Assembly (NCBI GenBank): GCA_005790605.1
Contig: SXUI01000018.1
Coordinates: 1-64,000, forward strand
From: Planctomycetia bacterium
Lineage (GTDB): Bacteria; Planctomycetota; Phycisphaerae; Phycisphaerales; SM1A02
DNA: 64,000 nucleotides
Direction: 5' to 3'
The notes under the pieces are model-generated. The model was not told the DNA's origin and searched no databases. It saw only the letters and a program-made list of their open reading frames with translations. Every line of letters starts with the position of its first letter. The first letter of the stretch is position 1. Position numbers and translations under genes: made by a program. Shown here one piece after another: positions 1-64,000 of this stretch.

Positions 1-258
1 CACGAGATCCGCGCGTCGAATCATCTCCGCATTCAGTCGCATGCTATGACCATCATGTGGCGCCCCAAGAGCCTCGAGCACTTCGACAGTTTCGTCGGAT
101 ATCGGCGCGTGATCGAAGGCTTGTGTACCGGCACTCGCAAAGAAGTAACCGCGTCCTTCTTCCCCTAATGCACCATCGAGCGCCAACTTGCGCGCGATGC
201 CTTCGGCCATCGGTGATCGACAGGTGTTGCCTGTGCAGACGAACAGGACGGTACGCAT
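1..258 (-). CDS. Low-molecular-weight protein-tyrosine phosphatase family protein (C-terminal part beyond the window)
   Basis: The 86 visible codons begin MRTVLFVCTGNTCRSPMAEG, which holds the family P-loop C-x5-R at residues 8-14 followed by Ser15. That is the diagnostic phosphate-binding loop of the LMW-PTP/arsenate reductase superfamily. The frame is open to the window edge, so the catalytic Asp near the C-terminus cannot be checked. The family removes phosphate from tyrosine or arginine in cytosolic proteins (Wzb, YwlE types); which substrate applies here is not visible. The ATG at 258 is chosen because it gives the standard N-terminus. It has no Shine-Dalgarno, and a TAGGAT hexamer lies 9 bases upstream. 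It is transcribed divergently from the DUF2007-like gene. Confidence 0.88.
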   Translation of the reverse strand, partial: MRTVLFVCTGNTCRSPMAEGIARKLALDGALGEEGRGYFFASAGTQAFDHAPISDETVEVLEALGAPHDGHSMRLNAEMIRRADLV

Positions 259-267
259 GAACTGCGA

Positions 268-273
268 ATCCTA
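268..273 (-). promoter_or_regulatory. Candidate -10 element (TAGGAT) of a near-leaderless promoter
   Basis: TAGGAT on the minus strand ends 9 bases before the ATG at 258. There is no Shine-Dalgarno and no convincing -35. It belongs to the recurrent TANNNT-N6-9-start arrangement seen across this window. Confidence 0.4.
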
Positions 274-333
274 GTCGAATCCGTAACGACCCTGTGCAAT
301 CCCATTCCTGCTTGTGCGCCCGACTCCACGGGG

Positions 334-339
334 TACATT
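334..339 (+). promoter_or_regulatory. Candidate -10 element (TACATT) of a leaderless promoter
   Basis: TACATT is followed by 7 bases and then the ATG at 347, so a normally placed transcription start would coincide with the start codon. A weak TTGTGC lies 16 bases upstream as a possible -35. No Shine-Dalgarno is present. Confidence 0.45.
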
Positions 340-346
340 GACACGC

Positions 347-655
347 ATGAGCCATCCGCAGAACACCCCAAATCCATGCGGTGATGGCGCGCTTGTGATG
401 GTCGCCTGGTTCCACAATGAACTCGGTGCCGCGCTTTGCGTCGCCGACCTCGAAGCACTCGGCATTCCTGCCATCGTGAGCGGTGCGCTCACGAGCCAGT
501 GGCGAGCTGACACGCCAGGCTGGGTACGCGTGCATGTTCACCCAAGGGATGAACAGCGAGCGCGGGAAGCGATCGCGGATCTCGCCGCGCACGCACCGAG
601 CGACGCCGAGCTTGAAGATCAATCGACGCAGTCGACGGAAGAGGATGAAGACTGA
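347..655 (+). CDS. DUF2007-like small protein
   Basis: This 102-residue protein has a central segment (about residues 17-75) with the look of the DUF2007 family: a short beta-alpha-beta unit in which a hydrophobic strand is followed by a helix (ADLEALGIPAIV) and ends in a V-x-V-x-P-R-D turn. The C-terminus is an acidic tail (EDQSTQSTEEDED). DUF2007 proteins are described as putative signal-transducing domains with no known biochemical role. The start at 347 is preferred over the earlier in-frame ATG at 314 because it begins at the conserved part and fits the upstream TACATT hexamer. Its last 37 bases overlap the converging gene at 619-1035. Confidence 0.6.
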   Translation: MSHPQNTPNPCGDGALVMVAWFHNELGAALCVADLEALGIPAIVSGALTSQWRADTPGWVRVHVHPRDEQRAREAIADLAAHAPSDAELEDQSTQSTEEDED

Positions 656-1035
656 ACGGCCGCACGCAACAGTCGGCCTGATCCCGGACCTGAACCGATG
701 TAGGCTCGGTTGCAGTGCGTGCAACTGAGCGCCGGAACGGGCCGCTCATCATCTGATTCGGTATCGACTTGTTCGTGCGGCTCACACTTCCCGCCGCAAT
801 ACGGGCAGTCCCCTGCGCCGAGCTTGCGCCGCGCGAGGTACTGCTCGATCACCCGCAGTAACCGACTTCCCCCTACGGCGACAACTGCGGCGAACGGCGC
901 GAGCATGATGAGCACGATCGGGACAATCGGGTAGAGAACCGTAAAGGCAAAGGCGATCAAGAACAGCGCAACGAAGCACCCGAAGGCGACAAATCCGTAC
1001 ATCTCGGCGAGTGCGTGCGTGAATCGGTAGAGCAT
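619..1035 (-). CDS. Small membrane protein with a C-terminal zinc-ribbon-like segment
   Basis: The protein has 138 residues. Residues about 12-52 form two hydrophobic membrane segments (FVAFGCFVALFLIAFAF and IVPIVLIMLAPFAAVVAVG). They are followed by a basic stretch (RRKLG) and a soluble part with two Cys pairs, CPYCGGKC and later CTHCN, consistent with a zinc ribbon. I do not recognise a named family. A TACGCT hexamer lies 10 bases upstream of the ATG on the minus strand. The gene diverges from dnaN and its 3' end overlaps the DUF2007-like gene by 37 bases, which is unusual but tolerable for convergent genes. Confidence 0.55.
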   Translation of the reverse strand: MLYRFTHALAEMYGFVAFGCFVALFLIAFAFTVLYPIVPIVLIMLAPFAAVVAVGGSRLLRVIEQYLARRKLGAGDCPYCGGKCEPHEQVDTESDDERPVPALSCTHCNRAYIGSGPGSGRLLRAAVQSSSSSVDCVD

Positions 1036-1111
1036 GCTCGACGAAAGCGTAGCCGCCCCGCGAGCCCCACGGGCGGTACACTCCGCGGGCGCAAACCACA
1101 AGAGGTGATGC

Positions 1112-2224
1112 ATGAAACTGGAATGTGACCGACTTTCGCTCGCAGACGCACTGGCCATGGCTGGCGGCGTCATCACGACTCGCACCCCCACGCCCGCGCT
1201 GCTGTGCGTTCGCCTCGTCGCCAAAGACGGCATGCTTGAGATCAGCGCGACCGACACTGAGATTGGACTCTCGCTCTCCATTCCAAATGTCTCGATCACA
1301 GAAGAAGGCGAAGCGCTCATTCCCGCCGACAAGTTGACGCAGATCGTGCGCGCGTGCGAAGACACCACGATTGCCATCTCCGTGGTGCGAAACCTGGCGA
1401 CCATCACCGCTGCAGACTCGACCTTCAAGATTTATGGCTACGAGCCGCGAGAGTTTCCCACCGTTCGCGGGTTCCCTGCGAAGGTTGACTTTGAACTCGA
1501 TGCGGCGCTCCTGCGTCGCCTCATTTCGCGCACCGTCTTCGCAACAGCGCGTGATGATTCGCGTTACGCGATTTCTGGCGTCCTCATGGATCGCAAGAAG
1601 TCCAACCTTCGACTCGTTGCAACTGACGGTCGTCGACTCGCAGTCGCGCGTGGATCGTGCAAGGGAAGTGATGCAGATCAGCAGGCCATCATCCCCACCA
1701 AGGCGCTTTCGGCGCTCAATCGATTGCTGAATGATCCAGAAGCGATGATCCGCGTCGCGCGCGAAGGAAGCCAAGTCATCTTCCAAGTTGGAGAAGCTGC
1801 CGATGGAGGCGCGACGCTCTCCACGACCGTGGATGAACGGACATTCCCGCCCTTCGAGGATGTCATCCCCAAGGACCATGACCGCCGCTGCACTTGTGAT
1901 GCGGGCGAACTCTCGAGCGCGATCCGTCGCGCATCGCTCCTCACCAACGAGGAATCGAAGGGTGTCCGCATGTCCTTCTCGGCCAAGCATGTCACGCTGA
2001 CAAGCCGCGCTCCAGAAATGGGCGAATCTGAAGTTCGGATCGGCAGTGAGCAATATCAAGGAGAACCGCTTGAAATTGCGTTCAATCCGAACTTCATCGC
2101 CGAGGTCCTCAAAGTCCTCGACGCGCCGCAGGTCGTCATCGAACTCAAGGCTCCCAATAAGCCCGGCGTGATCAAGAGTGGCACCGACTACACCTATGTG
2201 GTGATGCCGGTCAGCTTGACTTAA
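1112..2224 (+). CDS. dnaN: DNA polymerase III beta subunit (sliding clamp)
   Basis: This 370-residue protein is the beta clamp, which closes as a dimeric ring around DNA and tethers the replicative polymerase. Family marks are the N-terminal MKLECDRLSLADAL segment, the RPALxxVRL-like TPALLCVRLVAKDG, the second-domain start EFPTVRGFPAK, TDGRRLAVARG, and the C-terminal VVMPVSL next to the protein-binding pocket. Length is normal (about 365-380). The start is supported by AGAGGTGA just upstream of ATG. The gene stands alone: no dnaA or recF is adjacent, and a strong hairpin follows 31 bases after the stop. A TACACT hexamer at 1077-1082 may be its -10. Confidence 0.97.
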   Translation: MKLECDRLSLADALAMAGGVITTRTPTPALLCVRLVAKDGMLEISATDTEIGLSLSIPNVSITEEGEALIPADKLTQIVRACEDTTIAISVVRNLATITAADSTFKIYGYEPREFPTVRGFPAKVDFELDAALLRRLISRTVFATARDDSRYAISGVLMDRKKSNLRLVATDGRRLAVARGSCKGSDADQQAIIPTKALSALNRLLNDPEAMIRVAREGSQVIFQVGEAADGGATLSTTVDERTFPPFEDVIPKDHDRRCTCDAGELSSAIRRASLLTNEESKGVRMSFSAKHVTLTSRAPEMGESEVRIGSEQYQGEPLEIAFNPNFIAEVLKVLDAPQVVIELKAPNKPGVIKSGTDYTYVVMPVSLT

Positions 2225-2255
2225 CCGACGCACCAACTTGGACAGCGACTACAAC

Positions 2256-2284
2256 AAAGGGCGCGGCTCCAAGCCGCGCCCTTT
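2256..2284. terminator. Terminator hairpin between dnaN and the redoxin gene
   Basis: A perfect 13-bp stem (AAAGGGCGCGGCT paired with AGCCGCGCCCTTT) with a 3-base CCA loop. A-run and T-run flanks make it usable in both directions. It lies between converging dnaN (+) and the redoxin gene (-). Confidence 0.85.
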
Positions 2285-2332
2285 GCGTTCGTTCCACTGC
2301 ATTCCCGCTGCAGTGCGCGCATCAGAGCTTCA

Positions 2333-2998
2333 TCACTTGTTCTTGACCGCGCATCCGTAGGACTTCGTTTCGCTCGGCGTCACGGGTTTTCCGGCTTTCA
2401 ACGCGTTCACGGCGTCGACCACATAGTTCGTCTTCGCGCCGCCCGACGGGCTATCGTCGATCGCGCCGGAATACACAATCACACCATTCGCGTCGATGAC
2501 GAAACAGTGCGGAGTGGTTCGCGCGCCGTACTGTTTGGAGACCGCGCCGTCCGTGTCAATGAGGAGCGGCATGTCAAGCTTGTGATTTGCCATGTACCCC
2601 TTCGAAGCTTCGAAACTCGAGGGGCGGCTTGAGCTTGAGTTGATGCCGACATACACCGCATCGGGAAATGCTTCGCGCACAGCCTTCAGCGTGTTCGCAG
2701 TCGTGCCATCCGAAGACACTCGTCTGCACACAGGGCACTCTGGATTCATCCACTGCAACACCACAACCTTGCCCTTGGCATCACTGAGGCTCCACGCGTT
2801 GCCTTCGGCGTCCTTCAGGGAAATCGCGGGCGCGGGCGCGCCAACTTTGGCCTTCCCTTGCGACGATGAGTCCTTTCGCGCCTCGGTTTTTGTTTCTTGA
2901 TTGACGCCCACAGTTTCAGCGGCGCGACTGGCGGTGACGACAAGGCCAGCGCATGTAACTGCGAGCGTGAGCGATGCGATCTTGGTCAAAATGTTCAT
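2333..2998 (-). CDS. Secreted thioredoxin-fold redoxin (AhpC/TSA-like)
   Basis: This 221-residue protein has a signal peptide (residues 1-27, ending SRAAE), a linker, and a thioredoxin-fold domain from about residue 52. The domain carries the redox pair C88-P-V-C91 after a beta strand (VVVLQWMNPE) and a cis-proline loop ARTTPHCF. The tail ends SYGCAVKNK, a Cys-containing ending common in periplasmic redoxin-domain proteins. It probably reduces or oxidises thiols outside the cytoplasm. AAGGAG precedes the ATG. It lies 39 bases downstream of the DsbD-N-like gene on the same strand, so the two are probably one transcript, with the DsbD-like protein as a candidate electron donor or partner. Confidence 0.85.
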   Translation of the reverse strand: MNILTKIASLTLAVTCAGLVVTASRAAETVGVNQETKTEARKDSSSQGKAKVGAPAPAISLKDAEGNAWSLSDAKGKVVVLQWMNPECPVCRRVSSDGTTANTLKAVREAFPDAVYVGINSSSSRPSSFEASKGYMANHKLDMPLLIDTDGAVSKQYGARTTPHCFVIDANGVIVYSGAIDDSPSGGAKTNYVVDAVNALKAGKPVTPSETKSYGCAVKNK

Positions 2999-3037
2999 GA
3001 TGGAAAACTCCTTGAAGTGCAGCTCTTGAGCGCGACT

Positions 3038-4018
3038 TTACTTCGACGCTCCTGCGTCGAGTGGGACCTCGACGCTGTAACAATGGTCTGATGCATTTGT
3101 CCCGTCGCCTATCAGGATAAGTCCCGCCGCGCGAAGTGGTTTGCCCAATGCGTTCGCAGCATCAACCGTGATAGGAATGCGAATGGTTGCTGCCGATCCC
3201 GATGCAATCGCTTCCAAAGTTGCAGCGATCGGTCCGCCGTCACCATGGGTCACTCCAGGAGTCACATCTGGAATGAATGTGATCGCGCGAGCCGATTCCA
3301 GCTTCGATGCGGTTTTTCCGCGAATCGAGAGTTCGGTGACGGCGCCGTTCTGATCGCGTATGGATTCGACACTCCACACACTCTGAGCGCTCAGCGGCGT
3401 CGGCAACTGAAATCGCGCAGCATCGACGATGTCTCGCGTTGGTCGCGACATCTTTGCGGCAACTGGCGTCGCCTGTAGATTGAGTACGGCTTCGCCAGTC
3501 AGGCAGATCGACTTACACGCCATCCACTTCGCCTTCGCGCCGATCAGCGCATTTTCGGGGAGCTCTTTCGGCGCGCGAACGCGTTGGAAGAGCGCGACCT
3601 TTCCTTCGTATCCATAGACAATCTCCCCGTTCCCGAGGATGGAGGGACGAGGAAATGCCAAGTCACCGACCGGCTCAAAGCCGCCCATTGGGGTCAACGA
3701 GAGCGTCGGCGCGAAACCGGAATCGCCAGGATTGCGCCAGTACACATGCCACGAGGGAGCGATCTCCAATACAAGCGCGAGCGTGAAGATCTCGCCCGCC
3801 TCGACCTTTCCTTCGACGATCCACAGGGACGCGCGCACCACATCGCTGCCAGATGCAGGCGGCCGCGCGTTGAGTGTCGGGCTGCTTCCTGGCGGTTCTT
3901 CCTGCGCCATCACCGTCGACGCGAACGCCGCAAGAAACAGGCTCCAGCACGCCAACCACGGCCTTCCGATCGCGTTGGGCTTACGAGTGCGGAATAGAGT
4001 GGCGAGGCGCTTGGTCAT
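3038..4018 (-). CDS. DsbD N-terminal-domain-like protein (thiol:disulfide interchange family)
   Basis: The protein has 326 residues, with a signal anchor or signal peptide at about 20-38 (LACWSLFLAAFASTVMA) and then an Ig-like DsbD-alpha-type domain. Recognisable segments are PSWHVYWRNPGDSGFAPT, YEGKVALFQR and the Cys pair in MAC168-KSI-C172-LTGEAVL, matching the C-x3-5-C motif of this domain. The membrane (DsbD beta) and C-terminal thioredoxin domains are absent, so this is a stand-alone N-terminal-type module. It is co-oriented with the redoxin gene. The ATG at 4018 lacks a clear Shine-Dalgarno. Assignment to the family is fairly secure; the actual redox partner is inference. Confidence 0.75.
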   Translation of the reverse strand: MTKRLATLFRTRKPNAIGRPWLACWSLFLAAFASTVMAQEEPPGSSPTLNARPPASGSDVVRASLWIVEGKVEAGEIFTLALVLEIAPSWHVYWRNPGDSGFAPTLSLTPMGGFEPVGDLAFPRPSILGNGEIVYGYEGKVALFQRVRAPKELPENALIGAKAKWMACKSICLTGEAVLNLQATPVAAKMSRPTRDIVDAARFQLPTPLSAQSVWSVESIRDQNGAVTELSIRGKTASKLESARAITFIPDVTPGVTHGDGGPIAATLEAIASGSAATIRIPITVDAANALGKPLRAAGLILIGDGTNASDHCYSVEVPLDAGASK

Positions 4019-4126
4019 TGAGATTCAGCCATGCTGCGCGAGTCGATTCGTGTCGGAGTCGACCGGCATTATCCGATGAACGACCTCAGATCGACCGCAG
4101 AGAGTCACAGAACGCCGAGGACCCCC

Positions 4127-4603
4127 ATGATATTCCCAAGAATTCGACTCCGAACGCTTTTCGCCGCTGTCGCAATTGCATCGGCGTCATCTCTGCTTGG
4201 GTGCGATCGTTCGACAACCGACCGCGACATCGTTTGGGTGACTCCGCAAGAAGCAATGCAGATGGCAGCAAAGCCGATGGGTACTTTCGGTTCCAAGGGA
4301 TTGCCGAGAACGCTGTGGCTCGACCCTCGTCTCCCCGATCAATTCACGCAAGAGCACTTGCCGGGCGCGACCAACATCCCCTTCCCAGAAATCTCCAAGT
4401 CACACGAAGCGACCTGCAAGGATTTCGATCTCTTCATCGTCTATGACTCCGATTACGACGATGTGATGGCCAAGGCTGCGTCGAAACGATTGCTCGAACT
4501 CGGCTACGACCAAGTTGTCACGATCCGCGGCGGCGTGAAAGCGTGGCAGCGGGACGGACTTGAGATCGACAAGGGCACCGTCGGCGTTGTCGCGCCGAAG
4601 TAA
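4127..4603 (+). CDS. Rhodanese-fold lipoprotein lacking the catalytic cysteine
   Basis: The start at 4127 gives a classic lipoprotein signal: basic N-terminus, hydrophobic core, then L23-L24-G25-C26. Upstream in-frame ATGs at 4031 and 4076 would bury it, and GAGG precedes the chosen ATG. The remaining 130 residues have the rhodanese order: WVTPQEAMQM, LPGATNIPFPEI, the active-site strand FIVYDSDYDD, then LLELGYDQVVTIRGGVKAW. The active-site loop normally begins with Cys (YC-x-x-G). Here the Cys position is Asp and the glycine is missing, so sulfurtransferase activity is not expected. It is divergent from the DsbD-N/redoxin pair. Confidence 0.75.
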   Translation: MIFPRIRLRTLFAAVAIASASSLLGCDRSTTDRDIVWVTPQEAMQMAAKPMGTFGSKGLPRTLWLDPRLPDQFTQEHLPGATNIPFPEISKSHEATCKDFDLFIVYDSDYDDVMAKAASKRLLELGYDQVVTIRGGVKAWQRDGLEIDKGTVGVVAPK

Positions 4604-4633
4604 GACACTCGACAATCTGCTCGCGAGATGCGA

Positions 4634-5497
4634 TCACGCCAACGCGGCTGCGCCCGACACGATCTCGGTGAGTTCGGTGGTGATGCGCGCCTGTCGTGCG
4701 CGGTTGTAGTTGCGACGAATCGTGCGGCCAAGTCCGGCTGCGTTGTCCGTCGCTGACTTCATCGAAACCATGCGCATGACATGCTCGCTCACTGCGGCAT
4801 CATTGAATGCTTGGAAAAGCGAGACTTTCACCGAACGAGGAAGCAGATCCGCGAGGATCTCGCCGCCGTTGGGAAGGAACTCGTAGCTCGGTGCTGGACC
4901 GCTTGCGGTCGGTGCGGCGAGTGGGAGCAATTGAATCGTCGTCGGAACCTGCCGACTGTTACTCACGAAGCGCATGTACACAACATGCACCGTGTCAAAC
5001 TTGCCCGCCGTGAAGTCCGCCATCATGCGATCGGCGAGTGCTTCGATTTGTGCGTACGACGGCTTGTCGCCCACTTGATGCCGTTCCGCCACTGGCATCT
5101 TCGCGTACTTGAAGAATGCCACGGCCTTCTTGCCCGCGGTTTCCAATTGCGCCTCGGAGCCCTTCGCGCGAACCGCTTGCACAAGTTTAGATCCCATGCG
5201 AAGCACACTGCCGTTGTACGCGCCGCACAAGCCGCGGTCACTTGCAATGACGAGTACGAGTTCGCGCTTGGCCGCAACCGTTGGCGCCTGCATGAGCGCG
5301 TTGGAGAAGTCAGCACCCGCAGCCGCAGCAACTTCACCCACCAACGCGCGGATGCGTTCGGTGTACGGCTTAGTCGCCTTCGCTCGTTGCAGCGAGGCGG
5401 TGAACTTCGCCGTCGCAATCATCTGCATGGTCTTGGTGATCCGCTGAATCGTGCGGACCGCAATCATGCGCTTCTTGAGTTCGCGGATCTGTGCCAT
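4634..5497 (-). CDS. atpG: F1F0 ATP synthase gamma subunit
   Basis: This 287-residue protein is the central rotor shaft of F1. The N-terminal coiled-coil helix (IRELKKRMIAVRTIQRITKTMQMIATAKF) and the C-terminal helix with MKSATDNAAGLGRTIRRNYNRARQARITTELTEIVSGA are unmistakable. The middle contains SDRGLCGAYN, the conserved SDRGLCG motif. Length is normal. It sits apart from all other ATP synthase genes in this window, 29 bases downstream of the MBL hydrolase gene and on the same strand, so it may be read from the thiD2/E-MBL transcript. Alternatively it has its own promoter: TACACT on the minus strand at 5509-5514, 11 bases before the ATG. No Shine-Dalgarno is visible. Confidence 0.97.
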   Translation of the reverse strand: MAQIRELKKRMIAVRTIQRITKTMQMIATAKFTASLQRAKATKPYTERIRALVGEVAAAAGADFSNALMQAPTVAAKRELVLVIASDRGLCGAYNGSVLRMGSKLVQAVRAKGSEAQLETAGKKAVAFFKYAKMPVAERHQVGDKPSYAQIEALADRMMADFTAGKFDTVHVVYMRFVSNSRQVPTTIQLLPLAAPTASGPAPSYEFLPNGGEILADLLPRSVKVSLFQAFNDAAVSEHVMRMVSMKSATDNAAGLGRTIRRNYNRARQARITTELTEIVSGAAALA

Positions 5498-5526
5498 AGG
5501 GGGGCGAGAGTGTAGCGGATTCCGCC

Positions 5527-6354
5527 CTAGCTGAGGCGCATGCCGTCAAAGCCAAGTTGCACGCCTGCAGGGAGTTTCCACTCAAGTTCGGCATGCCGAA
5601 TGTCGTGCGTCATATGGACAAAAACAGTCCGATCCGCCCCTACTTCCCGCGCCACATCGAGTGCCTCGTCGAGCGATAAGTGGGTTGGGTGTTTTCGGTA
5701 GCGAAGCATGTCAAGCACAAGCGTCCGCACGCCGCGCAACTGCTTCCAAGTTGCTGGTGGGATTCCGGAGAGGTCGGTGCAGTACGCCAACGGAAAGAGC
5801 GCTGCGTCGCTGCGGTCCCCTTCCGCATCCATTCGAAACCCCAAGACTGGCAAGCGTCCGTGGAGCAATCGCAGCGGTGTGCACCGCACGCCAAAGAGCT
5901 CGATGGGCTGCTCGACATCGATGGTCCGCGGCATGAGATCAGCCACAAACGAATCGTTCACATTTTCATGCCGCTTGAAGATGTGACGAAAAACTCGCTC
6001 AAGCGACTCGCGAGTTCGCGCATCGGCATAGACCTCGATGGGCGAACCCATGAGCGCGTTGTAGCGACGGACCTCATCGAGCCCGAAGGTGTGATCGACA
6101 TGATCATGCGTGAACAGAATGGCATCGCATCGCTTGATGTTTTCGCGCAAGCTCTGCTCGCGATGATCTGGTGGGCAGTCAAGTAGGATGGCGCGAGGGC
6201 TCCCTTCGGCGTCGACGAACCGCAGCATGGCTCCCGATCGCGTCCGTCGATCTCTCGGATCGCTCGAGGTGCAGGTCGCGCAGTCGCAACCAATCACGGG
6301 GACACCCGCACTCGTTCCGGTTCCAAGCAACACGAAGTTCGCATCGCGAATCAC
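5527..6354 (-). CDS. MBL-fold metallo-hydrolase, PhnP-like
   Basis: This 275-residue metallo-beta-lactamase-fold protein opens with LLGTGTSAGVPVIGCDCATC, the GTGTS-x-G-x-P and CDC-x-x-C features of PhnP-type phosphodiesterases. It carries the metal motif FTHDHVDHTFGLDEV (H-x-H-x-D-H) and later YCTDLSGIP and HLSLDEAL. PhnP cleaves cyclic phosphodiesters; the substrate here is unknown. The start is GTG at 6354, whose GTGA overlaps the TGA of the upstream thiamine gene by four bases. This indicates translational coupling and rules out longer starts. Confidence 0.85.
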   Translation of the reverse strand: MIRDANFVLLGTGTSAGVPVIGCDCATCTSSDPRDRRTRSGAMLRFVDAEGSPRAILLDCPPDHREQSLRENIKRCDAILFTHDHVDHTFGLDEVRRYNALMGSPIEVYADARTRESLERVFRHIFKRHENVNDSFVADLMPRTIDVEQPIELFGVRCTPLRLLHGRLPVLGFRMDAEGDRSDAALFPLAYCTDLSGIPPATWKQLRGVRTLVLDMLRYRKHPTHLSLDEALDVAREVGADRTVFVHMTHDIRHAELEWKLPAGVQLGFDGMRLS

Positions 6355-7433
6355 GAGGGCGCGCCTTCTGTGACGCACGGTTGACTTGCACCACGCAGCG
6401 CAGCAACGAGTTCGCGGGCGGCAGCGGCAGGATCTTCCGCCGCACAAATCGCACTCGACACAGCGACTCCGCGACACCCGAGTGCCACGAGTTGCGCGGC
6501 GCGCAGTACATTGATGCCGCCGATGGCGAGGTGCGAAGCGTTTGGAAAGTGCGCGAGAAATGCCTGTAAATAAGGCGTTCCCGCAGGTTCGAGTGCGGGT
6601 TTCTGCGCGGTGGAAAACAGAGCACCCACGCCACAATAGTCCGCGCCATCTTCGATCGCTTCCCTGGCTTCTTGAAGGGAGTGCGTCGTCGCGCCAATGA
6701 TGAACGCGCTTGGAGTGCATCGACGCGCCGCGCGTACCGGCAAGTCGTCTCCTCCGAGATGAACTCCGTCCGCACCACTCGCAAGTGCAACGCTGAGGTC
6801 GTCATTCACGATGGTGGTTGCGCCAGCAGCCTGCGCGCGTTCGCGAACAGCGCACACCCGTGCGAGCAGTTCGCGCGACGTCATTGTCTTCTCCCGAACT
6901 TGGATGCAATCCACGCCTGCGCGCAGTGCGCCATCAAGCACCTCCTGCCAAGGACGCGCGCAGAGCGACTGCGTGAGAAGCAGACAAACCCTCCATTGCC
7001 GCTTCTCACTTGAAACCAGCCGAAGCGCAAATGCTGCGTCGACGCTGTACGCGTCGTAGCGCATGTGTTCAAGCATGCTCGCCGATTGCGACTCCGCGAG
7101 CGCCTTCATGCATTCCTCAAGCGATCGCAGACTCTCGGTCAGGCGTTTGCCCGCTGCCAACGCCATGCCGCGAGCGCCGTCGCGAGAACTCTCAAGCGCG
7201 CCTTGGATCGAAGTCCCAACATCCGCCTCAACATCGCGCGCCGCGGACAACGCAGCGTTCGTGACGACCGACATCGCCCCCCCAAGCGCATGGCGGAGCG
7301 ACTTCGTCCGCTGTGCGAGCGTGAGATCTTGCAGGGCAAATCGCGCAATGTCTTCAAGTACACGCAGCGCCTCGCGCGCGCGGTTCGCGTTCGCGTCGAG
7401 AATGCGCAGCAATGCTGGGTCGTGCGTAGGCAT
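6351..7433 (-). CDS. thiE: ThiD2-ThiE fusion: thiamine-phosphate synthase with N-terminal ThiD2-family domain
   Basis: The 360-residue protein has two parts. Residues 1-145 match the ThiD2 family ([40 protein letters not shown]), a domain found fused to ThiE in cyanobacteria and some other bacteria. Residues 147-350 are thiamine-phosphate synthase, with [53 protein letters not shown] and [17 protein letters not shown]. ThiE joins the pyrimidine and thiazole phosphates; ThiD2 is proposed to act on the pyrimidine or in product handling. It is first in a leftward operon with the MBL hydrolase and possibly atpG. No TPP riboswitch is visible upstream; instead a TACGCT hexamer lies 8 bases before the ATG. 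Confidence 0.92.
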
Positions 7434-7441
7434 GCATGGAG

Positions 7442-7447
7442 AGCGTA
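7442..7447 (-). promoter_or_regulatory. Candidate -10 element (TACGCT) of a leaderless promoter
   Basis: TACGCT on the minus strand ends 8 bases before the ATG at 7433 of the ThiD2-ThiE gene. No Shine-Dalgarno is present. Confidence 0.4.
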
Positions 7448-7507
7448 GGGCAGCGGACGCGAAGGAAGGTATCCTTGCCGCCCTACTCTCCCGCAGCGAA
7501 CCCGCAG

Positions 7508-8269
7508 ATGGAACGATCCGACCCCCTCAACGCACAGTCCCGCCGAGCCTTTTTGGCATCTGCTGCGGTACTTCCCGTTGCGACTCATGCGAGTCACTTG
7601 CTGCACATTGATCCGAAATCCCCCACGAACCCCGGAGCACCTATGGCCTTCACACTCCCCGAACTCGCCTACGCCGAAAACGCGCTCGAGCCATCGATCG
7701 ATGCGACCACGATGAACATCCATCGCACCAAGCATCATCAGGCCTACATCAACAATCTGAACAAAGCGCTTGAAGGACATGCGGATCTGCAAGCGATGAC
7801 CATCGACCAGATCTGCGCAAATGTCGCTTCGATGCCTGACGCGATCAAGGGCGCGGTGCGCAACAACGGCGGTGGTCACTGGAATCACTCGCAGTATTGG
7901 AAGTGGATGGCGCCGAAGGGTACTGGCGGCGCGCCGAGTGCAGAACTCACCGCCGCGATGACTGCGGCATTCGGCTCATTTGATGCATTCAAAGAGAAGT
8001 TCGCAGCCGCGGGCGTCGGTCGTTTCGGATCAGGCTGGGCATGGCTCTGCAAGAAGGCTGACGGAAGTGTCGCGATTTGCTCCACGCCAAATCAAGACAA
8101 CCCACTCATGAAGGGCATCGCCGATTGCGGCGGCACGCCACTCCTCGGCTGCGATGTGTGGGAGCACGCTTACTATTTGAAGTACCAGAACCGCCGCCCC
8201 GATTACCTCGCGGCGTGGTGGGATGTCGTGAACTGGAACTATGTGAATTCGTTGTTCGCGGCGAAGTGA
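7508..8269 (+). CDS. sod: Tat-exported iron/manganese superoxide dismutase
   Basis: Residues 12-16 (S-R-R-A-F-L) followed by a hydrophobic stretch and THASH form a twin-arginine signal, so the enzyme is exported already folded with its metal. The mature part, from about residue 47 ([15 protein letters not shown]), is a full-length Fe/Mn SOD. Metal-ligand regions are [27 protein letters not shown] and [25 protein letters not shown] is more typical of Mn-type enzymes, though specificity cannot be settled by eye. It converts superoxide to peroxide and oxygen in the periplasm. The ATG at 7508 has no strong Shine-Dalgarno; a TATCCT lies 32 bases upstream. It is divergent from the thiamine gene. 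Confidence 0.93.
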
Positions 8270-8286
8270 TTCGACGCGCCTGCGAG

Positions 8287-8964
8287 TTACTGCCCTTCAC
8301 GAATACCTGCAACCAGCGCCTCAAACGCGGCGCGTGATGCTTCAACGGTCGCTTTTGGACCGGTGAGTCGGAAGAAGACATTGCGACCAGGAGCCTCGAC
8401 GATTGCAGCGAGTTGCATGAAACCAACCTTGGGTGCGGGCGATCCCATCGACATGTAATCGCCCTCAAGTTCGACGCGAGTGAGCGGCATGCCCTGCACT
8501 TCACCCTTGGAAGTCTTCGCGTCCGCCATCGCTTCACCATTTCGGAACTGCCCCCGCCATCGTTCAATGTTCGCGTCGATCGGACCACCGTCGCCTGCGT
8601 TGAACACGCTCACGATCAAGTCTGCAGCGCTCGTTGAATCTGCTCCGCCTGCGATGGTGTACTGCAGCGTCCGGAACTGCATCGAGGGCTTCACCCAGGT
8701 CCACGCAACAGGCTTGGGCGCAGTCAAGCCTGCAACCTGCAATAGCGATGCATCGCTCGTGGCAGTTGAGTTGTTGTCGTTGTTCCATGTCACCGGCGTC
8801 GCTGCGGACGGAGCTGCAGGGGTTTGTGCGGAGAGGCTCGGCGCGCGCGGTGGCGCGACGGGTGGTGACGGAAGTTTCGGGGCCGGTGCTCCATCGCCAC
8901 ACGCAAGAAGGGATGCGAGGACAACGGCGGCTGCGGTGAATCGAATGGCATAGCGCATGGCCAT
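8287..8964 (-). CDS. Hypothetical lipoprotein
   Basis: The start at 8964 gives 225 residues with a lipoprotein signal ending L-L-A-C-G-D, then a Pro/Ala-rich linker (APKLPSPPVAPPRAPSLSA). The remaining domain, from about residue 80, has LKxPx-like segments (GLTAPKPVAWTWVKPSMQFR) and ends in a predicted helix (VEASRAAFEALVAGIREGQ). I recognise no named family; planctomycetes encode many such anchored proteins. An upstream ATG at 8994 would overlap the divergent amidohydrolase gene and hide the lipobox, so it was not used. The gene ends 17 bases from the sod stop (convergent). Confidence 0.7.
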   Translation of the reverse strand: MAMRYAIRFTAAAVVLASLLACGDGAPAPKLPSPPVAPPRAPSLSAQTPAAPSAATPVTWNNDNNSTATSDASLLQVAGLTAPKPVAWTWVKPSMQFRTLQYTIAGGADSTSAADLIVSVFNAGDGGPIDANIERWRGQFRNGEAMADAKTSKGEVQGMPLTRVELEGDYMSMGSPAPKVGFMQLAAIVEAPGRNVFFRLTGPKATVEASRAAFEALVAGIREGQ

Positions 8965-8981
8965 ACGATACGCGCTGCAGT

Positions 8982-10535
8982 ATGTGCGCAGCATCTTCTC
9001 CCACCCGGCTCTTTCACAACGGTCGAATCTGGACCGGAACCGCGAAGCACGCGTGGGCTGACAGCGTTCTCATCGAGAACGGCAGCGTTGTCACTGTGGA
9101 TCCACCACAAGCCGCAGTTCCCGCCCAGTGTGAGTTCGTGGATCTGCACGGCGGATTTCTGATCCCAGGGCTCGTCGACTCCCACCTCCACCTCACACTT
9201 GGAAGCGCGGCGCTGAGCGAACTCGATCTTTCCAAGTGCGCGACGCGCGCGGAGTTTGAATCGCGCGTCGCATCGCGGCATGCAGAACTTCCGCCCGATG
9301 CGTGGCTGGTCGCTCACTCATGGAATGAAGCGGATTGGAACGGCGCCGCGCCCACGCTTACATGGCTCGCGAGCTCGGCTGATCGCCCCGCGGTTGCATG
9401 GCGCATGGATCGACATGCTTGTGTGGTGAACCGCGCCGCACTCGCACTGATTGCTCTTCCAAACTCCATCGACGGCGGCCGCATCGAGCGCGATTCGCAC
9501 GGCGCTCCGACCGGCCTTCTCCAAGAGGCCGCCGCATGGCGCCTCGTCATTCCCAGGATTCCGCCGCTCTCGACCTCTCGTGCACGAGAGGCGCTGTTGC
9601 GCGGCGCGCACTCTCTTCGGAGGCAAGGAGTCGTCGCCGTCGGATCGATGGAGTACCTGCGAGATCTTCTCAATGTGCATATCAGTGTGCGTGCGGAGTT
9701 GCCGATTCGTGTGCACGCAACCGTGCTCGATCGCGATTGGCCCATCGATGCAGCGCTTGAAGCGGCGAAAGGAATCCCGTCGTGTGCGCGACTTCGCATC
9801 ATCGGCATGAAGGCGTTCATCGACGGGACGCTCGGCTCGCGCACCGCCGCGATGCTTGCGCCGTACAGCGATGATGCGGAGAACGCTGGAATCCTCGTTG
9901 AACTCGCGCAAGGCGGCCACCTACACGCATGGCTTGAACTCGTTCGGCGCGCGGGATTGAGCCCGAGCATGCACGCCATCGGCGATCGCGCTGCACGACT
10001 CGCACTCGATGCGGCGGACGCGGCAGCCGCAGCGTTCACCGAGCAAGAGTGCGCGACAGCGCCGCGTTTCGAACACATGCAGACCATGCATGAGGATGAC
10101 ATTCCGCGTATGCGAGGTCGATTTGCATCGATGCAGCCCTTGCACAAAGCAGACGACGCGCGCGGCGTCCTCACTCGCTTGGGTGCTGCGCGGCTCAAGA
10201 GATTTTTCCCGTTCCGTTCTCTGCTTCGTGCAGGCGCGACTCTGGCGTTTGGGAGCGATTGGCCGATCGTCTCATCGGATCCGCTGTTGGGCATGCGCGC
10301 AGCCATCACGGGGATTGATCTCGATGGCACTGCGTTCGAGACTGCACAGAATGTCTCAGTGGAAGAAGCACTTTGGGCATACACGCGTGATGCCTGTCGC
10401 ATGCTGTCGTTGCCGGGCGGACTCATTGCGCCCGGTTACGCGGCTGATTTCACACTGCTTGACGCAGACCCCTTCGCGTGGAACTGGCATGCAGGCACGC
10501 CCAGCGTCCTCGCAACATTCGTCGACGGCGTGTAA
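8982..10535 (+). CDS. Amidohydrolase family 3 metal-dependent hydrolase (YtcJ-like)
   Basis: The 517-residue protein starts with the small beta-sandwich part (RLFHNGRIWTG), then GGFLIPGLVDSHLHLTLG, where H68 and H70 form the HxH metal motif. Later come MKAFIDGTLGSRTAAM, SMHAIGDRAARLAL, FEHMQTM and FGSDWPIVSSDPLLGM, whose Asp is the expected catalytic acid. The order and length match amidohydrolase_3 (YtcJ/LAF3-like) enzymes that hydrolyse amide or formamide bonds; the substrate is not predictable. It may share a transcript with the peptidase gene that begins 11 bases after its stop. Confidence 0.9.
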   Translation: MCAASSPTRLFHNGRIWTGTAKHAWADSVLIENGSVVTVDPPQAAVPAQCEFVDLHGGFLIPGLVDSHLHLTLGSAALSELDLSKCATRAEFESRVASRHAELPPDAWLVAHSWNEADWNGAAPTLTWLASSADRPAVAWRMDRHACVVNRAALALIALPNSIDGGRIERDSHGAPTGLLQEAAAWRLVIPRIPPLSTSRAREALLRGAHSLRRQGVVAVGSMEYLRDLLNVHISVRAELPIRVHATVLDRDWPIDAALEAAKGIPSCARLRIIGMKAFIDGTLGSRTAAMLAPYSDDAENAGILVELAQGGHLHAWLELVRRAGLSPSMHAIGDRAARLALDAADAAAAAFTEQECATAPRFEHMQTMHEDDIPRMRGRFASMQPLHKADDARGVLTRLGAARLKRFFPFRSLLRAGATLAFGSDWPIVSSDPLLGMRAAITGIDLDGTAFETAQNVSVEEALWAYTRDACRMLSLPGGLIAPGYAADFTLLDADPFAWNWHAGTPSVLATFVDGV

Positions 10536-10546
10536 GGTTCCTCTCT

Positions 10547-11248
10547 ATGCAGTTTCCGATTGGCCAAGCGTACGAACACCTTGGAATGCCTGGCGTCGCC
10601 GCGTTTCTCTTTTGGGGACTCGCTGCGATCGTGCTGCATGAGCTTGGCCACGGCTGGGCCGCGGTTTGGCAAGGCGACGACACGCCGCGCCGCTACGACC
10701 GCTTGACGCTGAACCCGCTTGTGCACATGGGATGGATGTCGATCGTGTTTCTTTGCCTCGTCGGGATCGCCTGGGGATCCATGCCTACGGATCCTTCGCG
10801 CTTTCGATGGGGTCGGAAGGGACGCGTTGTCGTCGCACTCGCTGGACCCGCGGTCAATCTTCTTCTCGGTTTGATTTCATGGGCGATGATTGCTTGGCTC
10901 TTGGCCTATCACAAGAAGCAAGGCACCGAGCTCTCCGAACAGGCGCGTTGGTTCTGGCTCCGTGGCGGCATGCTCAATTTCGTGCTGCTCTTCTTCAATC
11001 TGCTGCCACTTCCCCCTCTCGACGGCGCGCAGGCGCTCGCTGGGGTCAGCCGGACCTTCTGGAAGTGGCTTCACGACCCCACTGCGCTCCGCATCAGTTT
11101 CATCGCGCTGCTGGTTTTCATGTTCTCGGGCCTAAGCTCGATCATGTTTGAACAAGTCACGCTGCTGGGCCTGAAGACCGCCGGCTTCTTCTACCTCATC
11201 GCGGCCTCGATCCTCGGCCTTCCGCCCGAAGCAATCCCGCTGAGTTGA
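10547..11248 (+). CDS. Site-2-type intramembrane metalloprotease (M50 family)
   Basis: This 233-residue multi-pass protein has the zinc motif H31-E-L-G-H35 inside the first membrane helix and the matching FNLLPLPPLDG motif (Asp as third ligand) in a later helix. It belongs to the short YwhC/SpoIVFB-like branch with no PDZ domain. Such enzymes cut membrane-bound substrates, often regulators; no anti-sigma factor is adjacent. The ATG follows AAGG and comes 11 bases after the amidohydrolase stop, implying co-transcription. Confidence 0.88.
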   Translation: MQFPIGQAYEHLGMPGVAAFLFWGLAAIVLHELGHGWAAVWQGDDTPRRYDRLTLNPLVHMGWMSIVFLCLVGIAWGSMPTDPSRFRWGRKGRVVVALAGPAVNLLLGLISWAMIAWLLAYHKKQGTELSEQARWFWLRGGMLNFVLLFFNLLPLPPLDGAQALAGVSRTFWKWLHDPTALRISFIALLVFMFSGLSSIMFEQVTLLGLKTAGFFYLIAASILGLPPEAIPLS

Positions 11249-11422
11249 AGTACGGCGCGATTCCTTTTTGCGCGGAGTTCGGCTACGCTTGTCGATTCGC
11301 AATCCATTCCCGAAGGCGTGCCGCACGGCGGGTCAATCCCTGCTCCACAGCACGTCCGAGTCCTTGGAAGTTCGCCAACTCGGCGGACGGGACCGAGAGG
11401 AATGCTTGAAAGGTCGACCTGC

Positions 11423-11683
11423 ATGGTCGTTCTCCGTCTCAAGCGATTGGGCCGAGCCCATCGCCCCTTCTACCGTGTCAGTGCAATGGACAAGCGCTCT
11501 CCGCGCGATGGTCGTGTCTTGGAAAACCTTGGATGGTTTGATCCGCTGACCACCGGCGAGCAGCACAAGCTGAACACCGATCGCATCCGTTACTGGCTCT
11601 CAGTTGGCGCTCAGCCAAGCGAGACCTGTGCAAACCTCTTCAAGAAGGCTGGCATCGATCCGACGCCAGGCAAGAAGGCCTAA
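11423..11683 (+). CDS. rpsP: 30S ribosomal protein S16
   Basis: This 86-residue protein starts MVVLRLKRLGRAHRPFYRVSA, followed by GRVLENLGWFDPLT and DRIRYWLSVGAQPSETCANL, the complete S16 core. S16 helps assemble the 30S body. AAAGG precedes the ATG; an earlier in-frame ATG would add a non-conserved extension. It is followed 54 bases later by trmD. The 174 bases before it contain no recognisable gene or leader structure. Confidence 0.96.
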   Translation: MVVLRLKRLGRAHRPFYRVSAMDKRSPRDGRVLENLGWFDPLTTGEQHKLNTDRIRYWLSVGAQPSETCANLFKKAGIDPTPGKKA

Positions 11684-11737
11684 GCGACGACTCCGAGTCA
11701 CGCACGCTTGGCGATGACAGACCGCGAGGACCGACGC

Positions 11738-12457
11738 ATGCGCATCGACATCCTCACCATCTTCCCAGAACTCTTCCGCGACTTCCTCGCGACAAGTATT
11801 CCGGGCATCGCAGTCGAGAGTGGCGCACTGTCCTGCAACACGCATGACATTCGCAACTTCGCCGACAACAAGCATCGCAAAGTAGACGACCGCCCGTTTG
11901 GCGGAGGACCAGGCATGGTGATGATGTGTCAACCCATCTTCGACGCAGTTGCTGCTGTGGAGTCACTCGACTCCACGCCAGCGGTGCGCGTGATGCTTTC
12001 GCCGCAAGGTGAACGCCTCACGCAATCGAGAGTGGAATGGCTCGCATCACAGCCTCGCGTGCTGCTGCTCTGTGGCCACTACGAAGGCATCGACGAACGC
12101 GTGATTGACGAACTCCAACCGCTTGAACTTTCGCTGGGCGACTATGTCGTTTCCGGCGGTGAAGTTGGCGCAATGGTGCTCGTCGACGCGATCGCGCGCT
12201 TGCTTCCGAATGTCCTCGGGCACGAAGAAAGCGCAGCACAAGATTCCTTCACCATCGGTTCGGCACAGCAGCAACCGCTGCTCGACTGCCCGCATTTCAC
12301 TCGCCCTCGCTCGTGGCGCGGACGCGAAGTGCCGGAAGTTCTCGTCGGCGGCGATCACGCTGCAATCGATCGTTGGCGCCATGCGCAACGCGTCGAACGC
12401 ACATCAGCGCGACGCCCTGATCTCCTCAAGCAACACAGGGAGCAATCGCTTCCCTAA
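11738..12457 (+). CDS. trmD: tRNA (guanine37-N1)-methyltransferase
   Basis: This 239-residue enzyme uses SAM to make m1G37 next to the anticodon, preventing frameshifts. Motifs seen are MRIDILTIFPELF, DDRPFGGGPGMVM, LLCGHYEGIDERV (trefoil-knot SAM site), LGDYVVSGGE and the C-terminal HFTRPRSWRGREVPEVL. The ATG at 11738 is preferred over two earlier in-frame ATGs because it starts at the conserved MRIDILT and has GAGGA at the right distance. It lies between rpsP and rplS as usual, but rimM, which normally precedes it, is missing. Confidence 0.96.
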   Translation: MRIDILTIFPELFRDFLATSIPGIAVESGALSCNTHDIRNFADNKHRKVDDRPFGGGPGMVMMCQPIFDAVAAVESLDSTPAVRVMLSPQGERLTQSRVEWLASQPRVLLLCGHYEGIDERVIDELQPLELSLGDYVVSGGEVGAMVLVDAIARLLPNVLGHEESAAQDSFTIGSAQQQPLLDCPHFTRPRSWRGREVPEVLVGGDHAAIDRWRHAQRVERTSARRPDLLKQHREQSLP

Positions 12458-12570
12458 ACCAGCGACCTCTGGGGCGCTCATCCAACACAAGAGTCGCACC
12501 CAAGTCAGAGTCCCAACGAGCTTCGGCTTCGCGGGCAACACAGACCGCCTCGGTCTAGAAAGTCAGAGTC

Positions 12571-12981
12571 ATGAATCGCAGTGCAATCCTCGCATCCGTC
12601 TCGCAAGCACAACTGAAACCAGCTGATTTCTTCCCGACCTTCAGCAGTGGAGACACGCTCGACATCCACTACAAGATCATCGAAGGCGAGAAGGAACGCG
12701 TCCAAGTGTTCCAAGGCGTCCTCATCGCTGATCGTGGCGCTGGCATTCATCGCATGCTGCGCGTCCGCCGCATCATCGCGAACGAGGGTGTGGAACGAAC
12801 CTTCCCCGCGCACAATCCCCGACTGGTGAAGATCGAAGTCGTCCGCCGTGGCGATTCCCGTCGCGCGAAGCTGTACTACCTCCGCGAGCGCTTCGGTAAG
12901 AGCCGCCGTCTGCGCGATCAGCGCCGCGGTCTCAAGCATGTTGCTGGACAAGCGGCCACCGGTCGTGAGTCAGGCGGCTGA
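12571..12981 (+). CDS. rplS: 50S ribosomal protein L19
   Basis: The 136-residue protein contains FSSGDTLDIHYKIIEGEKER, VQVFQGVLIADRGAG, FPAHNPRLVKIEVVRRG and AKLYYLRERFGKSRRL, all standard L19 segments. L19 sits at the 30S/50S interface. It is the last gene of the rpsP-trmD-rplS group and is followed by a strong terminator. The C-terminal tail of about 15 residues is longer than in most homologues. Confidence 0.96.
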   Translation: MNRSAILASVSQAQLKPADFFPTFSSGDTLDIHYKIIEGEKERVQVFQGVLIADRGAGIHRMLRVRRIIANEGVERTFPAHNPRLVKIEVVRRGDSRRAKLYYLRERFGKSRRLRDQRRGLKHVAGQAATGRESGG

Positions 12982-13010
12982 TTCGTCTGGGCACGCATGG
13001 CGAACCATCC

Positions 13011-13054
13011 ATGGCCCAACCGTGCAAACCCTGCACGGTTGGGCCATTTTCTTT
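13011..13054 (+). terminator. Rho-independent terminator of the rpsP-trmD-rplS group
   Basis: A 16-bp perfect stem (13011-13026 paired with 13032-13047) with a 5-base loop, followed by TTTTCTTT. It lies 30 bases after the rplS stop. Confidence 0.93.
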
Positions 13055-13080
13055 GGCGCGGGCAACGCCGCGCGATGCTC

Positions 13081-13086
13081 TACAGT
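13081..13086 (+). promoter_or_regulatory. Candidate -10 element (TACAGT) of a leaderless promoter
   Basis: TACAGT is followed by 6 bases and the queD ATG at 13093. It lies just after the rplS terminator, so queD needs its own promoter. No Shine-Dalgarno and no good -35 are seen. Confidence 0.45.
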
Positions 13087-13092
13087 CCTCAC

Positions 13093-13455
13093 ATGCAAGT
13101 CCGGCTCGTCAAAGCTTTCACCTTCGAGGCAGCGCATTGGCTTCCCACTTTTCCGGAGGGCCACAAGTGCCGACGCTTGCACGGGCATTCGTTCCGCGTT
13201 GAAGTCGTGGTCGCTGGCGCCGTTGATCCTGCACAGGGATTTCTCATTGATTACGGCGATATCAAGAAAGCGATCTCTCCGCTCTATGACTTGCTCGATC
13301 ACCGCTGCCTGAATGACATCACCGGACTTGAGAACCCCACCAGCGAGATGCTCGCACGATGGATCTTCGAGCGGCTCTCGCCGGCGCTTCCTCAACTCGC
13401 CGAGATCATTGTTCACGAAACTTGCACCTCTCGCTGTGAGTATCAAGGTGGGTGA
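13093..13455 (+). CDS. queD: 6-carboxytetrahydropterin synthase (6-pyruvoyl-tetrahydropterin synthase family)
   Basis: This 120-residue protein has the zinc ligands FEAAHWLP and LHGHSFRVEV, the catalytic Cys in GHKCRRLHGH, DYGDIKKAISPLYDLLDHRCLND, PTSEMLARWI, and the C-terminal ETCTSRCEYQG with the substrate-binding Glu. This pattern is QueD, which makes 6-carboxytetrahydropterin in queuosine synthesis. The other que genes are not in the window. The gene likely uses a leaderless start. It overlaps the next gene. Confidence 0.93.
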   Translation: MQVRLVKAFTFEAAHWLPTFPEGHKCRRLHGHSFRVEVVVAGAVDPAQGFLIDYGDIKKAISPLYDLLDHRCLNDITGLENPTSEMLARWIFERLSPALPQLAEIIVHETCTSRCEYQGG

Positions 13456-14203
13456 TGACCTCGCGGCCGCTGTACGGCCGATTCACCTCTTGCATGATTC
13501 GCGTGTGCTCGCGCGCATGCTTGGAATCGAAAGGCCGTGCTGTGAAATGGTCGCGATGCCCGCGCACGGTCCATCGAAACCGTTTCTCGCCGCGGTCGAT
13601 GCCAATCCGTGCAGCGATGGATTTCTGCTCGATCTCGATGCCCCGAGCCCGCGATTTCTCGTCTACAGCGGCTCGATGCAAGAGGACCTCTTCGCAGATG
13701 AGCCGCGCAATTGGATGCCACAAGGTCAAGCGCGTTTTCAGACATTCCTCGACGAAACTACTGACGCTCTGAAAACGCAAGGACGAACGATGTGCTTGCG
13801 CCCGCATTGGCGCCACGCGCTCGGCGATCTTCCGAGCTGCGTGAAGTTCGTGCGCGAGCGAATCACCGGAGATCCAACAAGCCCCTTCGAGCTCTGCCTT
13901 TCGCCGGTTGAGATGCTCGCCCCGTCCATGCTGCAGCCACAGCAGAAACTCGAGGAGCATCTTCAACGCATGTTCACCCACCTCGGCGGCGTTGCTTCAT
14001 GCGTGCTGCTCGCAGACTTTGAGCAACCCAAGGCGGACGGTGTTGAAGAGAACTTGAAACTGCTGCCTCTCGGCGCAGGGTGCTTGCGACGCGAGTGCAT
14101 TCTCCCCTGCATCGAAGCGTATGTCCCGAAGACCACGCCGATCCTCTTGCTCCCGGGTCGCCCCATCGAACATCAGCTTGAGTGGCTCTCACCCAGACCC
14201 TGA
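13448..14203 (+). CDS. Unknown protein translationally coupled to queD; possible TIM-barrel fold
   Basis: The frame gives about 251 residues from a GTG at 13448, which overlaps the queD stop by 8 bases. GTG at 13436 is an equally possible start; a distant ATG at 13313 lies deep inside queD and was rejected. The protein alternates strands and helices, with a segment MPAHGPSKPFLAAVDANP, a central RTMCLRPHWRHALGDLPSC, and KLEEHLQRMFTHLGGVASCVLLADFE. These are reminiscent of sugar-phosphate-isomerase-like TIM barrels, but no catalytic signature is certain. Its coupling to queD suggests a link to deazapurine or pterin metabolism; this is inference only. Confidence 0.55.
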   Translation: MGDDLAAAVRPIHLLHDSRVLARMLGIERPCCEMVAMPAHGPSKPFLAAVDANPCSDGFLLDLDAPSPRFLVYSGSMQEDLFADEPRNWMPQGQARFQTFLDETTDALKTQGRTMCLRPHWRHALGDLPSCVKFVRERITGDPTSPFELCLSPVEMLAPSMLQPQQKLEEHLQRMFTHLGGVASCVLLADFEQPKADGVEENLKLLPLGAGCLRRECILPCIEAYVPKTTPILLLPGRPIEHQLEWLSPRP

Positions 14204-14308
14204 AATCGCGGGGCTCGGCGTAATCTGCACACAACTTGTGCAATTCGGCTTCACTCGACGGTAGCATCTCACCGACTTACAGAGTGGACACTGTCGGAAG
14301 GATCCTTT

Positions 14309-14944
14309 ATGAGTGCGATCACAAGCGGACTCGAAGCGAAAGTCTTGGTATTGAACCGAGGCTATACCGCCGTCCGCGTGATCGACGCGCATCGCTCTTT
14401 CAAGATGCTGCTGAAGGGGATCGCGGAAGTCGTGTCGCTCGAGGACGGCTCTTACATCGGCTACCCATTTCGCACGTGGGCGGACCTCAGCGAATTCCGA
14501 CTGACCTTTGAGTCGCAAGAGCATGACTGGGTGCGAACGCCGCGCCTACTCATTCCAGTTCCGAAGATCATTCGATTGCTCACCTACGATCGAGTGCCGA
14601 AGGAACAGGTCAAACTCAATCGACGCAACATCTACGCGCGCGATGGCAATCGCTGTCAATATTGTGGAAAAGCTTTCTGTACGCGCGAATTGACGCTCGA
14701 CCATGTGAAGCCGCGCGTGCAAGGCGGGGAAAACTCTTGGCTCAATCTTGTGTGTGCTTGCGTCAAGTGCAACGCGAAAAAAGGCGGTCGAACGCCCGAG
14801 CAAGCGCGTATGCGCCTTCTTCGAGCGCCGATAAGACCCAAACGAAATCCGGCGATCACGCTGCGACTCGGGAGTCCGCGGTATCAATCTTGGAAAGCAT
14901 TCCTCGATGATGCATACTGGACGGTTGAACTCACCGAAGATTGA
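14309..14944 (+). CDS. HNH endonuclease-domain protein
   Basis: The protein has 211 residues. The N-terminal 100 residues (VLVLNRGYTAVRVIDAHRSF, then LLIPVPKIIRLLTYDRVPK) are typical of the bacterial stand-alone HNH family of unknown role. Residues 105-160 form the HNH module: zinc Cys pair C116-x2-C119, the D131-H132 catalytic pair in LTLDHVKPRVQGG, N146, and the second Cys group (C151-V-K-C154-N). Such proteins are widespread and not restriction enzymes as far as is known. AAGGA precedes the ATG. No methyltransferase or mobile element is adjacent. Confidence 0.88.
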   Translation: MSAITSGLEAKVLVLNRGYTAVRVIDAHRSFKMLLKGIAEVVSLEDGSYIGYPFRTWADLSEFRLTFESQEHDWVRTPRLLIPVPKIIRLLTYDRVPKEQVKLNRRNIYARDGNRCQYCGKAFCTRELTLDHVKPRVQGGENSWLNLVCACVKCNAKKGGRTPEQARMRLLRAPIRPKRNPAITLRLGSPRYQSWKAFLDDAYWTVELTED

Positions 14945-14990
14945 TGCAACTATCTCCGTTCGTTCATCAAGACGAGAAAGACTCAACGCT

Positions 14991-15608
14991 ATGGCCACCG
15001 AAACACCAACCGCCCCCTCGAAGAAGTCTGGCAAGAAACTCGCGAAAGAATCCGCGAAGGCAGCCAAGCGCGCGGAGAAGGCCGCGAAGAAACTCAAGAA
15101 GGGCGAGTGCTGCGGCGAGGCAGGATCGACCTGCTGCGAGGGCAAGCAGTCGGAGTGCTGCGGCGACTCCTGCGGCGAGAAGTGCGGCGCGATGCCGAAG
15201 TTCAAGCATGTTGCAAAGAAGAAAGAATCCAGCGGGAAAGGTGCGTCGGCGGCGGAGATCGGGCAGCAGCTCGTTGCGCTCGTGAACGCAGGAAAGAGCG
15301 TGGAAGCGGAAGCCACGCTCTATCACAAGAATGTCGAAACCGTCGAGTGCGATGGCACGCGCGTGGAGTCGATGAAGGGCGTCAAGGAAGTCGGCGCCTG
15401 GTGGCACGCGAATATGGAAGTGCATTCCTGCACTGCGCGCGGACCGTTTGTTTCCCAAACCGGTTTCGCTGTCCACATGCAGATCAGCGTCACGCCCAAG
15501 GGCGGCGCGCGGATGGACATGCATGAAGTGTGCTTCTACCGCGTTTCGAAGGGGAAAATTGTGCGAGCAGAATTCCTCTCCCCCGCACACGGCGTCGCTG
15601 CGTTCTAA
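14991..15608 (+). CDS. NTF2/SnoaL-like protein with a lysine-rich, cysteine-rich N-terminal extension
   Basis: The chosen start gives 205 residues. Residues 10-38 are almost entirely Lys, Ala, Glu and Arg. Residues 40-65 hold eight cysteines in three CC pairs plus two singles (Cys 40, 41, 48, 49, 56, 57, 61, 65), a pattern suited to binding a soft metal. Residues 87-205 form an NTF2-like cone fold of the SnoaL/nuclear-transport-factor type (AAEIGQQLVALVNAGKSVEA, MEVHSCTARGPFVSQTGFAV, VSKGKIVRAEFLSP). The fold domain may be enzymatic or ligand-binding. The N-terminal extension is not part of that family as I know it. Confidence 0.7.
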   Translation: MATETPTAPSKKSGKKLAKESAKAAKRAEKAAKKLKKGECCGEAGSTCCEGKQSECCGDSCGEKCGAMPKFKHVAKKKESSGKGASAAEIGQQLVALVNAGKSVEAEATLYHKNVETVECDGTRVESMKGVKEVGAWWHANMEVHSCTARGPFVSQTGFAVHMQISVTPKGGARMDMHEVCFYRVSKGKIVRAEFLSPAHGVAAF

Positions 15609-15640
15609 CCATTGCGCGTCTGCGTCGTGGACGCGCCCCG

Positions 15641-17203
15641 CTACCCAAGTTTCGCGAAGAGCTCCGCGCAGGCGTGCATCCACGCGGTCCCGTCCGCATA
15701 CTCAGGGGCACGCATGATCACGAACCCAAGCGTCATCGTCGCGGCGTTGTTCACGCTATGTGCAACGATGGGCGCGATGAGGCTGCCGCGCCATTCGCGG
15801 AACATGCAGAAGGAAATCGCAAGCCCCATGAGTACCGGCGCGAAGAGCAAGCCTTGCGGGTGGACCGCCGCGAAGATCCCACTTGAAACAAGCGCAGCGA
15901 TGGCGCATGCGATGAACGCACCGCGAGCCTGCAGCGATTCGCGAATGTGCCGATAGAGCAAGCCTCGGAACATGGTCTCTTCCACGATGGGCGCAACGAC
16001 TGCCGCGAGGAAAAGCAGTACGCAGAACTCAAAGGAACTCGCAGTCTGCAGTGCCTCCGCGGCTGGATGACTCGCAGGAGCAACATCACCGACGATTGCC
16101 ATCGCGATGAAGTAGAACAGCAAACCGCAGAGGAGAAGCGGAAGTGCGCATGCGTAGCAGAAGAAGCCGGACGCGATCTCTCGAAACAACCCGGCGCCTC
16201 GATGCCAGCCTGCTTCGTGCAGGAGCCAACGCGCGGATTGCCCTCTGAAGCTCGCCCAGGAAAGAGCGGAGAGACTGAGAATGAAGCCACCTGTGCCGAG
16301 TAAGAGTGGCAAGAAAGACTCCGTCTCAAGCGTCGGTGTGTCTGACAGTGCTAGGCCCGCGATCACCCCAATCACCACATTGAGTCCAAGGAAAAGCGCC
16401 ATCCAGACGGCGAAGACTTCGACGGAGAGTTGAGCGAATGTTCCGCCGGAGGTCGATGCCCGTTCGAAGACACGAAGCTTCAGTTTTCCCATGAGCAGCA
16501 AGACAAAGAGCACGAACAGCCCAACGAATCCTGTGCAGCCAAAGCTGCTGAACCAAACACCCGCAACGACAAGCGCCGCGAGCATGCCCGATTCGACCGG
16601 AGCCTCTCGCGCGATGAATGAACCGTACCAACCGAGTCGATCTTTCAGCATTGCGAGATCGGCCGCGGGCAGTTCCTCCTCTGACTGCTCCGCAACGAGC
16701 ACTCTGCGCGCGGCATCGATCGTGGCATTCATGTCGTTCGCGCCTTCGACTCGTTCGATGGCGTCAAGACCTTCAATCGCTTGATCGACATCCACCATGC
16801 GCCCGATGACAAGCCATCGAGCAACTTGCTGAGCCCAGTTCCCTTCTTTGAATGGCGCGAGTTGACTCTCGAAGATCTGCTTTGACTCGCTTGGAGGGAC
16901 GAAGGACGCAAGTCCGACAGTCACCCGCCCCGCGAGTTCATCCTGCATTGAAAGGAGCGACACGGAGGCCGCCGGGACCGCCTCGGATTCGCTCGCGTGA
17001 GAAATCGAGTCGGGTCCCTCAGGCTCCTCCATCTTGATCTGCTGCAGAAGAATCGCCGTCACCGTGAGGATCACAATCGCGAGCCAGCTCCACGCAACTC
17101 TCGAACGTCCGGCCCGAGGGGCTTCTTGGTTATCGGATTGCAAAACGACGGGAGGAGGAAGGTCGGAATCGTCGTGCTGCGGCCCAGGAGATTGCATGTC
17201 CAT
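15641..17203 (-). CDS. CPBP-family intramembrane glutamic protease with a long N-terminal region
   Basis: The 520-residue membrane protein has one N-terminal membrane segment (about 37-54), a roughly 140-residue soluble region, then seven or eight membrane helices. The CPBP (CAAX protease and bacteriocin-processing) motifs are in the last third: E408-E409-T-M-F-R413-G, the second motif FAAVHPQGL, and HSVNNA. These proteins are Rce1-like glutamic proteases, some of which serve bacteriocin immunity or membrane-protein processing. The 380-residue N-terminal part is longer than in simple CPBP proteins. The start is supported by a TATCCT hexamer 8 bases upstream. Confidence 0.85.
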   Translation of the reverse strand: MDMQSPGPQHDDSDLPPPVVLQSDNQEAPRAGRSRVAWSWLAIVILTVTAILLQQIKMEEPEGPDSISHASESEAVPAASVSLLSMQDELAGRVTVGLASFVPPSESKQIFESQLAPFKEGNWAQQVARWLVIGRMVDVDQAIEGLDAIERVEGANDMNATIDAARRVLVAEQSEEELPAADLAMLKDRLGWYGSFIAREAPVESGMLAALVVAGVWFSSFGCTGFVGLFVLFVLLLMGKLKLRVFERASTSGGTFAQLSVEVFAVWMALFLGLNVVIGVIAGLALSDTPTLETESFLPLLLGTGGFILSLSALSWASFRGQSARWLLHEAGWHRGAGLFREIASGFFCYACALPLLLCGLLFYFIAMAIVGDVAPASHPAAEALQTASSFEFCVLLFLAAVVAPIVEETMFRGLLYRHIRESLQARGAFIACAIAALVSSGIFAAVHPQGLLFAPVLMGLAISFCMFREWRGSLIAPIVAHSVNNAATMTLGFVIMRAPEYADGTAWMHACAELFAKLG

Positions 17204-17211
17204 ATCGAGAG

Positions 17212-17217
17212 AGGATA
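17212..17217 (-). promoter_or_regulatory. Candidate -10 element (TATCCT) of a leaderless promoter
   Basis: TATCCT on the minus strand ends 8 bases before the ATG at 17203. No Shine-Dalgarno is present. Confidence 0.4.
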
Positions 17218-17305
17218 CCGAGGGGTCCTGTGCGATGGGGAAATCGAGGCGAGCGAGTCCACGGATCGAAGTTCGCGGATACGCGCAGAACCTCTACCTC
17301 AAACC

Positions 17306-17333
17306 TTGACAGAAACGCGCAGATCGCTATCCT
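17306..17333 (+). promoter_or_regulatory. Sigma-70-type promoter upstream of rplM-rpsI
   Basis: TTGACA (17306-17311) is a perfect -35, followed by a 16-base spacer and TATCCT (17328-17333). A transcription start near 17340 would give a leader of about 100 bases before rplM. Confidence 0.6.
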
Positions 17334-17441
17334 TCTCGATCCTCCACACCGCTCGCGGGAGGACTTTCGACACTGCATGACACTCATGCCGAAGGTCGTT
17401 CAGCCACGAGCGTTGGAGCGCCTTGCGCAATAGGACCTGCT

Positions 17442-17912
17442 ATGCCACGCCAGACTTTCATCGCCAAGCAAAACGAAGTCAACACCGTATGGCGTCATGT
17501 CGACGCAAACGGACTTGTCCTCGGCAGACTCGCCACCGAAGTTGCGACTGCTCTCATGGGTAAGCACCGACCCGAGTACACGCCTGGTGTCACCACCGGC
17601 GACTCCGTCATCATCACCAATGCATCGAAGATCGTGCTCACCGGTCGCAAGGCTGATCAGAAGACACGCCGTCGATGGAGCGGTCACCCAGGCGGCTTGA
17701 AGGTTCGCACCTATCGCCAAGTCCTCGAGACGAAGCCAGAGCGACTCGTCACGGAGGCAATCCTCCGCATGCTTCCCAAGGGACAGTTCGGGCGCAGTCT
17801 CGCGTCGCGACTTCGCGTCTTCCCAGGCGCGGAGCACACGCACGCATCGCAGTCACCGATTCCTCTCTCAGAACCATCAGCCCGCCACATTCGCGTCGCC
17901 GCGGCGAAGTGA
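17442..17912 (+). CDS. rplM: 50S ribosomal protein L13
   Basis: The 156-residue protein shows WRHVDANGLVLGRLATEVAT, LMGKHRPEYTPGVTTGDSVI, GRKADQKTRRRWSGHPGGLK and MLPKGQFGRSLASRLRVFPG, the full L13 pattern. AGGA precedes the ATG. It is first in the rplM-rpsI operon; the leader before it could host L13 autoregulation, but no structure was identified. Confidence 0.97.
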   Translation: MPRQTFIAKQNEVNTVWRHVDANGLVLGRLATEVATALMGKHRPEYTPGVTTGDSVIITNASKIVLTGRKADQKTRRRWSGHPGGLKVRTYRQVLETKPERLVTEAILRMLPKGQFGRSLASRLRVFPGAEHTHASQSPIPLSEPSARHIRVAAAK

Positions 17913-17980
17913 ATCGCGAGGCAGCACATTTGGCAGCACATTTGTTCGAAGTCCACCTCGAAGTCGATTAGGCACGAAAC

Positions 17981-18448
17981 ATGATCGAGTCCACTCCCCC
18001 AGTCACGCCCGTCGCAGTTCCTGAGCCCAAGAAGGTTCGCATCATCCGTGGTCCCGATGCGCATGGTTGGTATTGGGGCACTGGTCGCCGAAAGACCGCG
18101 GTTGCGCGCGTTCGCGTGAAGAGCGGCAACGGCGAGATTCTCATCAACGAGCGTCCGATGGCTGAGTACTTCACGGAAGAGCGCGATCGTGCAAACATCC
18201 TCGGTCTTCTCGAGAAGACTGGCAACAAGAACAAGGTGAATGTGCGCGTCACCGCGAGCGGTGGCGGATTCACCGGTCAAGCTGGCGCGGTGATCCTCGG
18301 CCTCGGCCGCGCCATGTTGGAGTTTGACGCGAATCTCGAACCGATCCTCCGCGAGAACCAGTATCTCACCCGCGACAGCCGCAAGGTTGAGCGCAAGAAG
18401 TACGGTCAGTCTGGTGCGCGCCGCCGCTTCCAGTTCAGCAAGCGCTGA
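17981..18448 (+). CDS. rpsI: 30S ribosomal protein S9
   Basis: The 155-residue protein carries WGTGRRKTAVARVRVKSGNG, VNVRVTASGGGFTGQAGAV, ILGLGRAMLEFDANL, LTRDSRKVERKKYGQSGARR and the C-terminal QFSKR, whose basic tail contacts P-site tRNA. The N-terminus is about 30 residues longer than in E. coli S9. It is 68 bases downstream of rplM and followed by a strong terminator. Confidence 0.97.
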   Translation: MIESTPPVTPVAVPEPKKVRIIRGPDAHGWYWGTGRRKTAVARVRVKSGNGEILINERPMAEYFTEERDRANILGLLEKTGNKNKVNVRVTASGGGFTGQAGAVILGLGRAMLEFDANLEPILRENQYLTRDSRKVERKKYGQSGARRRFQFSKR

Positions 18449-18477
18449 TCCGCGACGCAATCAACTGCGAATCCTCA

Positions 18478-18511
18478 ACAGGTCGATCCGAATCGGATCG
18501 ACCTGTTTTTT
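18478..18511 (+). terminator. Rho-independent terminator of rplM-rpsI
   Basis: A 13-bp perfect stem (ACAGGTCGATCCG with CGGATCGACCTGT), 3-base loop, then a run of T (18505-18511). Confidence 0.95.
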
Positions 18512-19176
18512 CAATGCCGGTTACTCCATCACGCGTCTGCGCGCGGCTTCTGCAAAGTGAAGAATGCGCGATGCCGAAGCGGCTCACGCGCTAGGTGCTC
18601 CCGCCGAAGCTGGCGTCGGAGAGGCAGCAAGCAACCTCGAGCAGTCGACAGAAGCTCTTGCGACCGGTGAGCCGTTGTATGCATTCCTCCTCGATGAGGC
18701 AGCATTCCGTTAGAACTGCCACGATGGAGATGCCCTCGCGAGAAGCTTGCCTTGGAACGCCTCTGTCGCCATCTCGCTCTACCCTTCGATCATCCCTTCC
18801 GTATCCGGGTTGACCAGAAATTGGGCGCGACGAATCCGCCATCCTGCGCAGGTGTGACGCAGTCTTCGAAGTGGCTGCAACTGCTGCCACCCGAACTGCG
18901 ACACCCTCGGCTCCGGCTCGATCGTTCCGAAGAGTCGGGGAAAGAGAAGAAGCAGTGAGCGCATCGAGTTGCTGCTTCTGGATGCCTCTCGTTGGCGTCG
19001 TGATGCATGGTGTGGTTGCCGTCATCGTTACCAGCGCGTGCGCGACGGCGTCTCGAGAGCCAAACCGAGGGTTGCTCCAAGTACAACACTCCAAGCAAGA
19101 GGCGCTCCTTGACTCTTGATCCGAGATACAGCGCCGACTCGATGGCGGCTGCATTCCGTATCGACAACCGCAACGG
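18512..19176. other. 665-base stretch with only broken reading frames
   Basis: No convincing gene is seen. A 49-codon frame begins at ATG 18564 and ends at TAG 18711; its reading frame stays open past that stop for about 45 further sensible-looking codons. A later frame (18871-19119) encodes a hydrophobic segment (MPLVGVVMHGVVAVIVTSAC). The frames do not join into one protein and none has a good ribosome site. The stretch may be a decayed gene or plain intergenic DNA. Confidence 0.35.
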
Positions 19177-19983
19177 TTGACTCCCTCGCACGAGGAAGAC
19201 ATTGGCGCCCTGCGGAAAGCAGGTCGATCGAAAGACGAGTCCGAACGCGCAGCACACGCGCTCGCTCTCTGCGATGCATGGCTCGCATCGACCGCTCCGC
19301 ACGCGAGTGCACCGACGCTCGACCGCGTTGCGTGTTTCAAACGCATGGAGCGCTGGAAGCGCACGCCAGCGGCAACATGGGGTGGTGAAGCCACTTCCGC
19401 TTTGGTCGCACTCGCGATGGATGCGTCATTGCGTCTCACACCGCTCTCCGTGGATCAAATCGCACTTCGGAATGCACACCGAGCATCCGTGCGGGATGCG
19501 ATCCTCGCCACCATCAACTCCATCGAACAAAAGAGTGGCCGCTCGGGCTTCGCGAAACTTGCCGCCACGGTGGAACTCGACGCAGCAATTGGATTCGACA
19601 CCGTCATGACCGATCCGTGGTCGTGTATTGGGCAAGTTCCGATCTCCAGCGAGCAATTCGAAACACTTCGATCATCGATCGTTGCACTTCGCGATGCTGC
19701 GGCTCTCGAGGCAGCGACGAAACTCGCTGCACTCATGCCCGAGCGCGAGTATCCAAACATCAGCGCCGATGCTGTCGCCGATGTGCTGCGAGATGGGTTG
19801 AATAGCTACGCCAGAGCCGCATTTGTCGATGGATTCGCGGGGCGTGGCTCACCGCTTCGATTCGACGGATTCAATGGCGAGATTGCGGGAAGGTTGTGCG
19901 CTATCCGCCTGCAACCTGCGGGAAATCTTCCGCGACTGCCTCAGGGACGGTTACCAAGTTCCTCCAATGAGGAGGGCGAGTGA
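19177..19983 (+). CDS. Hypothetical helical protein, start uncertain
   Basis: The frame (up to 268 residues from TTG at 19177) is rich in Ala, Leu, Arg and Glu and looks mostly alpha-helical: RAAHALALCDAWLASTAPHA, RMERWKRTPAATWGGEATSA, TLRSSIVALRDAAALEAATK, DAVADVLRDGLNSYARAAF. No domain was recognised. Codon choice resembles neighbouring genes, which favours a real product over a shadow. There is no good start codon or Shine-Dalgarno; the true 5' end may lie in the disrupted region upstream, and the gene could be a 5'-truncated remnant. Confidence 0.45.
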   Translation: MTPSHEEDIGALRKAGRSKDESERAAHALALCDAWLASTAPHASAPTLDRVACFKRMERWKRTPAATWGGEATSALVALAMDASLRLTPLSVDQIALRNAHRASVRDAILATINSIEQKSGRSGFAKLAATVELDAAIGFDTVMTDPWSCIGQVPISSEQFETLRSSIVALRDAAALEAATKLAALMPEREYPNISADAVADVLRDGLNSYARAAFVDGFAGRGSPLRFDGFNGEIAGRLCAIRLQPAGNLPRLPQGRLPSSSNEEGE

Positions 19984-20022
19984 GACAATCACGATAGAGA
20001 ACGGGGGATGGCAGAGAGCGGT

Positions 20023-20868
20023 TCACTTTGAGCGCACGACAACCCCACACTCAGGACATCGCAGAAGTCCGGCGAGCGGATAGGCGCAGGCGGGGCACAC
20101 ACCGCGGATCGAGCGGATCGTCGTGCGGAGCCAAGCCCAAACACAACGCGCCGCAGTGAGGAGGAAACAGATGCACGACCCGTAGAACGCCGTATTGACG
20201 GCAAATCCGATCGGGATAATGCGGGTTGGAAACATGTTCCGCGGAATCACTCCGTGAGGGTTCGTCACGGCAAGCCACTGATCAAGGCTTCGGGAATCGC
20301 GCATGAATCCAGCCGTAAACCAAGGCCAATCGAACCAGTCCACGAATCTCATGTCGGTGCGAACTGTACCTACGAGTGCACCACTCGAAAGCGCGAAGGC
20401 AATATCACTGCGTGAAGGGTCATTCGGCAGTTGAAAGATAATCTCGGAGATCATCGATTGCATTGGCCACCCGCGGGGAGTCTCGACGAGATGGGCGGCA
20501 CAGCGCGGGTCATGGTCAGGTGCGGAGTTCGCGCGGCTCCAGGAGGGGACATCCCAGATTGGACGAGGAAGTTCCGGCGTGCCGGCACTCTCTGCGATCG
20601 TCTTGATCATGAAGAGTTGACCATCAGGTCCCATGTACATGCCGATCTCCCAACCTCGGTCACGAACCCAGTCAAGCCGTGGCTCTCCCCCCTTTTCTAT
20701 CCACCGCTCCGCCTCTGGAAGCCAGATGCCCACTGGTCTTCGCACGGACTCTATCCGTGCATTGCCAAGCGTCGCGAGCACACCACCAGCCAAGCAAACG
20801 ATGCCGAGAGGGAGCCACCGAGCGAAACCCGCGGACGCATGCCTCACGCCGCGCATCAAGGCTTCCAT
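20023..20868 (-). CDS. Membrane protein with C-terminal double-CxxC zinc ribbon (planctomycete type)
   Basis: The 281-residue protein has an N-terminal membrane segment (about 17-37), a soluble region of roughly 170 residues, and a second membrane helix (FAVNTAFYGSCICFLLTAAR). It ends in VCPACAYPLAGLLRCPECG, a zinc-ribbon tail. The C-P-x-C-x-Y-P/D-L-x-G-L...C-P-E-C-G ending is common in planctomycete membrane proteins and has no assigned function. The gene overlaps the upstream co-oriented gene by 13 bases, so the two are likely co-translated. Confidence 0.65.
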   Translation of the reverse strand: MEALMRGVRHASAGFARWLPLGIVCLAGGVLATLGNARIESVRRPVGIWLPEAERWIEKGGEPRLDWVRDRGWEIGMYMGPDGQLFMIKTIAESAGTPELPRPIWDVPSWSRANSAPDHDPRCAAHLVETPRGWPMQSMISEIIFQLPNDPSRSDIAFALSSGALVGTVRTDMRFVDWFDWPWFTAGFMRDSRSLDQWLAVTNPHGVIPRNMFPTRIIPIGFAVNTAFYGSCICFLLTAARCVWAWLRTTIRSIRGVCPACAYPLAGLLRCPECGVVVRSK

Positions 20869-21959
20869 GGATCTTGCTCAGGAGCGCTTGGCGCAACGCA
20901 TGTTGGGTCATTGTCAGGAGTGAGCAACGGCGACAATGGACAGACAGCGAGCGGGCAGCCCCCGATCGCTTGGGCCACTGTGGCGCCACCATTGATCGGC
21001 TCCGTCGAGGTCCTTTGCCAACCGTGCTCTCGCTGCCACTGCCAGTAGCTTCCCAACGGCGTGCCCGTGATGCAGTTGTACTCAACCACGGATCTGTATC
21101 GAATGCGCCAGACCTCGCGCTCATAGTTGCATTGCGTCATGCAGTTCATACGCGGTGTTGGCGGCGCGGGTATCCACGGCCCACAGGTCCAGACCCCCCA
21201 CGCAGTAGTCGCGGTCACGCGCGAACAACGGATGACGACGAACCCGCAGTCGAACCCAATGTTGATATCGGCCGACGGCGAAGCTGCTTGCACAACACTG
21301 TTCGCCAACGCCGTAAGCACACTCGTCCGTGAGCATGGTGCGATTTCAGGATCGCCGTCTGTTTCGATGACGCCTTCAAGCGGATCAATCCACGCCGCTT
21401 TCCAACCTGCGTCTTCGAGCATTTCAACGAATGGTCGTGGATCAGCGAGTGCGTCAACCAATGGCGCAATGGGATCGGACTCGAGCACTCCCTTCTTGAT
21501 CGGTTCGGGCGCACTCACAGCAACCGGCGCGATCACAATTGGCCAGGATTCATCGCTCGAGTCTGGAAGCGAGAGTATGTCTTTCACTGATCGAATCGAC
21601 TGTGACTGACTTTGCTCGCCCCATGCCGTCGCGACCCAACTCGTCGTGCCATCATCCGCGAGAACCTTGCGATACCAGACCGCCGTGAGATTTTCTCCCA
21701 CGGGCACAGCTTCACGCAACGCGAGAAACGACTCGACCTCATCGTCAAACATCGTCGGCACGAGTGTCCAACGACGACCCGCTTCGCCAAACGCGATGCG
21801 CACGCACGAAACACTGCGTTCGCCGGTGATGGGTGATGGCAACGAAAGCGCTGGTGTGCTGATCGTCAGCGACGCAAGCAATGCAACACACCAAACCACG
21901 ATCCTCGTGTCTCTCCAACGCGAAGCGCAACGCATCCAATCCAACTTCATCCACGCCAT
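20856..21959 (-). CDS. Hypothetical secreted protein, Cys- and Trp-rich C-terminal region
   Basis: AGGAG lies at the right distance before ATG 21959, giving 367 residues. An N-terminal signal (VVWCVALLASLTISTPALS) is followed by a beta-rich region and a C-terminal third rich in Cys and Trp (NIGFDCGFVVIRCSRV, WGVWTCGPWIPAPPTPRMNC, YWQWQREHGWQR, GGCPLAVCPLSP). The cysteines probably form disulfides outside the cytoplasm. No family was recognised. It forms an overlapping pair with the zinc-ribbon membrane protein downstream. Confidence 0.6.
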   Translation of the reverse strand: MAWMKLDWMRCASRWRDTRIVVWCVALLASLTISTPALSLPSPITGERSVSCVRIAFGEAGRRWTLVPTMFDDEVESFLALREAVPVGENLTAVWYRKVLADDGTTSWVATAWGEQSQSQSIRSVKDILSLPDSSDESWPIVIAPVAVSAPEPIKKGVLESDPIAPLVDALADPRPFVEMLEDAGWKAAWIDPLEGVIETDGDPEIAPCSRTSVLTALANSVVQAASPSADINIGFDCGFVVIRCSRVTATTAWGVWTCGPWIPAPPTPRMNCMTQCNYEREVWRIRYRSVVEYNCITGTPLGSYWQWQREHGWQRTSTEPINGGATVAQAIGGCPLAVCPLSPLLTPDNDPTCVAPSAPEQDPWKP

Positions 21960-22145
21960 GATACTTCTCCTGCATATCAAATCCACACTCCCAATCTCCA
22001 CGCACGCGCGCGCGTGAGTCATCAATCAAAGACAATTTACCCCCCCCCGTTGAGCGTGTCAACCGCTCGGCTCGACACGCCTGCGCGCGAGCGTCCTCAG
22101 TGCTCGCGCGACACGACACCGACATCGAGTCACGCGGGCCGTCGC

Positions 22146-23795
22146 TTAGCGAGGGACCTGACGAAGTGCTTTCTCCGCGAGGTGGAGCGCGCGCGATGCG
22201 AGAGCGGCGCTTGTCTTCAGGCTCTTCGCGAGTGCCGGCAGCGTGAGTGGCGCCGCTCCATTCCAACCGTAGCGAGCAAGCAGAATGGCGCGGTGTTGCT
22301 GCGAGAGCGCCCCGCTCACGGCTCGCCTTCTCCACAGAGGATCAACCTCACAGAGCCACGGAGCCGCGAGGTCTAGAAGCGGCTCCATCGTTGTTCCCTC
22401 ACTCAACGATTGTTTGGTAGCGGCGCGCCGCGATCGCTGCGCATCGAAGTGTGCGAGCACGAAGTCTGCTTCCAAGCCCACGAGCGATTCAAGTTCCTGC
22501 CGTGATGGGTCGTACTGCGCAACGACAGCGACAAGTCGATCGCGGAGGGTGCGCAACAACGCTCGAAGTTCGTCCACGCGTAAATCTTCTGGTTTTCCAG
22601 CGTAGAACTGATCGACGCGCGCCGCGCCAATCGTCATCGCATTCGCGAGAAGCGCACGGCGAAGCAGCGCCGCCCAACGCAGGTCCGTCTCGATCTCATC
22701 AAGTGTGGTACGCGTCGGCCGTCGTGCACAACCCTGCAACGCGCGCTTGGCGCGCCGAAGAAGCAAATGCATCGCCGCCGCCCGCGCGTCTTGCGATGCC
22801 TGTCGAGTCGCTGCATCGCGAACAAATGCACGGCCGCGTCGCACTTGCCGCGCCGACTGCAGGAGCGCCAAGGCATCATCATCCTGAAGAGCGCTCACGA
22901 GGCCTTCACGCACACTCGTCGGCGCGAGAATCGTTTCTTCCGCGCCGAAGAGTTCAAATGTAGGAAGTTCGACGAATGCAATCGGTGCCGCTCGCAGCCG
23001 AGCCATGCGCTTCTGATCGACGATAGACCGCACGAGCGACTCGCTTCGACCGATGCGGTGCGCGATGCTTGCGATGTCAATGCCTACACGCCACGCTCGT
23101 TCCGCAAACTTCCCGGCGCGATCAACCTTCCGCGTTCGCGCCGAAGTGGTGCGCCCAAAGTGGCGCATGAGGAGTAAGCGAACGCCCTCGTGACTTCGCC
23201 CGTGCCTCGCGGCGAGCAGTTCCGCAGCAGAGTTGAGCGAGTGCCCCTCGTCCATCAACGCGCTCGCCTGCTCTTGCAACGCTTGCGACTCAGCTCCGCT
23301 GAATCTTCGAAAGCGGCTCGCGGCGGCCACACGCGGCGCCTGTTTCGATACGAAGCGCTCGATGTTCTCGCGATAGAGCGCCACGCAGGGCGCACCGTCC
23401 ATCGCAATCCAATGCGCGCACAAGCCATCATCGCGCAGTCGCTGCACAGTCTTGAAACTCACGGCAAGTTCCCTTGCGACCTGCTCGGGCGTGAGCGCTC
23501 CACCTTTGCGCTCACTTCCATCGAGTTTCAACCGCAGGCTCAAGTCGAGCACCACTGCGCCGAGGTCATGCACCAGTTCGCGGCCGAGCGCAGTGCGGTC
23601 GCTCGGTCGATCCGGACGAAATCCCGTGATGCGATAGAGCGCAAAGTCAATCGGATACTCGCGCGCGCTCTCCACCGAATCCATTAGTGCTTCCGCCGCG
23701 CGCATCTGTCGATCAATCGTCTCGCGCGGCGCAAAAGCGAGCGCGGAGGGCAGCGCCGCAAGTGCGTCGAATCGATAGGAGATCTTTCGTGACAC
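22146..23795 (-). CDS. Multi-HTH DNA-binding protein resembling a sigma-70-type factor
   Basis: The 549-residue protein starts at GTG 23795, supported by TAGGAT 6 bases upstream. Four HTH-like segments are visible. Residues 101-125 (LTPEQVARELAVSFKTVQRL) look like an excisionase or MerR-type HTH; others fall at about 185-212 and 237-262 (IASIAHRIGRSESLVRSIV). The last is a C-terminal region-4-like segment at about 497-546 (LSQQHRAILLARYGWN, ALAKSLKTSAALASRALHLA). The overall plan suggests an unusual sigma factor or a transcription regulator. The aromatic region-2.3 cluster of true sigma-70 proteins is not evident, so the function is uncertain. Confidence 0.5.
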   Translation of the reverse strand: MSRKISYRFDALAALPSALAFAPRETIDRQMRAAEALMDSVESAREYPIDFALYRITGFRPDRPSDRTALGRELVHDLGAVVLDLSLRLKLDGSERKGGALTPEQVARELAVSFKTVQRLRDDGLCAHWIAMDGAPCVALYRENIERFVSKQAPRVAAASRFRRFSGAESQALQEQASALMDEGHSLNSAAELLAARHGRSHEGVRLLLMRHFGRTTSARTRKVDRAGKFAERAWRVGIDIASIAHRIGRSESLVRSIVDQKRMARLRAAPIAFVELPTFELFGAEETILAPTSVREGLVSALQDDDALALLQSARQVRRGRAFVRDAATRQASQDARAAAMHLLLRRAKRALQGCARRPTRTTLDEIETDLRWAALLRRALLANAMTIGAARVDQFYAGKPEDLRVDELRALLRTLRDRLVAVVAQYDPSRQELESLVGLEADFVLAHFDAQRSRRAATKQSLSEGTTMEPLLDLAAPWLCEVDPLWRRRAVSGALSQQHRAILLARYGWNGAAPLTLPALAKSLKTSAALASRALHLAEKALRQVPR

Positions 23796-23801
23796 GCAAA
23801 C

Positions 23802-23807
23802 ATCCTA
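23802..23807 (-). promoter_or_regulatory. Candidate -10 element (TAGGAT) of a leaderless promoter
   Basis: TAGGAT on the minus strand ends 6 bases before GTG 23795 of the multi-HTH gene. Confidence 0.4.
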
Positions 23808-23829
23808 CGAGGGAGTACGCGCTCCGGAT

Positions 23830-25095
23830 TCACGCGGTGAGGGAACGAAGCGAAAGTGGGACCGGATGAAGCGTTGGTTCTACGAGAGTCGCGCGAGCCG
23901 TCTGAATGGGCTTCCTCGGAATTCGCGCGTGTAGTCTCGTCAGAAACTCATGCGGGATCAGACCTGAAGCGGCGGCCAGTCTGGGTAGGTGATTCGGGGC
24001 ATCGTGCAACGGCGTCACGAGTTCGACCTCCGTCCCGGTCCAATCGCGCGTACCAAGCGGATCAAGATCTGTGAGATCAATCGTCAGTTGATCCATGTTG
24101 ACCGCGCCGACAACCGGCGCATACTTGCGATCCTTCGAACCAATGCAAATCGCAACTTGTTGCGTCGAGGTTGATGCATCGTGCTGCGCGTTCGGTCGAG
24201 GCACCGGATACCCATCCGCATATCCGATGGGTAAGAGCGCGATTGTGGAATCTCGCCGCGCAACAAAAAGCGATCCATATCCAACCGCCGCACCCTCTGG
24301 GATGCGTTTGGTCTGCACGATGGTTGTCGACCAGCGCACGACTGGCCGGAGCTCGGCTCGCGCGAGAAGCGGATCGACCGCTTCTAACTCTTCCGATCCA
24401 TAGCCAAGCCACGCGAGTCCGAACCGAACCATGTCGAAGTGATAGTCCCGATGGCGCAAGAGTGCATAGGTACTCGCAACATGCAAGAGGCAATCCTTAG
24501 GAATGCGCTCCGACTCGTGCGCGACGAATGCGCGAAACACCTCCAATTGCACACGGGTCTTCGTGTCGGATTGTCGCGAGTTTGCGAAGTGCGTGAAGAT
24601 GCCCTTGAGCCGAAGGCTCGTCGTCGAGCTCAGGGTACGGAGGAGCGCTGCGGCAACTTCAGGACGCGCGCCGCCACGGGACATTCCCGTATCGAGTTCA
24701 AGGTGCACGCCGAGAACGACACCGAGTGAGTGCGCGGCAAGCTCAAGTTCGGAAAGTTGAGCCGCGTCGTGCACGACGAAGTGCAACATGCCGCGCTTCG
24801 CGTGCCGCGAGAGTTCATCACTCTGCTCAATGACTCGCACTGGCATCAACACGAGCAGGTCGATGTCCTGAACACCCGCGGCCAGAATCTCTTCCGCTTG
24901 TTTCGCGCTATAGACCGCGAGCATGCCGGCACCGCTCTTCACGAGGATCGGCGCGAGATGCTTCGCTCCAAGCCCATACGCATCCGCCTTCACAATCGGA
25001 CAGAGCACGCAAGCACTGCCAACGATACGCCTCAGCACACGCATGTTGTGCGCAACGGCAGAGGTGTCGAATTCGAGAAGGCTCGTGTCCTGCAT
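23830..25095 (-). CDS. alr: Alanine racemase
   Basis: The 421-residue PLP enzyme makes D-alanine for peptidoglycan. The PLP lysine motif PIVKADAYGLGAKH is near residue 35. LELDTGMSRGG, KGIFTHFANS, VRFGLAWLGYG and the C-terminal catalytic region (AAVGYGSLFVARRDSTIALL, PIGYADGYP, VGAVNMDQLTIDL) follow in order. The length is slightly above average because of a C-terminal extension after ARIPRK. The ATG is preceded by AGGA. It stands alone, divergent from the RNA helicase. Confidence 0.95.
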   Translation of the reverse strand: MQDTSLLEFDTSAVAHNMRVLRRIVGSACVLCPIVKADAYGLGAKHLAPILVKSGAGMLAVYSAKQAEEILAAGVQDIDLLVLMPVRVIEQSDELSRHAKRGMLHFVVHDAAQLSELELAAHSLGVVLGVHLELDTGMSRGGARPEVAAALLRTLSSTTSLRLKGIFTHFANSRQSDTKTRVQLEVFRAFVAHESERIPKDCLLHVASTYALLRHRDYHFDMVRFGLAWLGYGSEELEAVDPLLARAELRPVVRWSTTIVQTKRIPEGAAVGYGSLFVARRDSTIALLPIGYADGYPVPRPNAQHDASTSTQQVAICIGSKDRKYAPVVGAVNMDQLTIDLTDLDPLGTRDWTGTEVELVTPLHDAPNHLPRLAAASGLIPHEFLTRLHARIPRKPIQTARATLVEPTLHPVPLSLRSLTA

Positions 25096-25187
25096 GAATC
25101 CTGCGATGGTTCGAGCGAGGCTCCGAACCGCAAAAAGTCGCCGCGGCGAGAGGGAAGAACGGCTTTCAGGAAACGCGGCAATCGTAT

Positions 25188-25216
25188 TTGTATCGTGCGG
25201 CGCACTGCCATACCAT
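25188..25216 (+). promoter_or_regulatory. Candidate promoter of the RNA helicase gene (TTGTAT - 17 - TACCAT)
   Basis: TTGTAT (25188-25193), a 17-base spacer and TACCAT (25211-25216) are followed by 9 bases and the ATG at 25226. This gives a leaderless or near-leaderless transcript; no Shine-Dalgarno is present. Confidence 0.45.
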
Positions 25217-25225
25217 CGCGGTTCG

Positions 25226-26641
25226 ATGGATTCTCCTCACAAGCCGACGCATAACCCTGCCCCTCAACCGACCGATGCGGAGCGTCAGGCGGTTCGAGCA
25301 GGTCGCGACGCGGAGATCTTCGCGGTCGATCGAACCTTCGCCGACCTCCAACTGAAACCGAAACTCCTCGAAGGCATCACGGGTCGGGGCTTCGTGCACC
25401 CAACCAAGATTCAAGCGTCGCTGATCCCGGCCGCCCTCGCCGGTCGGGATGTCCTCGGACAGGCCAAGACTGGAACGGGCAAGACTGCTGCGTTCGGTCT
25501 CCCCTTGCTTCACATGCTCGATCCGACCAGCGCGTTCTCCGCGCTCGTCCTCGTGCCAACTCGCGAACTTGCTGTCCAAGTCGCGAAGGAGTTGCAGGAG
25601 CTTGGCAGCTTCGCGAATGTTCGCACTGTCGCCGTGTACGGCGGCCAAGAGATTCGAAAGCAAGTCACGCTGCTTGACAAGCAGCCACCAATCGTCGTCG
25701 GGACACCCGGACGCGTTATGGATTTGCACGCGCGTGGCCTCCTCCCGTACGACAAGCTTCGCTTTGCGATTCTCGACGAAGTCGATCGCATGCTCGACAT
25801 CGGGTTCCGCGATGACATTCGCAAGATTCTTGGATCGATCAAGGTCCACCCGCAGACGATCTTTGTCTCTGCCACCATTTCGCCGGAGATCGAGAAGCTC
25901 GCACGGTCCTACATGAAGGACCCAGAGAAGATCATCTCCTTCGAGAAGTCACTCACCGTCAGTCAAGTCAAGCAGAGTTACATCTCGGTTGAGGGATGGG
26001 ATAAGCGAAAGTTGCTCCTTCATCTGCTCACGCATGAAGAGCCCGAAGTGACCATCGTCTTCTGCCGGACCAAGCGCACCGTCGATGATGTGACGGAGTT
26101 TCTCATCAAGCACAAGATCGACGCGCACGCGATGCATGGCGACCTGCAGCAGCGTCGCCGTGACAAAGTCATGACGGAACTTCGCTCGGGCGGACTCTCT
26201 GTGCTCGTCGCGAGCGACTTGGCAGCACGCGGGCTCGATGTCGACGACATCTCGCATGTCATCAATTACGATGTTCCCGAAGATCCCGAGGTCTATGTGC
26301 ATCGCATCGGACGCACCGCGCGCGCTGGTCGCGAGGGAATCGCGTGGATGTTTGTGACGAGCGAACAGGGCGACCTGCTGACGGGCATCGAGATGCTCAC
26401 GAATGTCGAGATTCCGAGGATTGAGTATCCCGACTTTAAGCCAGGACCCGTTCCAAGCGAAGTTCGCGCTCGACGCGAGCGGGAGCAAGAACAACGAGCG
26501 GCCGCGCAGGAAACGCGTAATCGCATGCAGCCGGCCAAAGTCGAAGAGCCTGCGAATACTGCCTTGTATCCCGATGGTTTGGTGCCGGTCGCGCAACCCA
26601 ACAAGCGCATCGGCGGGCGCGTGCGAACGAATCGCCGCTGA
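25226..26641 (+). CDS. DEAD-box-family ATP-dependent RNA helicase (DEVD variant)
   Basis: The 471-residue protein has all the expected motifs: the Q motif region FVHPTKIQASLIPAAL, Walker A AKTGTGKT (80-87), PTRELAVQVA, TPGRVMDL, D184-E-V-D187 in place of DEAD, and SATISPE. In the second domain are VTIVFCRTKRTVDDV, LVASDLAARGLDVDDI and VHRIGRTARAGREG. The C-terminal about 90 residues are basic and low-complexity, like the RNA-binding tails of RhlE-type helicases. It unwinds or remodels RNA, for example in ribosome assembly or decay. The psuG gene follows 18 bases later and is probably co-transcribed. Confidence 0.94.
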   Translation: MDSPHKPTHNPAPQPTDAERQAVRAGRDAEIFAVDRTFADLQLKPKLLEGITGRGFVHPTKIQASLIPAALAGRDVLGQAKTGTGKTAAFGLPLLHMLDPTSAFSALVLVPTRELAVQVAKELQELGSFANVRTVAVYGGQEIRKQVTLLDKQPPIVVGTPGRVMDLHARGLLPYDKLRFAILDEVDRMLDIGFRDDIRKILGSIKVHPQTIFVSATISPEIEKLARSYMKDPEKIISFEKSLTVSQVKQSYISVEGWDKRKLLLHLLTHEEPEVTIVFCRTKRTVDDVTEFLIKHKIDAHAMHGDLQQRRRDKVMTELRSGGLSVLVASDLAARGLDVDDISHVINYDVPEDPEVYVHRIGRTARAGREGIAWMFVTSEQGDLLTGIEMLTNVEIPRIEYPDFKPGPVPSEVRARREREQEQRAAAQETRNRMQPAKVEEPANTALYPDGLVPVAQPNKRIGGRVRTNRR

Positions 26642-26659
26642 CGCGAAGAGAGGTGCGCG

Positions 26660-27679
26660 ATGCTCGAGCGAAAGGTCATCCGAACGCACGAAGAGGTCAG
26701 CGATGCGCTCGCCAAAGGTCGCGCAGTCGTCGCGCTTGAAACTGCTGCGGTCACGCATGGGCTCCCGCGCTCCCCTCTCGGCCAATCGCCGCTTGCTCTT
26801 GACGATGCACGATTTGATGCGACTGTGCGCAGCGCCTTTGACCCAACGATGGCGGTCAATCGGGCACTCGCTCACGCATCCGCGGCTGCGGTTCGCAGCA
26901 CGGGCGCGATTCCTGCTGTGGTCGGCATGCTTCGCGGCGAACTCGTGATTGGTATGACGAGCGCAGAACTCGACGAACTCGCTGAAGCAAAGCCTGTGAC
27001 GAAAGTCAGCCTTCGCGACATCAGCGATCTCGCGGTTCGCCGAGCGCATGGCGGGACAACCGTCGCGGCGACGCTGTTTGCTTGCGCGCACGCAAATCCG
27101 CAGCCCATTCGCTACTTCGCAACGGGCGGGATCGGCGGCGTCCATCGGGGTTGGAACACAACGCCGGATATCTCCGCGGATCTCATGCAGCTTGCGCGCA
27201 CTGGCGTGGCAGTCGTCTGCGCGGGCGCGAAGTCGATTCTCGATCTCGATGCGACGCTCGAAGCACTTGATTCGCTGAGCGTGCCCGTCGTTGGTCTCAA
27301 CACAGAGTTTTTCCCTCGGTTTCTCTGCGAGGGCGCGCCGCCGTTAGGCGTGAGTGCGGTTGCAAAGTCGACCGACGCAGCCGCTGAACTTGCCGCGATC
27401 CATTTTCAACTTCGGCCTCACGCAGGAATGCTCATCTGCGCTCCGCCACCCGCTGCGCTTGCGCTCCCCCTTGCGGAAATGGAGGAAGCGATTCAGACAG
27501 GTCTTCGGCGAGCAGCAGACCAAGGAGCACGAGGTCCGGAGGTCACGCCAGTGCTGCTCCAAGCAGTCGCGGAAGCAACCCACGGCCGGAGTTTGGAGGC
27601 CAATCTTGCGGTACTCCTTCAAAATGCCCTGCTTGCCGGTCAAATCGCCGTTGCTGGTTTGTCGGGAAGTCAAACTTGA
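26660..27679 (+). CDS. psuG: Pseudouridine-5'-phosphate glycosidase
   Basis: The 339-residue protein contains VALETAAVTHGLP, GAIPAVVGMLRGELVIGM, VTKVSLRDISDLAVRRAHGG, the signature FATGGIGGVHRGW, GAKSILDLDATLEAL, GLNTEFFPRFL and the C-terminal TPVLLQAVAEATHGRSLEAN, matching PsuG over its whole length. It splits pseudouridine phosphate into ribose 5-phosphate and uracil. The kinase PsuK usually encoded next to it is not present here. GAGAGGTG precedes the ATG. Confidence 0.94.
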   Translation: MLERKVIRTHEEVSDALAKGRAVVALETAAVTHGLPRSPLGQSPLALDDARFDATVRSAFDPTMAVNRALAHASAAAVRSTGAIPAVVGMLRGELVIGMTSAELDELAEAKPVTKVSLRDISDLAVRRAHGGTTVAATLFACAHANPQPIRYFATGGIGGVHRGWNTTPDISADLMQLARTGVAVVCAGAKSILDLDATLEALDSLSVPVVGLNTEFFPRFLCEGAPPLGVSAVAKSTDAAAELAAIHFQLRPHAGMLICAPPPAALALPLAEMEEAIQTGLRRAADQGARGPEVTPVLLQAVAEATHGRSLEANLAVLLQNALLAGQIAVAGLSGSQT

Positions 27680-27871
27680 CTTTGCCGCGAGTTCCTGTTC
27701 AACTTCGTGTGTCGCTTGAGGGCGACGCCCTCGCAGTTGACGCTGCGAAGATGCACCAAACGCCTGGCCGATACCGATTCGATTGAGGAGCGCTCTGTAG
27801 TTGTTGCGCGCGCTCCCGGATACGGCAAGGCAGGCCCCCGATCCAACGGTCGGAAACTTCGGAATGAATGC

Positions 27872-29611
27872 ATGGACATGCAGGACTTGAGCCCCGACCT
27901 CGGTGGGGCGAACGCGGAGCAATCCACTCTCGCTTCGTCACAAGATGACACGACCTCACCCAAAGCTTCGCGAAAGCCGCGGAGTCGGCGTGCCAAAGCA
28001 GCGGCGGAACCCGCCGTTGCCGCACCGCCTGTACCCATCCCAGTGAAGGCCGCACCACCGAGCCCTCCGCCTGAAGCTGCCGCGCCGCAGAGCGACACCG
28101 CTCACGACGGAAATGGTGATGCGGAACACGGAACGAGCTCCGAGGCAGGTCAGGGCGAGCCGCGCCGCCGAAGACGAAGGCGACGAAGGCGACGACGCGG
28201 AAATGGCGGAGGCGGTGGGCCAAACGCGGAGGGGCCAAACGCTGAGGGACAAGCCGGCGCAACAGAAGCGAACTCGCCGAGTGATTCGCAAGATCCAAAT
28301 GCGACCGTTCCTCGCGAAACGCAACAGCAGCACGCGCACCAGAAGCATGCGCATCATCGCGATCACGGTCGCGGTCGAAACCGCTCGCGGCATCAACAGC
28401 AGCAACACCAACCATCAGCGAACAGTGACACCGCGCAAGAGAGCGCGGGCGTCGAGGAATTGGCCGATCCAGAGGCACCCGCGTTTGAACGAACAGGCGT
28501 GCTTGAAATCCTGCCCAATGGCGAAGGACGCATTCGGCAGTTCAAGGATGGCCTCGTCGCAACGGATGAGGACCCCGTTGTTCCGCGCGCCTTGTTCGAA
28601 TCAAACGCACTTCGCAGCGCGCAGTCCGTCGTAGTTGAGTGCCGGATGCGGATGCAAGTTCGCCGAAGACACGGCGGCGCGCGCATGCCTCGCGCCACCG
28701 CGGAGCGCGTGATCTCGATTGAAGGCCTTGAACCCGCCATCTATGGAGCCCGCAAGCCGTTTGCGGAGTTGACCGCGCTTGATCCGCAACCGCGCCTCAC
28801 GCTTGAACACCGCGGTTGCCCCGCCGCGTGTCGCTTGATCGATCTGTTCTGTCCTGTTGGGTATGGCACGCGCGGCCTCATCGTTGCGCCGCCGAAAGCA
28901 GGCAAGACGATCCTGCTTCAAAATCTTGCGTTTGGGATCAAGCACAATCACCCGGAAGTGGAACTCATCGCCCTCTTGATCGATGAGCGACCGGAGGAAG
29001 TGACAGATTTCAAGCGAAATGTTCCTGCACATGTCATCGCGAGTTCGAACGATCAAGATATCGATCGGCATCTCGCACTGGGCATTCTTGCGATCGAGCG
29101 CGCAAAGCGACTCGTCGAAGCTGGGAAAGATGTCGTGGTGTTGCTCGACTCCCTCACCCGACTTGGTCGCGCGTTCAACAACAGTCGCAAGTACGGCAGC
29201 AGTGGTCGCACGATGTCTGGCGGCCTTGATTCTCGCGCGCTCGAAGTACCCAAGCAACTCTTCGGCGCAGCACGCAAGTGTGAGGAAGGTGGTTCGCTCA
29301 CGATCATTGCCACTTGCCTCGTGGATACTGGTTCACGCGCGGATCAGATCATCTTCGAAGAGTTCAAGGGCACGGGCAACATGGAGTTGATTCTCGATCG
29401 GACGATCTCCGAGAAGCGAATCTTCCCAGCCATCAACCTCGCAGCAAGCGGTACACGCAAAGAGCACCTTCTCATGGGCGAGAACGAGCTCAAGACTGTG
29501 ACGGCGTTGCGGCGGCGATTACTGTCTGCTCCACCAGCGATGCAGATCGAACAACTCCTCGGCGCGATCAAGCGATACGAGTCCAACGAAGTGATGGTTG
29601 GCAGCGCGTGA
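27872..29611 (+). CDS. rho: Transcription termination factor Rho with a long disordered N-terminal insertion
   Basis: The protein has 579 residues against about 420 in E. coli. Residues 1-203 are low-complexity: Ala/Pro-rich, then twelve consecutive Arg (98-109), a Gly run, a repeated PNAEG, and a His/Gln-rich part (QQQHAHQKHAHHRDHGRGRN). The conserved part starts near 204 with the RNA-binding OB fold (GVLEILPNGEGRIRQF). The P-loop APPKAGKTILLQ (about 339-350), LIDERPEEVTDF, VVVLLDSLTRLGRAFN (Walker B) and the Q/R-loop region IFEEFKGTGNMELILDR follow. The start at 27872 is chosen because upstream sequence looks non-coding. The 192 bases before it hold no other gene. Confidence 0.93.
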   Translation: MDMQDLSPDLGGANAEQSTLASSQDDTTSPKASRKPRSRRAKAAAEPAVAAPPVPIPVKAAPPSPPPEAAAPQSDTAHDGNGDAEHGTSSEAGQGEPRRRRRRRRRRRRGNGGGGGPNAEGPNAEGQAGATEANSPSDSQDPNATVPRETQQQHAHQKHAHHRDHGRGRNRSRHQQQQHQPSANSDTAQESAGVEELADPEAPAFERTGVLEILPNGEGRIRQFKDGLVATDEDPVVPRALFESNALRSAQSVVVECRMRMQVRRRHGGARMPRATAERVISIEGLEPAIYGARKPFAELTALDPQPRLTLEHRGCPAACRLIDLFCPVGYGTRGLIVAPPKAGKTILLQNLAFGIKHNHPEVELIALLIDERPEEVTDFKRNVPAHVIASSNDQDIDRHLALGILAIERAKRLVEAGKDVVVLLDSLTRLGRAFNNSRKYGSSGRTMSGGLDSRALEVPKQLFGAARKCEEGGSLTIIATCLVDTGSRADQIIFEEFKGTGNMELILDRTISEKRIFPAINLAASGTRKEHLLMGENELKTVTALRRRLLSAPPAMQIEQLLGAIKRYESNEVMVGSA

Positions 29612-29663
29612 TACAACCGCCCGCCGCGCATGCGGAGGGAAGTGTGGAAGTTTGAATCTCGAA

Positions 29664-31049
29664 TCAACCGCGAGCGAGTGAAAGCGCAGGTGCGGGAGCC
29701 GGAGTCGGCATCCGCTTGCCCTCGAGCATCTGCGCGCCAGTTGCAGCCACCGTCTCAACTGCCGCTGCACTGTGCGATCTCTCGATGCATGCACCGAGTG
29801 CGTTGAGCGTCGACTCCAAACGGTGATATCCACGGTCGAGATAGTCGATGCGCGAAATCGTCGTGACGCCTTCCGCTGCGAGCCCGGCTAACACAAGACT
29901 CGCGCTCGCGCGCAGATCGCTTGCCATCACAGGCGCGCCCTTCAACTGCGTTCCACCACTCACCACCACGGTTGGGCCAAATCGTTGCAGATTCGCGCCC
30001 ATGCGCGTGAGTTCGGCGACATGAAGGAAGCGCTCAGCGTAGATCTTCTCGGTAATGACCGAGTTTCCGTGTGCAAAGCAAAGGAGCGTCATGAACTGCG
30101 CTTGCAGGTCGGTGGGGAATCCAGGGTGTGGTTGCGTGGTGATCTGGGTGGGCTTCAAGAGCCGCGTACTCGTCACCCGCACCGTGGCATGCATCGTGTC
30201 TTGATATGGATCGAGCTGCTCAACGATGACGCCGATATGTTGAAAACGATCGATGACGGCGAGCATGCAGTCGATCGGGAAATCATCAATGATGACATCG
30301 CCATTCGTCACTGCCGCGGCGACCGCGTATGTTCCCGCGACGATGCGATCGGGCATGACGGTGTACTCCGCGCCGCCGAGCGATTCAACGCCTTCAATCA
30401 CGATGCGCGCGCTCCCCGCGCCGCGAATCTTGGCCCCCATCTTGATGAGCATGTTGGCGAGATCAACGACCTCAGGCTCGCATGCGGCACACTCGATGAT
30501 GGTGGTGCCCTTCGCGAGCGTCGCCGCGCACATCACATTCGCGGTTCCCAACACCGTCGAACCATTTGGGCCGCCGAGGAAGATCGTTGCGCCCTTCAGT
30601 TGTGGCGCCGTCACGGACATGTCGCCGCTCTCAAGGGCGATCGACGCACCGAGGGCTTGCATTCCTCGAAGATGAAGATCGATCGGTCGCTCGCCAAACG
30701 CGCAGCCGCCTGGCATCGCGATCACTGCTCGTCGACGCCGCGCAAGCATGGGTCCGAGGACGCTGATCGAGGCGCGCATCGTGCTCACGATTTCGTAGCG
30801 CGTGTGGACTTGGTTTTCATCGACCGACTGCAATCGCACCGTGCCGCTCTCGCCGGTGACTTCAACACCAAGTTCTCGCAAGAGCGAGAGCATGTTCTGA
30901 ATGTCGGTGAGCGCCGGGACATTGTGGAGCGTGATGGGCTGATCGGTCAGCAGGACAGCCGCAAGAAGCGGCAACGCCGCATTCTTGGAGCCATCAACTC
31001 GAACGCGACCCGCTAAACGCCTGCCACCCTGGATACGGAAATAGTCCAT
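29664..31049 (-). CDS. murA: UDP-N-acetylglucosamine 1-carboxyvinyltransferase
   Basis: The 461-residue enzyme transfers enolpyruvate from PEP to UDP-GlcNAc, the first committed step of peptidoglycan synthesis. MDYFRIQGGRRLAGRVRVDG, S-K22-N23-A-A-L-P-L-L-A-A, the catalytic loop MPGGC116AFGERPIDLH, GTVMPDRIVAGTY-like sequence and FPTDLQAQFMTL are present. Cys116 is the residue attacked by fosfomycin, so sensitivity at the target is expected. The C-terminus has about 40 extra residues ending in a Pro/Ala-rich tail. The longer frame upstream of 31049 is not conserved. Confidence 0.95.
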   Translation of the reverse strand: MDYFRIQGGRRLAGRVRVDGSKNAALPLLAAVLLTDQPITLHNVPALTDIQNMLSLLRELGVEVTGESGTVRLQSVDENQVHTRYEIVSTMRASISVLGPMLARRRRAVIAMPGGCAFGERPIDLHLRGMQALGASIALESGDMSVTAPQLKGATIFLGGPNGSTVLGTANVMCAATLAKGTTIIECAACEPEVVDLANMLIKMGAKIRGAGSARIVIEGVESLGGAEYTVMPDRIVAGTYAVAAAVTNGDVIIDDFPIDCMLAVIDRFQHIGVIVEQLDPYQDTMHATVRVTSTRLLKPTQITTQPHPGFPTDLQAQFMTLLCFAHGNSVITEKIYAERFLHVAELTRMGANLQRFGPTVVVSGGTQLKGAPVMASDLRASASLVLAGLAAEGVTTISRIDYLDRGYHRLESTLNALGACIERSHSAAAVETVAATGAQMLEGKRMPTPAPAPALSLARG

Positions 31050-31327
31050 TGCGCCGTGACTCTCGATTACGGTTTCTCTACATCCTTGCGGAGACCTCGC
31101 GGCTGAACGACCAGACGCGAGAGATCGATTCTTCGGCGTTTCTCTCGTAACCGCTGCAGACGGAACGCACGCCTCGCTCTCGGCGGCGCGGCTCGCACCG
31201 CCCGCATAACTCAACCACTTCTCAATGCCGCCTCGGCAGATCCCTCTGCGTTGGCGCGGATCGAATCGTACTTTGAACTGTGGTCATTGGGATCTGAAGT
31301 CTGGGGGCATTGCTGAAGGAGTTTGAA

Positions 31328-32299
31328 ATGAATCGGAAATGGAATTCGATACTCGTCAAGAAGGCTCGCCCTCAACGCACCGCGATCGCCATCGCCGCGG
31401 CTGGACTCAGTGCCGTGTGCTTGTTTTCCGTCTCGACGCCTAACGCGGCCATCGCGTCACCCGACCCAACGCCGCCAGCCCCACCCTCCTCGATCTCCCT
31501 CACCGGTGTGGTGCGCGATTTCAAGGAGCGGACGGTTCAGAACGGTCACCCGGACTTCGAAATCACGCCAACGCACGGCTTCGGTCACTACTGTGGCGCG
31601 ATCTCAGCTGATCTCGGATCGGATCGAAAACCAGTCTTCATTGGCGGCGGATTCAAGGTCAAGGCGGGCAGCACCTACGAGTGGCGCAATAGCGCCGGAA
31701 AGAACATCTGCTGGAGACTTTATGACCCTGCGCGCGGTGACCTGATCGGCAAGAAGGACGGCACTTACATCGATAACGGAGGCATCACGAGTGCCACGAG
31801 TTTCGGAAAATGGTTCAACGACGAACCCGGGACGAATCTCTCGTCCCCACTGACCCTCGTGCTCAACCGCACGGCGGATGGCTCCTATGTCTTCGACTCC
31901 ACGATCGACCCTCAGTGCGTCGCCGTAGGCGGGTTCTTCCCCATCGAGGGTCAACTCTTCGGAAATCCAGGCGGGTCTCCCAACCGGAACTTCCACTTCA
32001 CCTATGAGTTGCACACGGAGTTCACCTACGACAGCGACGGCTCGCAGATCTTCATCTTCCGCGGCGATGATGATGTTTGGGTGTATGTGAATGACCGCCT
32101 GGTCATCGACCTCGGCGGCGTCCACGGGGCAGTCGAGCAGCGCGTCGAGCTCAATCGGCTCGGCCTGACGGACGGGGAAACCTACAAGCTCGACTTCTTC
32201 TTCGCCGAGCGCCACCGCACGCAATCGAACTTCCGCATTCAGACGAATCTCCAGTTGCACACTGCGGAGATCCCGTCGGTCACGAGCGCCTTCGACTGA
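31328..32299 (+). CDS. Secreted fibro-slime/PA14-like domain protein
   Basis: AAGGAG stands just before ATG 31328, giving 323 residues. A signal peptide (about 18-44) precedes the mature part. The C-terminal two thirds match the fibro-slime type of PA14-like beta-barrel: VVRDFKERTVQNGHPDFEI, NFHFTYELHTEFTYDSDGSQ, FIFRGDDDVWVYVNDRLVID and LDFFFAERHRTQSNFRIQTN. The DDDVWVY...LVIDLGG stretch is the diagnostic core. Such domains bind carbohydrates or occur in surface adhesins. Before the gene, 31050-31327 contains no other gene. Confidence 0.88.
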   Translation: MNRKWNSILVKKARPQRTAIAIAAAGLSAVCLFSVSTPNAAIASPDPTPPAPPSSISLTGVVRDFKERTVQNGHPDFEITPTHGFGHYCGAISADLGSDRKPVFIGGGFKVKAGSTYEWRNSAGKNICWRLYDPARGDLIGKKDGTYIDNGGITSATSFGKWFNDEPGTNLSSPLTLVLNRTADGSYVFDSTIDPQCVAVGGFFPIEGQLFGNPGGSPNRNFHFTYELHTEFTYDSDGSQIFIFRGDDDVWVYVNDRLVIDLGGVHGAVEQRVELNRLGLTDGETYKLDFFFAERHRTQSNFRIQTNLQLHTAEIPSVTSAFD

Positions 32300-32443
32300 T
32301 CGAACGGGCGGGTTTCCCGCCACCGCCCACTCGGCCCCTCGCCCACTCCGTGCCTCCTTTTGGCTTCGACGCGGGCGAGTACGGCTCACACTCGCTCGCA
32401 CGCCTCCTCCTGAACCGAGGATTCGTGCGAGCGATTTGCTTGT

Positions 32444-32449
32444 TACATT
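32444..32449 (+). promoter_or_regulatory. Candidate -10 element (TACATT) of a leaderless promoter
   Basis: TACATT is followed by 7 bases and the ATG at 32457. No Shine-Dalgarno is present. The same hexamer and spacing occur before the genes at 347 and 56815. Confidence 0.45.
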
Positions 32450-32456
32450 CGTCGAC

Positions 32457-33482
32457 ATGTCCGAGTCGGAGAGCATCGTCGACCTCGCGTCCCCGCACTT
32501 ACCTGAAGTGCGAATGCATGTGGTCATGCCCACCGCGCCAGTCACGGGGAAGATCGCATCGACGACAAGTTGCATGCGCGGGAAGAGCGCATCCTTCGTC
32601 AGGCATGTTGATATCGACATCACCGGGACTGCCCTCGAAGGCGTGTTCCGGGCGGGGCAGAGTTTCGGCGTCATTCCTGATGGCACCGACGCTCACGGCA
32701 AACCGCATAAGGTCCGCCTTTATTCCATCGCGAGCCCGAGTTGGGGCGAAGACGGCTTCGGTCGCATCATCGCAACGACACCCAAGCGGCTCCTCGCCGA
32801 GCGTGAACCACAGCACGCCAAAGACGATCCGAATGATCACAGCCTGTTCGTCGGAGTCTGCTCCAATTGGCTCTGTGATCGCCGGGAAGGCGATCCGATT
32901 TTGGTGAGTGGTCCCAACGGAAAGCGTTTCGTGCTTCCGACCGAACCTGATGCGCACGACTATCTCTTTCTTGCGACCGGAACTGGCATCGCACCCTTTC
33001 GCGGTTTCCTGATGGAGCTGCTCGAGGGTCCACCGGCAGGTTCACCCGCGGCGAAGCACTGGAAGCGATGCACGAGCCGCATCGATCTCATCATGGGTGT
33101 GGCGTACACCAATGATCTGCTCTACGACGCGTGGATCCGCGACCTCGCCAAGAAGCATCCAAACTTCACCTACCACACGGCCGTTTCACGAGAGACACGC
33201 AGTGATGGAGGCAAGGGTGAGTATGTGCATCAATTCCTCGAGCGAAGGCTGCGAACGGATGCCGAGCTCGCGCTCCGACTTCGAAGTGACCGGATGCTCA
33301 TCTACGCGTGTGGGCTAGCGGGCATGCAACTCGGCGTGTTTCAACTCTTGAACACGCAGGGCATGCATGGCTTCACAAAGGTTGCAGACGAACTTGCGGG
33401 CGTGCCTTGCGCAGAGTGGACGACGGAGCAGATCAAACGCCGCGTCAGACCAACCCACCGCTGCATGCTTGAGGTGTACTGA
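32457..33482 (+). CDS. Plant-type ferredoxin--NADP(+) reductase-like flavoprotein
   Basis: The 341-residue protein has the FAD motif R87-L-Y-S90-I-A-S, a Cys-containing loop FVGVCSNWLCDRREGD, the nucleotide-binding GTGIAPFRGF (about 175-184), and LIMGVAYTNDLLYDAWI. The C-terminal tail has YACGLAGMQLGVFQ and ends in an aromatic Tyr341, which in plant-type FNRs stacks on the flavin. It moves electrons between NADPH and a ferredoxin or flavodoxin. Cyanobacterial/plastid FNR is the closest architecture I know. No photosynthesis gene is nearby. The internal ATG at 32457 fits the TACATT promoter hexamer. Confidence 0.88.
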   Translation: MSESESIVDLASPHLPEVRMHVVMPTAPVTGKIASTTSCMRGKSASFVRHVDIDITGTALEGVFRAGQSFGVIPDGTDAHGKPHKVRLYSIASPSWGEDGFGRIIATTPKRLLAEREPQHAKDDPNDHSLFVGVCSNWLCDRREGDPILVSGPNGKRFVLPTEPDAHDYLFLATGTGIAPFRGFLMELLEGPPAGSPAAKHWKRCTSRIDLIMGVAYTNDLLYDAWIRDLAKKHPNFTYHTAVSRETRSDGGKGEYVHQFLERRLRTDAELALRLRSDRMLIYACGLAGMQLGVFQLLNTQGMHGFTKVADELAGVPCAEWTTEQIKRRVRPTHRCMLEVY

Positions 33483-33579
33483 CCTTCTGGCGATGGTGAC
33501 GCCGTCAAAGCGCCCCGCTCTGCGCGAGCGAGCCGCAGCCGACACCGCCAATCGCGATGTCACGCGGGATTCGCGCGTA

Positions 33580-35094
33580 TCAGCCTCCGCCGGGGCCACT
33601 AGCCCCAGGCTTCGTCATCGCGGTCGCATCGAGCAATCGATCAAGGGTTCTGTGATCGACGAGGCCGGTTCGAGTGCAGTACTCGCGCACAGTCTCGCCT
33701 GACTTGAAGGCTTCTTTCGCGACTTTTGCGGCGGCGTCATAGCCGATGACGGGCGCGAGTGAAGTGCACATCATGAGACTCTTCTCCACTGTTGCTGCTG
33801 CAGCGGCGTTGAGTTCGAGACCAGCGACGCACTTTTCATCGAACATGCGACTCGCGTTGGCAAGCAGCTCGATCGACTCGAGGAGCCGCTCGGAAATCAA
33901 CGGCATCGTGACGTTGAGTTCAAGCATCGACCCCACGCCCCCGAGCGCGGCGCAACTGATGGTCGCATCATTTCCTAGCACCTGGCAGGAAACCATGATC
34001 ACGCTCTCGCAGATCACTGGATTGACTTTCCCTGGCATGATCGATGACCCAGGCTGGGTTGCAGGCAACGCAAGTTCGCCAAACCCGCAACGAGGTCCGG
34101 AGCCGAGCAGTCGAAGATCGCTTGCGATCTTCGACAGACTCACAGCGATGGTCTTCAACTGTCCGTGCGCTTCAACCACGCAGTCGCGCGTTGCTTGCGC
34201 CTCAAAGTGATTCCTTGCTTCGACAAACTTGACGCCCGTTGCTTCATGCAACAGCGCGCACACGCTCTTGGCGAACTTCGGATTCGCGTTGATGCCTGTC
34301 CCAACGGCGGTCCCGCCAATCGGCAGATTCCCCGCGAGTGCCTGCACCGCCATCCGCGCGCGTTCAATCCCGTACTCGACTGCTGCGGCGTAGCCAGAAA
34401 ACTCTTGACCAACTCGAATCGGCGTCGCATCCATGAGATGGGTTCGCCCGATTTTCACGACCTTGTCCCACGCCTTTTCCTTCGCGCGCAACGCCTTGGC
34501 CAACTGCGTCAGCGCGGGAATGAGTTCTTCCACGATTGCGATCGCGCCCGCGATCTGCATCGAACTTGGGAAAGTGTCGTTCGAGCTCTGACCGTAGTTC
34601 ACATGATCATTGGGATGCACTGGATCCTTCGATCCAATCGCCTTCCCAGCACGCCGACTCGCGACATTCGCGATCACTTCATTCACATTCATGTTCGTGC
34701 TCGTGCCCGAACCTGTCTGAAACACATCGATCGGGAAGTGCCGCATGAACGCGTGTTGTGTGCCCTGCTGACTCGGATCAGCGAACTCCGCGAGAATCTC
34801 GTTGCACGCTCCGATGATCGCCTTCGCCTTGGACGCCTCGATCCCACCGAGTTTGGCATTCGCCTCTGCCGCACATCGTTTCAGCAGGACATGCGCCTCG
34901 ATCTGCATTTGCGGAACAGTCCGGAACGACACCGGGAAGTTCAGCACCGCGCGTTGCGTTGTCGCGCCGTGCAAGAGGGACGCATCCACGCGCATTTCCC
35001 CCATCGAGTCCGCTTCGACTCGAATCCCTACCTCGTTGGCAGACGGTGCGGGCAACTTGGCGACAGACTTCTTGGATGGTGTTTTTGTGGGCAT
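33580..35094 (-). CDS. fumC: Class II fumarate hydratase
   Basis: The 504-residue protein is a fumarase/aspartase superfamily member. GATTQRAVLNFPVS, QTGSGTSTNMNVNEVIANVA, KIGRTHLMDATPIRVGQEF, NLPIGGTAVGTGINANPKF, and the S-loop PGSSIMPGKVNP are present, then VLGNDATISCAALGG, which resembles fumarase C more than aspartase. It interconverts fumarate and malate in the TCA cycle. An N-terminal extension of about 35 residues (Lys/Pro/Ala-rich) is unusual. ATG 35106 is an alternative start. Confidence 0.92.
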   Translation of the reverse strand: MPTKTPSKKSVAKLPAPSANEVGIRVEADSMGEMRVDASLLHGATTQRAVLNFPVSFRTVPQMQIEAHVLLKRCAAEANAKLGGIEASKAKAIIGACNEILAEFADPSQQGTQHAFMRHFPIDVFQTGSGTSTNMNVNEVIANVASRRAGKAIGSKDPVHPNDHVNYGQSSNDTFPSSMQIAGAIAIVEELIPALTQLAKALRAKEKAWDKVVKIGRTHLMDATPIRVGQEFSGYAAAVEYGIERARMAVQALAGNLPIGGTAVGTGINANPKFAKSVCALLHEATGVKFVEARNHFEAQATRDCVVEAHGQLKTIAVSLSKIASDLRLLGSGPRCGFGELALPATQPGSSIMPGKVNPVICESVIMVSCQVLGNDATISCAALGGVGSMLELNVTMPLISERLLESIELLANASRMFDEKCVAGLELNAAAAATVEKSLMMCTSLAPVIGYDAAAKVAKEAFKSGETVREYCTRTGLVDHRTLDRLLDATAMTKPGASGPGGG

Positions 35095-35245
35095 GGAAAC
35101 TCGCATTGGACGGTGGAGCGCGGATGATATGCGCCATGCATGCAGCCGGGACAATTTCAGGTTCTTGCGAAGAAGTTGTCTCCATCCAATGGCTTGGAGC
35201 TACCCTGTAGCTTGTCCCTGCGCCCCGTTCTTGAGGTATTGATTC

Positions 35246-36640
35246 GTGGCTGAAAGTACTCGTGGAGAACAGCACGCGCGCCGCGCCCGCGACTTTCTGC
35301 GGCAAGGTCGCTTCGTTGAAGCGGAACGAGAGTTTCGCCGTGCGATAGCGAGTAATCCCGGTCGAGCAGATTGGCTTTTCAATCTCGGGTGGACGCTCGA
35401 AGCAAGCGGACGACACGAAGACGCGCTCGCTGCATATGCGCGAGCGGCCGCTGGCGCGCCGAAGGAGCGCGACCCGCAACTCGCCATGGGGTTACTGCTG
35501 GCGCGCATGCATCGGCACGCAGAAGCGATCAAACCGCTCGAAGCAGCGATGAGCAAGGATCCGAAATGCGAGACCGCGTGTGCGATGCTCATTCGTTCCC
35601 ATGCGCAACTCGGCGAACACGACGCCGCTGAAGTGGCGTACTTCCTCGGACTGCAAACGCTCGATCACGCAGCGACATGTCATCTTGAAATGGCGCGCAG
35701 TTTGGTGACGCGCAAGGACGCCGTGCGCGCCGAGCAATGTTTCCGCAAGGCGCTCATTGAGGGACCGTCGATTCCTGGCATTCGTGCTGAACTTGCTCGG
35801 GTGCTCGTGGTTGTCGGTCGCACGCAAGATGCGTCCGCGCTTCTGCATGACGAACTCAACCGCGGACCAACGCCGCCTGCACTCGGACACGAGATTGCCC
35901 TGCTCATGTCGCAAATGGATCGCGCGCGCGAGGCGCTCGACCTCCTGGAGCATGTCATTCGAGCAGAGCCCCGACACGCGCTTGCGCATTTGCTCGCCGC
36001 ACGATTGTGTCGTCGACAAGGACATTTCCAGAAGGCAGCCCACCACCTCGCCGCCGTGCGTCGACTCGCAAGCGGCGTTCCAACAGCTGCGCTTGAAGGC
36101 GCGCTCCACCTCATTCGGCGCGGTTCGATCGCGCAAGCACGCCTTGCGCTCGAAGAAGAGCTTTCTCGGCACGGACTCCCAGCCGAGCGGCTCGGCGCGA
36201 AGGAGCTCCTCATTGCGTTGCTCGACACGGGAAGTGCTCCGCGCGCGCTCGCGCTCTTGCGTGGCCGTTTCGGACTCGCGCAACTCGATGTGGATTGGCT
36301 CCGACTCTCTGCGCGCGCGGCCTTCGCGTCTGGCCACTTCGCGCTTGGAGGCGGCCTCGCTCGGAGAATCCTCGCGGTCGATCCCTCCGATGCTGCGAGC
36401 TACTCCAACCTCGCGCAAGCAGCGATGGACCGAGGGGCGCTTCGCGTCGCCCGCGCGTGGCTCACCCGCGGCTTGGCGCGGTGCCCGCAAGACGCTGGGC
36501 TGCGTCATCTTCTCATCGCATGGCGGTGGAAAATCAGCGTCGGCGGCTGGTGGTCCATGTTGCGAGGAAAACGCCCGCGCCGCGTAGTGTTTGCGACGCG
36601 CCACAGTGCAGCCGCGCCCGCGGAGTCGCAAAGCGCGTGA
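35246..36640 (+). CDS. Tetratricopeptide-repeat protein
   Basis: The start is GTG at 35246 with GAGGT 8 bases before it, giving 464 residues. Serial TPR helix pairs run almost the whole length: ARDFLRQGRFVEAEREFRRA, NLGWTLEASGRHEDALAAYA, AHAQLG-type units, ALDLLEHVIRAEPRHALAHL, and LAQAAMDRGALRVARAWLTR. Roughly ten repeats are present, with no signal peptide or membrane segment except a weak Trp-rich C-terminal patch (WKISVGGWWSMLRGKRPRR). It probably acts as a protein-interaction scaffold; the partner is unknown. Confidence 0.85.
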   Translation: MAESTRGEQHARRARDFLRQGRFVEAEREFRRAIASNPGRADWLFNLGWTLEASGRHEDALAAYARAAAGAPKERDPQLAMGLLLARMHRHAEAIKPLEAAMSKDPKCETACAMLIRSHAQLGEHDAAEVAYFLGLQTLDHAATCHLEMARSLVTRKDAVRAEQCFRKALIEGPSIPGIRAELARVLVVVGRTQDASALLHDELNRGPTPPALGHEIALLMSQMDRAREALDLLEHVIRAEPRHALAHLLAARLCRRQGHFQKAAHHLAAVRRLASGVPTAALEGALHLIRRGSIAQARLALEEELSRHGLPAERLGAKELLIALLDTGSAPRALALLRGRFGLAQLDVDWLRLSARAAFASGHFALGGGLARRILAVDPSDAASYSNLAQAAMDRGALRVARAWLTRGLARCPQDAGLRHLLIAWRWKISVGGWWSMLRGKRPRRVVFATRHSAAAPAESQSA

Positions 36641-36645
36641 GTTCG

Positions 36646-36683
36646 AAAAACAACAACGCCGCACGGGTGTGAGCGGCGTCGTT
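36646..36683 (-). terminator. Terminator of rpsR (leftward)
   Basis: An 11-position stem (36652-36662 with 36673-36683, one mismatch) with a 10-base loop. Read on the minus strand it is followed by TTTTT. It lies 53 bases after the rpsR stop, between rpsR and the converging TPR gene. Confidence 0.75.
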
Positions 36684-36736
36684 GAAAAACTGTGTGTTCT
36701 GCTTGAGGTCGCGGCGCTTCGCCGGCGACGCTTCGC

Positions 36737-37000
36737 TTAGACGGTCGCGCTCGTGTACGGCAGGAGCGACATGAAGCGCGCGCGCTTGATTGCTTGCGCG
36801 AGTGCAGCTTGCTCTTGAGCGGAAGCTCCAGTTCGCTTGCGCGAATAGATCTTGCCGTTGGGGGTCATCATGCGGCGCAGTTCATCGACTTGGCGGTAAT
36901 CGACATACCGACGCTCGCCGACGCCGACCTTCAACTTCATCTTGGGTGCGGGCGTGAATGTGTTGGTTGGGTCGTTGTAACCTGAAGACGCGTTGCTCAT
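36737..37000 (-). CDS. rpsR: 30S ribosomal protein S18
   Basis: The 87-residue protein contains VDYRQVDELRRMMTPNGKIY, SRKRTGASAQEQAALAQAIK and RARFMSLLPYTS, matching S18. S18 binds S6 on the 30S platform; rpsF, its usual neighbour, is not present. AAGGAA precedes ATG 37000; an upstream in-frame ATG adds a non-conserved extension. The 196 bases upstream (37001-37196) contain no other gene. Confidence 0.96.
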   Translation of the reverse strand: MSNASSGYNDPTNTFTPAPKMKLKVGVGERRYVDYRQVDELRRMMTPNGKIYSRKRTGASAQEQAALAQAIKRARFMSLLPYTSATV

Positions 37001-37196
37001 CAAAAATTCCTTGCTTGGGTTCTCGCGCCGTAGGGGGCGGAACCACCGCTCAGTCCAACTGCTACCAGTCTCGGATGCGATCGCATACCGCGGTCGGGAG
37101 GCGACGCAGCCCTCCACCATGGAGAGCGACGGGTCGAAGAGTCTAGCAGATTCTCGCGCCTAAGCCACCACCGCGGACCTGAAAGTCGCGCGAGAA

Positions 37197-37964
37197 GTGC
37201 ATTCCTTCCCTCAGAACGGGGACTTCGAGGCGCATTATCGAATTCCGGTGCTAGATTCGAGGTGGAAAGCGAGTCTGAAGCCTGTGCCTGCTCAGAGTCT
37301 CAACCCGGGCGAGATTTTTCGCCGCTTTACCTGCGCCGTCGTCCTCACCGATGTGAAAACGACCGCAGGCGATGCTCTTTTGGAAAGCATCAGGCGTTCG
37401 GAATTGCAGACAGAGTTCCTCACCCACCCTCTCTCGGCATGGGCCTCGCTCCTCCGCCTCGAGATGCTTGGCGCGGACACCGAACACGGAACTGCTCGGC
37501 GAACCGCCCTCTTCGTTCTCGATCGCGATGGCTGGGACGACCTCTCCCTCCTTTTCACCCGAATCCGCGGACTGCTTCCGGATGTGTCGATTTGGATCAT
37601 CGCTGACGCGCTCGCGATCGAGGTCTACTCAGGTGTGACGCACCATGCCGGACTCGGCGCGCCAATCGAGATCGCGACTCCGAACCAGTCGAGCGGAAAC
37701 GCGCCTGCGCTTCGAATCGTTGGGAACGAAGTCGAAGAGGCGCCGATCGCGGCTCCATTGGGAGTCGAACTCCTTGAAGACGGCGACTCGCCCGAACCGG
37801 ACCCGGATGCCGTCGCGACGAACGCAGTCAGCAGCGAAGAACTGGCGATGCTGCTCGAACTCTTCGATGAAGACACGCCCAACGCGGACGATCCCAAGCG
37901 TGCGCCACGGAACGACGGCAATCGCTCCCCCCCACCGCACCGGCCAGAGAGGGGGAAGCCATGA
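37197..37964 (+). CDS. Unknown protein coupled to a diguanylate cyclase
   Basis: The GTG start gives 255 residues. The N-terminal 160 residues look like an alpha/beta domain (FTCAVVLTDVKTTAGDALLE, TALFVLDRDGWDDLSLLFTR, GLLPDVSIWIIADALAIEVY) that loosely resembles a receiver or STAS-like fold. The C-terminal 90 residues are acidic and low-complexity. No family was recognised. Its ATGA overlap with the downstream diguanylate cyclase gene implies coupled synthesis, so it may regulate or localise that enzyme; this is inference. Confidence 0.6.
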   Translation: MHSFPQNGDFEAHYRIPVLDSRWKASLKPVPAQSLNPGEIFRRFTCAVVLTDVKTTAGDALLESIRRSELQTEFLTHPLSAWASLLRLEMLGADTEHGTARRTALFVLDRDGWDDLSLLFTRIRGLLPDVSIWIIADALAIEVYSGVTHHAGLGAPIEIATPNQSSGNAPALRIVGNEVEEAPIAAPLGVELLEDGDSPEPDPDAVATNAVSSEELAMLLELFDEDTPNADDPKRAPRNDGNRSPPPHRPERGKP

Positions 37965-39586
37965 GTCCGCGCTCAAGCCGACCCGTTCCAACACGAACGC
38001 ATACTAGAGATGAGCGGAGCGCTGTGGCGCTTGTGCTCGTAGTCGAAGGCGGAATGCATCCGCGCGTCATGCAGTTGCTGAAAGATGCTGCGGGCATTCG
38101 CGTCGAGCCGACGACCGATCTCTACACCGCCCTTGCGAGCAGCGCGACGCACCTCAGCGATGACCCAGTGCGCGCGATTTTCGTGCACCCCAACGCAGAC
38201 GGATTTGACCTCGCGGCAGTCCCCGAGTCAGTTCGCCGCGTTGATCCGTCCATCGACACCGTGCTTGTTGCCGATCGCGCGTCCGCGGATGCGGTCGCGA
38301 AGGCGCTTGAGTTGGGGTTTGAAGCGGTGCTCTTGCCCCCTTTCGACGGCACTCGCGTCAGTGAAGTCTTGAGTGCGCTCGGCCTTGGCTATCGCGGTGC
38401 GCACGAGCATTCCGCTTTGCACGGCGCATCCCATGATGCTGGCGGACAGAGAGTGGTTGAGCTTGCGATTGAGCACGCTCGTGAAGTCGCGCGTGATCGG
38501 GATGATGCCTCTGCGCTTGGACTTGATGAGGCGACAGCTCGCGTGATCTCACTCACGGATCCAGTGGTGTCGGGAACGCGCGGGAAAGCACCTGCAGCGT
38601 CAAGTTCGCCGGCCGCAGCCGCGAGCCCTGAGGAATCGAACGCGCTCGCTGATGTGCTTGCCACCGGCCGCACGTCGTCGACTTCCCGAAAGCCACCGAA
38701 GGATGTCGCCTCCCCGCCACCAGAACCCGCACGCGCTCTCGGCGATGTCGATCTCGTGCGCGCGATTCGGCAGGGCAACGATGTCGTCTCGCGTGCCATC
38801 GCGATCATCCAGCAGCACACCGGAAGTGAAGACATTCGATTTGCAGCCCCTTCTCGAGGCGACACACCGACACCGCCGCGAAGTGAACGCGGCGCCCGAA
38901 GCGCGCGGGTTGGTGTGGACCATATCGTCTTTGGAGAGCTTCTTTCCTCGACACTCAGTGAGGCCGCGCTCAACGGGTGGGCAGCGTGGCTTTCCGAGTG
39001 GCTGCTCCTTGAGAGCGAACACAGCGAGCTCGATCGACTCGCGTTCACCGATCAACTCACGGGCGCTGGCAATCGGCGAGCGTTTGAGCGCATCGCGGTC
39101 GCTGAACTGCAACAAGCACGCGCAGAGCGAAGACAAATCAGTCTCGTCGCCTTCGATGTCGATGACCTCAAGCTCTACAACGATCGCTTTGGGCATGATG
39201 CGGGCGACGCGGTCTTGCGCGAAACCGTCGAAGTCGTCCGCGCCTGCATTCGGCGTGGCGATCACATCTTCAGAATCGGCGGCGACGAATTCGTCGTCCT
39301 CTTCTGTGACCCATCGGGGCCTCGTGCAGGCGGCGCAGCGAGCCCTGACTCCGTCGAAGCGGTGTTCCGCCGATTCCAAGATGCCGTGCGTGAGATGCGA
39401 CTTCCACAGATTGGCGCGAGCGGGCCTGGCACAGTCACCATTTCCGCCGGGCTCGCGACCTATCCGTGGGACGGGAGTGATCTCAAGTCGCTCTTGCAAC
39501 ACGCCGATCAACTTGCACTGCAGTCCAAGCGAAGCGGCAAGAACGCGCTCACGCTTGGGCCCGCTGCAGGCGAAAACTCGGCGTAA
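37961..39586 (+). CDS. Diguanylate cyclase (GGDEF) with pseudo-receiver-like N-terminus
   Basis: The 541-residue protein has an alpha/beta N-terminal domain (about 22-145, ALVLVVEGGMHPRVMQLLKD) that resembles a receiver but without a clear phosphoacceptor Asp. A long Ser/Pro/Ala-rich linker follows, then a C-terminal GGDEF domain (about 355-535) starting AFTDQLTGAGNRRAF. The active site is intact (G440-G-D-E-F444), preceded five residues earlier by R431-R-G-D434, an RxxD inhibitory site. It should therefore synthesise c-di-GMP and be product-inhibited. No membrane segment is seen, so the protein is cytosolic. It is coupled to the preceding gene by ATGA. Confidence 0.92.
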   Translation: MSPRSSRPVPTRTHTRDERSAVALVLVVEGGMHPRVMQLLKDAAGIRVEPTTDLYTALASSATHLSDDPVRAIFVHPNADGFDLAAVPESVRRVDPSIDTVLVADRASADAVAKALELGFEAVLLPPFDGTRVSEVLSALGLGYRGAHEHSALHGASHDAGGQRVVELAIEHAREVARDRDDASALGLDEATARVISLTDPVVSGTRGKAPAASSSPAAAASPEESNALADVLATGRTSSTSRKPPKDVASPPPEPARALGDVDLVRAIRQGNDVVSRAIAIIQQHTGSEDIRFAAPSRGDTPTPPRSERGARSARVGVDHIVFGELLSSTLSEAALNGWAAWLSEWLLLESEHSELDRLAFTDQLTGAGNRRAFERIAVAELQQARAERRQISLVAFDVDDLKLYNDRFGHDAGDAVLRETVEVVRACIRRGDHIFRIGGDEFVVLFCDPSGPRAGGAASPDSVEAVFRRFQDAVREMRLPQIGASGPGTVTISAGLATYPWDGSDLKSLLQHADQLALQSKRSGKNALTLGPAAGENSA

Positions 39587-39685
39587 TCGCCACGCGCCTG
39601 TCATTGCCGACGAAGCTGCAAAAGTCTCAATCTTTAGTGTGGTTTTCATCGCGCGTAGCCGATGCCATGGGTCCCTCCTTCTCCC

Positions 39686-40549
39686 ATGGAAGCACGCACG
39701 ATCATTCTGTCCGATTTGCATCTCGGACGCCCCGACGGCGCTGCAAGCGCGGCCTCCTTCGCGAGCATCGCTCAAGCGTGTGACCGCCTCATCATCAATG
39801 GCGATTGCGCAGAACTGCATCATGAACGCTACCGCGCACTCGCGGCGCTCGAACTCGAACGACTGCGCGATGTTTGCCTCGTGCGAGGAACGAAGCTCGA
39901 ACTCCTTTCTGGCAACCACGACCCACTGCTTGGTCCTCGCATCTTGACGCTTGCGAACGAGCGTGTACTCGTCACGCACGGCGATGCGTTCCATCCCGCC
40001 CTCGCGCCGTGGAGCCGCGCCGCGAAGGTCATGCGCGCCGCGTTTCTCGAGGCATTCGAGCGTGAACGACTTCGGCTTGGAGATCGTGAAGCGCGGTTTG
40101 TCGCCGCGCAAGCTGCGGCGGAAGCAGAGTGGAAGTTCGAAGGCGCGGGCGCGTCACACTCGACGATCTTGCGATTGATGTTGCGCCCGCTCGCGGTACT
40201 GCGCATGCTGCACTACTGGTCACGCTTCAATGCACTCGCGAGCGACTTTGCCGACGAATACCTCCCGCACGCACAAATCGTGGTCGTGGGGCATAGCCAT
40301 CGCGCTGGCGTTTCCATGGTTCGCGGCCGGACCATCGTCAACACAGGCGCGTACTCGTTTCCTGGAGTTCCGCACGCGCTGGTGCTCGATGGCGAGCAAT
40401 GTTCCCTCCATCGACTTCGCCTCGTTCGCTTCCGCTACACGCTTGCGGAAGTTCCGTCCGCGCGTTGGCAACTCGCATCGCCCGCGTGCGCCTCTCCGTA
40501 TGGTCGTCCAATCGCTGAGGAAATGAACCGCCCAGCGTCGCAGAGCTGA
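39686..40549 (+). CDS. Calcineurin-like metallophosphoesterase (LpxH-like)
   Basis: About 287 residues with the five metallophosphoesterase motifs: LSDLHLGRPDG (D-x-H), INGDCAE (GD), SGNHDPL (GNHD), VTHGDAFHP and VVVGHSHRAG (GH-x-H). The order and size resemble UDP-2,3-diacylglucosamine hydrolase or related YfcE/YbbF-type enzymes; the substrate is unproven. The start is uncertain (ATG 39686 or 39662, neither with a Shine-Dalgarno). Its last 115 bases overlap the converging HMG-CoA-lyase gene. Confidence 0.82.
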   Translation: MEARTIILSDLHLGRPDGAASAASFASIAQACDRLIINGDCAELHHERYRALAALELERLRDVCLVRGTKLELLSGNHDPLLGPRILTLANERVLVTHGDAFHPALAPWSRAAKVMRAAFLEAFERERLRLGDREARFVAAQAAAEAEWKFEGAGASHSTILRLMLRPLAVLRMLHYWSRFNALASDFADEYLPHAQIVVVGHSHRAGVSMVRGRTIVNTGAYSFPGVPHALVLDGEQCSLHRLRLVRFRYTLAEVPSARWQLASPACASPYGRPIAEEMNRPASQS

Positions 40550-41364
40550 TCCATTGAGACACCCGTGGCGTAACCGAGTCGGTGGATGAGATCGATGAGT
40601 TGCTCCGTGGCGACATTGCCAGACGCGCCGGGCGCATAGGGACATCCGCCGAGACCAGCCACGCTTCCGTCAAACTTCCGCACGCCCAACGCGAGCGCTT
40701 GTGCCGCGCAATCGAGTGCCCGACCGTTCGTGTTATGCAAGTGGAGGACGCTCGCCTGTGGCGTCAACGTGTCTGCGATGCCCTCGTAGAGTTGCGTAAT
40801 CTCAGCGGGCGTTGCGACACCGATCGTGTCTCCGAGATCGATCTCGTCGACGCCGAGGTCAAGAAGCATCCGCGTGACCGAGCGCACGGCGCTCGCGTGC
40901 ACCTTTCCCTCAAACGGGCATGCGACGGCGCAGCTCACATAGCCACGAACGCGAACGCCCGCTGCCTTCGCGTCTCGAACAACGGGGGAAAAACGCGCGA
41001 CGCTCTCCGCAATCGTCGCGTTGATGTTTCGCTTCGTGAAGCTCTCGCTCGCCGCAGTGAAAATCGCGATCGCATCCACTCCAACAGCGAGTGCGCGCGC
41101 GAGGCCCTGTTCGTTTGGAACGAGCGCGCTGTACGACACACCTGCCTGACGCTTGATCGCTCGAAGCAGCGCTTCGGCGTCAGCGAGTTGCGGCACCCAC
41201 TTTGGGCTCACGAAACTCGTCACCTCTATCGATGTCAAACCGGACTGCGCGAGCGATTCGACGAAGTGAATCTTGGTTTCAAGACTCACAATCGTCTTCT
41301 CATTCTGAAGTCCATCCCTCGGACCAACTTCGGTGAGCGAGACAAACGCACGCGGCACCGTCAT
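40435..41364 (-). CDS. Hydroxymethylglutaryl-CoA lyase
   Basis: The 309-residue DRE-TIM enzyme has TEVGPRDGLQNEK (R-D metal/CoA motif), SIEVTSFVSPKWVPQLADA, YSALVPNEQGLARAL, DEIDLGDTIGVATP, LHLHNTNGRALDCA, and the HMGCL signature SVAGLGGCPYAPGASGN with the catalytic Cys. It cleaves HMG-CoA to acetoacetate and acetyl-CoA, a step of leucine degradation. ATG 41364 shares one base with the TGA of the upstream small membrane gene, fixing the start. The 3' end overlaps the metallophosphoesterase gene by 115 bases. Confidence 0.92.
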   Translation of the reverse strand: MTVPRAFVSLTEVGPRDGLQNEKTIVSLETKIHFVESLAQSGLTSIEVTSFVSPKWVPQLADAEALLRAIKRQAGVSYSALVPNEQGLARALAVGVDAIAIFTAASESFTKRNINATIAESVARFSPVVRDAKAAGVRVRGYVSCAVACPFEGKVHASAVRSVTRMLLDLGVDEIDLGDTIGVATPAEITQLYEGIADTLTPQASVLHLHNTNGRALDCAAQALALGVRKFDGSVAGLGGCPYAPGASGNVATEQLIDLIHRLGYATGVSMDQLCDAGRFISSAIGRPYGEAHAGDASCQRADGTSASV

Positions 41365-41567
41365 CAGGCGTCCCCTCCAGTAATTTTTTGTCGGCGTTCC
41401 CGTTCCACCTGCGCTCGTTCTTCTTTGCGTGCATGCCGAAGAAGCACGATGACGATCGCCACGACCGCAAGCGACACCAGTGCTCCAAACGCAAACAGCA
41501 AGAGTTCCGCGCCATGGACGCCAAAGACTGGATCGAATTCTTCCGGTTCCATCCGAGGAGGATTCAT
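41364..41567 (-). CDS. Small single-pass membrane protein
   Basis: The 67-residue protein has an N-terminal acidic segment (MNPPRMEPEEFDPVFG), one membrane helix (ELLLFAFGALVSLAVVAIVIVLL) and a basic/acidic coiled tail (RHARKEERAQVERERRQK). It is locked between ygfZ (4-base ATGA overlap) and the HMG-CoA lyase gene (1-base overlap), which is strong evidence that it is translated. No family was recognised. Confidence 0.75.
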   Translation of the reverse strand: MNPPRMEPEEFDPVFGVHGAELLLFAFGALVSLAVVAIVIVLLRHARKEERAQVERERRQKITGGDA

Positions 41568-42784
41568 GACGCGGCCCCTCCGAAGAACTGAAGCGCCTGC
41601 ACCTGCGCGCGCACGACCTCGCCTTCTGCCTCGACAAAAACCATCGTGCCAGTCGCACTCGAGTGACTTCGAATCATCGCGAATGCCACGGACGCCGCTC
41701 CTAACATCGGCGCAACGCTGCTTGAGGTCACGGTCCCGATCTGCTCCCCTTGCACGCCATCGAGATCGGCGAACACCGCTGCGTCGCCGGTCGCGAGAAG
41801 ATCCGAACGCAACCGTAGCCCGACGAGGATCTGCTTGGGCTTCCCGAGATGCTGCATGCGGGCAACCACTTCTTGACCGGGGTAACAACCCTTCGTGAAC
41901 GAGACGCGAGTCTCGAGAACGCCAGTTTCATGCGGGAGATGTGTTGGCCCGAAGTCGATTCGAAAGATCGGCTCGCCATTTTCGATGCGCGCGATGTTGT
42001 ACGCGTTCCAGCCTGCGCGACGGACGAGTTCTTCTGCACGCAAGTCGTTCCACAATGCACCAGCGCCGCCCCAAGCGACGCGGATCGAATAGCCCTGCTC
42101 GCCAAGAACGGCAGTCGCGAACACAGTTGTGCCACCATACAGCTCGCTCGAACACACTTGCGCGCCGTCAGGCATCGCCAAGCCAATGCTTGCGAGTACG
42201 CGCTGCGCGTGTGGACCATGAAGCGAAATCGCATGCACGCTCCGAGTGCAATCCGCGACCGAAACCGATTCGGCAAAAACGAACTGCTGCACGGTTGAGG
42301 CAACGCTTGCCGCATCGTGCGCGACGAGGTCGAGGAGCAACTTGTCCGCCGTCTCCACGATGGAGAGATCGGCATCAATCCGTCCCTTCCGATTCGTAAG
42401 AAATCCCCGCGTGACACCTCCACCCTGCAACTTTCGAATGTCTTGCGTGACGAGACGATTCATGAGATCGAGCCGGTCCTTGCCCGTGACCTCGATTGTG
42501 CCGCGCCACGCATCATCGAAGAGCGCGCAACCACGGCGAATCGCGGCGTACTCGAGTTCCGTTCCTTCAAACTCAGCAACGACCTCGCACGACGCCTCTC
42601 CTGACGCATCATGGGGGCCAAACGCGATGTACTCCGGACCTGAACTCTCGCCGCCGTCGTGACCCTCCGCATTGAGAAAGCCTGTTTGCGCACCTGGCCT
42701 CAATGCGCCGTGCTGCGATTGCCGCGAACGCGGCTCGAGCGAGGCAATTCTGTGCAATGGGGCAAGAGGCGACGCAAACCGCAT
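41564..42784 (-). CDS. ygfZ: YgfZ/GcvT-family folate-binding protein
   Basis: The 406-residue protein shows FDDAWRGTIEVTGKDRLDLM, NRLVTQDIRKLQGGGVTRGF, SLHGPHAQRVL and the family signature KGCYPGQEVVARMQHLGK, whose Cys is characteristic of YgfZ rather than of the GcvT aminomethyltransferase. YgfZ helps assemble or repair Fe-S clusters using tetrahydrofolate. The N-terminal 50 residues are not conserved, but the TAACAT hexamer 6 bases before ATG 42784 supports that start. It is first in the ygfZ - small membrane protein - HMG-CoA lyase operon. Confidence 0.9.
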   Translation of the reverse strand: MRFASPLAPLHRIASLEPRSRQSQHGALRPGAQTGFLNAEGHDGGESSGPEYIAFGPHDASGEASCEVVAEFEGTELEYAAIRRGCALFDDAWRGTIEVTGKDRLDLMNRLVTQDIRKLQGGGVTRGFLTNRKGRIDADLSIVETADKLLLDLVAHDAASVASTVQQFVFAESVSVADCTRSVHAISLHGPHAQRVLASIGLAMPDGAQVCSSELYGGTTVFATAVLGEQGYSIRVAWGGAGALWNDLRAEELVRRAGWNAYNIARIENGEPIFRIDFGPTHLPHETGVLETRVSFTKGCYPGQEVVARMQHLGKPKQILVGLRLRSDLLATGDAAVFADLDGVQGEQIGTVTSSSVAPMLGAASVAFAMIRSHSSATGTMVFVEAEGEVVRAQVQALQFFGGAAS

Positions 42785-42790
42785 GGACGG

Positions 42791-42796
42791 ATGTTA
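42791..42796 (-). promoter_or_regulatory. Candidate -10 element (TAACAT) of a leaderless promoter
   Basis: TAACAT on the minus strand ends 6 bases before ATG 42784 of ygfZ. No Shine-Dalgarno is present. Confidence 0.4.
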
Positions 42797-42856
42797 TGCG
42801 GGAGCCGAGTTTGATTGTTACGCTCCCCGACTTCTCACTCTGGAAACTCCCTCACT

Positions 42857-43921
42857 ATGGACATCGAACTCTTCCGTCGTCTTTGCGAAACCCCCGGCAT
42901 CCCAGGACGCGAGGAGCGTGTCCGCACGCTCATTGAGAAGGAGACAAAGTCACTCTGGGACGCGTCGCAAACCGATGCGATGGGATCGTTCATCTGTACC
43001 CGCGCACCAACCAAGCGCGGCGCGTCGAAAGCACCGCGATCCGCGACGCGCGTGATGCTGGCCGCGCACATGGATGAGATCGGCTTCTTTGTTCGCCATG
43101 TGGATGAACAGGGATATCTCTGGCTCAACCCGGCTGGTGGATTCGACACACGCAATCTCTTCGCGTCGCGAGTGAAGGTTTGCACGAGTAAGGGTGACTA
43201 CGAAGGGGTCATGAACCCAGGTGGCAAGCCGATCCACATTTCAAGTGATGCAGAGCGAACGAAAGTGCCAGGTGTGGAGGAATTTTTCATCGACCTCGGT
43301 CGCGACGCCGCTGAAGTCAAGAAGCTCGTCGAGATTGGCGACTTCGTCGTGCTCGACCAACCGTTCTTCCACACACCTAAGAAGATTGTTTCCAAAGCAC
43401 TCGACAATCGCCTTGCGTGTTTCGTCGCCATTGAAGCCGTGCGTAAGCTCGCGAAGTCCAAGGCGGGCCACGCGTGCGAGATCGTCTGTGCATTTACGAC
43501 GCAGGAGGAGGTTGGGCTGCGAGGCGCGCAAACCGCTGCGTATCAAGTGAAAGCCGACATCGGCATCGGACTCGATGTGACGCTCGCCTGCGACACACCG
43601 GGAGTCCCCGACACGCAGCGCGTCACGAAGCATGGTCTCGGCGCCGCAGTGCTCATTCAGGATGGATCGATGATCGCCGACGCTGGGCTTGTCTCGGATG
43701 TCTGCGCAGTCGCGAAGAAGCACCGCATCGCATATCAACGCTCGATTCTCCCTCGCGGTGGCCAAGACGGGGCAGCGATTCAACGAGCCGGATCCGGCGC
43801 GCGTTGCATCGCGCTGTGCACCGGCACTCGCTACATCCACACCGTCACGGAGATGGTGGACAAGGGCGACCTCGAGGCGACAATCGATCTCCTCGCCGCA
43901 TACCTCCAGAGCGTCGCGTAG
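42857..43921 (+). CDS. M42-family metallo-aminopeptidase
   Basis: The 354-residue protein has LCETPGIPGREERVR, MLAAHMDEIGFFVRHVDEQG (first metal His and Asp), SKALDNRLACFVAIEAVRKL (bridging Asp), CAFTTQEEVGLRGAQTAAY (catalytic Glu pair), IGLDVTLACDTPG and TGTRYIHTVTEMVDKGDLEA (last His). This is the FrvX/glutamyl-aminopeptidase type with two zinc or cobalt ions, usually a large tetrahedral particle that trims peptides. The start at 42857 begins at the conserved region; no Shine-Dalgarno is visible. Confidence 0.94.
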   Translation: MDIELFRRLCETPGIPGREERVRTLIEKETKSLWDASQTDAMGSFICTRAPTKRGASKAPRSATRVMLAAHMDEIGFFVRHVDEQGYLWLNPAGGFDTRNLFASRVKVCTSKGDYEGVMNPGGKPIHISSDAERTKVPGVEEFFIDLGRDAAEVKKLVEIGDFVVLDQPFFHTPKKIVSKALDNRLACFVAIEAVRKLAKSKAGHACEIVCAFTTQEEVGLRGAQTAAYQVKADIGIGLDVTLACDTPGVPDTQRVTKHGLGAAVLIQDGSMIADAGLVSDVCAVAKKHRIAYQRSILPRGGQDGAAIQRAGSGARCIALCTGTRYIHTVTEMVDKGDLEATIDLLAAYLQSVA

Positions 43922-43923
43922 AT

Positions 43924-44331
43924 CTAGTGCTGTAGGAGGAGCATCGCTCCGACACACAGGATGAAGTATGGGACGAGCGACGCCGCGCCGGCGTAGTCCT
44001 TTGCCATGCGTTGGCCAAAGAACAGCATGAGGATGTCCACAGCTGCGAGTTGTGCGCCGTACATCGCGAAAACTTTTTCACCAATCGCGATGAGCTCGAC
44101 TGCACCGATGAGCGCGAGAAGACCTGCGACGACTTCCGCGATCGTCACGATCAGCAGCATGCCCTTCACTTGGGCGCGGAGCGGTGACTTTGCAAAGTGC
44201 CCTTGCAACCACGCGAGGTTGCCCGAGAAGTCGAGGCACTTGTCCAGTCCCGATTGCAGGAACAGCACTGCGATGAACAGGAGCGTGACAAGTTGCGCAA
44301 AAACGATGGGTTGAAGGAGTTGGGCGCACAT
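43924..44331 (-). CDS. DoxX-like four-helix membrane protein
   Basis: The 135-residue protein has about four membrane helices (IVFAQLVTLLFIAVLFLQSG, GMLLIVTIAEVVAGLLALIG, AAVDILMLFFGQRMA, LVPYFILCVGAMLLL) and the DoxX-like FLQSGLDKCLDFSGN near the N-terminus. DoxX-type proteins are of uncertain function. It begins 19 bases after the murG stop on the same strand and is probably the last gene of ftsW-murG-DoxX. Its stop is 2 bases from that of the converging M42 peptidase. Confidence 0.65.
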   Translation of the reverse strand: MCAQLLQPIVFAQLVTLLFIAVLFLQSGLDKCLDFSGNLAWLQGHFAKSPLRAQVKGMLLIVTIAEVVAGLLALIGAVELIAIGEKVFAMYGAQLAAVDILMLFFGQRMAKDYAGAASLVPYFILCVGAMLLLQH

Positions 44332-44350
44332 GCACGGCGAAGTGTAACCA

Positions 44351-45457
44351 TCACCCCTGCGCGATCGCCGAGGCCGCGACGGCAATCTCTCGAGCTGCGT
44401 CGACCTGTTCGCGCGCGCGAAGTCCAGCACACATGCGCTCTCGCAATGGATGATCTTCGAGCAGTTCCTGGAGCGCAGTCCCGAGCGTCGCGAGATTCGC
44501 GAGGGAGTCAATGTGGTCATGCTCGCAGCGAGCGAGCCCTGCATCGACGAACGGCTGGGCATTCGCGCGCTGATGTTGATCATGGTGCCAGGGATACGGC
44601 GCGAACACCGTCGGTACTCCGTTCGCTACCGCTTCGGCGACGGAGTTTGCCCCCGCTCGCGAGAGCGCAAGATCAGCCGCGCCCCATGCAAGTCCCATCC
44701 GTTCAAGGAACGAATCCACAACCGCATGCACGCCAGCAGCTCGATACGCCGCTTCCATCGCGCTGCGTTCACCACCTCCGACGAGGTGATAGACCTGCCA
44801 ACCAGCAAAGGCACTGCGTCGTTCTTGGAGCATGCGCGCAAGTAACTCGTTCAGGCTCTTCGCCCCTTGGCTTGCGCCTGTGACGAAGAGCGTGCGCAAA
44901 CCGGATTGCAGACCAAGTTGCGCCCGACACTCCGCTTGGTCCGCAGTCGCCATCGCGATTCTTCGAATTGGCATGCCGACAATGCGCGTTGCGAAGCGAG
45001 GGGAACTCGGTGTCTCGCAGGCACTCCAAATGCGCTGCGCGCGCTTCGCAACCCAACGATTCGCCTTGCCGGGCGTCGCGTCGAGATTCACGAGAAACAC
45101 AGGCACTTTGAGCGACTTTGCTGCATGGACGACCGGCGCGGTGACGAACCCTCCGAGCGAAATCACGCAACGAGCGTTCTGTGTACGGAGCAGTTCGTGA
45201 GCGACGCTGCGCCCTGCCACAAACGCTCTCGCGAAGCGAATGAGGCGCGCGGGGCGAGGCGAAAAACCCTCTGCTGGAATGGGTTCTGCGTGGTAGCCCG
45301 CACTATCGAGCATCATGCGATCAATCGGTCGCGTCGAACATGCGAAGCACAGCGGGATGGCAGGCGCAATCTCGCGAAGCCTCTCAGCGATCGCAATTCC
45401 AGGCGCAATGTGACCTCCCGTTCCGCCGCCCGCGAGAATGATGCTCCCTGTGCTCAT
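44351..45457 (-). CDS. murG: UDP-GlcNAc:undecaprenyl-PP-MurNAc-pentapeptide GlcNAc transferase
   Basis: The 368-residue enzyme makes lipid II at the inner face of the membrane. It starts MSTGSIILAGGGTGGHIAPG with the glycine-rich donor/lipid loop GGGTGGH. LVNLDATPGKANRWVAK, LFVTGASQGAKSLNELL (second glycine loop) and LALSRAGANSVAEAVANGVP, PYPWHHDQHQRANAQ (UDP-GlcNAc site) follow. The ATG at 45457 overlaps the ftsW stop (ATGA), so the seven extra upstream codons are excluded and the two are co-translated. Confidence 0.96.
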   Translation of the reverse strand: MSTGSIILAGGGTGGHIAPGIAIAERLREIAPAIPLCFACSTRPIDRMMLDSAGYHAEPIPAEGFSPRPARLIRFARAFVAGRSVAHELLRTQNARCVISLGGFVTAPVVHAAKSLKVPVFLVNLDATPGKANRWVAKRAQRIWSACETPSSPRFATRIVGMPIRRIAMATADQAECRAQLGLQSGLRTLFVTGASQGAKSLNELLARMLQERRSAFAGWQVYHLVGGGERSAMEAAYRAAGVHAVVDSFLERMGLAWGAADLALSRAGANSVAEAVANGVPTVFAPYPWHHDQHQRANAQPFVDAGLARCEHDHIDSLANLATLGTALQELLEDHPLRERMCAGLRAREQVDAAREIAVAASAIAQG

Positions 45458-46731
45458 GCGCTGCGCGTGTTCCAAGCAGAAGTCGTAGCACCATCCATGC
45501 TCGGCGCATCAAGGTCGATGCCAAGCGCGCGTTCATTCTTCCGAGCCGTTCGCTCGATAGAAAGCAAGAGCCCGAGCGAGAAGCAAGTCATGACCCAACC
45601 CGATCCGCCGCTTGAGAGAAGCGGAAGCGCAATGCCTTTCGTCGGGGCGAGTCCCGTGACGACGAGGACATTGATCAGCGCCTGAAGTCCAATGATGAAG
45701 AGAACGCCGGTTCCGACGAGCCGAGAAAATGGCGAGATAATCGCGTCGCCGTCGGGGCGGTTCGCGCCACGCGTCACGATGGAAAGTCCGGCGAGCAAGA
45801 GCATCGCGTAGGTCGCGAGGACCATGAGCGCTCCAACCACACCGAGTTCTTCACAGACGATCGCGAAGATAAAGTCCGTTGTGTCTTCAGGGAGATATCC
45901 AAATTTCTGCACACTGTTGCCAAGGCCGAGTCCTTGCATTCCGCCGCCCGCGATCGCGCTCATCGATTGAATGATGTGATAGCCGATGCCTTCTGGATCG
46001 GCCCACGGATTGTTCCATGCGAGGAGGCGGTTCACGCGATACGGGCTCGTGATAACCGCAGCCGCTGCGCCGAGTAGACCCACAGGCAGAAGTAACAGGA
46101 CATGCGCCCAGCGCATGCCGCCAACCACGAGGAGCATCAAGCAAGCCATGAACACGAGCGCGCCGGTGCCGAGATCTTCCACCGCGATCAGCGCAGCGAC
46201 GATGCCGACAATTGCGAGGGCTGGAAGGAACCCACGAAAGAAGGTGCGAAGCGACGCGCCGTGCCGCACGCAGTACCAACTCATCACACAAACCATGCCC
46301 CACTTCGCCAGTTCACTTGCCTGAAATCCATAGGTCGGGCTCCCGATCCATCGTGCGCTGTGATTCACTTCGCGCCCGATGCCCGGAACATGCACAAGCA
46401 GGAGTGTGAGCACGATGCTGCCGAGCAACCATGGGATCGGACTGCGCGCCCCGCGAAGGGTCAACATGCGATCGACTGGAATGAACGCTGCAGCGGTAAG
46501 CGCGGCAAGCGAGAGGAAGGCGAGGATCGTCGTGCGACCGAAGAAAATTTGCTCGAAACTGATGGGCCGGTAGTTCGCCAACATCTTCTGAAACTGCGCT
46601 TCGCTCACTTGTCCGGACTGCAGCAAGGCGGGATCAGGCGCGACGACAAGACCAGCGGAGTTCACCATCACGATCCCGATGACGAGAAGCGTGAGCACAG
46701 CGAGAATGAGACCATGGCCAGCGCGCAGCAT
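45454..46731 (-). CDS. ftsW: SEDS-family peptidoglycan glycosyltransferase FtsW
   Basis: The 425-residue protein has about ten membrane helices, starting with GLILAVLTLLVIGIVMVNSA. SEDS marks are WIGSPTYGFQASELAKWGMV (with the functional ELAK), EDLGTGALVFMACLMLLVVG, GLGLGNSVQKFGYLPEDTTD, FIFAIVCEELG and PLLSSGGSGWVMTCFSLGLL. It polymerises lipid II during division. Its pairing with murG, as in the dcw cluster, argues for FtsW rather than RodA. It is divergent from miaB. Confidence 0.94.
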   Translation of the reverse strand: MLRAGHGLILAVLTLLVIGIVMVNSAGLVVAPDPALLQSGQVSEAQFQKMLANYRPISFEQIFFGRTTILAFLSLAALTAAAFIPVDRMLTLRGARSPIPWLLGSIVLTLLLVHVPGIGREVNHSARWIGSPTYGFQASELAKWGMVCVMSWYCVRHGASLRTFFRGFLPALAIVGIVAALIAVEDLGTGALVFMACLMLLVVGGMRWAHVLLLLPVGLLGAAAAVITSPYRVNRLLAWNNPWADPEGIGYHIIQSMSAIAGGGMQGLGLGNSVQKFGYLPEDTTDFIFAIVCEELGVVGALMVLATYAMLLLAGLSIVTRGANRPDGDAIISPFSRLVGTGVLFIIGLQALINVLVVTGLAPTKGIALPLLSSGGSGWVMTCFSLGLLLSIERTARKNERALGIDLDAPSMDGATTSAWNTRSA

Positions 46732-46825
46732 TCGTCGAGTATCGGCATTCGCGCGCGGAAAGCGTTGATGGAACCTGCGGCGCAGTTCCCTCTTGGCGGT
46801 GCGTGGTTTCTTCTCCGAGTTGCCC

Positions 46826-46831
46826 TATCCT
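46826..46831 (+). promoter_or_regulatory. Candidate -10 element (TATCCT) of a leaderless promoter
   Basis: TATCCT is followed by 8 bases and the miaB ATG at 46840. No Shine-Dalgarno is present. Confidence 0.4.
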
Positions 46832-46839
46832 AGGGCGCG

Positions 46840-48474
46840 ATGTCCGAGATTCACCCCACTGCGCCGACCGTCTTTCTAGAGACCTTCGGTTGCCAAATGA
46901 ACGAGCTCGATAGCGAGCTCGTTCGAGGGGCGCTCACGGCCTTGGGCTATCGATTCATCGAGGACTGGACCACCGCCAATGTGGTGCTCTACAACACCTG
47001 TTCGGTGCGGGAACAGGCGGAGCACAAGGCCTACAGCCGACTCGGCCTCATCGCGCAGCGCAAGCGGGCAGGCGAACAGGTCGTCCTCGGCGTCATCGGG
47101 TGCATGGCGGAACGCGATGGAAAGGACATGTTCCGGCGCTATCCGCAAGTTGATCTCCTCTGCGGCCCGGGCGAACTCGACCGACTCCCAAATCTCATCG
47201 AAAACACGCGCAAGATGCAGTCGCTCGGCGAGGACGCGCCACGCCTGAGCAAGGATGCGCGCTCCGCACTCGCAGGAAACAAGAGCCGGCGCTCGACCAC
47301 CCTTGCGGCCGCAGACGACAATCTCGAACTTCTCGATCTGAGCCGCGCCTTTGAGCCCGTTAACGCCGCGAGCGAACGGCGCAGCGCGTATGTCCGCATC
47401 ACTCGCGGATGCAACAAGTTCTGCACCTACTGCGTCGTGCCCAACACGCGTGGCGCTGAAGTGCATCGGCCCCCGGGCTCGATCGTCGAAGAGTGCCGAA
47501 GACTCGCGGATTCGGGCGTCGTCGAGATCACGCTGCTCGGTCAAACTGTCAATCACTACCGCTATGTCCATGGCGCCGCGGTTGGAAGTGACGGACTTGA
47601 ACGACCGCAGATTGGGCCTGGCCTTGGCGCATTTCGATCAAGTGCGGTGCTGAGCGCAGGCACTCGCACGACAACATTCGCGGATCTGCTTGCGCGCATT
47701 CATGAGGAGGTTCCGCATCTCCAACGACTTCGATTCGTGACGAGTTACCCCCGTGACTTTGGCGCTGATGTCCTCGGCGTCATGCGTGACGCGCCGCGCA
47801 TCTGCAACTACATCCACGCGCCCGCGCAGTCGGGTTCCGATCGCATTCTCAAACTGATGAATCGCGGTTACACGGTTCGTGAGTACCTCGAGTTTGTCGA
47901 GCGAGTCTTCGACTTCTTGCCTGATGCAACTATCGCCGGCGATTTCATCGTTGGATTTCCGAGTGAAACTGACGAGGACTTTGAAGCAACCTGCGCGCTC
48001 GTGCAGCGCATCCCGTTCAAGAACAACTACATTTTCAAGTACTCCCCGCGACCCGGGACCGTCGCGATTGACCGCTTCGCTGACGATGTGCCGCTCGAAA
48101 CTAAGAAAGCCCGGAACAATCGCCTTCTTGATATCCAGACCGAGGTTAGTCGCCGCGTGCACGAAAGTTGGGTTGGGCGCGAGGTTGAGGTCCTCCTTGA
48201 GCAGGTCCGCACGCACAATCGTCAAGAGAAACCCGTGGGCGCACACATCTCAAGAGAAGCGAGCGCGACGCTCCATCCTCAATCGAAGAATGTCGAGCTG
48301 GCGTGGCAACGGACCAAACCGTTGCAAGGGACCCAACTCCTCGGCCGGACTCCGGGAGATCTCATCACCGTGATTGATGTTCCGGAGGGCACATGGGGTG
48401 CATCGCTGGGTCAAATCAGGCGCGTGCGCGTGACTGGATCCTCCCCGATGCTCCTGCACGGAACCCTGCTCTAA
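46840..48474 (+). CDS. miaB: tRNA-2-methylthio-N6-isopentenyladenosine synthase
   Basis: The 544-residue radical-SAM methylthiotransferase has the three N-terminal cluster cysteines (C18 in ETFGCQMN, C54 in YNTCSV, C88 in IGCMAE). The radical-SAM motif is C191-N-K-F-C195-T-Y-C198, and a C-terminal TRAM domain follows. It adds the 2-methylthio group to i6A37 of tRNAs. Two insertions make it longer than usual (about 440-480): residues about 125-180, rich in Lys/Arg/Ser, and about 45 residues after LLGQTVNHYRYVHG. Its neighbours are unrelated. Confidence 0.95.
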   Translation: MSEIHPTAPTVFLETFGCQMNELDSELVRGALTALGYRFIEDWTTANVVLYNTCSVREQAEHKAYSRLGLIAQRKRAGEQVVLGVIGCMAERDGKDMFRRYPQVDLLCGPGELDRLPNLIENTRKMQSLGEDAPRLSKDARSALAGNKSRRSTTLAAADDNLELLDLSRAFEPVNAASERRSAYVRITRGCNKFCTYCVVPNTRGAEVHRPPGSIVEECRRLADSGVVEITLLGQTVNHYRYVHGAAVGSDGLERPQIGPGLGAFRSSAVLSAGTRTTTFADLLARIHEEVPHLQRLRFVTSYPRDFGADVLGVMRDAPRICNYIHAPAQSGSDRILKLMNRGYTVREYLEFVERVFDFLPDATIAGDFIVGFPSETDEDFEATCALVQRIPFKNNYIFKYSPRPGTVAIDRFADDVPLETKKARNNRLLDIQTEVSRRVHESWVGREVEVLLEQVRTHNRQEKPVGAHISREASATLHPQSKNVELAWQRTKPLQGTQLLGRTPGDLITVIDVPEGTWGASLGQIRRVRVTGSSPMLLHGTLL

Positions 48475-48558
48475 GCCCCCTGACAGCGATTTCACTACCC
48501 AATAACTGCGTAATCGGCATAGTGCCATCGCGCGCCTTCGGCAAATTTGTCCGATTCC

Positions 48559-48586
48559 TTGACAGCCCTTCCCTGTGAAGTACTTT
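48559..48586 (+). promoter_or_regulatory. Promoter candidate for the first sorting-tail protein (TTGACA - 16 - TACTTT)
   Basis: A perfect -35 TTGACA (48559-48564) with a 16-base spacer and TACTTT (48581-48586), the best promoter match near this gene. The leader of about 100 bases contains a 6-bp hairpin ACCCCG/CGGGGT at 48605-48623 and ends with GGGAG before the ATG. It contrasts with the leaderless pattern of housekeeping genes. Confidence 0.5.
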
Positions 48587-48692
48587 CCCTGCGAGGTAGA
48601 GGGAACCCCGTAAAGGGCGGGGTCACTTTAGAGGGACCGCGGAGCTATCCTCACCAGCTTCGTTGTAGTTAGGGATTTAGGGAGTTTTAGAA

Positions 48693-49379
48693 ATGAAGAT
48701 TGCACAGAAAACAGCGCTCATGGGCCTCGCGGTCGCATCGATCGCAGGTGTCGCTTCCGCAACCTTTACCGGTTACTCGGTCACCAACGGCGGAAGCTCC
48801 GGCGGCCTCACGAAGTACGCGGTCTACGCGCAGTTCAGCGGCGCAACTGACACCGCCCTCAACTTCTTCCACATCAATCAAGAGAGCGGTTCGGCTGGCG
48901 TCAGCTTCTGGCACGCCGATGCTCTCACCGGCGGCGCTCCTTCGAACACCGCGGGTACCTGGAACCCACAGTTCGTCCTCGCTCCTGGCGCTTGGGACTC
49001 GTTCGTGTGCGTCGGTGGCGGTACGGGTTTCGCCTCAGGCAACTCGACCAACGCTGACCCATCCTTCGGTGCTGCTGGTTTCAACCAAGCACAGATGCCA
49101 TTCCCTTCGCCAAACAACCATGCAGTTGGTCCAGGTTGGTTCAACTCGAACCCACCGAACCTTCAGGGTCGCGTGGTCGGCGGACAGGTCCTTCTCGGCC
49201 AGTTCGTGATCGCTGACGCTGCGAACATCACCATGTTCCTCAAGGTTGGATACAACGACGGCGTCGCTGGTTCGCCAGTGCAGTTCGGTGAAGGCACCTT
49301 CACCCTCGGCGTTCCTGCTCCAGGCGCAGTCGCCCTTCTCGGTCTCGCTGGCCTCGCTGGCCGTCGTCGCCGCGCGTGA
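48693..49379 (+). CDS. Secreted protein with PEP-CTERM-like C-terminal sorting tail (paralogue 1)
   Basis: The 228-residue protein has a signal peptide (1-23, ending VASA), a beta-rich mature domain (FTGYSVTNGGSSGG, FVCVGGGTGFASGNSTNADP, GPGWFNSNPPNLQGRVVGG, VGYNDGVAGSPVQFGEG) and the tail PAPGAVALLGLAGLAGRRRR. The tail is a short motif, a hydrophobic helix and a basic end, like PEP-CTERM or MYXO-CTERM signals that are cut and anchored by exosortase-type systems. It shares most landmark segments with the genes at 49694 and 50763. Pro is mostly encoded by CCA and overall codon choice is narrow, suggesting high expression. A strong terminator follows. Confidence 0.8.
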   Translation: MKIAQKTALMGLAVASIAGVASATFTGYSVTNGGSSGGLTKYAVYAQFSGATDTALNFFHINQESGSAGVSFWHADALTGGAPSNTAGTWNPQFVLAPGAWDSFVCVGGGTGFASGNSTNADPSFGAAGFNQAQMPFPSPNNHAVGPGWFNSNPPNLQGRVVGGQVLLGQFVIADAANITMFLKVGYNDGVAGSPVQFGEGTFTLGVPAPGAVALLGLAGLAGRRRRA

Positions 49380-49440
49380 TCCTGACTTCCACGATCCTTG
49401 GATCGTGACGTCGAGACACGACAAGTAGCTCGCTAAATCA

Positions 49441-49470
49441 GTCCCCCGCTACCGTGAGGTAGCGGGGGAC
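49441..49470 (+). terminator. Terminator after sorting-tail paralogue 1
   Basis: A perfect 13-bp stem (GTCCCCCGCTACC with GGTAGCGGGGGAC) with loop GTGA, followed by TTGTGCGTTTTT. The rest of the 314-base gap (49380-49693) holds only a smaller hairpin at 49390-49407 and nothing else recognised. Confidence 0.88.
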
Positions 49471-49693
49471 TTGTGCGTTTTTGAGCACTCTCAGAGTTCG
49501 CTTCCTCTCGGTGACTCGTGACCCTTCTGAAATGCGCGGCGACTCAGACCCTTCGCGAAAGTCTCACCCGCGGAGCGTTCCCAAGGCGGTCATCTGTGAG
49601 ACAAAGCGCGCGGCTCACTGCCGGTGAAACGAGCGAATTCGCCGCGCCAAACTAGCGACTCCTTGCGCCGGCGCCATACGATGCGTACGGAGA

Positions 49694-50410
49694 TTGAGCT
49701 TGCAGCAAGCATTGAAGTTCACATGTCTCAGCATCGCCTCCGCTGGCATTTGCAGAGCGGCGCCCGCGTCCTTCACCGGCTTCGTCACCGAGATGACGAC
49801 CGTTTCGACGAACCACGTCTTTCGAGTGTTTGCATCGTTTGACGGCGAGAATGACACACTCTTGAGTGCGTTTCAGATCCATGCGTTCTACGGAACGACC
49901 CTCCCGCTCTTCCTTCACAACGATGCGCTCACCGGCGGCGGCGCGACCACACTCGCTGGTGGTTGGAGTCCTGTCTTCCTCCTCTCCGCGAACGCGCTTG
50001 ATTCGTTCGTGACCATCGGCGGCTCGACTGGATTCGCGTCGGGGAATACGACGAGCGCTGATGCAGGCTGGGGTGCGCCGGGTTTGAATCAAGTGCAGAT
50101 TCCAGATGGCGCGAACACGGGCGTTGCAGGGTGGTTCAACTCGAATCCGGCCAATCTCCAGGGGCGCGTCACCGAAACGGGGAGAGTTTTCCTTGGCCAG
50201 TTCGTCGTCCCAAACTACGGGTTCCTCTGTGCAACACTCCAAGTGAGCTACGACGATGGAACGGCAGGCGCACCACTCGAGTTTGGATCGGGGATCATCG
50301 GCTGCCCTGCTCCGGGCGCTGTTTCGGTGGCAGGTCTCGCGCTCGTCTTCTGCCGTCGGCGGCGGCGCGAATCGTCGGTCGTGATGCACTTCGGTGCAAT
50401 CGACGGATGA
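49694..50410 (+). CDS. Secreted sorting-tail protein (paralogue 2, diverged)
   Basis: The frame opens at TTG codons (49694, 49700 or 49712) with GGAG a few bases upstream; no ATG is available, so the start is uncertain. The up to 238-residue product has a signal-like N-terminus (FTCLSIASAGICRAAPA) and the same landmarks as its neighbours (VTIGGSTGFASGNTTSADAG, WFNSNPANLQGRVTETGRVF). Its tail is altered: PAPGAVSVAGLALVFCRRRR followed by 15 extra residues. The Cys in the helix and the extension after the basic run may stop sorting. Codon choice is looser than in paralogues 1 and 3. It may be a low-expressed or decaying copy. Confidence 0.65.
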   Translation: MSLQQALKFTCLSIASAGICRAAPASFTGFVTEMTTVSTNHVFRVFASFDGENDTLLSAFQIHAFYGTTLPLFLHNDALTGGGATTLAGGWSPVFLLSANALDSFVTIGGSTGFASGNTTSADAGWGAPGLNQVQIPDGANTGVAGWFNSNPANLQGRVTETGRVFLGQFVVPNYGFLCATLQVSYDDGTAGAPLEFGSGIIGCPAPGAVSVAGLALVFCRRRRRESSVVMHFGAIDG

Positions 50411-50762
50411 CTCTGGTGATCCTCTGAATCGTCGCGCCTCCGATCTCCTTCGGATCCTTGCGCAAAGTCGGTCACTCGCTCCACTAACGCCAGGGATGAG
50501 CGGCACTTCTAGGTGCCATTCGCGCCGAACTGAGCTAGATTTATGGTCCTAGAACCATGAAGTATTCAGGCTCTGCATATTTGAGTTTGAATTTCTTGAC
50601 TGCGCTCGCATTGGTTGCATCCTACATACGGAGGATCTGCCCTCATTGCGAGGCGGATCAGTTAGGGACCAAGGGCAGTGTCGTACTCTCAAGACGATTA
50701 CTGAGTCTGTTGCGTTGCTTTTTGTGTCCTTTATTGATCCCCCCTTTTTGGAGCAGAGAGAG
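50411..50762 (+). other. 352-base leader region of paralogue 3
   Basis: No gene is supported. The stretch is AT-richer than its surroundings. It contains a small hairpin GGCAC/GTGCC after paralogue 2, a 5-bp inverted repeat ATGGT-CCTAGA-ACCAT, and TTGACT at 50596 with only a poor -10 (ATCCTA, 17 bases on). A long untranslated leader of paralogue 3 is likely. Confidence 0.4.
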
Positions 50763-51425
50763 ATGAAAATCCTCGGACTCGCAGCTGCACTCGCTCTCGT
50801 TGGCGCCGCCAACGCAGACTTCACCGGTTACTCCGTCGTCAGTTCAAGCGTCGCTGGTTACAACGTGTACCAGGTCTTTGGACAGTTCAACGGCGCGACC
50901 GACACCGTCCTCAACGCGTTCCAGATCCACGCGATCGCTGGTTCGTCACTTCAGGGCTTCGTCCATGCGGACGCGCTCACCGGTGGCGCTCCTTCGACCG
51001 TCGCTGGTACCTGGAACCCACAGTTCGTCCTCGCACCAGGCGCAGCCGACTCGTTCGTCTGCATCGGTGGCGGCACGGGCTTCGCTTCGGGCAACTCGAC
51101 CAACGGTGACCCAGGTTGGGGCGCCGCAGGTTTCAATCAAACCGGCATCCCAGACGGCGCGACCGCTGGCGTGGCTGGTTGGTTCAACTCGAACCCACCG
51201 AACCTTCAGGGCCGCGTGAACGCATCGGGCCAGACCCTTCTGGGCCAGTTCGTCCTCGCAGTCGGTGACACCGCAGGCCGCACCTTCTTCATGAAGGTCG
51301 GATACAACAGCGGCGTCGCAGGCGCTCCAGTTCAGTTCGGTGAAGGCCTCTTCTCCCTGCCAACCCCAGGCGCCGTTGCGCTCCTCGGTCTCGCAGGTCT
51401 CGCTGGCCGTCGTCGTCGCGCCTGA
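50763..51425 (+). CDS. Secreted protein with PEP-CTERM-like C-terminal sorting tail (paralogue 3)
   Basis: The ATG at 50763 follows GGAG and opens a 220-residue protein with a short signal (MKILGLAAALALVGAANA), the shared beta-rich domain (QFNGATDTVLNAFQIHAIAG, GGGTGFASGNSTNGDPGWGA, WFNSNPPNLQGRVNASGQTL, VGYNSGVAGAPVQFGEG) and the tail PTPGAVALLGLAGLAGRRRR. The tail, from PGAV on, is identical to that of paralogue 1. Narrow codon choice again suggests high expression. Its 3' region contains a repeat copy and then a strong terminator. Confidence 0.8.
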   Translation: MKILGLAAALALVGAANADFTGYSVVSSSVAGYNVYQVFGQFNGATDTVLNAFQIHAIAGSSLQGFVHADALTGGAPSTVAGTWNPQFVLAPGAADSFVCIGGGTGFASGNSTNGDPGWGAAGFNQTGIPDGATAGVAGWFNSNPPNLQGRVNASGQTLLGQFVLAVGDTAGRTFFMKVGYNSGVAGAPVQFGEGLFSLPTPGAVALLGLAGLAGRRRRA

Positions 51426-51427
51426 CT

Positions 51428-51523
51428 CTTGAGCGCTCGCGCAGGTTTCTTGCCTCGCAACGAGGTAAAAACGCTGCACTCGCTTTGGACTCCGCCGCCG
51501 CGAGTGAATCGCGATCGGCGGAG
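51428..51523. repeat. Structured intergenic repeat, copy A
   Basis: A 96-base element: CTTGAGCGCTCG lead, hairpin 1 (CCTCG-CAA-CGAGG), a conserved linker (AAAAACGCTGCACTCGCTTT), and hairpin 2 (CTCCGCCG...CGCGA-GTGAA-TCGCG...CGGCGGAG). Copy B has the same plan with different stem bases. It lies directly after the paralogue 3 stop, before its terminator. Confidence 0.8.
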
Positions 51524-51562
51524 GGCGAACTCCGAGCGCCAGACAGCATTCCTTGAATGATC

Positions 51563-51603
51563 CAAGCCCCCACGCAGTGTACGGCGTGGGGGCTTGCTTT
51601 TTT
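51563..51603 (+). terminator. Rho-independent terminator after paralogue 3 and repeat copy A
   Basis: A 13-bp stem (CAAGCCCCCACGC with GCGTGGGGGCTTG), 8-base loop, then CTTTTTT. The right arm and T-run are partly duplicated after repeat copy C (51839-51852). Confidence 0.93.
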
Positions 51604-51626
51604 GCGCCCGTCCTTTGAGCGCATCC

Positions 51627-51723
51627 CTTGAGCGCTCGTGTCAGGTTTCTTGCGGCGCAGCGCCGCAAAAACACTGCACTCGCTTTGGACTCCGACCGCG
51701 CGAATGAATCGCGACGGTCGGAG
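51627..51723. repeat. Structured intergenic repeat, copy B
   Basis: A 97-base element collinear with copy A. Hairpin 1 is GCGGCG-CAG-CGCCGC and hairpin 2 is CTCCGACCG-CGCGA-ATGAA-TCGCG-A-CGGTCGGAG. Stem bases differ from copy A on both sides so that pairing is kept. Confidence 0.8.
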
Positions 51724-51785
51724 ATCGGGCTCAGTTCGTCCATCGAGCATGAGCGAAGACGCGTCCCTGCAGGCGTCCCATTCAC

Positions 51786-51840
51786 TCGCGGCGCAGCGCC
51801 GCAAAAACACTGCACTCGCTTTGGACTCCGGCCGCGCGAG
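51786..51840. repeat. Structured intergenic repeat, partial copy C
   Basis: The 52-base core 51788-51839 matches copy B 51652-51703 with one substitution (A to G in hairpin 2). It lacks the CTTGAGCGCTCG lead and the right arm of hairpin 2, which is replaced by sequence like the tail of the terminator at 51563-51603. Confidence 0.75.
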
Positions 51841-52050
51841 GGCTTGCTTTTGCGTTTGCCGCAAGCCAGAGCCCTTTCAGGGCATCCACTTACGCCGTGC
51901 AGATGCTATGCATTTCCTCATGAATTTCTTCCGTTCTTCTCGCTTTGCGTGAACCGTGAGATACCTTCTCCGCGTAACGACTCGCTTTCGCGATCGTCGT
52001 GTCAGTTCAAGTTACTCGCACTTCTCTCGACAGTTCACAGGAGCATAATT
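51841..52050 (+). other. Leader region of the dockerin-tailed protein
   Basis: No gene is supported. The region opens with a 7-bp hairpin GGCTTGC...GCAAGCC (51841-51867), likely a rebuilt terminator-like structure. It ends with ACAGGAGC, the ribosome site of the GTG at 52051. An open frame through the repeats into the next gene is explained by absence of stops, not by coding. Confidence 0.45.
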
Positions 52051-53436
52051 GTGAAGACTAGCCTCACGCTTGGCGGATTACTTCTCGGTGGCGTCGCCAT
52101 TTTCCTTGGTCAAGTTGACGCCACTGCCGGCACTGGCAAGGGCGATGGCGGGACTGCATCGGTCGGCGCGGATGTGATCGTCGGTGCGATTCCTGATGTG
52201 ACTTCGTACGGCGCTGTCGGTGGCATCCGAGCGTATGCGTTCGGCACCACGAGCTGCAACATTGGTACCGCGCAGCTGAACTGGTACGCATCACCCAATG
52301 TGAACCACCCATACATCCCCATGGGAATGTATCGCGTCGAAGCTGGTCGCATCGAGCAGATCGGTATGTCTTGGGGTAAGCATGGTTACTGCGCGCTCCA
52401 ACAGAATCTCTGCGGAACATGCACGCCCGCAGGCGGCGGTTGCCCATCGCTGCTCGGCGTCGGCTGCTCCGATCCATACACCTCGAGCCTCAATGGTTCG
52501 CAAGGCGATCTCGGCACGCGCGGCGAAGTGAACGGCGCGACTGGCGCATTCCCAGGCACGCCAAACGCTGGCATGCCATCCGCTGCGGCAACCATCGGTC
52601 GTCGTCTCCAAGTCGCGCAAGCGGACTTGAATACGACGACGCACCCAGGCGCGATCTTCATCGCTGAAGGTCAATACATCCACCCACAAGACGCGCTCGC
52701 GCTCAATGACAACAACAACGCTTCATGGCGCTCTTTCACGGTGAATCAGTCCACTTGGGCTGTGACCCTCACGGGTGCAACGAATCAGCAGAAGCCCGCG
52801 ATCGAAGCTTGGCGCGTCTATAACGCCGCTGTGACGACGGTCAATGTGGACATCATCAACGATGGCCGCATGATCGTCGGCTTCTATGTGCGCGACAACG
52901 GAAACGGGACCTATCGCTACGAGTACGCGGTGCAAAACCTCAACTCACATCGTGCGGGTCAATCGTTCTCCGTGCCGATTCCTGCTGGCGTGACCGTGAC
53001 GGGCGCAGGCTTCCACGATGTGGCGTATCACTCGGGTGATGCGACGGTCGGAACCGATTGGACATCCTCGGTTGCTGGTGGTGCAATCACTTGGTCGAGC
53101 CAAACCTACGCGCAGAATGTCAACGCGAACGCGCTGAAGTTCTCAACGCTCTACAACTTCTGGTTCGACGCGAACACTGCGCCAACTTCAGCGAATGCGA
53201 CCATCGGACTCTTCCGAGCTGGTGCAGCAGGCGATCCAACCTCCGTCGTTGCGGCGGTCAAGGCGCCAGGTGCACCTGCCGTGACATTCGGCGATCTCAA
53301 CGGCGACGGAATCGTCGACGGCGCAGACCTCGCGATGCTCCTCAACAACTGGGGCGGCTCGGGCGTGGGCGACCTCGATGCGAACGGCATCGTCGACGCC
53401 GCGGACATCGCTGCCATGCTGAACGCTTGGTCTTGA
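52051..53436 (+). CDS. Secreted protein with C-terminal dockerin-like EF-hand pair
   Basis: The GTG start with AGGAG upstream gives 461 residues. A signal peptide (LTLGGLLLGGVAIFLGQVDA) leads into a beta-rich domain (VIVGAIPDVTSYGAVGGIRA, FGTTSCNIGTAQLNWYASPN, NVDIINDGRMIVGFYVRDNG, YRYEYAVQNLNSHRAGQSF), with a six-Cys cluster around CALQQNLCGTCTPAGGGCPS. The last about 48 residues hold two calcium-loop repeats, GDLNGDGIVDGADLAMLLNN and GDLDANGIVDAADIAAMLNA, in the dockerin type I pattern. In planctomycetes such tails are common and probably mediate assembly or surface attachment rather than cellulosomes. No enzymatic domain was recognised. Confidence 0.75.
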   Translation: MKTSLTLGGLLLGGVAIFLGQVDATAGTGKGDGGTASVGADVIVGAIPDVTSYGAVGGIRAYAFGTTSCNIGTAQLNWYASPNVNHPYIPMGMYRVEAGRIEQIGMSWGKHGYCALQQNLCGTCTPAGGGCPSLLGVGCSDPYTSSLNGSQGDLGTRGEVNGATGAFPGTPNAGMPSAAATIGRRLQVAQADLNTTTHPGAIFIAEGQYIHPQDALALNDNNNASWRSFTVNQSTWAVTLTGATNQQKPAIEAWRVYNAAVTTVNVDIINDGRMIVGFYVRDNGNGTYRYEYAVQNLNSHRAGQSFSVPIPAGVTVTGAGFHDVAYHSGDATVGTDWTSSVAGGAITWSSQTYAQNVNANALKFSTLYNFWFDANTAPTSANATIGLFRAGAAGDPTSVVAAVKAPGAPAVTFGDLNGDGIVDGADLAMLLNNWGGSGVGDLDANGIVDAADIAAMLNAWS

Positions 53437-53518
53437 TCTGTCGGATGTCGACGGAAACCGGCGCTTCCCACCGAAGTGACCGAAAACTTCCGCCGATCAG
53501 TACATACAGTTGAAACCT

Positions 53519-53556
53519 CCGAGGCCTGGCTTCTTCACGCCAGGCCTCGGCTTCTT
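53519..53556 (+). terminator. Terminator after the dockerin-tailed protein
   Basis: A 12-bp perfect stem (CCGAGGCCTGGC with GCCAGGCCTCGG), 8-base loop, followed by CTTCTT. It lies 82 bases after the stop at 53436. Confidence 0.8.
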
Positions 53557-53660
53557 CGCAACCGCGGTGACCTGCGTTGCGAACATGCGCCATCCAAGCG
53601 CCGTAGGGCGTGCGGAGGCAGCCGCTGCAGCGTCCATGACTCCTCAGAGCAGATTGCAAC

Positions 53661-56009
53661 ATGAAAACTTCCACCACTCTTTCCGCGTTCTTGCTTCCAC
53701 TCACGCTCGCGGCAACGACTGCGCTTGGGAGCGCGGCGCCTTCCATCGCTCCACCGAAGGGCGGCGGCAATACCGGAACGAAGCGCACGCAGGCTGAAGC
53801 GCCGAAAGCGGATACGACGCTCGTCATCCCGAGTTTGTCGCAGTTCACGGTGAGCGACCTTGCCGTACCGACTGGTGTTCCCGAATTCGTCGAGATCGTC
53901 GTGACGCTCGACGGGCAAATGGAGACGCTCCGCTTGCAGCGCACAAGCATGCGAAGCGCGCATGCGAAACTGATTCTGGATGAAGGCGCTCAAGGGATGC
54001 GGGAAGTCCCGCTTCCACCGGCGCGCACATACCGCGGAACACTCGCCTCAAATCTCGATGTTCGCGTCGCTGCGAGTGTGATCGACGGCAAGCTCTGGGC
54101 GATGATCGACGCTGTGGATGGCACTTGGTTCGTGCAGCCCTTGAGCGACTTCGTTGCAGGATCGCGACCGCAGTCACATGTCGCCTATCGACACGATCAT
54201 GTGCTCCCGCTCGAAGGCTCTTGCGGAACGGATAACGCGAATCTCTCACTGCCTGACTGGGTCACCGATGGTTTCGATCCTGGCGCTGACGGCGATCCAT
54301 CGATCAATGGCGACGGCGGGATTGCCGGAACGACGCCATTTGTCGCGGAAATCGCTTTCGACGCGGACTACGAGTTTTTCCAGAAGAACGGGAACAGCGC
54401 GACCAACACGGTGAATGACATTGAGAATGTCATGAACAATGTGTCGTTCGTGTACGACCGAGATGTCAACATCAGCTACGAGTACACGACCTTTGTGGTC
54501 CGCACGACAACGACCGATCCATACACAACAAGCGTCATGACCGACCTCCTGTGCGAGTTCCGTCAGAAGTGGATCACCGCACCCGAGAATGGAATCGCGC
54601 GGGATGTCGCGCAGTTGTTCACTGGAAAGACGATCACTGGAAGCGTGATTGGGCTCGCGTGGCTCGGCGTCACTTGCAACCAAGCTGGCTCAGACTGCTC
54701 CGGCGCCGGAAACCTCGCGTTCAGCGCAGTCGAGAGTCGCTTCACAACCAACAGTGACTACCGCACCTCGCTCTCCGCGCACGAACTCGGGCATAACTGG
54801 GACGCGCTGCATTGCGACGGATCATCGCCTTGCAACATCATGTGTTCGGGCATCAATGGATGCAATGGAACCACCGGCGCAAACCTCAAGTTCAGTCCGG
54901 TATCGCAAACCCAGATCATCGCGTACCGAGACAGTGTCGCGTGCGATTACGCGCTCCCTGCACCCCTATCGCTACCGTTCTTGGATCAGATGAATGGCAC
55001 GGGGATCGATGCCACCAAATGGCTCTTCAATGATGGCGGACAGACATCGCCGGCTGCCACCAACGAACCATCCGCTGCTCGATCGCTCAACCTCGATTCG
55101 GTGAGCACCGGCGAGTACGACGATGATGAGATTCGTTCGAACTTCATGCTCCTGTCTGGCATCACGGTCCCAGTGGTCTTGAGCTACTACACGGAGTATG
55201 TGACTGTCGAAGCAGGCAAGACGCTCACGGTCGAGTATTTCAACAACACGAACGATTGGGTTGCGCTAAACACGATTACGAGCACCGGCGGAACGCAGTC
55301 TTCGTTCACACGGTGGGAACACACGCTGCCCGCGGCCGCGAAGCACAACAAGTTCCGCTTGCGGTTCCGCACCAATGGCGACAACTTTGACGACGAGTGG
55401 TTCATCGACGACATCCAAATCATTGCTGGCACTCCACCCACCAACGATGAATGCACTGGCGCGACGGTGCTGCTTGCGGACGGCATCGTCCCCTTTGACA
55501 CAACCTATGCGACCAATAGCGCGCTGACGCTCCCTGTGTCTTGCAACGAGGGAAGCGGAACAACCGTCGCAAGCGATGTGTGGTTCACTTACATTCCAAC
55601 CTGCACCGGGACGGCGACCATCACGACTTGCGGACTCGCTGGTTTCGATACACGCATCGCGGCGTACTTGGCACAGTGCCCACCGAGCGGCGCGCTCATC
55701 GCCTGCAGCGATAATGGCGCGGGCTGTCCCAACGGGACATCCTCGATGTCCTTCGCGACGACCCTCGGCATGCCCGTCTACATCCGCGTTGGCGGCGCGA
55801 CCGGGGGTGGCAGCGGAAACATGAGCATCTCTTGCAATCCAACTCCTCCGCCGTGCCAAGGCGATCTTGACGGCAACGGAACTGTCGATGGCGCGGATCT
55901 CACGACCGTCCTGAATGGATGGGGAACCGCCAGCGGCGACCTCGATGGCAACGGCATGGTCGATGCAGCAGACATCACACTCATCTTGAACGCATGGGGA
56001 CCGTGCTGA
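53661..56009 (+). CDS. Secreted metzincin-type zinc metallopeptidase with dockerin-like tail
   Basis: The 782-residue protein has a signal peptide (about 1-26), an N-terminal prodomain-like region (to about 220) and a reprolysin-like catalytic domain. The zinc site H374-E-L-G-H378-N-W-D-A-L-H384 and a Met-turn (NIM394C) fit the metzincin plan, though the usual Gly before the third His is missing. After the catalytic domain come a beta-sandwich (about 440-590) with DNFDDEWFIDDIQII, a further domain with TNDECTGATVLLADG and FDTRIAAYLAQCP (a pattern common in planctomycete secreted proteins), and a C-terminal pair GDLDGNGTVDGADLTTVLNG and GDLDGNGMVDAADITLILNA. It should cleave proteins outside the cell. 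Confidence 0.85.
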   Translation: MKTSTTLSAFLLPLTLAATTALGSAAPSIAPPKGGGNTGTKRTQAEAPKADTTLVIPSLSQFTVSDLAVPTGVPEFVEIVVTLDGQMETLRLQRTSMRSAHAKLILDEGAQGMREVPLPPARTYRGTLASNLDVRVAASVIDGKLWAMIDAVDGTWFVQPLSDFVAGSRPQSHVAYRHDHVLPLEGSCGTDNANLSLPDWVTDGFDPGADGDPSINGDGGIAGTTPFVAEIAFDADYEFFQKNGNSATNTVNDIENVMNNVSFVYDRDVNISYEYTTFVVRTTTTDPYTTSVMTDLLCEFRQKWITAPENGIARDVAQLFTGKTITGSVIGLAWLGVTCNQAGSDCSGAGNLAFSAVESRFTTNSDYRTSLSAHELGHNWDALHCDGSSPCNIMCSGINGCNGTTGANLKFSPVSQTQIIAYRDSVACDYALPAPLSLPFLDQMNGTGIDATKWLFNDGGQTSPAATNEPSAARSLNLDSVSTGEYDDDEIRSNFMLLSGITVPVVLSYYTEYVTVEAGKTLTVEYFNNTNDWVALNTITSTGGTQSSFTRWEHTLPAAAKHNKFRLRFRTNGDNFDDEWFIDDIQIIAGTPPTNDECTGATVLLADGIVPFDTTYATNSALTLPVSCNEGSGTTVASDVWFTYIPTCTGTATITTCGLAGFDTRIAAYLAQCPPSGALIACSDNGAGCPNGTSSMSFATTLGMPVYIRVGGATGGGSGNMSISCNPTPPPCQGDLDGNGTVDGADLTTVLNGWGTASGDLDGNGMVDAADITLILNAWGPC

Positions 56010-56035
56010 GCGACGGGCTCACCCGCTTCCTTCAA

Positions 56036-56815
56036 TCATGAGCTTGAACTGCCCGAGTCACTCGATTCGGGCGGTTCGTTTTTGGCGGGTTCAGTGGCGT
56101 CCGCCGCAGGAAGTTGCAACGACTGCTCCTCGCCACCGTCGATCCGAACTTTGGTGAGGCGTGAGGTCGGCATCATCGAACCGATCTCTGGCACGAGTTT
56201 CGTTCGAACGCTTCCAGAGACCGACTTACCTCCGTCGAAGCGGAAGACGACCTCCCAATGAAAACTCGGTTCGAACACCGAACCGATGGGCTCCGACGAA
56301 ACAACGGAAGTGCTCTCGAGCGCGCCGTATCGAGCGCGAACCGCATCGGCGAAGGCCCTTCGCGCCGACGCATCCACTCCTGCCGCGCCGACCTCAAACA
56401 GAGCGTTCGCTCGCGTTTCAAGGGCTTGGGGCTCTGCCGTCGCGCTGCCCTCACGCAAGAGTGCGGCGACGCCTTCGCTCATCTGGGACTCGTACTCGTC
56501 CAGCGTGGAGAACGCGAAGTTCTGAAGAGCGAGAGAAGTGACGATCCCAAAGCAACCCAACACGATCCCACTCACGGCAAAGTTCTTGCCGCGCATGACG
56601 CCATCCGATCGCCGAATGCGTTCACTTGCGATGAAACCGAGCATCACCGCTGCTGCGGCGGCAGGGATCGCACAGCAGCCGACGATCGACAAACTGAACG
56701 ACGCGACGGCGAGGCGGCTCAGACGGGGACGGAGTACTGGTGGTCGCGTAGAGGCATCCGGAGCTGTCGCTCGCTCTGAGAGCTTTGATTGATCGCCGCT
56801 GGATGGCAGGTCCAT
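56036..56815 (-). CDS. DUF4190-like membrane protein with extracytoplasmic C-terminal domain
   Basis: The ATG at 56815 gives 259 residues and has a TACATT hexamer 7 bases upstream. Residues about 35-100 match the DUF4190 type: two membrane helices ([20 protein letters not shown] and [20 protein letters not shown]) flanking [15 protein letters not shown]. The following 150 residues form a soluble domain of unknown role, ending in an acidic/Ser tail ([10 protein letters not shown]). It is divergent from murD with about 100 bases between the starts. Confidence 0.75.
56046..56083 (+). terminator. Terminator of the metallopeptidase gene, inside the end of the opposite gene
   Basis: Stem GAACTGCCCGA with TCGGGCGGTTC (one G-U), 10-base loop, then GTTTTT on the plus strand. 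It lies within the last codons of the converging DUF4190-like gene. Confidence 0.7.
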
Positions 56816-56822
56816 GCGGACG

Positions 56823-56828
56823 AATGTA
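56823..56828 (-). promoter_or_regulatory. Candidate -10 element (TACATT) of a leaderless promoter
   Basis: TACATT on the minus strand ends 7 bases before ATG 56815. The same hexamer at the same spacing precedes the genes at 347 and 32457. Confidence 0.45.
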
Positions 56829-56903
56829 CCGCAGAGCATGATCCAAACACGCGCGCAAGCCCTGAGGCATCGCGAATCGCCGAGCAATGCAGTGCATCAT
56901 GGG

Positions 56904-56909
56904 TACACT
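56904..56909 (+). promoter_or_regulatory. Candidate -10 element (TACACT) of a leaderless murD promoter
   Basis: TACACT is followed by 6 bases and GTG 56916, in frame with murD. This is the main argument for that start codon. Confidence 0.4.
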
Positions 56910-56915
56910 TGCTTC

Positions 56916-58364
56916 GTGCAAGGAAGCCACGCCGGAATCCTCTCTCCAACAAGTTTGACGACGATCCCTTCCGGAGCATCGCTTCGGAATTGGCTGCAGA
57001 ACAAGCGTGTGACGGTCATGGGGCTCGGACAGTTCGGCGGAGGGGCGAGTGTCACGCGCTACCTCGTTGAGCATGGCGCGCGCGTGCTGCTGACGGATAC
57101 TGAATCTGCAGAAAAACTCGCAGAGTCCGTCGCGAGCCTCAGTGACCTCGTCGAAGGTGGATCACTCTCATTTGAGCTTGGCGGACATACCACCCGCCAG
57201 TTCACCGATACGGACCTCGTGATCGTGAACCCCGCGGTACGCACGCCGTGGAGCAACACCTTCGTGCGCGCCGCGATGGACGCACAAGTCCCGATCGCGA
57301 CGGAGATCGAACTGACGATTCGCGCATTCCAAGCGCGCGGCGTGACCAACTTCGTCGGCGTGACCGGCAGTGCCGGAAAGAGCACAACAAGCGCGATGAC
57401 CGAAGCCGCGATTCGCGCGGGACTCACTGCGGCGTGCGCTCGCGGCGCCGTGCACTTCGGTGGAAACATTGGCGGGTCCTTACTTGCCGCGAGTGCATCC
57501 GCCAGCGCAGAGGATGTGGTGATTCTCGAACTGTCAAGCGCGATGCTGTGGTGGCTTGGCGAATCGCTCCGTTGGTCGCCAAGCGTTGCGGGATTGACGA
57601 ATGTGCTTCCAAATCACTTAGATTGGCACGGCTCATTCGAACACTACGCACATTCGAAGTCGAGGCTTCGCGCGTTTCAGTCGGAGGATCAGCGCGATCG
57701 CTTCGTGACACACTTCGAAGGCGACGCGCGAGAAGCGGAGTCGCTCGCAATGGGGATATCGCCGTGGTGGCGACAGAGTGATGCGCCGCAGACCGCGCGC
57801 CCGGCGACATCCGTGCTGCGCTCATGCCTTCCCGGTGCGCACAACCAACGCAATGCAGCACTTGCGATTGACATTGCGATCCTCGCGCTTGAGCGCATGC
57901 GTATCGAGCCGATTGTCGAAGCAATCGTGCGCGCGGCAGAGGCATTTTGTGGCCTTCCTCATCGATTGCAATTCGTCGCAGAAATCAACGGCGTTCGCTA
58001 CTACAACGACAGCAAATCGACGACGGTGGAATCTGCGTTCCTTGCGATTGACGCCTTCGACGATGCGACTCGCGTGCATCTGATTGCAGGCGGTTACGAC
58101 AAGAAGGTCGATCTCTCGGCAATCGCCGCACTTGCGCCGAAACTCGCAGGGCTCTACGCCATCGGGGCGACGGCGGAGATGATCGCATCCCAAGGAGGCG
58201 TGCGGTGTGGAACGCTTGACGCGGCTTTCGAACGCGCGAGACTCAATGCTTGCGCAGGCGACATCGTCTTACTTTCGCCAGCCTGCGCGAGTTGGGATCA
58301 ATTCACAAACTACGAAGCGCGTGGCATGCGTTTTTGTGAGCTGGTGCGCCTGTGCAGCGGGTGA
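56916..58364 (+). CDS. murD: UDP-N-acetylmuramoyl-L-alanine--D-glutamate ligase
   Basis: About 482 residues. [20 protein letters not shown] (UDP-binding start), [20 protein letters not shown] (ATP P-loop), [20 protein letters not shown] (where MurD usually has ELSSFQL), [66 protein letters not shown] and [10 protein letters not shown] identify MurD, which adds D-Glu to the peptidoglycan precursor. The start is uncertain: GTG 56916 fits a leaderless promoter, TTG 56955 and ATG 56838 are alternatives. No other mur gene is adjacent. Confidence 0.93.
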
Positions 58365-58377
58365 TGCGCTGTGCGGA

Positions 58378-58893
58378 TCACTCGTACAGCGGGCGATTCT
58401 TCGAAGGCAGCGGTCCGCCTGCGGGAGTCCACCATGCTGGTGCCCCGAGCGGTGCGTCGATGCGCTGCATGTACTCCGGCGGCTCTTCAGCCCACTCCGG
58501 TGCCTTTCGAAGCGTGTAGTCGATTCGCACGCAGTCCTGTGGCGGGCATGTGAGTTGATTCGTCAACCGACCGGTTTGTGTGTCGGATTCCCAAATCGCG
58601 TACATCATGCGATCCGGTCGCGTTACGGGATCGTCGCCCTTGCCTCCGAGGAAGTTGAACGAGAGTTGCTTTCCCGGCGGGATGTCGAGCTTGAAGAACG
58701 GCTGCTCGGTGCGCGTGTCGATGAGCGTAATCGTCACCGGTTTCATCTCCGTGGAGATGTAGGTGTAACCCTGACCCGTGCCTGGGTAGTAACTTCCCGC
58801 TGGGCGGTAGCAGCCTGTCATCGTGGGGAGCAAGAGCCCACTCGAAAGCAGAACCCCTATCGCGATGGAACGGACGCGTGCGCGGTGAGACAT
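58378..58893 (-). CDS. Hypothetical lipoprotein
   Basis: The ATG at 58893 gives 171 residues with a lipoprotein signal ending L-L-P-T-M-T-G-C. The mature part begins with a Gly/Tyr-rich linker (YYPGTGQGYTYIS) and continues into a small beta-rich domain (KPVTITLIDTRTEQPFFKLD, KQLSFNFLGG). It ends with a Pro-rich tail. I recognise no family. Longer frames upstream overlap ispF and are not coding. A TACCTT hexamer lies 11 bases before the ATG. The gene converges on murD with 13 bases between stops. Confidence 0.7.
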   Translation of the reverse strand: MSHRARVRSIAIGVLLSSGLLLPTMTGCYRPAGSYYPGTGQGYTYISTEMKPVTITLIDTRTEQPFFKLDIPPGKQLSFNFLGGKGDDPVTRPDRMMYAIWESDTQTGRLTNQLTCPPQDCVRIDYTLRKAPEWAEEPPEYMQRIDAPLGAPAWWTPAGGPLPSKNRPLYE

Positions 58894-59100
58894 GTTGCGG
58901 CTCAAAGGTAGGCTCAATACTGACCCGGTGGAACGCTGACGGCATCGCGGAGGACCGAATCGTCCAGCGCTCGCCAGCACCTCATCGGTCCGGAACGGGA
59001 TACTACTTGGCACTTTCAGGGGGGTTCTCGCCTCCAGAGTCCGGCCGCCATGAATTCGGGCACAATACGGGCGCGTTTTACGAAGTTGAACGACCTCCCT

Positions 59101-59610
59101 ATGTCCATCCCCCACACGCGCATCGGACACGGTTACGACCTCCACCGGCTTGAACCAAACCAAGGGGAAGGTCGCGGGAGACCATTCGTCCTCGGCGGAG
59201 TGACGCTTGATCACACGCGGGGACCAGTGAGCCACTCCGACGGCGACGCTGTCTATCACGCGGTCGTGGATGCGGTTTTCGGCGCCCTCGCCCTGCCTGA
59301 CATTGGTCAGCAGTTTCCAGACACCGATCCCGCCAACGAGAGCGCGGACAGCGCGCGGTTCATGCTTGCAGCTCGGACCGCACTCGAACGAACGGGATAC
59401 TCCGTTGGAAACCTCGATGTCACCGTGATCTGCGAACGCCCCAAACTGTCCCCCCTCAAAGCGGAGATGGTCGCCAACATCGCTCGACTTCTCGACATCG
59501 ATACGAGCCGCGTCAACCTCAAAGGCAAGACGCATGAGGGCGTCGACGCGGTGGGAGAAGGCCGGGCGGTGGAAGTCCATGCGGTCATCCTGCTGACGCG
59601 CGGAGCCTGA
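59101..59610 (+). CDS. ispF: 2-C-methyl-D-erythritol 2,4-cyclodiphosphate synthase
   Basis: The 169-residue enzyme cyclises CDP-ME 2-phosphate in the non-mevalonate isoprenoid pathway. RIGHGYDLHRL gives the zinc ligands D13 and H15; FVLGGVTLDHTRGPVSHSDG supplies the third His and catalytic Asp; FGALALPDIGQQFPDTDP and NLDVTVICERPKLSP (flexible loop and CDP site) and INLKGKTHE-like VNLKGKTHEGVDAVGEG follow. The start is at the conserved N-terminus. It lies about 80 bases before the next gene on the same strand. Confidence 0.96.
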   Translation: MSIPHTRIGHGYDLHRLEPNQGEGRGRPFVLGGVTLDHTRGPVSHSDGDAVYHAVVDAVFGALALPDIGQQFPDTDPANESADSARFMLAARTALERTGYSVGNLDVTVICERPKLSPLKAEMVANIARLLDIDTSRVNLKGKTHEGVDAVGEGRAVEVHAVILLTRGA

Positions 59611-59691
59611 GTGCGGCCCCTCCGTCCGAGAAGGCGGGCTGCGCGGGTCGGTTCAAGCCATGGAGTACCCTGCAAGCGCGAGGAGTTTCCC

Positions 59692-60822
59692 ATGAGAGCA
59701 ATCGTCACAGGTCAGATTGGCGTCGACAAGAAGCCGTACCTCAAAGCAGTCCGCGATGCGGCTGCGCTCAAGGGTGAAGGTATTCAACTCTTCAACCTCG
59801 GCGACATGATGTATGCCGAGGCGAGGGATGTCCGACCGGGACGCATCCTCGACCTCCCTCTCTCCCGCCTCGCCACACTTCGTCGAGCCGCGTTCCGTGA
59901 TGCGCTCACCGAGACGCTCCCCCGCGACGAGCACCCCAATGTCATCATCAACACCCACGCGACTTTTCGTTGGCGACATGGACTCTTCCCCGCGTTTGAC
60001 TTCGACCTCATCCGCCGCTTCGCCCCCGACATGCTGATCTGTCTCGTGGACAATGTCGAGACCGTGCATCAGCGCCTCCACGCTGAACACGACATCGATG
60101 CGACGCTGAAAGACTGCATGGTCTGGCGCGAAGAAGAGATCCTCGCGACTGAGTTGCTCGCGCAATCGCTCGGATGTGAGAGTTCGTTCTATGTGCTCTC
60201 GCGCGGGCGACACCAGGACACGACCGAAACCTGCGCGCGCCTCATCACGCAACCGAACATGAAGCGCGTGTATCCGAGCTTCCCGATGAGTCATGTCGTC
60301 GACATGCCCGATGTGCTCGCGGAGATCGATGAGTTCCGAGCAGCACTCGCCAAGCACTTCATCACCTTCGATCCTGCGGACGTCGACGAGAAGTTGCTGC
60401 TTGAACGCGCGCTTGCCGCTGCGCGCGAGGGCGCCGATTGGATCGAGAACGCCGCGCATGCATTTGGCGGCTCGAAACAGCGCGGCGCTCGCGTGTCAGT
60501 GCGTGAAGTCCTCGACATCGCAGGCGACATCGATGGCCAGATCTACATGCGCGACTTCAAGTTGATCGACCAGAGCGACATGATCGTTTCGCTCGTCCCA
60601 GAGTTACCCAATGGGCAGCCCGGACTCTCGAGCGGTGTCGAGCGGGAACTGCAGCACGCATGGGAACACACGAAGGAGGTCTATGTCGTGTGGAAGCCGA
60701 AGAAGTCACCGAGCCCTTTCATCACTGAAACGGCGACCAAGATTTTCCCCACGGTTGAAGCGGCGCTGTCGTACTTCGAAACCAGCGGAATGTTCCAACC
60801 AGGGTGCCTCTTCGGAGGCTGA
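59692..60822 (+). CDS. P-loop kinase-like domain fused to a nucleoside 2-deoxyribosyltransferase-like domain
   Basis: GAGGAG before ATG 59692 fixes a 376-residue protein. Residues 1-210 look like an adenylate-kinase-type P-loop fold: MRAIVTG7-Q-I-G-V-D-K13-K14, then VIINTHATFRWRHGLFPAFD and DMLICLVDNVETVHQRLHAE. The Walker A is unusual, with Asp where the second Gly is expected and KK in place of K-S/T. Residues about 270-376 resemble nucleoside 2-deoxyribosyltransferases: DGQIYMRDFKLIDQSDMIVS, then GLSSGVERELQHAWEHTKEV with a Glu suited as nucleophile, and VYVVWKPKKSPSPF. It may act on nucleotides or tRNA-related nucleosides; it precedes truA by 3 bases. The function is inference. Confidence 0.65.
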   Translation: MRAIVTGQIGVDKKPYLKAVRDAAALKGEGIQLFNLGDMMYAEARDVRPGRILDLPLSRLATLRRAAFRDALTETLPRDEHPNVIINTHATFRWRHGLFPAFDFDLIRRFAPDMLICLVDNVETVHQRLHAEHDIDATLKDCMVWREEEILATELLAQSLGCESSFYVLSRGRHQDTTETCARLITQPNMKRVYPSFPMSHVVDMPDVLAEIDEFRAALAKHFITFDPADVDEKLLLERALAAAREGADWIENAAHAFGGSKQRGARVSVREVLDIAGDIDGQIYMRDFKLIDQSDMIVSLVPELPNGQPGLSSGVERELQHAWEHTKEVYVVWKPKKSPSPFITETATKIFPTVEAALSYFETSGMFQPGCLFGG

Positions 60823-60825
60823 CGC

Positions 60826-61620
60826 GTGCCGCGAGTCAAACTCACCGTTGCGTACGACGGCACGGAGTTCCACGGTTGGCAGCGGCAAGAGCCGCCCGAC
60901 GCGCCCGCGCTGCGCACCGTGCAGGGCGTGCTGCAAGATGTCGTTGCGAGCTTCGTGCGTGAACCGATTGTGCTGATGGGCGCGAGTCGAACCGACGCCG
61001 GCGTGCATGCGAAGGGGCAGGTCGCGGCATTCACCGCGGAGAGTTTTCGGGTTCCGGTTGAACGGATTCCATTCGCACTCAACGCTCGGCTTCCGCGCGA
61101 TGTTCAAGTGCGAAGCGCGTCGATCGTGCCTTCAGGCTTCGATCCCATCAGCGACGCGAAGAGTAAGTGCTATCGCTATCTCATCGAGCATCTCGGTCCA
61201 CCACACCACCCTGCACCGCTGTTTGATCGAGACTTCGTGTTCACGACGCCGCACGAACTCTCGCTCTCGGCAATGCAACGCGCTGCGAGTCAACTCGTCG
61301 GGACGCATGACTTTGAGTCATTCGCGCAGGTCTCGCATGGGCGAGAGAACACCATTCGCACGATCTATTCGTGCCAAGTGCGCGCGATCGCGCCGCGTCG
61401 ATTCGTGGTGGAAGTGAGCGGCAACGGGTTTCTCTACAACATGGTGCGCATTCTGGCGGGCACGCTGCTTGATGTCGGCCGCGGACATATCGATGCGAAC
61501 GGCATCCCGGCGATCATCGCGAGCAAGGATCGAAGGCAAGCCGGCACGACACTTCCTCCACAAGGACTCTGTCTCGAGTGGATTCACTATGGTGTGCAGC
61601 AGGAGGTTGTTGACGCATGA
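60826..61620 (+). CDS. truA: tRNA pseudouridine synthase A
   Basis: The GTG start gives 264 residues. VKLTVAYDGTEFHGWQRQ, the catalytic GASRTD57AGVHAKGQ, FALNARLPRDVQV, KCYRYLI, LVGTHDFESFAQ, NTIRTI and VVEVSGNGFLYNMVRILAGT match TruA throughout. It forms pseudouridine at tRNA positions 38-40. It is 3 bases after the P-loop fusion gene and overlaps the next gene by ATGA, so three genes are likely co-translated. Confidence 0.95.
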   Translation: MPRVKLTVAYDGTEFHGWQRQEPPDAPALRTVQGVLQDVVASFVREPIVLMGASRTDAGVHAKGQVAAFTAESFRVPVERIPFALNARLPRDVQVRSASIVPSGFDPISDAKSKCYRYLIEHLGPPHHPAPLFDRDFVFTTPHELSLSAMQRAASQLVGTHDFESFAQVSHGRENTIRTIYSCQVRAIAPRRFVVEVSGNGFLYNMVRILAGTLLDVGRGHIDANGIPAIIASKDRRQAGTTLPPQGLCLEWIHYGVQQEVVDA

Positions 61621-64000
61621 CTCGATCTCGCGTGTTCATCGTGGCCTTCCTGAGTTGTGCGAGCATTTTTGGCGGTGACGCGCGAGGGCAAGTGCTCAAC
61701 CTCGACGCTGCTCCGGCGGGTCCTACCCTGAGCGCGTCCAATGCGGCAAGCACGCTTGCGCAGCAGTTGACGCTTGAAGCGGAGCAGATTGAGCAAGCAC
61801 TGCTTCAGCAGAGCGGACATGAACGCGTCGCATCGGAAGCGCGCGCATGTTTGCGAAGGTCTGGTGCGTTTCTCCTCGGACCAACCGCGGCGCGACCGTG
61901 GGGCGAGAGCAGCGCGGTCGTCGCAGGACTGCGCCTTGCGCGCATGCGAGCAAGCATCGACGCGCTCCTCGCGGCATTCGCGAACGAGAGGCGCGTTGAT
62001 GACGCGGCGACCCATGCTTCTCTTTCGATGGAAGAACTCTCGAATGCGGACGCGATGCTCCGCGAGTTCTCAAACGAAGCACTCGACTCGGTTCGTCGAG
62101 CAGATCCAGCGGATACGGAGGCGATGAGCATCGCTCTCGCACAGGCCATGCAGCCGCTCGCCGATGCCGTTGCGCTTCTCGAAGGAAGAGAGATTCCCAA
62201 TCCATGGCCGGGCATCGCGCGCGTCGCGCCAGTCGGCGACGCGTTCGTCATGCGGGACATGACACCGCATCGCAGTGACGCAAACTCGCTGCGAGCACAA
62301 CTCGAGAAAGACCAATCGCTGAGCACCTCGCTCCGCGCCGCGCTCATCGCGGCGCTTGCGCCTGAACTTCCAATTCCGCTTCAGTCTCGCGCGGAACGCG
62401 TCGAGCCACTCGTTCGACTCGCACTCCGAGCGCGAACAGCAGGACTCCTGACTGCTGAGGCTATCTTTTCGCTTGACGCCGAGATCCAAGCCGCCTGCGA
62501 TGCGATTCGACTTGGAGGGCCCACGCCAAGCGGCGACCCGGAGCACCCACAGGCGAGCGATGCAGTCAGCCCCGCGCCACTCTCTTCGGTCGAGCAGTGT
62601 GCGCCGGAAATGTCCGCACTCCTCACGATGATCGATGGACGCATCAAACTCGATCGACAGCCGGAGAAGTTGCACGAGACCCTTCGCGCGATCGCGAATG
62701 CCTTTGCCGTTTCGCAGTTCGGAGGCGGTGCCACGGCTGGCGCAGATCGGAGGAGTGCGATGGAACGCTGTGGCGAGGTCATGGTGTTTCTCGCGACCAT
62801 TCGGCTACAGCAGGTCGACGATCTCTCACCAGAGTTGAATCTCATCGCGCGCCAACTCGTGCGAGATGGACGCGCGGCGGAGTTGTCCGCGCTTCGATCG
62901 CTTGAACAGGTGGCTGCTGGCGGCACAAGCTTCGCAGATCCAGAAGTCATCAGTGCAATCGAACGCATTCGCACACTCACGGTCGACTGCCGTGAGCTCA
63001 ACCAGTTGTCGATGACTGTCGATCGCATAACAGCGCTCAAACCGTCGCTTGCGCCCGCCATGGACCGACGCGCGCGTTTGATTGCCAAGCTCCTCACGGA
63101 CAAACTGAAGCGTCCCGATGCGATTCGCGCGCTCCAAACGCTGCAAGCACAAACAGCGAGATATGCACCATTCCCGCTTGAAGAAAGGCTCAAGCGCGAT
63201 GACGCAGCACTGACGGAGCTCTGTGGAAGTTCATGCGCGGCGATCGCGCAGCTCGGCGCAGCGCGCCGACTCGCATGGGCGGAGAGTTGGGCCCGAGGGG
63301 ACACGGACTCGCCGGAGTTCGCGAAGATGGATCGATTTACGAGGCTCGCACGGGCGATCGAAGTCCTCGCCGGCCGAGAGGATTCCGCGATTTCTCGAAG
63401 GGTCACCGACTCGATTTCGTTGTGGGGAAACTGGTGCGTCTCCCGCGCGTCATTCGTTCCCGCCACGATGGATAGTGCCGCGCTCCTTCGACTCGCGTGC
63501 GCGTCGCTTCGCGCGGGCGAGGAAGAGCGATTCGACGCGGATCTGATGCGACTCGAAGCGACAATTCCGATCGCGGCGCTCGTCGAGCTCCTCCGCAAGG
63601 AACTTGGAAGTGGATTCACCAACCGACCAATCACCGCAGCCGCGGAGATCGCGCCTGTAGCAATCAAGCCTCCACCACACGCGTGGATGGCCCATCAGCG
63701 TGCGCAGTTTGCTGTGTTCTGTCGGACGATGCTCGAACTTGAAGGAGCACGATCGCGCGGCGATACGACGCTTGAGAACTCGCTCCGCGACTTCGCGAGT
63801 TCCACGGCCCATGATCTCAATGAAATCATGGAACCAACACCTCGAGCGACGGGACAAATCCCCTCCATCGACGCCGCGATCGAGGTTCCGCCGCCGCGAA
63901 CGAGCAACCGTCGCGCAACAACAACGCAGCCAGCCGCATCCGCGCCAGGCACGGCTGCGCCAACGGCTCCTCGCACTTCCCCAAACCCGCCTACTCCTGC
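61617..64000 (+). CDS. Large secreted helical protein of unknown function (3' end beyond the window)
   Basis: The ATG at 61617 overlaps the truA stop (ATGA). The frame then stays open for all 794 remaining codons to the window edge. A signal peptide (RVFIVAFLSCASIFGGDARG) is followed by almost purely helical, Ala/Leu/Arg/Glu-rich sequence (AASTLAQQLTLEAEQIEQAL, RMRASIDALLAAFANERRVD, and many similar). It then turns into a Pro/Thr/Ala-rich linker near residue 755 (VPPPRTSNRRATTTQPAASA), suggesting that another domain or a membrane anchor follows. No family was recognised. Coupling to truA is probably transcriptional convenience. Confidence 0.75.
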   Translation, partial: MTRSRVFIVAFLSCASIFGGDARGQVLNLDAAPAGPTLSASNAASTLAQQLTLEAEQIEQALLQQSGHERVASEARACLRRSGAFLLGPTAARPWGESSAVVAGLRLARMRASIDALLAAFANERRVDDAATHASLSMEELSNADAMLREFSNEALDSVRRADPADTEAMSIALAQAMQPLADAVALLEGREIPNPWPGIARVAPVGDAFVMRDMTPHRSDANSLRAQLEKDQSLSTSLRAALIAALAPELPIPLQSRAERVEPLVRLALRARTAGLLTAEAIFSLDAEIQAACDAIRLGGPTPSGDPEHPQASDAVSPAPLSSVEQCAPEMSALLTMIDGRIKLDRQPEKLHETLRAIANAFAVSQFGGGATAGADRRSAMERCGEVMVFLATIRLQQVDDLSPELNLIARQLVRDGRAAELSALRSLEQVAAGGTSFADPEVISAIERIRTLTVDCRELNQLSMTVDRITALKPSLAPAMDRRARLIAKLLTDKLKRPDAIRALQTLQAQTARYAPFPLEERLKRDDAALTELCGSSCAAIAQLGAARRLAWAESWARGDTDSPEFAKMDRFTRLARAIEVLAGREDSAISRRVTDSISLWGNWCVSRASFVPATMDSAALLRLACASLRAGEEERFDADLMRLEATIPIAALVELLRKELGSGFTNRPITAAAEIAPVAIKPPPHAWMAHQRAQFAVFCRTMLELEGARSRGDTTLENSLRDFASSTAHDLNEIMEPTPRATGQIPSIDAAIEVPPPRTSNRRATTTQPAASAPGTAAPTAPRTSPNPPTP

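Follow-up and report, generated by a model that had tools for sequence, protein, structure and literature searches.

Within the window, the whole stretch of 64,000 nucleotides that was analyzed, three tandem paralogous genes (48693-51425) encode secreted-type proteins with ends ..PGAVALLGLAGLAGRRRRA, a PEP-CTERM-like C-terminus. A relative of these genes is found at L156 (3097-3765), where an element of the kind described here lies downstream too. Three bases past the stop codon of the upstream gene (TGA, 51423-51425), and ahead of the intrinsic terminator of that gene (51563-51602, + strand; recognized by its inverted repeat and by orthologous alignment with the congeneric genomes G001 and G002), begins the first copy of a structured repeat. 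This copy A (51429-51540, + strand, type 1) is matched by the covariance model R1 at 51429-51534 with 103.8 bits. Its hairpin 1 (51431-51486, + strand) has the outer pairs GAGCG/CGCTT, a bulged C in TTTCTTG and the tip CCTCG-CAA-CGAGG, and its hairpin 2 (51490-51523, + strand) is formed by CTCCGCCG..CGGCGGAG with the inner CGCGA-GTGAA-TCGCG. An extra head unit, TTGAGCGCATCCC (51615-51627, + strand), abuts copy B; such doubled heads stand before 27 of 78 copies, about a third. Copy B (51628-51740, + strand, also type 1) is of full length with the tail ATCGGGCTCAGTTCGTC and is matched by R1 at 51628-51734 with 125.3 bits, the 3' limits given here for copies A and B being approximate, as they were drawn from the conservation profile. 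Hairpin 2 of copy B (51690-51723, + strand) is formed by CTCCGACCG..CGGTCGGAG with the inner CGCGA-ATGAA-TCGCG and a bulged A.

Copies A and B had been picked out earlier in a sequence-only reading, and the arms that it quoted are all present: CCTCG/CGAGG in hairpin 1 of copy A and GCGGCG/CGCCGC in that of copy B, with the inner CGCGA/TCGCG of hairpin 2 kept and its outer stem changed on both sides. Within the order of lead, hairpin and linker proposed there, the lead and linker are not single-stranded; they pair as the lower part of hairpin 1 (GAGCG..CAGGTTTCTTG with CAAAAAC.CTG..CGCTT). The two copies begin at TTGAGCG (51429 and 51628), and to them a third, truncated copy has to be added. 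This copy C (51788-51839, + strand) retains the tip of hairpin 1, the linker and the 5' arm of hairpin 2, and is fused to the terminator-like GAGGGCTTGCTTTT; it is recovered as a DNA match over 51785-51839 at 96% and is also a member of the window repeat family. The window contains three occurrences of the linker 21-mer CTGCACTCGCTTTGGACTCCG, where 0.00 would be expected, and the third of them marks copy C. At 51834-51851 copy C passes into GAGGGCTTGCTTTT, which reproduces part of the terminator at 51563-51602, and it looks as if the element and the terminator had been joined there by recombination. Copies A and B stand more than one mutational step apart, belonging to separate subfamilies within a family that spans the genome.

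A repeat family in several genera

Thirty-two copies from the genome of the window (G000; 3.03 Mb, 99% complete) were aligned without structure (alignment A1), and R1 was built from A1 together with the structure seen in the folds of individual copies. At E <= 0.1 the model gave 120 matches in G000, which we take as about 120 copies; a DNA search with copy B as query gave 58. The covariance-model search that had been suggested for finding further copies was thus productive, and it extended to congeners and other genera. The three sequenced congeners (G001, Baikal-deep-G172; G002, ZH-13MAY13-plancto70; G003, F1-140-MAGs142) each have many R1 matches among the 63 candidates scored per genome, and in an exact pattern search of 84,980 species the pattern was present only in these congeners. 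The Zurich genome among them (G002) belongs to the CL500-3 clade, for which the name Nemodlikiaceae has been proposed (PMC6461901). Run on 397 genomes of the class, R1 found nothing beyond the genus other than weak matches in two genomes of other genera, G028 and G031, which are tandem units with the layout of the G000 family. These weak matches were included in building a broader covariance model, R2, whose search was confined to the GTDB family. There it hit 19 of 181 genomes, spread over 7 of 45 genera, with many copies in genus g52. A limitation of the repeat to one genus was rejected, given that the G028 and G031 matches are real and that R2 reaches seven genera.

Of about 105 clusters, 15 sit at contig ends (L152, L165, L178, L181, L184 and others), which suggests that the repeats break assemblies and that true copy numbers are probably higher. 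Viral contigs contained no match to the exact pattern, and hence no sign of phage carriage for that pattern. Rfam 15, applied at gathering and permissive thresholds to 53 kb of loci, returned one tRNA only and matched no element, and a literature search, with most subscription journals outside its reach, turned up no description of the repeat family. The family is real and apparently undescribed, new in its architecture, its range and its absence of a known mover.

Anatomy and covariation

The unit, of some 110 bases within a range of about 85-120, runs in the order TTGAGCG, a long bulged hairpin 1, CGCTYTSGA, and a bulged hairpin 2 with the loop GA-RTGAA-TC. In hairpin 1 the outer pairs are GAGCG/CGCTT and the tip is free, with a nearly constant bulged C in TTCT that is lacking in type 2. 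The linker reads either CGCTYTSGA or CGCTYTGGTG. The outer stem of hairpin 2 is likewise free, its inner stem is closed by GA..TC around RTGAA, and the bulge is usually one A on the 3' side of the inner helix. G000 holds 81 copies of type 1, which has the tail ATCGGGCTCAGTGCGTC, 34 of type 2 (head TTGAGCGCTCGCGACTTG) and 6 of type 3. Copies in G001 often have an extra 3' part containing ACCGACTCCGTCGGT, and at two loci of that genome (L205, 2991-3449; L200, 4689-5000) we observed an extra 3' module around ACTTCAGTCTTT..CCCCTCACCGACTCCGTCGGTAG with a small hairpin of its own.

Pairing holds in 92.7% of the cells of A1. Shuffles reach 83.5%, and moving the partner by 1-3 columns lowers the figure to 36-49%. 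Double changes occur at 18 of the 38 pairs, and the covariation score is 0.211, compared with 0.082 in shuffles. The model-fitted alignments, which lean towards the model where A1 is unfitted, show double changes at 33 of 38 pairs in the congeners and at 30 of 37 in the other genera. The sequence-only reading had named two outcomes that would speak against it, a lack of further copies and unpaired stem changes building up as fast as paired ones. Neither was observed, and its claim of covariation within a family, rather than chance duplication, is upheld.

Matching arms might also arise with no structural constraint at all, through gene conversion of whole hairpins. Modules do shuffle: in 11 sets every one of the four possible combinations of H1 and H2 haplotypes is present, which indicates that modules also pass between copies, and at some orthologous sites hairpin 1 differs wholesale. 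Against conversion as the only process, however, the fold, loops and bulges are kept across genera despite stems with little shared sequence, and single-pair intermediates exist. At pair 73-96 of hairpin 2, compensated types coexist with one-sided intermediates (A-T, G-C, G.T and A.C), showing that stepwise compensation occurs. We therefore consider conversion alone an extremely improbable explanation; selection and gene conversion, which had been offered as alternatives for the preserved pairing, both seem to act.

Mismatches in hairpin 2 comprise 11 G.T against 33 A.C cells, or 8 against 15 haplotypes. There is consequently no excess of sense-strand G.U over A.C in this hairpin, and no sign of a sense-RNA constraint. 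A strand preference based on this comparison was unconvincing when counted by haplotype.

Position relative to genes

Placement was assessed for every cluster in G000 plus 34 loci from G003 and G001, with genes called by a home-made hexamer-based caller. Nearly all of the 120 R1 matches in G000 lie between called genes. The clusters occupy 47 convergent, 37 tandem and 3 divergent gaps, compared with 68, 191 and 81 for gaps in general (at least 30 bases), an enrichment in convergent gaps that is highly significant (Fisher p = 1.5e-9). An outward 5' end faces a stop codon in 96 of 121 cases, at a median distance of 12 bases, and at 12 of these stop-facing ends the TGA within TTGAGCG is the stop codon itself. 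A T run is lacking in the elements, and in all 8 cases with a detected terminator the element lies ahead of it, in none behind. In tandem gaps 21 elements are in sense and 11 in antisense orientation, a difference that is not significant (p = 0.11); an exclusively sense orientation was rejected on these counts. Placement at stop codons is not unique to this family, since E. coli REPs also gather there (PMC12306157).

The short distance to stop codons, the edges at which the element supplies the stop and the constant position ahead of terminators would all suit an RNA element at mRNA 3' ends that is selected site by site, for exonuclease protection or for ribosome stalling or recycling at the stop, with mobility incidental or past. 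Such a role would also fit the tail-to-tail dimers described below, which give each convergent gene one sense copy, and the seven element-bearing orthologous gaps common to G000 and G003; in E. coli, REPs within 15 nt of the stop lower translation, and REPs stabilize mRNA (PMC12306157). On the other hand, the sense bias in tandem gaps is weak, the sense strand lacks a G.U excess, orthologues in the congeners manage without the element and Rfam offers no match. Site-by-site selection of this kind is a possibility that deserves some weight, but we do not expect it to be the main explanation.

Empty sites, dimers and tandem units

G001 and G002 retain the upstream gene of the window locus together with its terminator, which lies much nearer the stop codon there than in G000; the element stands between gene and terminator only in G000. 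On the simpler reading of these alignments copy A is most likely an insertion between stop codon and terminator, loss in G001 and G002 being possible. Of the orthologous gaps, 24 could be resolved between G000 and G001, and elements were found in G000 only at 2 of them, in G001 only at 3 and in both at 3, and in the resolved gaps between G000 and G003 they were present in both at 7 and in one only at 0, counts that do not represent rates because the loci were picked for carrying elements. The seven gaps common to G000 and G003 suggest that the elements move slowly or moved long ago. Neither the empty sites nor the alignments that were inspected showed a target-site duplication.

Elements also occur as 27 pairs of tail-to-tail neighbors, mostly of type 1 with type 2 (19 of 27). 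Fifteen of these pairs are exactly 9 bases apart and another 8 are 23 bases apart, together 23 of the 27, a fixed spacing that marks the dimer as a unit. In G001 we found identical tandem units of 98 and 115 bp, and in G028 five copies stand in tandem at steps of 81-89 bp.

The dimers have inverted TTGAGCGCTC ends (TTGAGCGCTC..GAGCGCTCAA) and type 1 has an imperfect TGAGC/GCTCA pair (TTGAGCGC..GGGCTCAG), as might be expected of a MITE whose mobilizing DDE transposase recognizes TTGAGCGC ends. GCTCA is, however, missing at the 3' end of type 2 and of the congener types, single copies are common and target duplication was not seen; moreover, the inner hairpins covary, although a MITE needs its ends only. 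We judge this origin unlikely.

Candidate mobilizing genes

The sequence-only reading had suggested looking for a REP-associated tyrosine transposase (RAYT) elsewhere in the genome, and none turned up there: Y1_Tnp (PF01797) has no match in G000, nor in G001 or G003. In G002, five long ORFs (L111-L115, 389-545 aa) have an N-terminal stretch like Y1_Tnp/RAYT and lie away from elements. Y1 genes are present in 69 of 181 genomes of the GTDB family. Beyond the genus, 15 genomes bear elements, and in 13 of them Y1_Tnp matches at least weakly. At 25 Y1 genes of other genomes (151 kb) no element was found within ~4 kb. The reverse transcriptase domain RVT_1 is absent from G000, G002 and G003, and the only gene with this domain is an ORF of 1019 aa in G001 (L228; G001:C60:5085-5762). 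An unpaired GTAG or CGTC tag at a hairpin end was not encountered, hairpin 2 being flanked by TSGA or GGTG and by ATC; the tail of type 1 does end in CGTC, but ~13 bases away from the stem.

A REP/REPIN system of the classical type, mobilized by a RAYT (a Y1 HUH transposase), would account for the bulged hairpins, the dimers, the placement 3' of genes and the frequent Y1 matches in element-bearing genomes outside the genus. That correlation is confounded by genus g52, though, and the most copy-rich genome, G000, lacks a Y1 gene, as do two of the three congeners. With no element near those 25 Y1 genes and hairpins devoid of the tags, we regard a RAYT system as very unlikely.

Discussion

The repeat is probably a non-autonomous mobile intergenic element resembling REP, BIME and ERIC sequences. 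Dispersal, copy number, dimers and tandem units, covariation, module shuffling, placement, and presence or absence at orthologous sites all speak for this reading, which is weakened by the lack of a mobilizing gene in the Y1 and RVT_1 searches and of a visible target duplication. When only the window was in view, a functional RNA and a mobile REP-like element had been put forward together; the second is the better description, given the presence/absence pattern, the fixed-spacing dimers and the tandem arrays, and a discrete functional RNA is a possibility for which the sense strand shows no G.U excess.

If the element is mobile in this way, an enzyme supplied in trans would recognize both hairpins in their folded form, probably in single-stranded DNA, reading short constant motifs, unpaired or closing the loops, together with the bulges, and would place copies of the single unit or of the dimer at new sites. 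Stems could then drift as long as both arms match, because only the fold and short motifs would be read. Insertions in promoters and genes would be purged, so that the copies which persist are those in the stretch from stop codon to terminator, where hairpins in the transcript may be tolerated or may be useful as mRNA 3'-end structure. More speculatively, and as a whole rather improbably, the family may be a structure-read mobile element whose mobilizer falls outside the known REP transposases, kept across lake and aquatic planctomycete genera, preferring stop codons, which it would in part supply, and furnishing the 3'-end structure of many mRNAs.

A dispersed repeat of which only the fold and three short motifs have lasted over the time scale of genera is a clean natural case, and can show what a mobilizer or an RNA-binding partner reads. 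It also documents dispersed structured repeats in the Nemodlikiaceae (CL500-3), an abundant lake lineage, and makes the missing mobilizer a well-defined target to look for, with numerous copies, a set of empty sites and several genera to draw on.

Among known systems, REP, BIME and REPIN sequences (PMC3733652; REPINs, PMC3116915) share the intergenic position behind genes, high copy number, hairpins, restriction to a lineage, and tail-to-tail or head-to-head dimers, often of two subtypes. A REP, however, is one palindrome of 20-40 bases with a GTAG or CGTC tag, whereas the present unit has 85-120 bases, two unlike hairpins, a fixed linker and no tag, and RAYT is absent in three of the four genus genomes. 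ERIC/IRU (PMC2229807) is similarly intergenic and strongly paired, with no proven transposase and a length of ~127 bp, and it is transcribed, its orientation deciding the effect on the upstream mRNA (PMC2229807). ERIC is nevertheless a single long imperfect palindrome of enterobacteria with TA ends and a target duplication, in contrast to two separate covarying hairpins and no duplication seen here. BOX of Streptococcus pneumoniae (PMC3049150) is also a modular structured repeat with free combination of modules and no known mover, but its boxA-boxBn-boxC modules conserve sequence, where the hairpin modules described here have free stems. SPRITE (PMC3049150) is enriched, as a structured repeat, at the 3' ends of convergent genes, as is our family, but resembles a Rho-independent terminator, whereas the present element has no T run and stands before the terminator.
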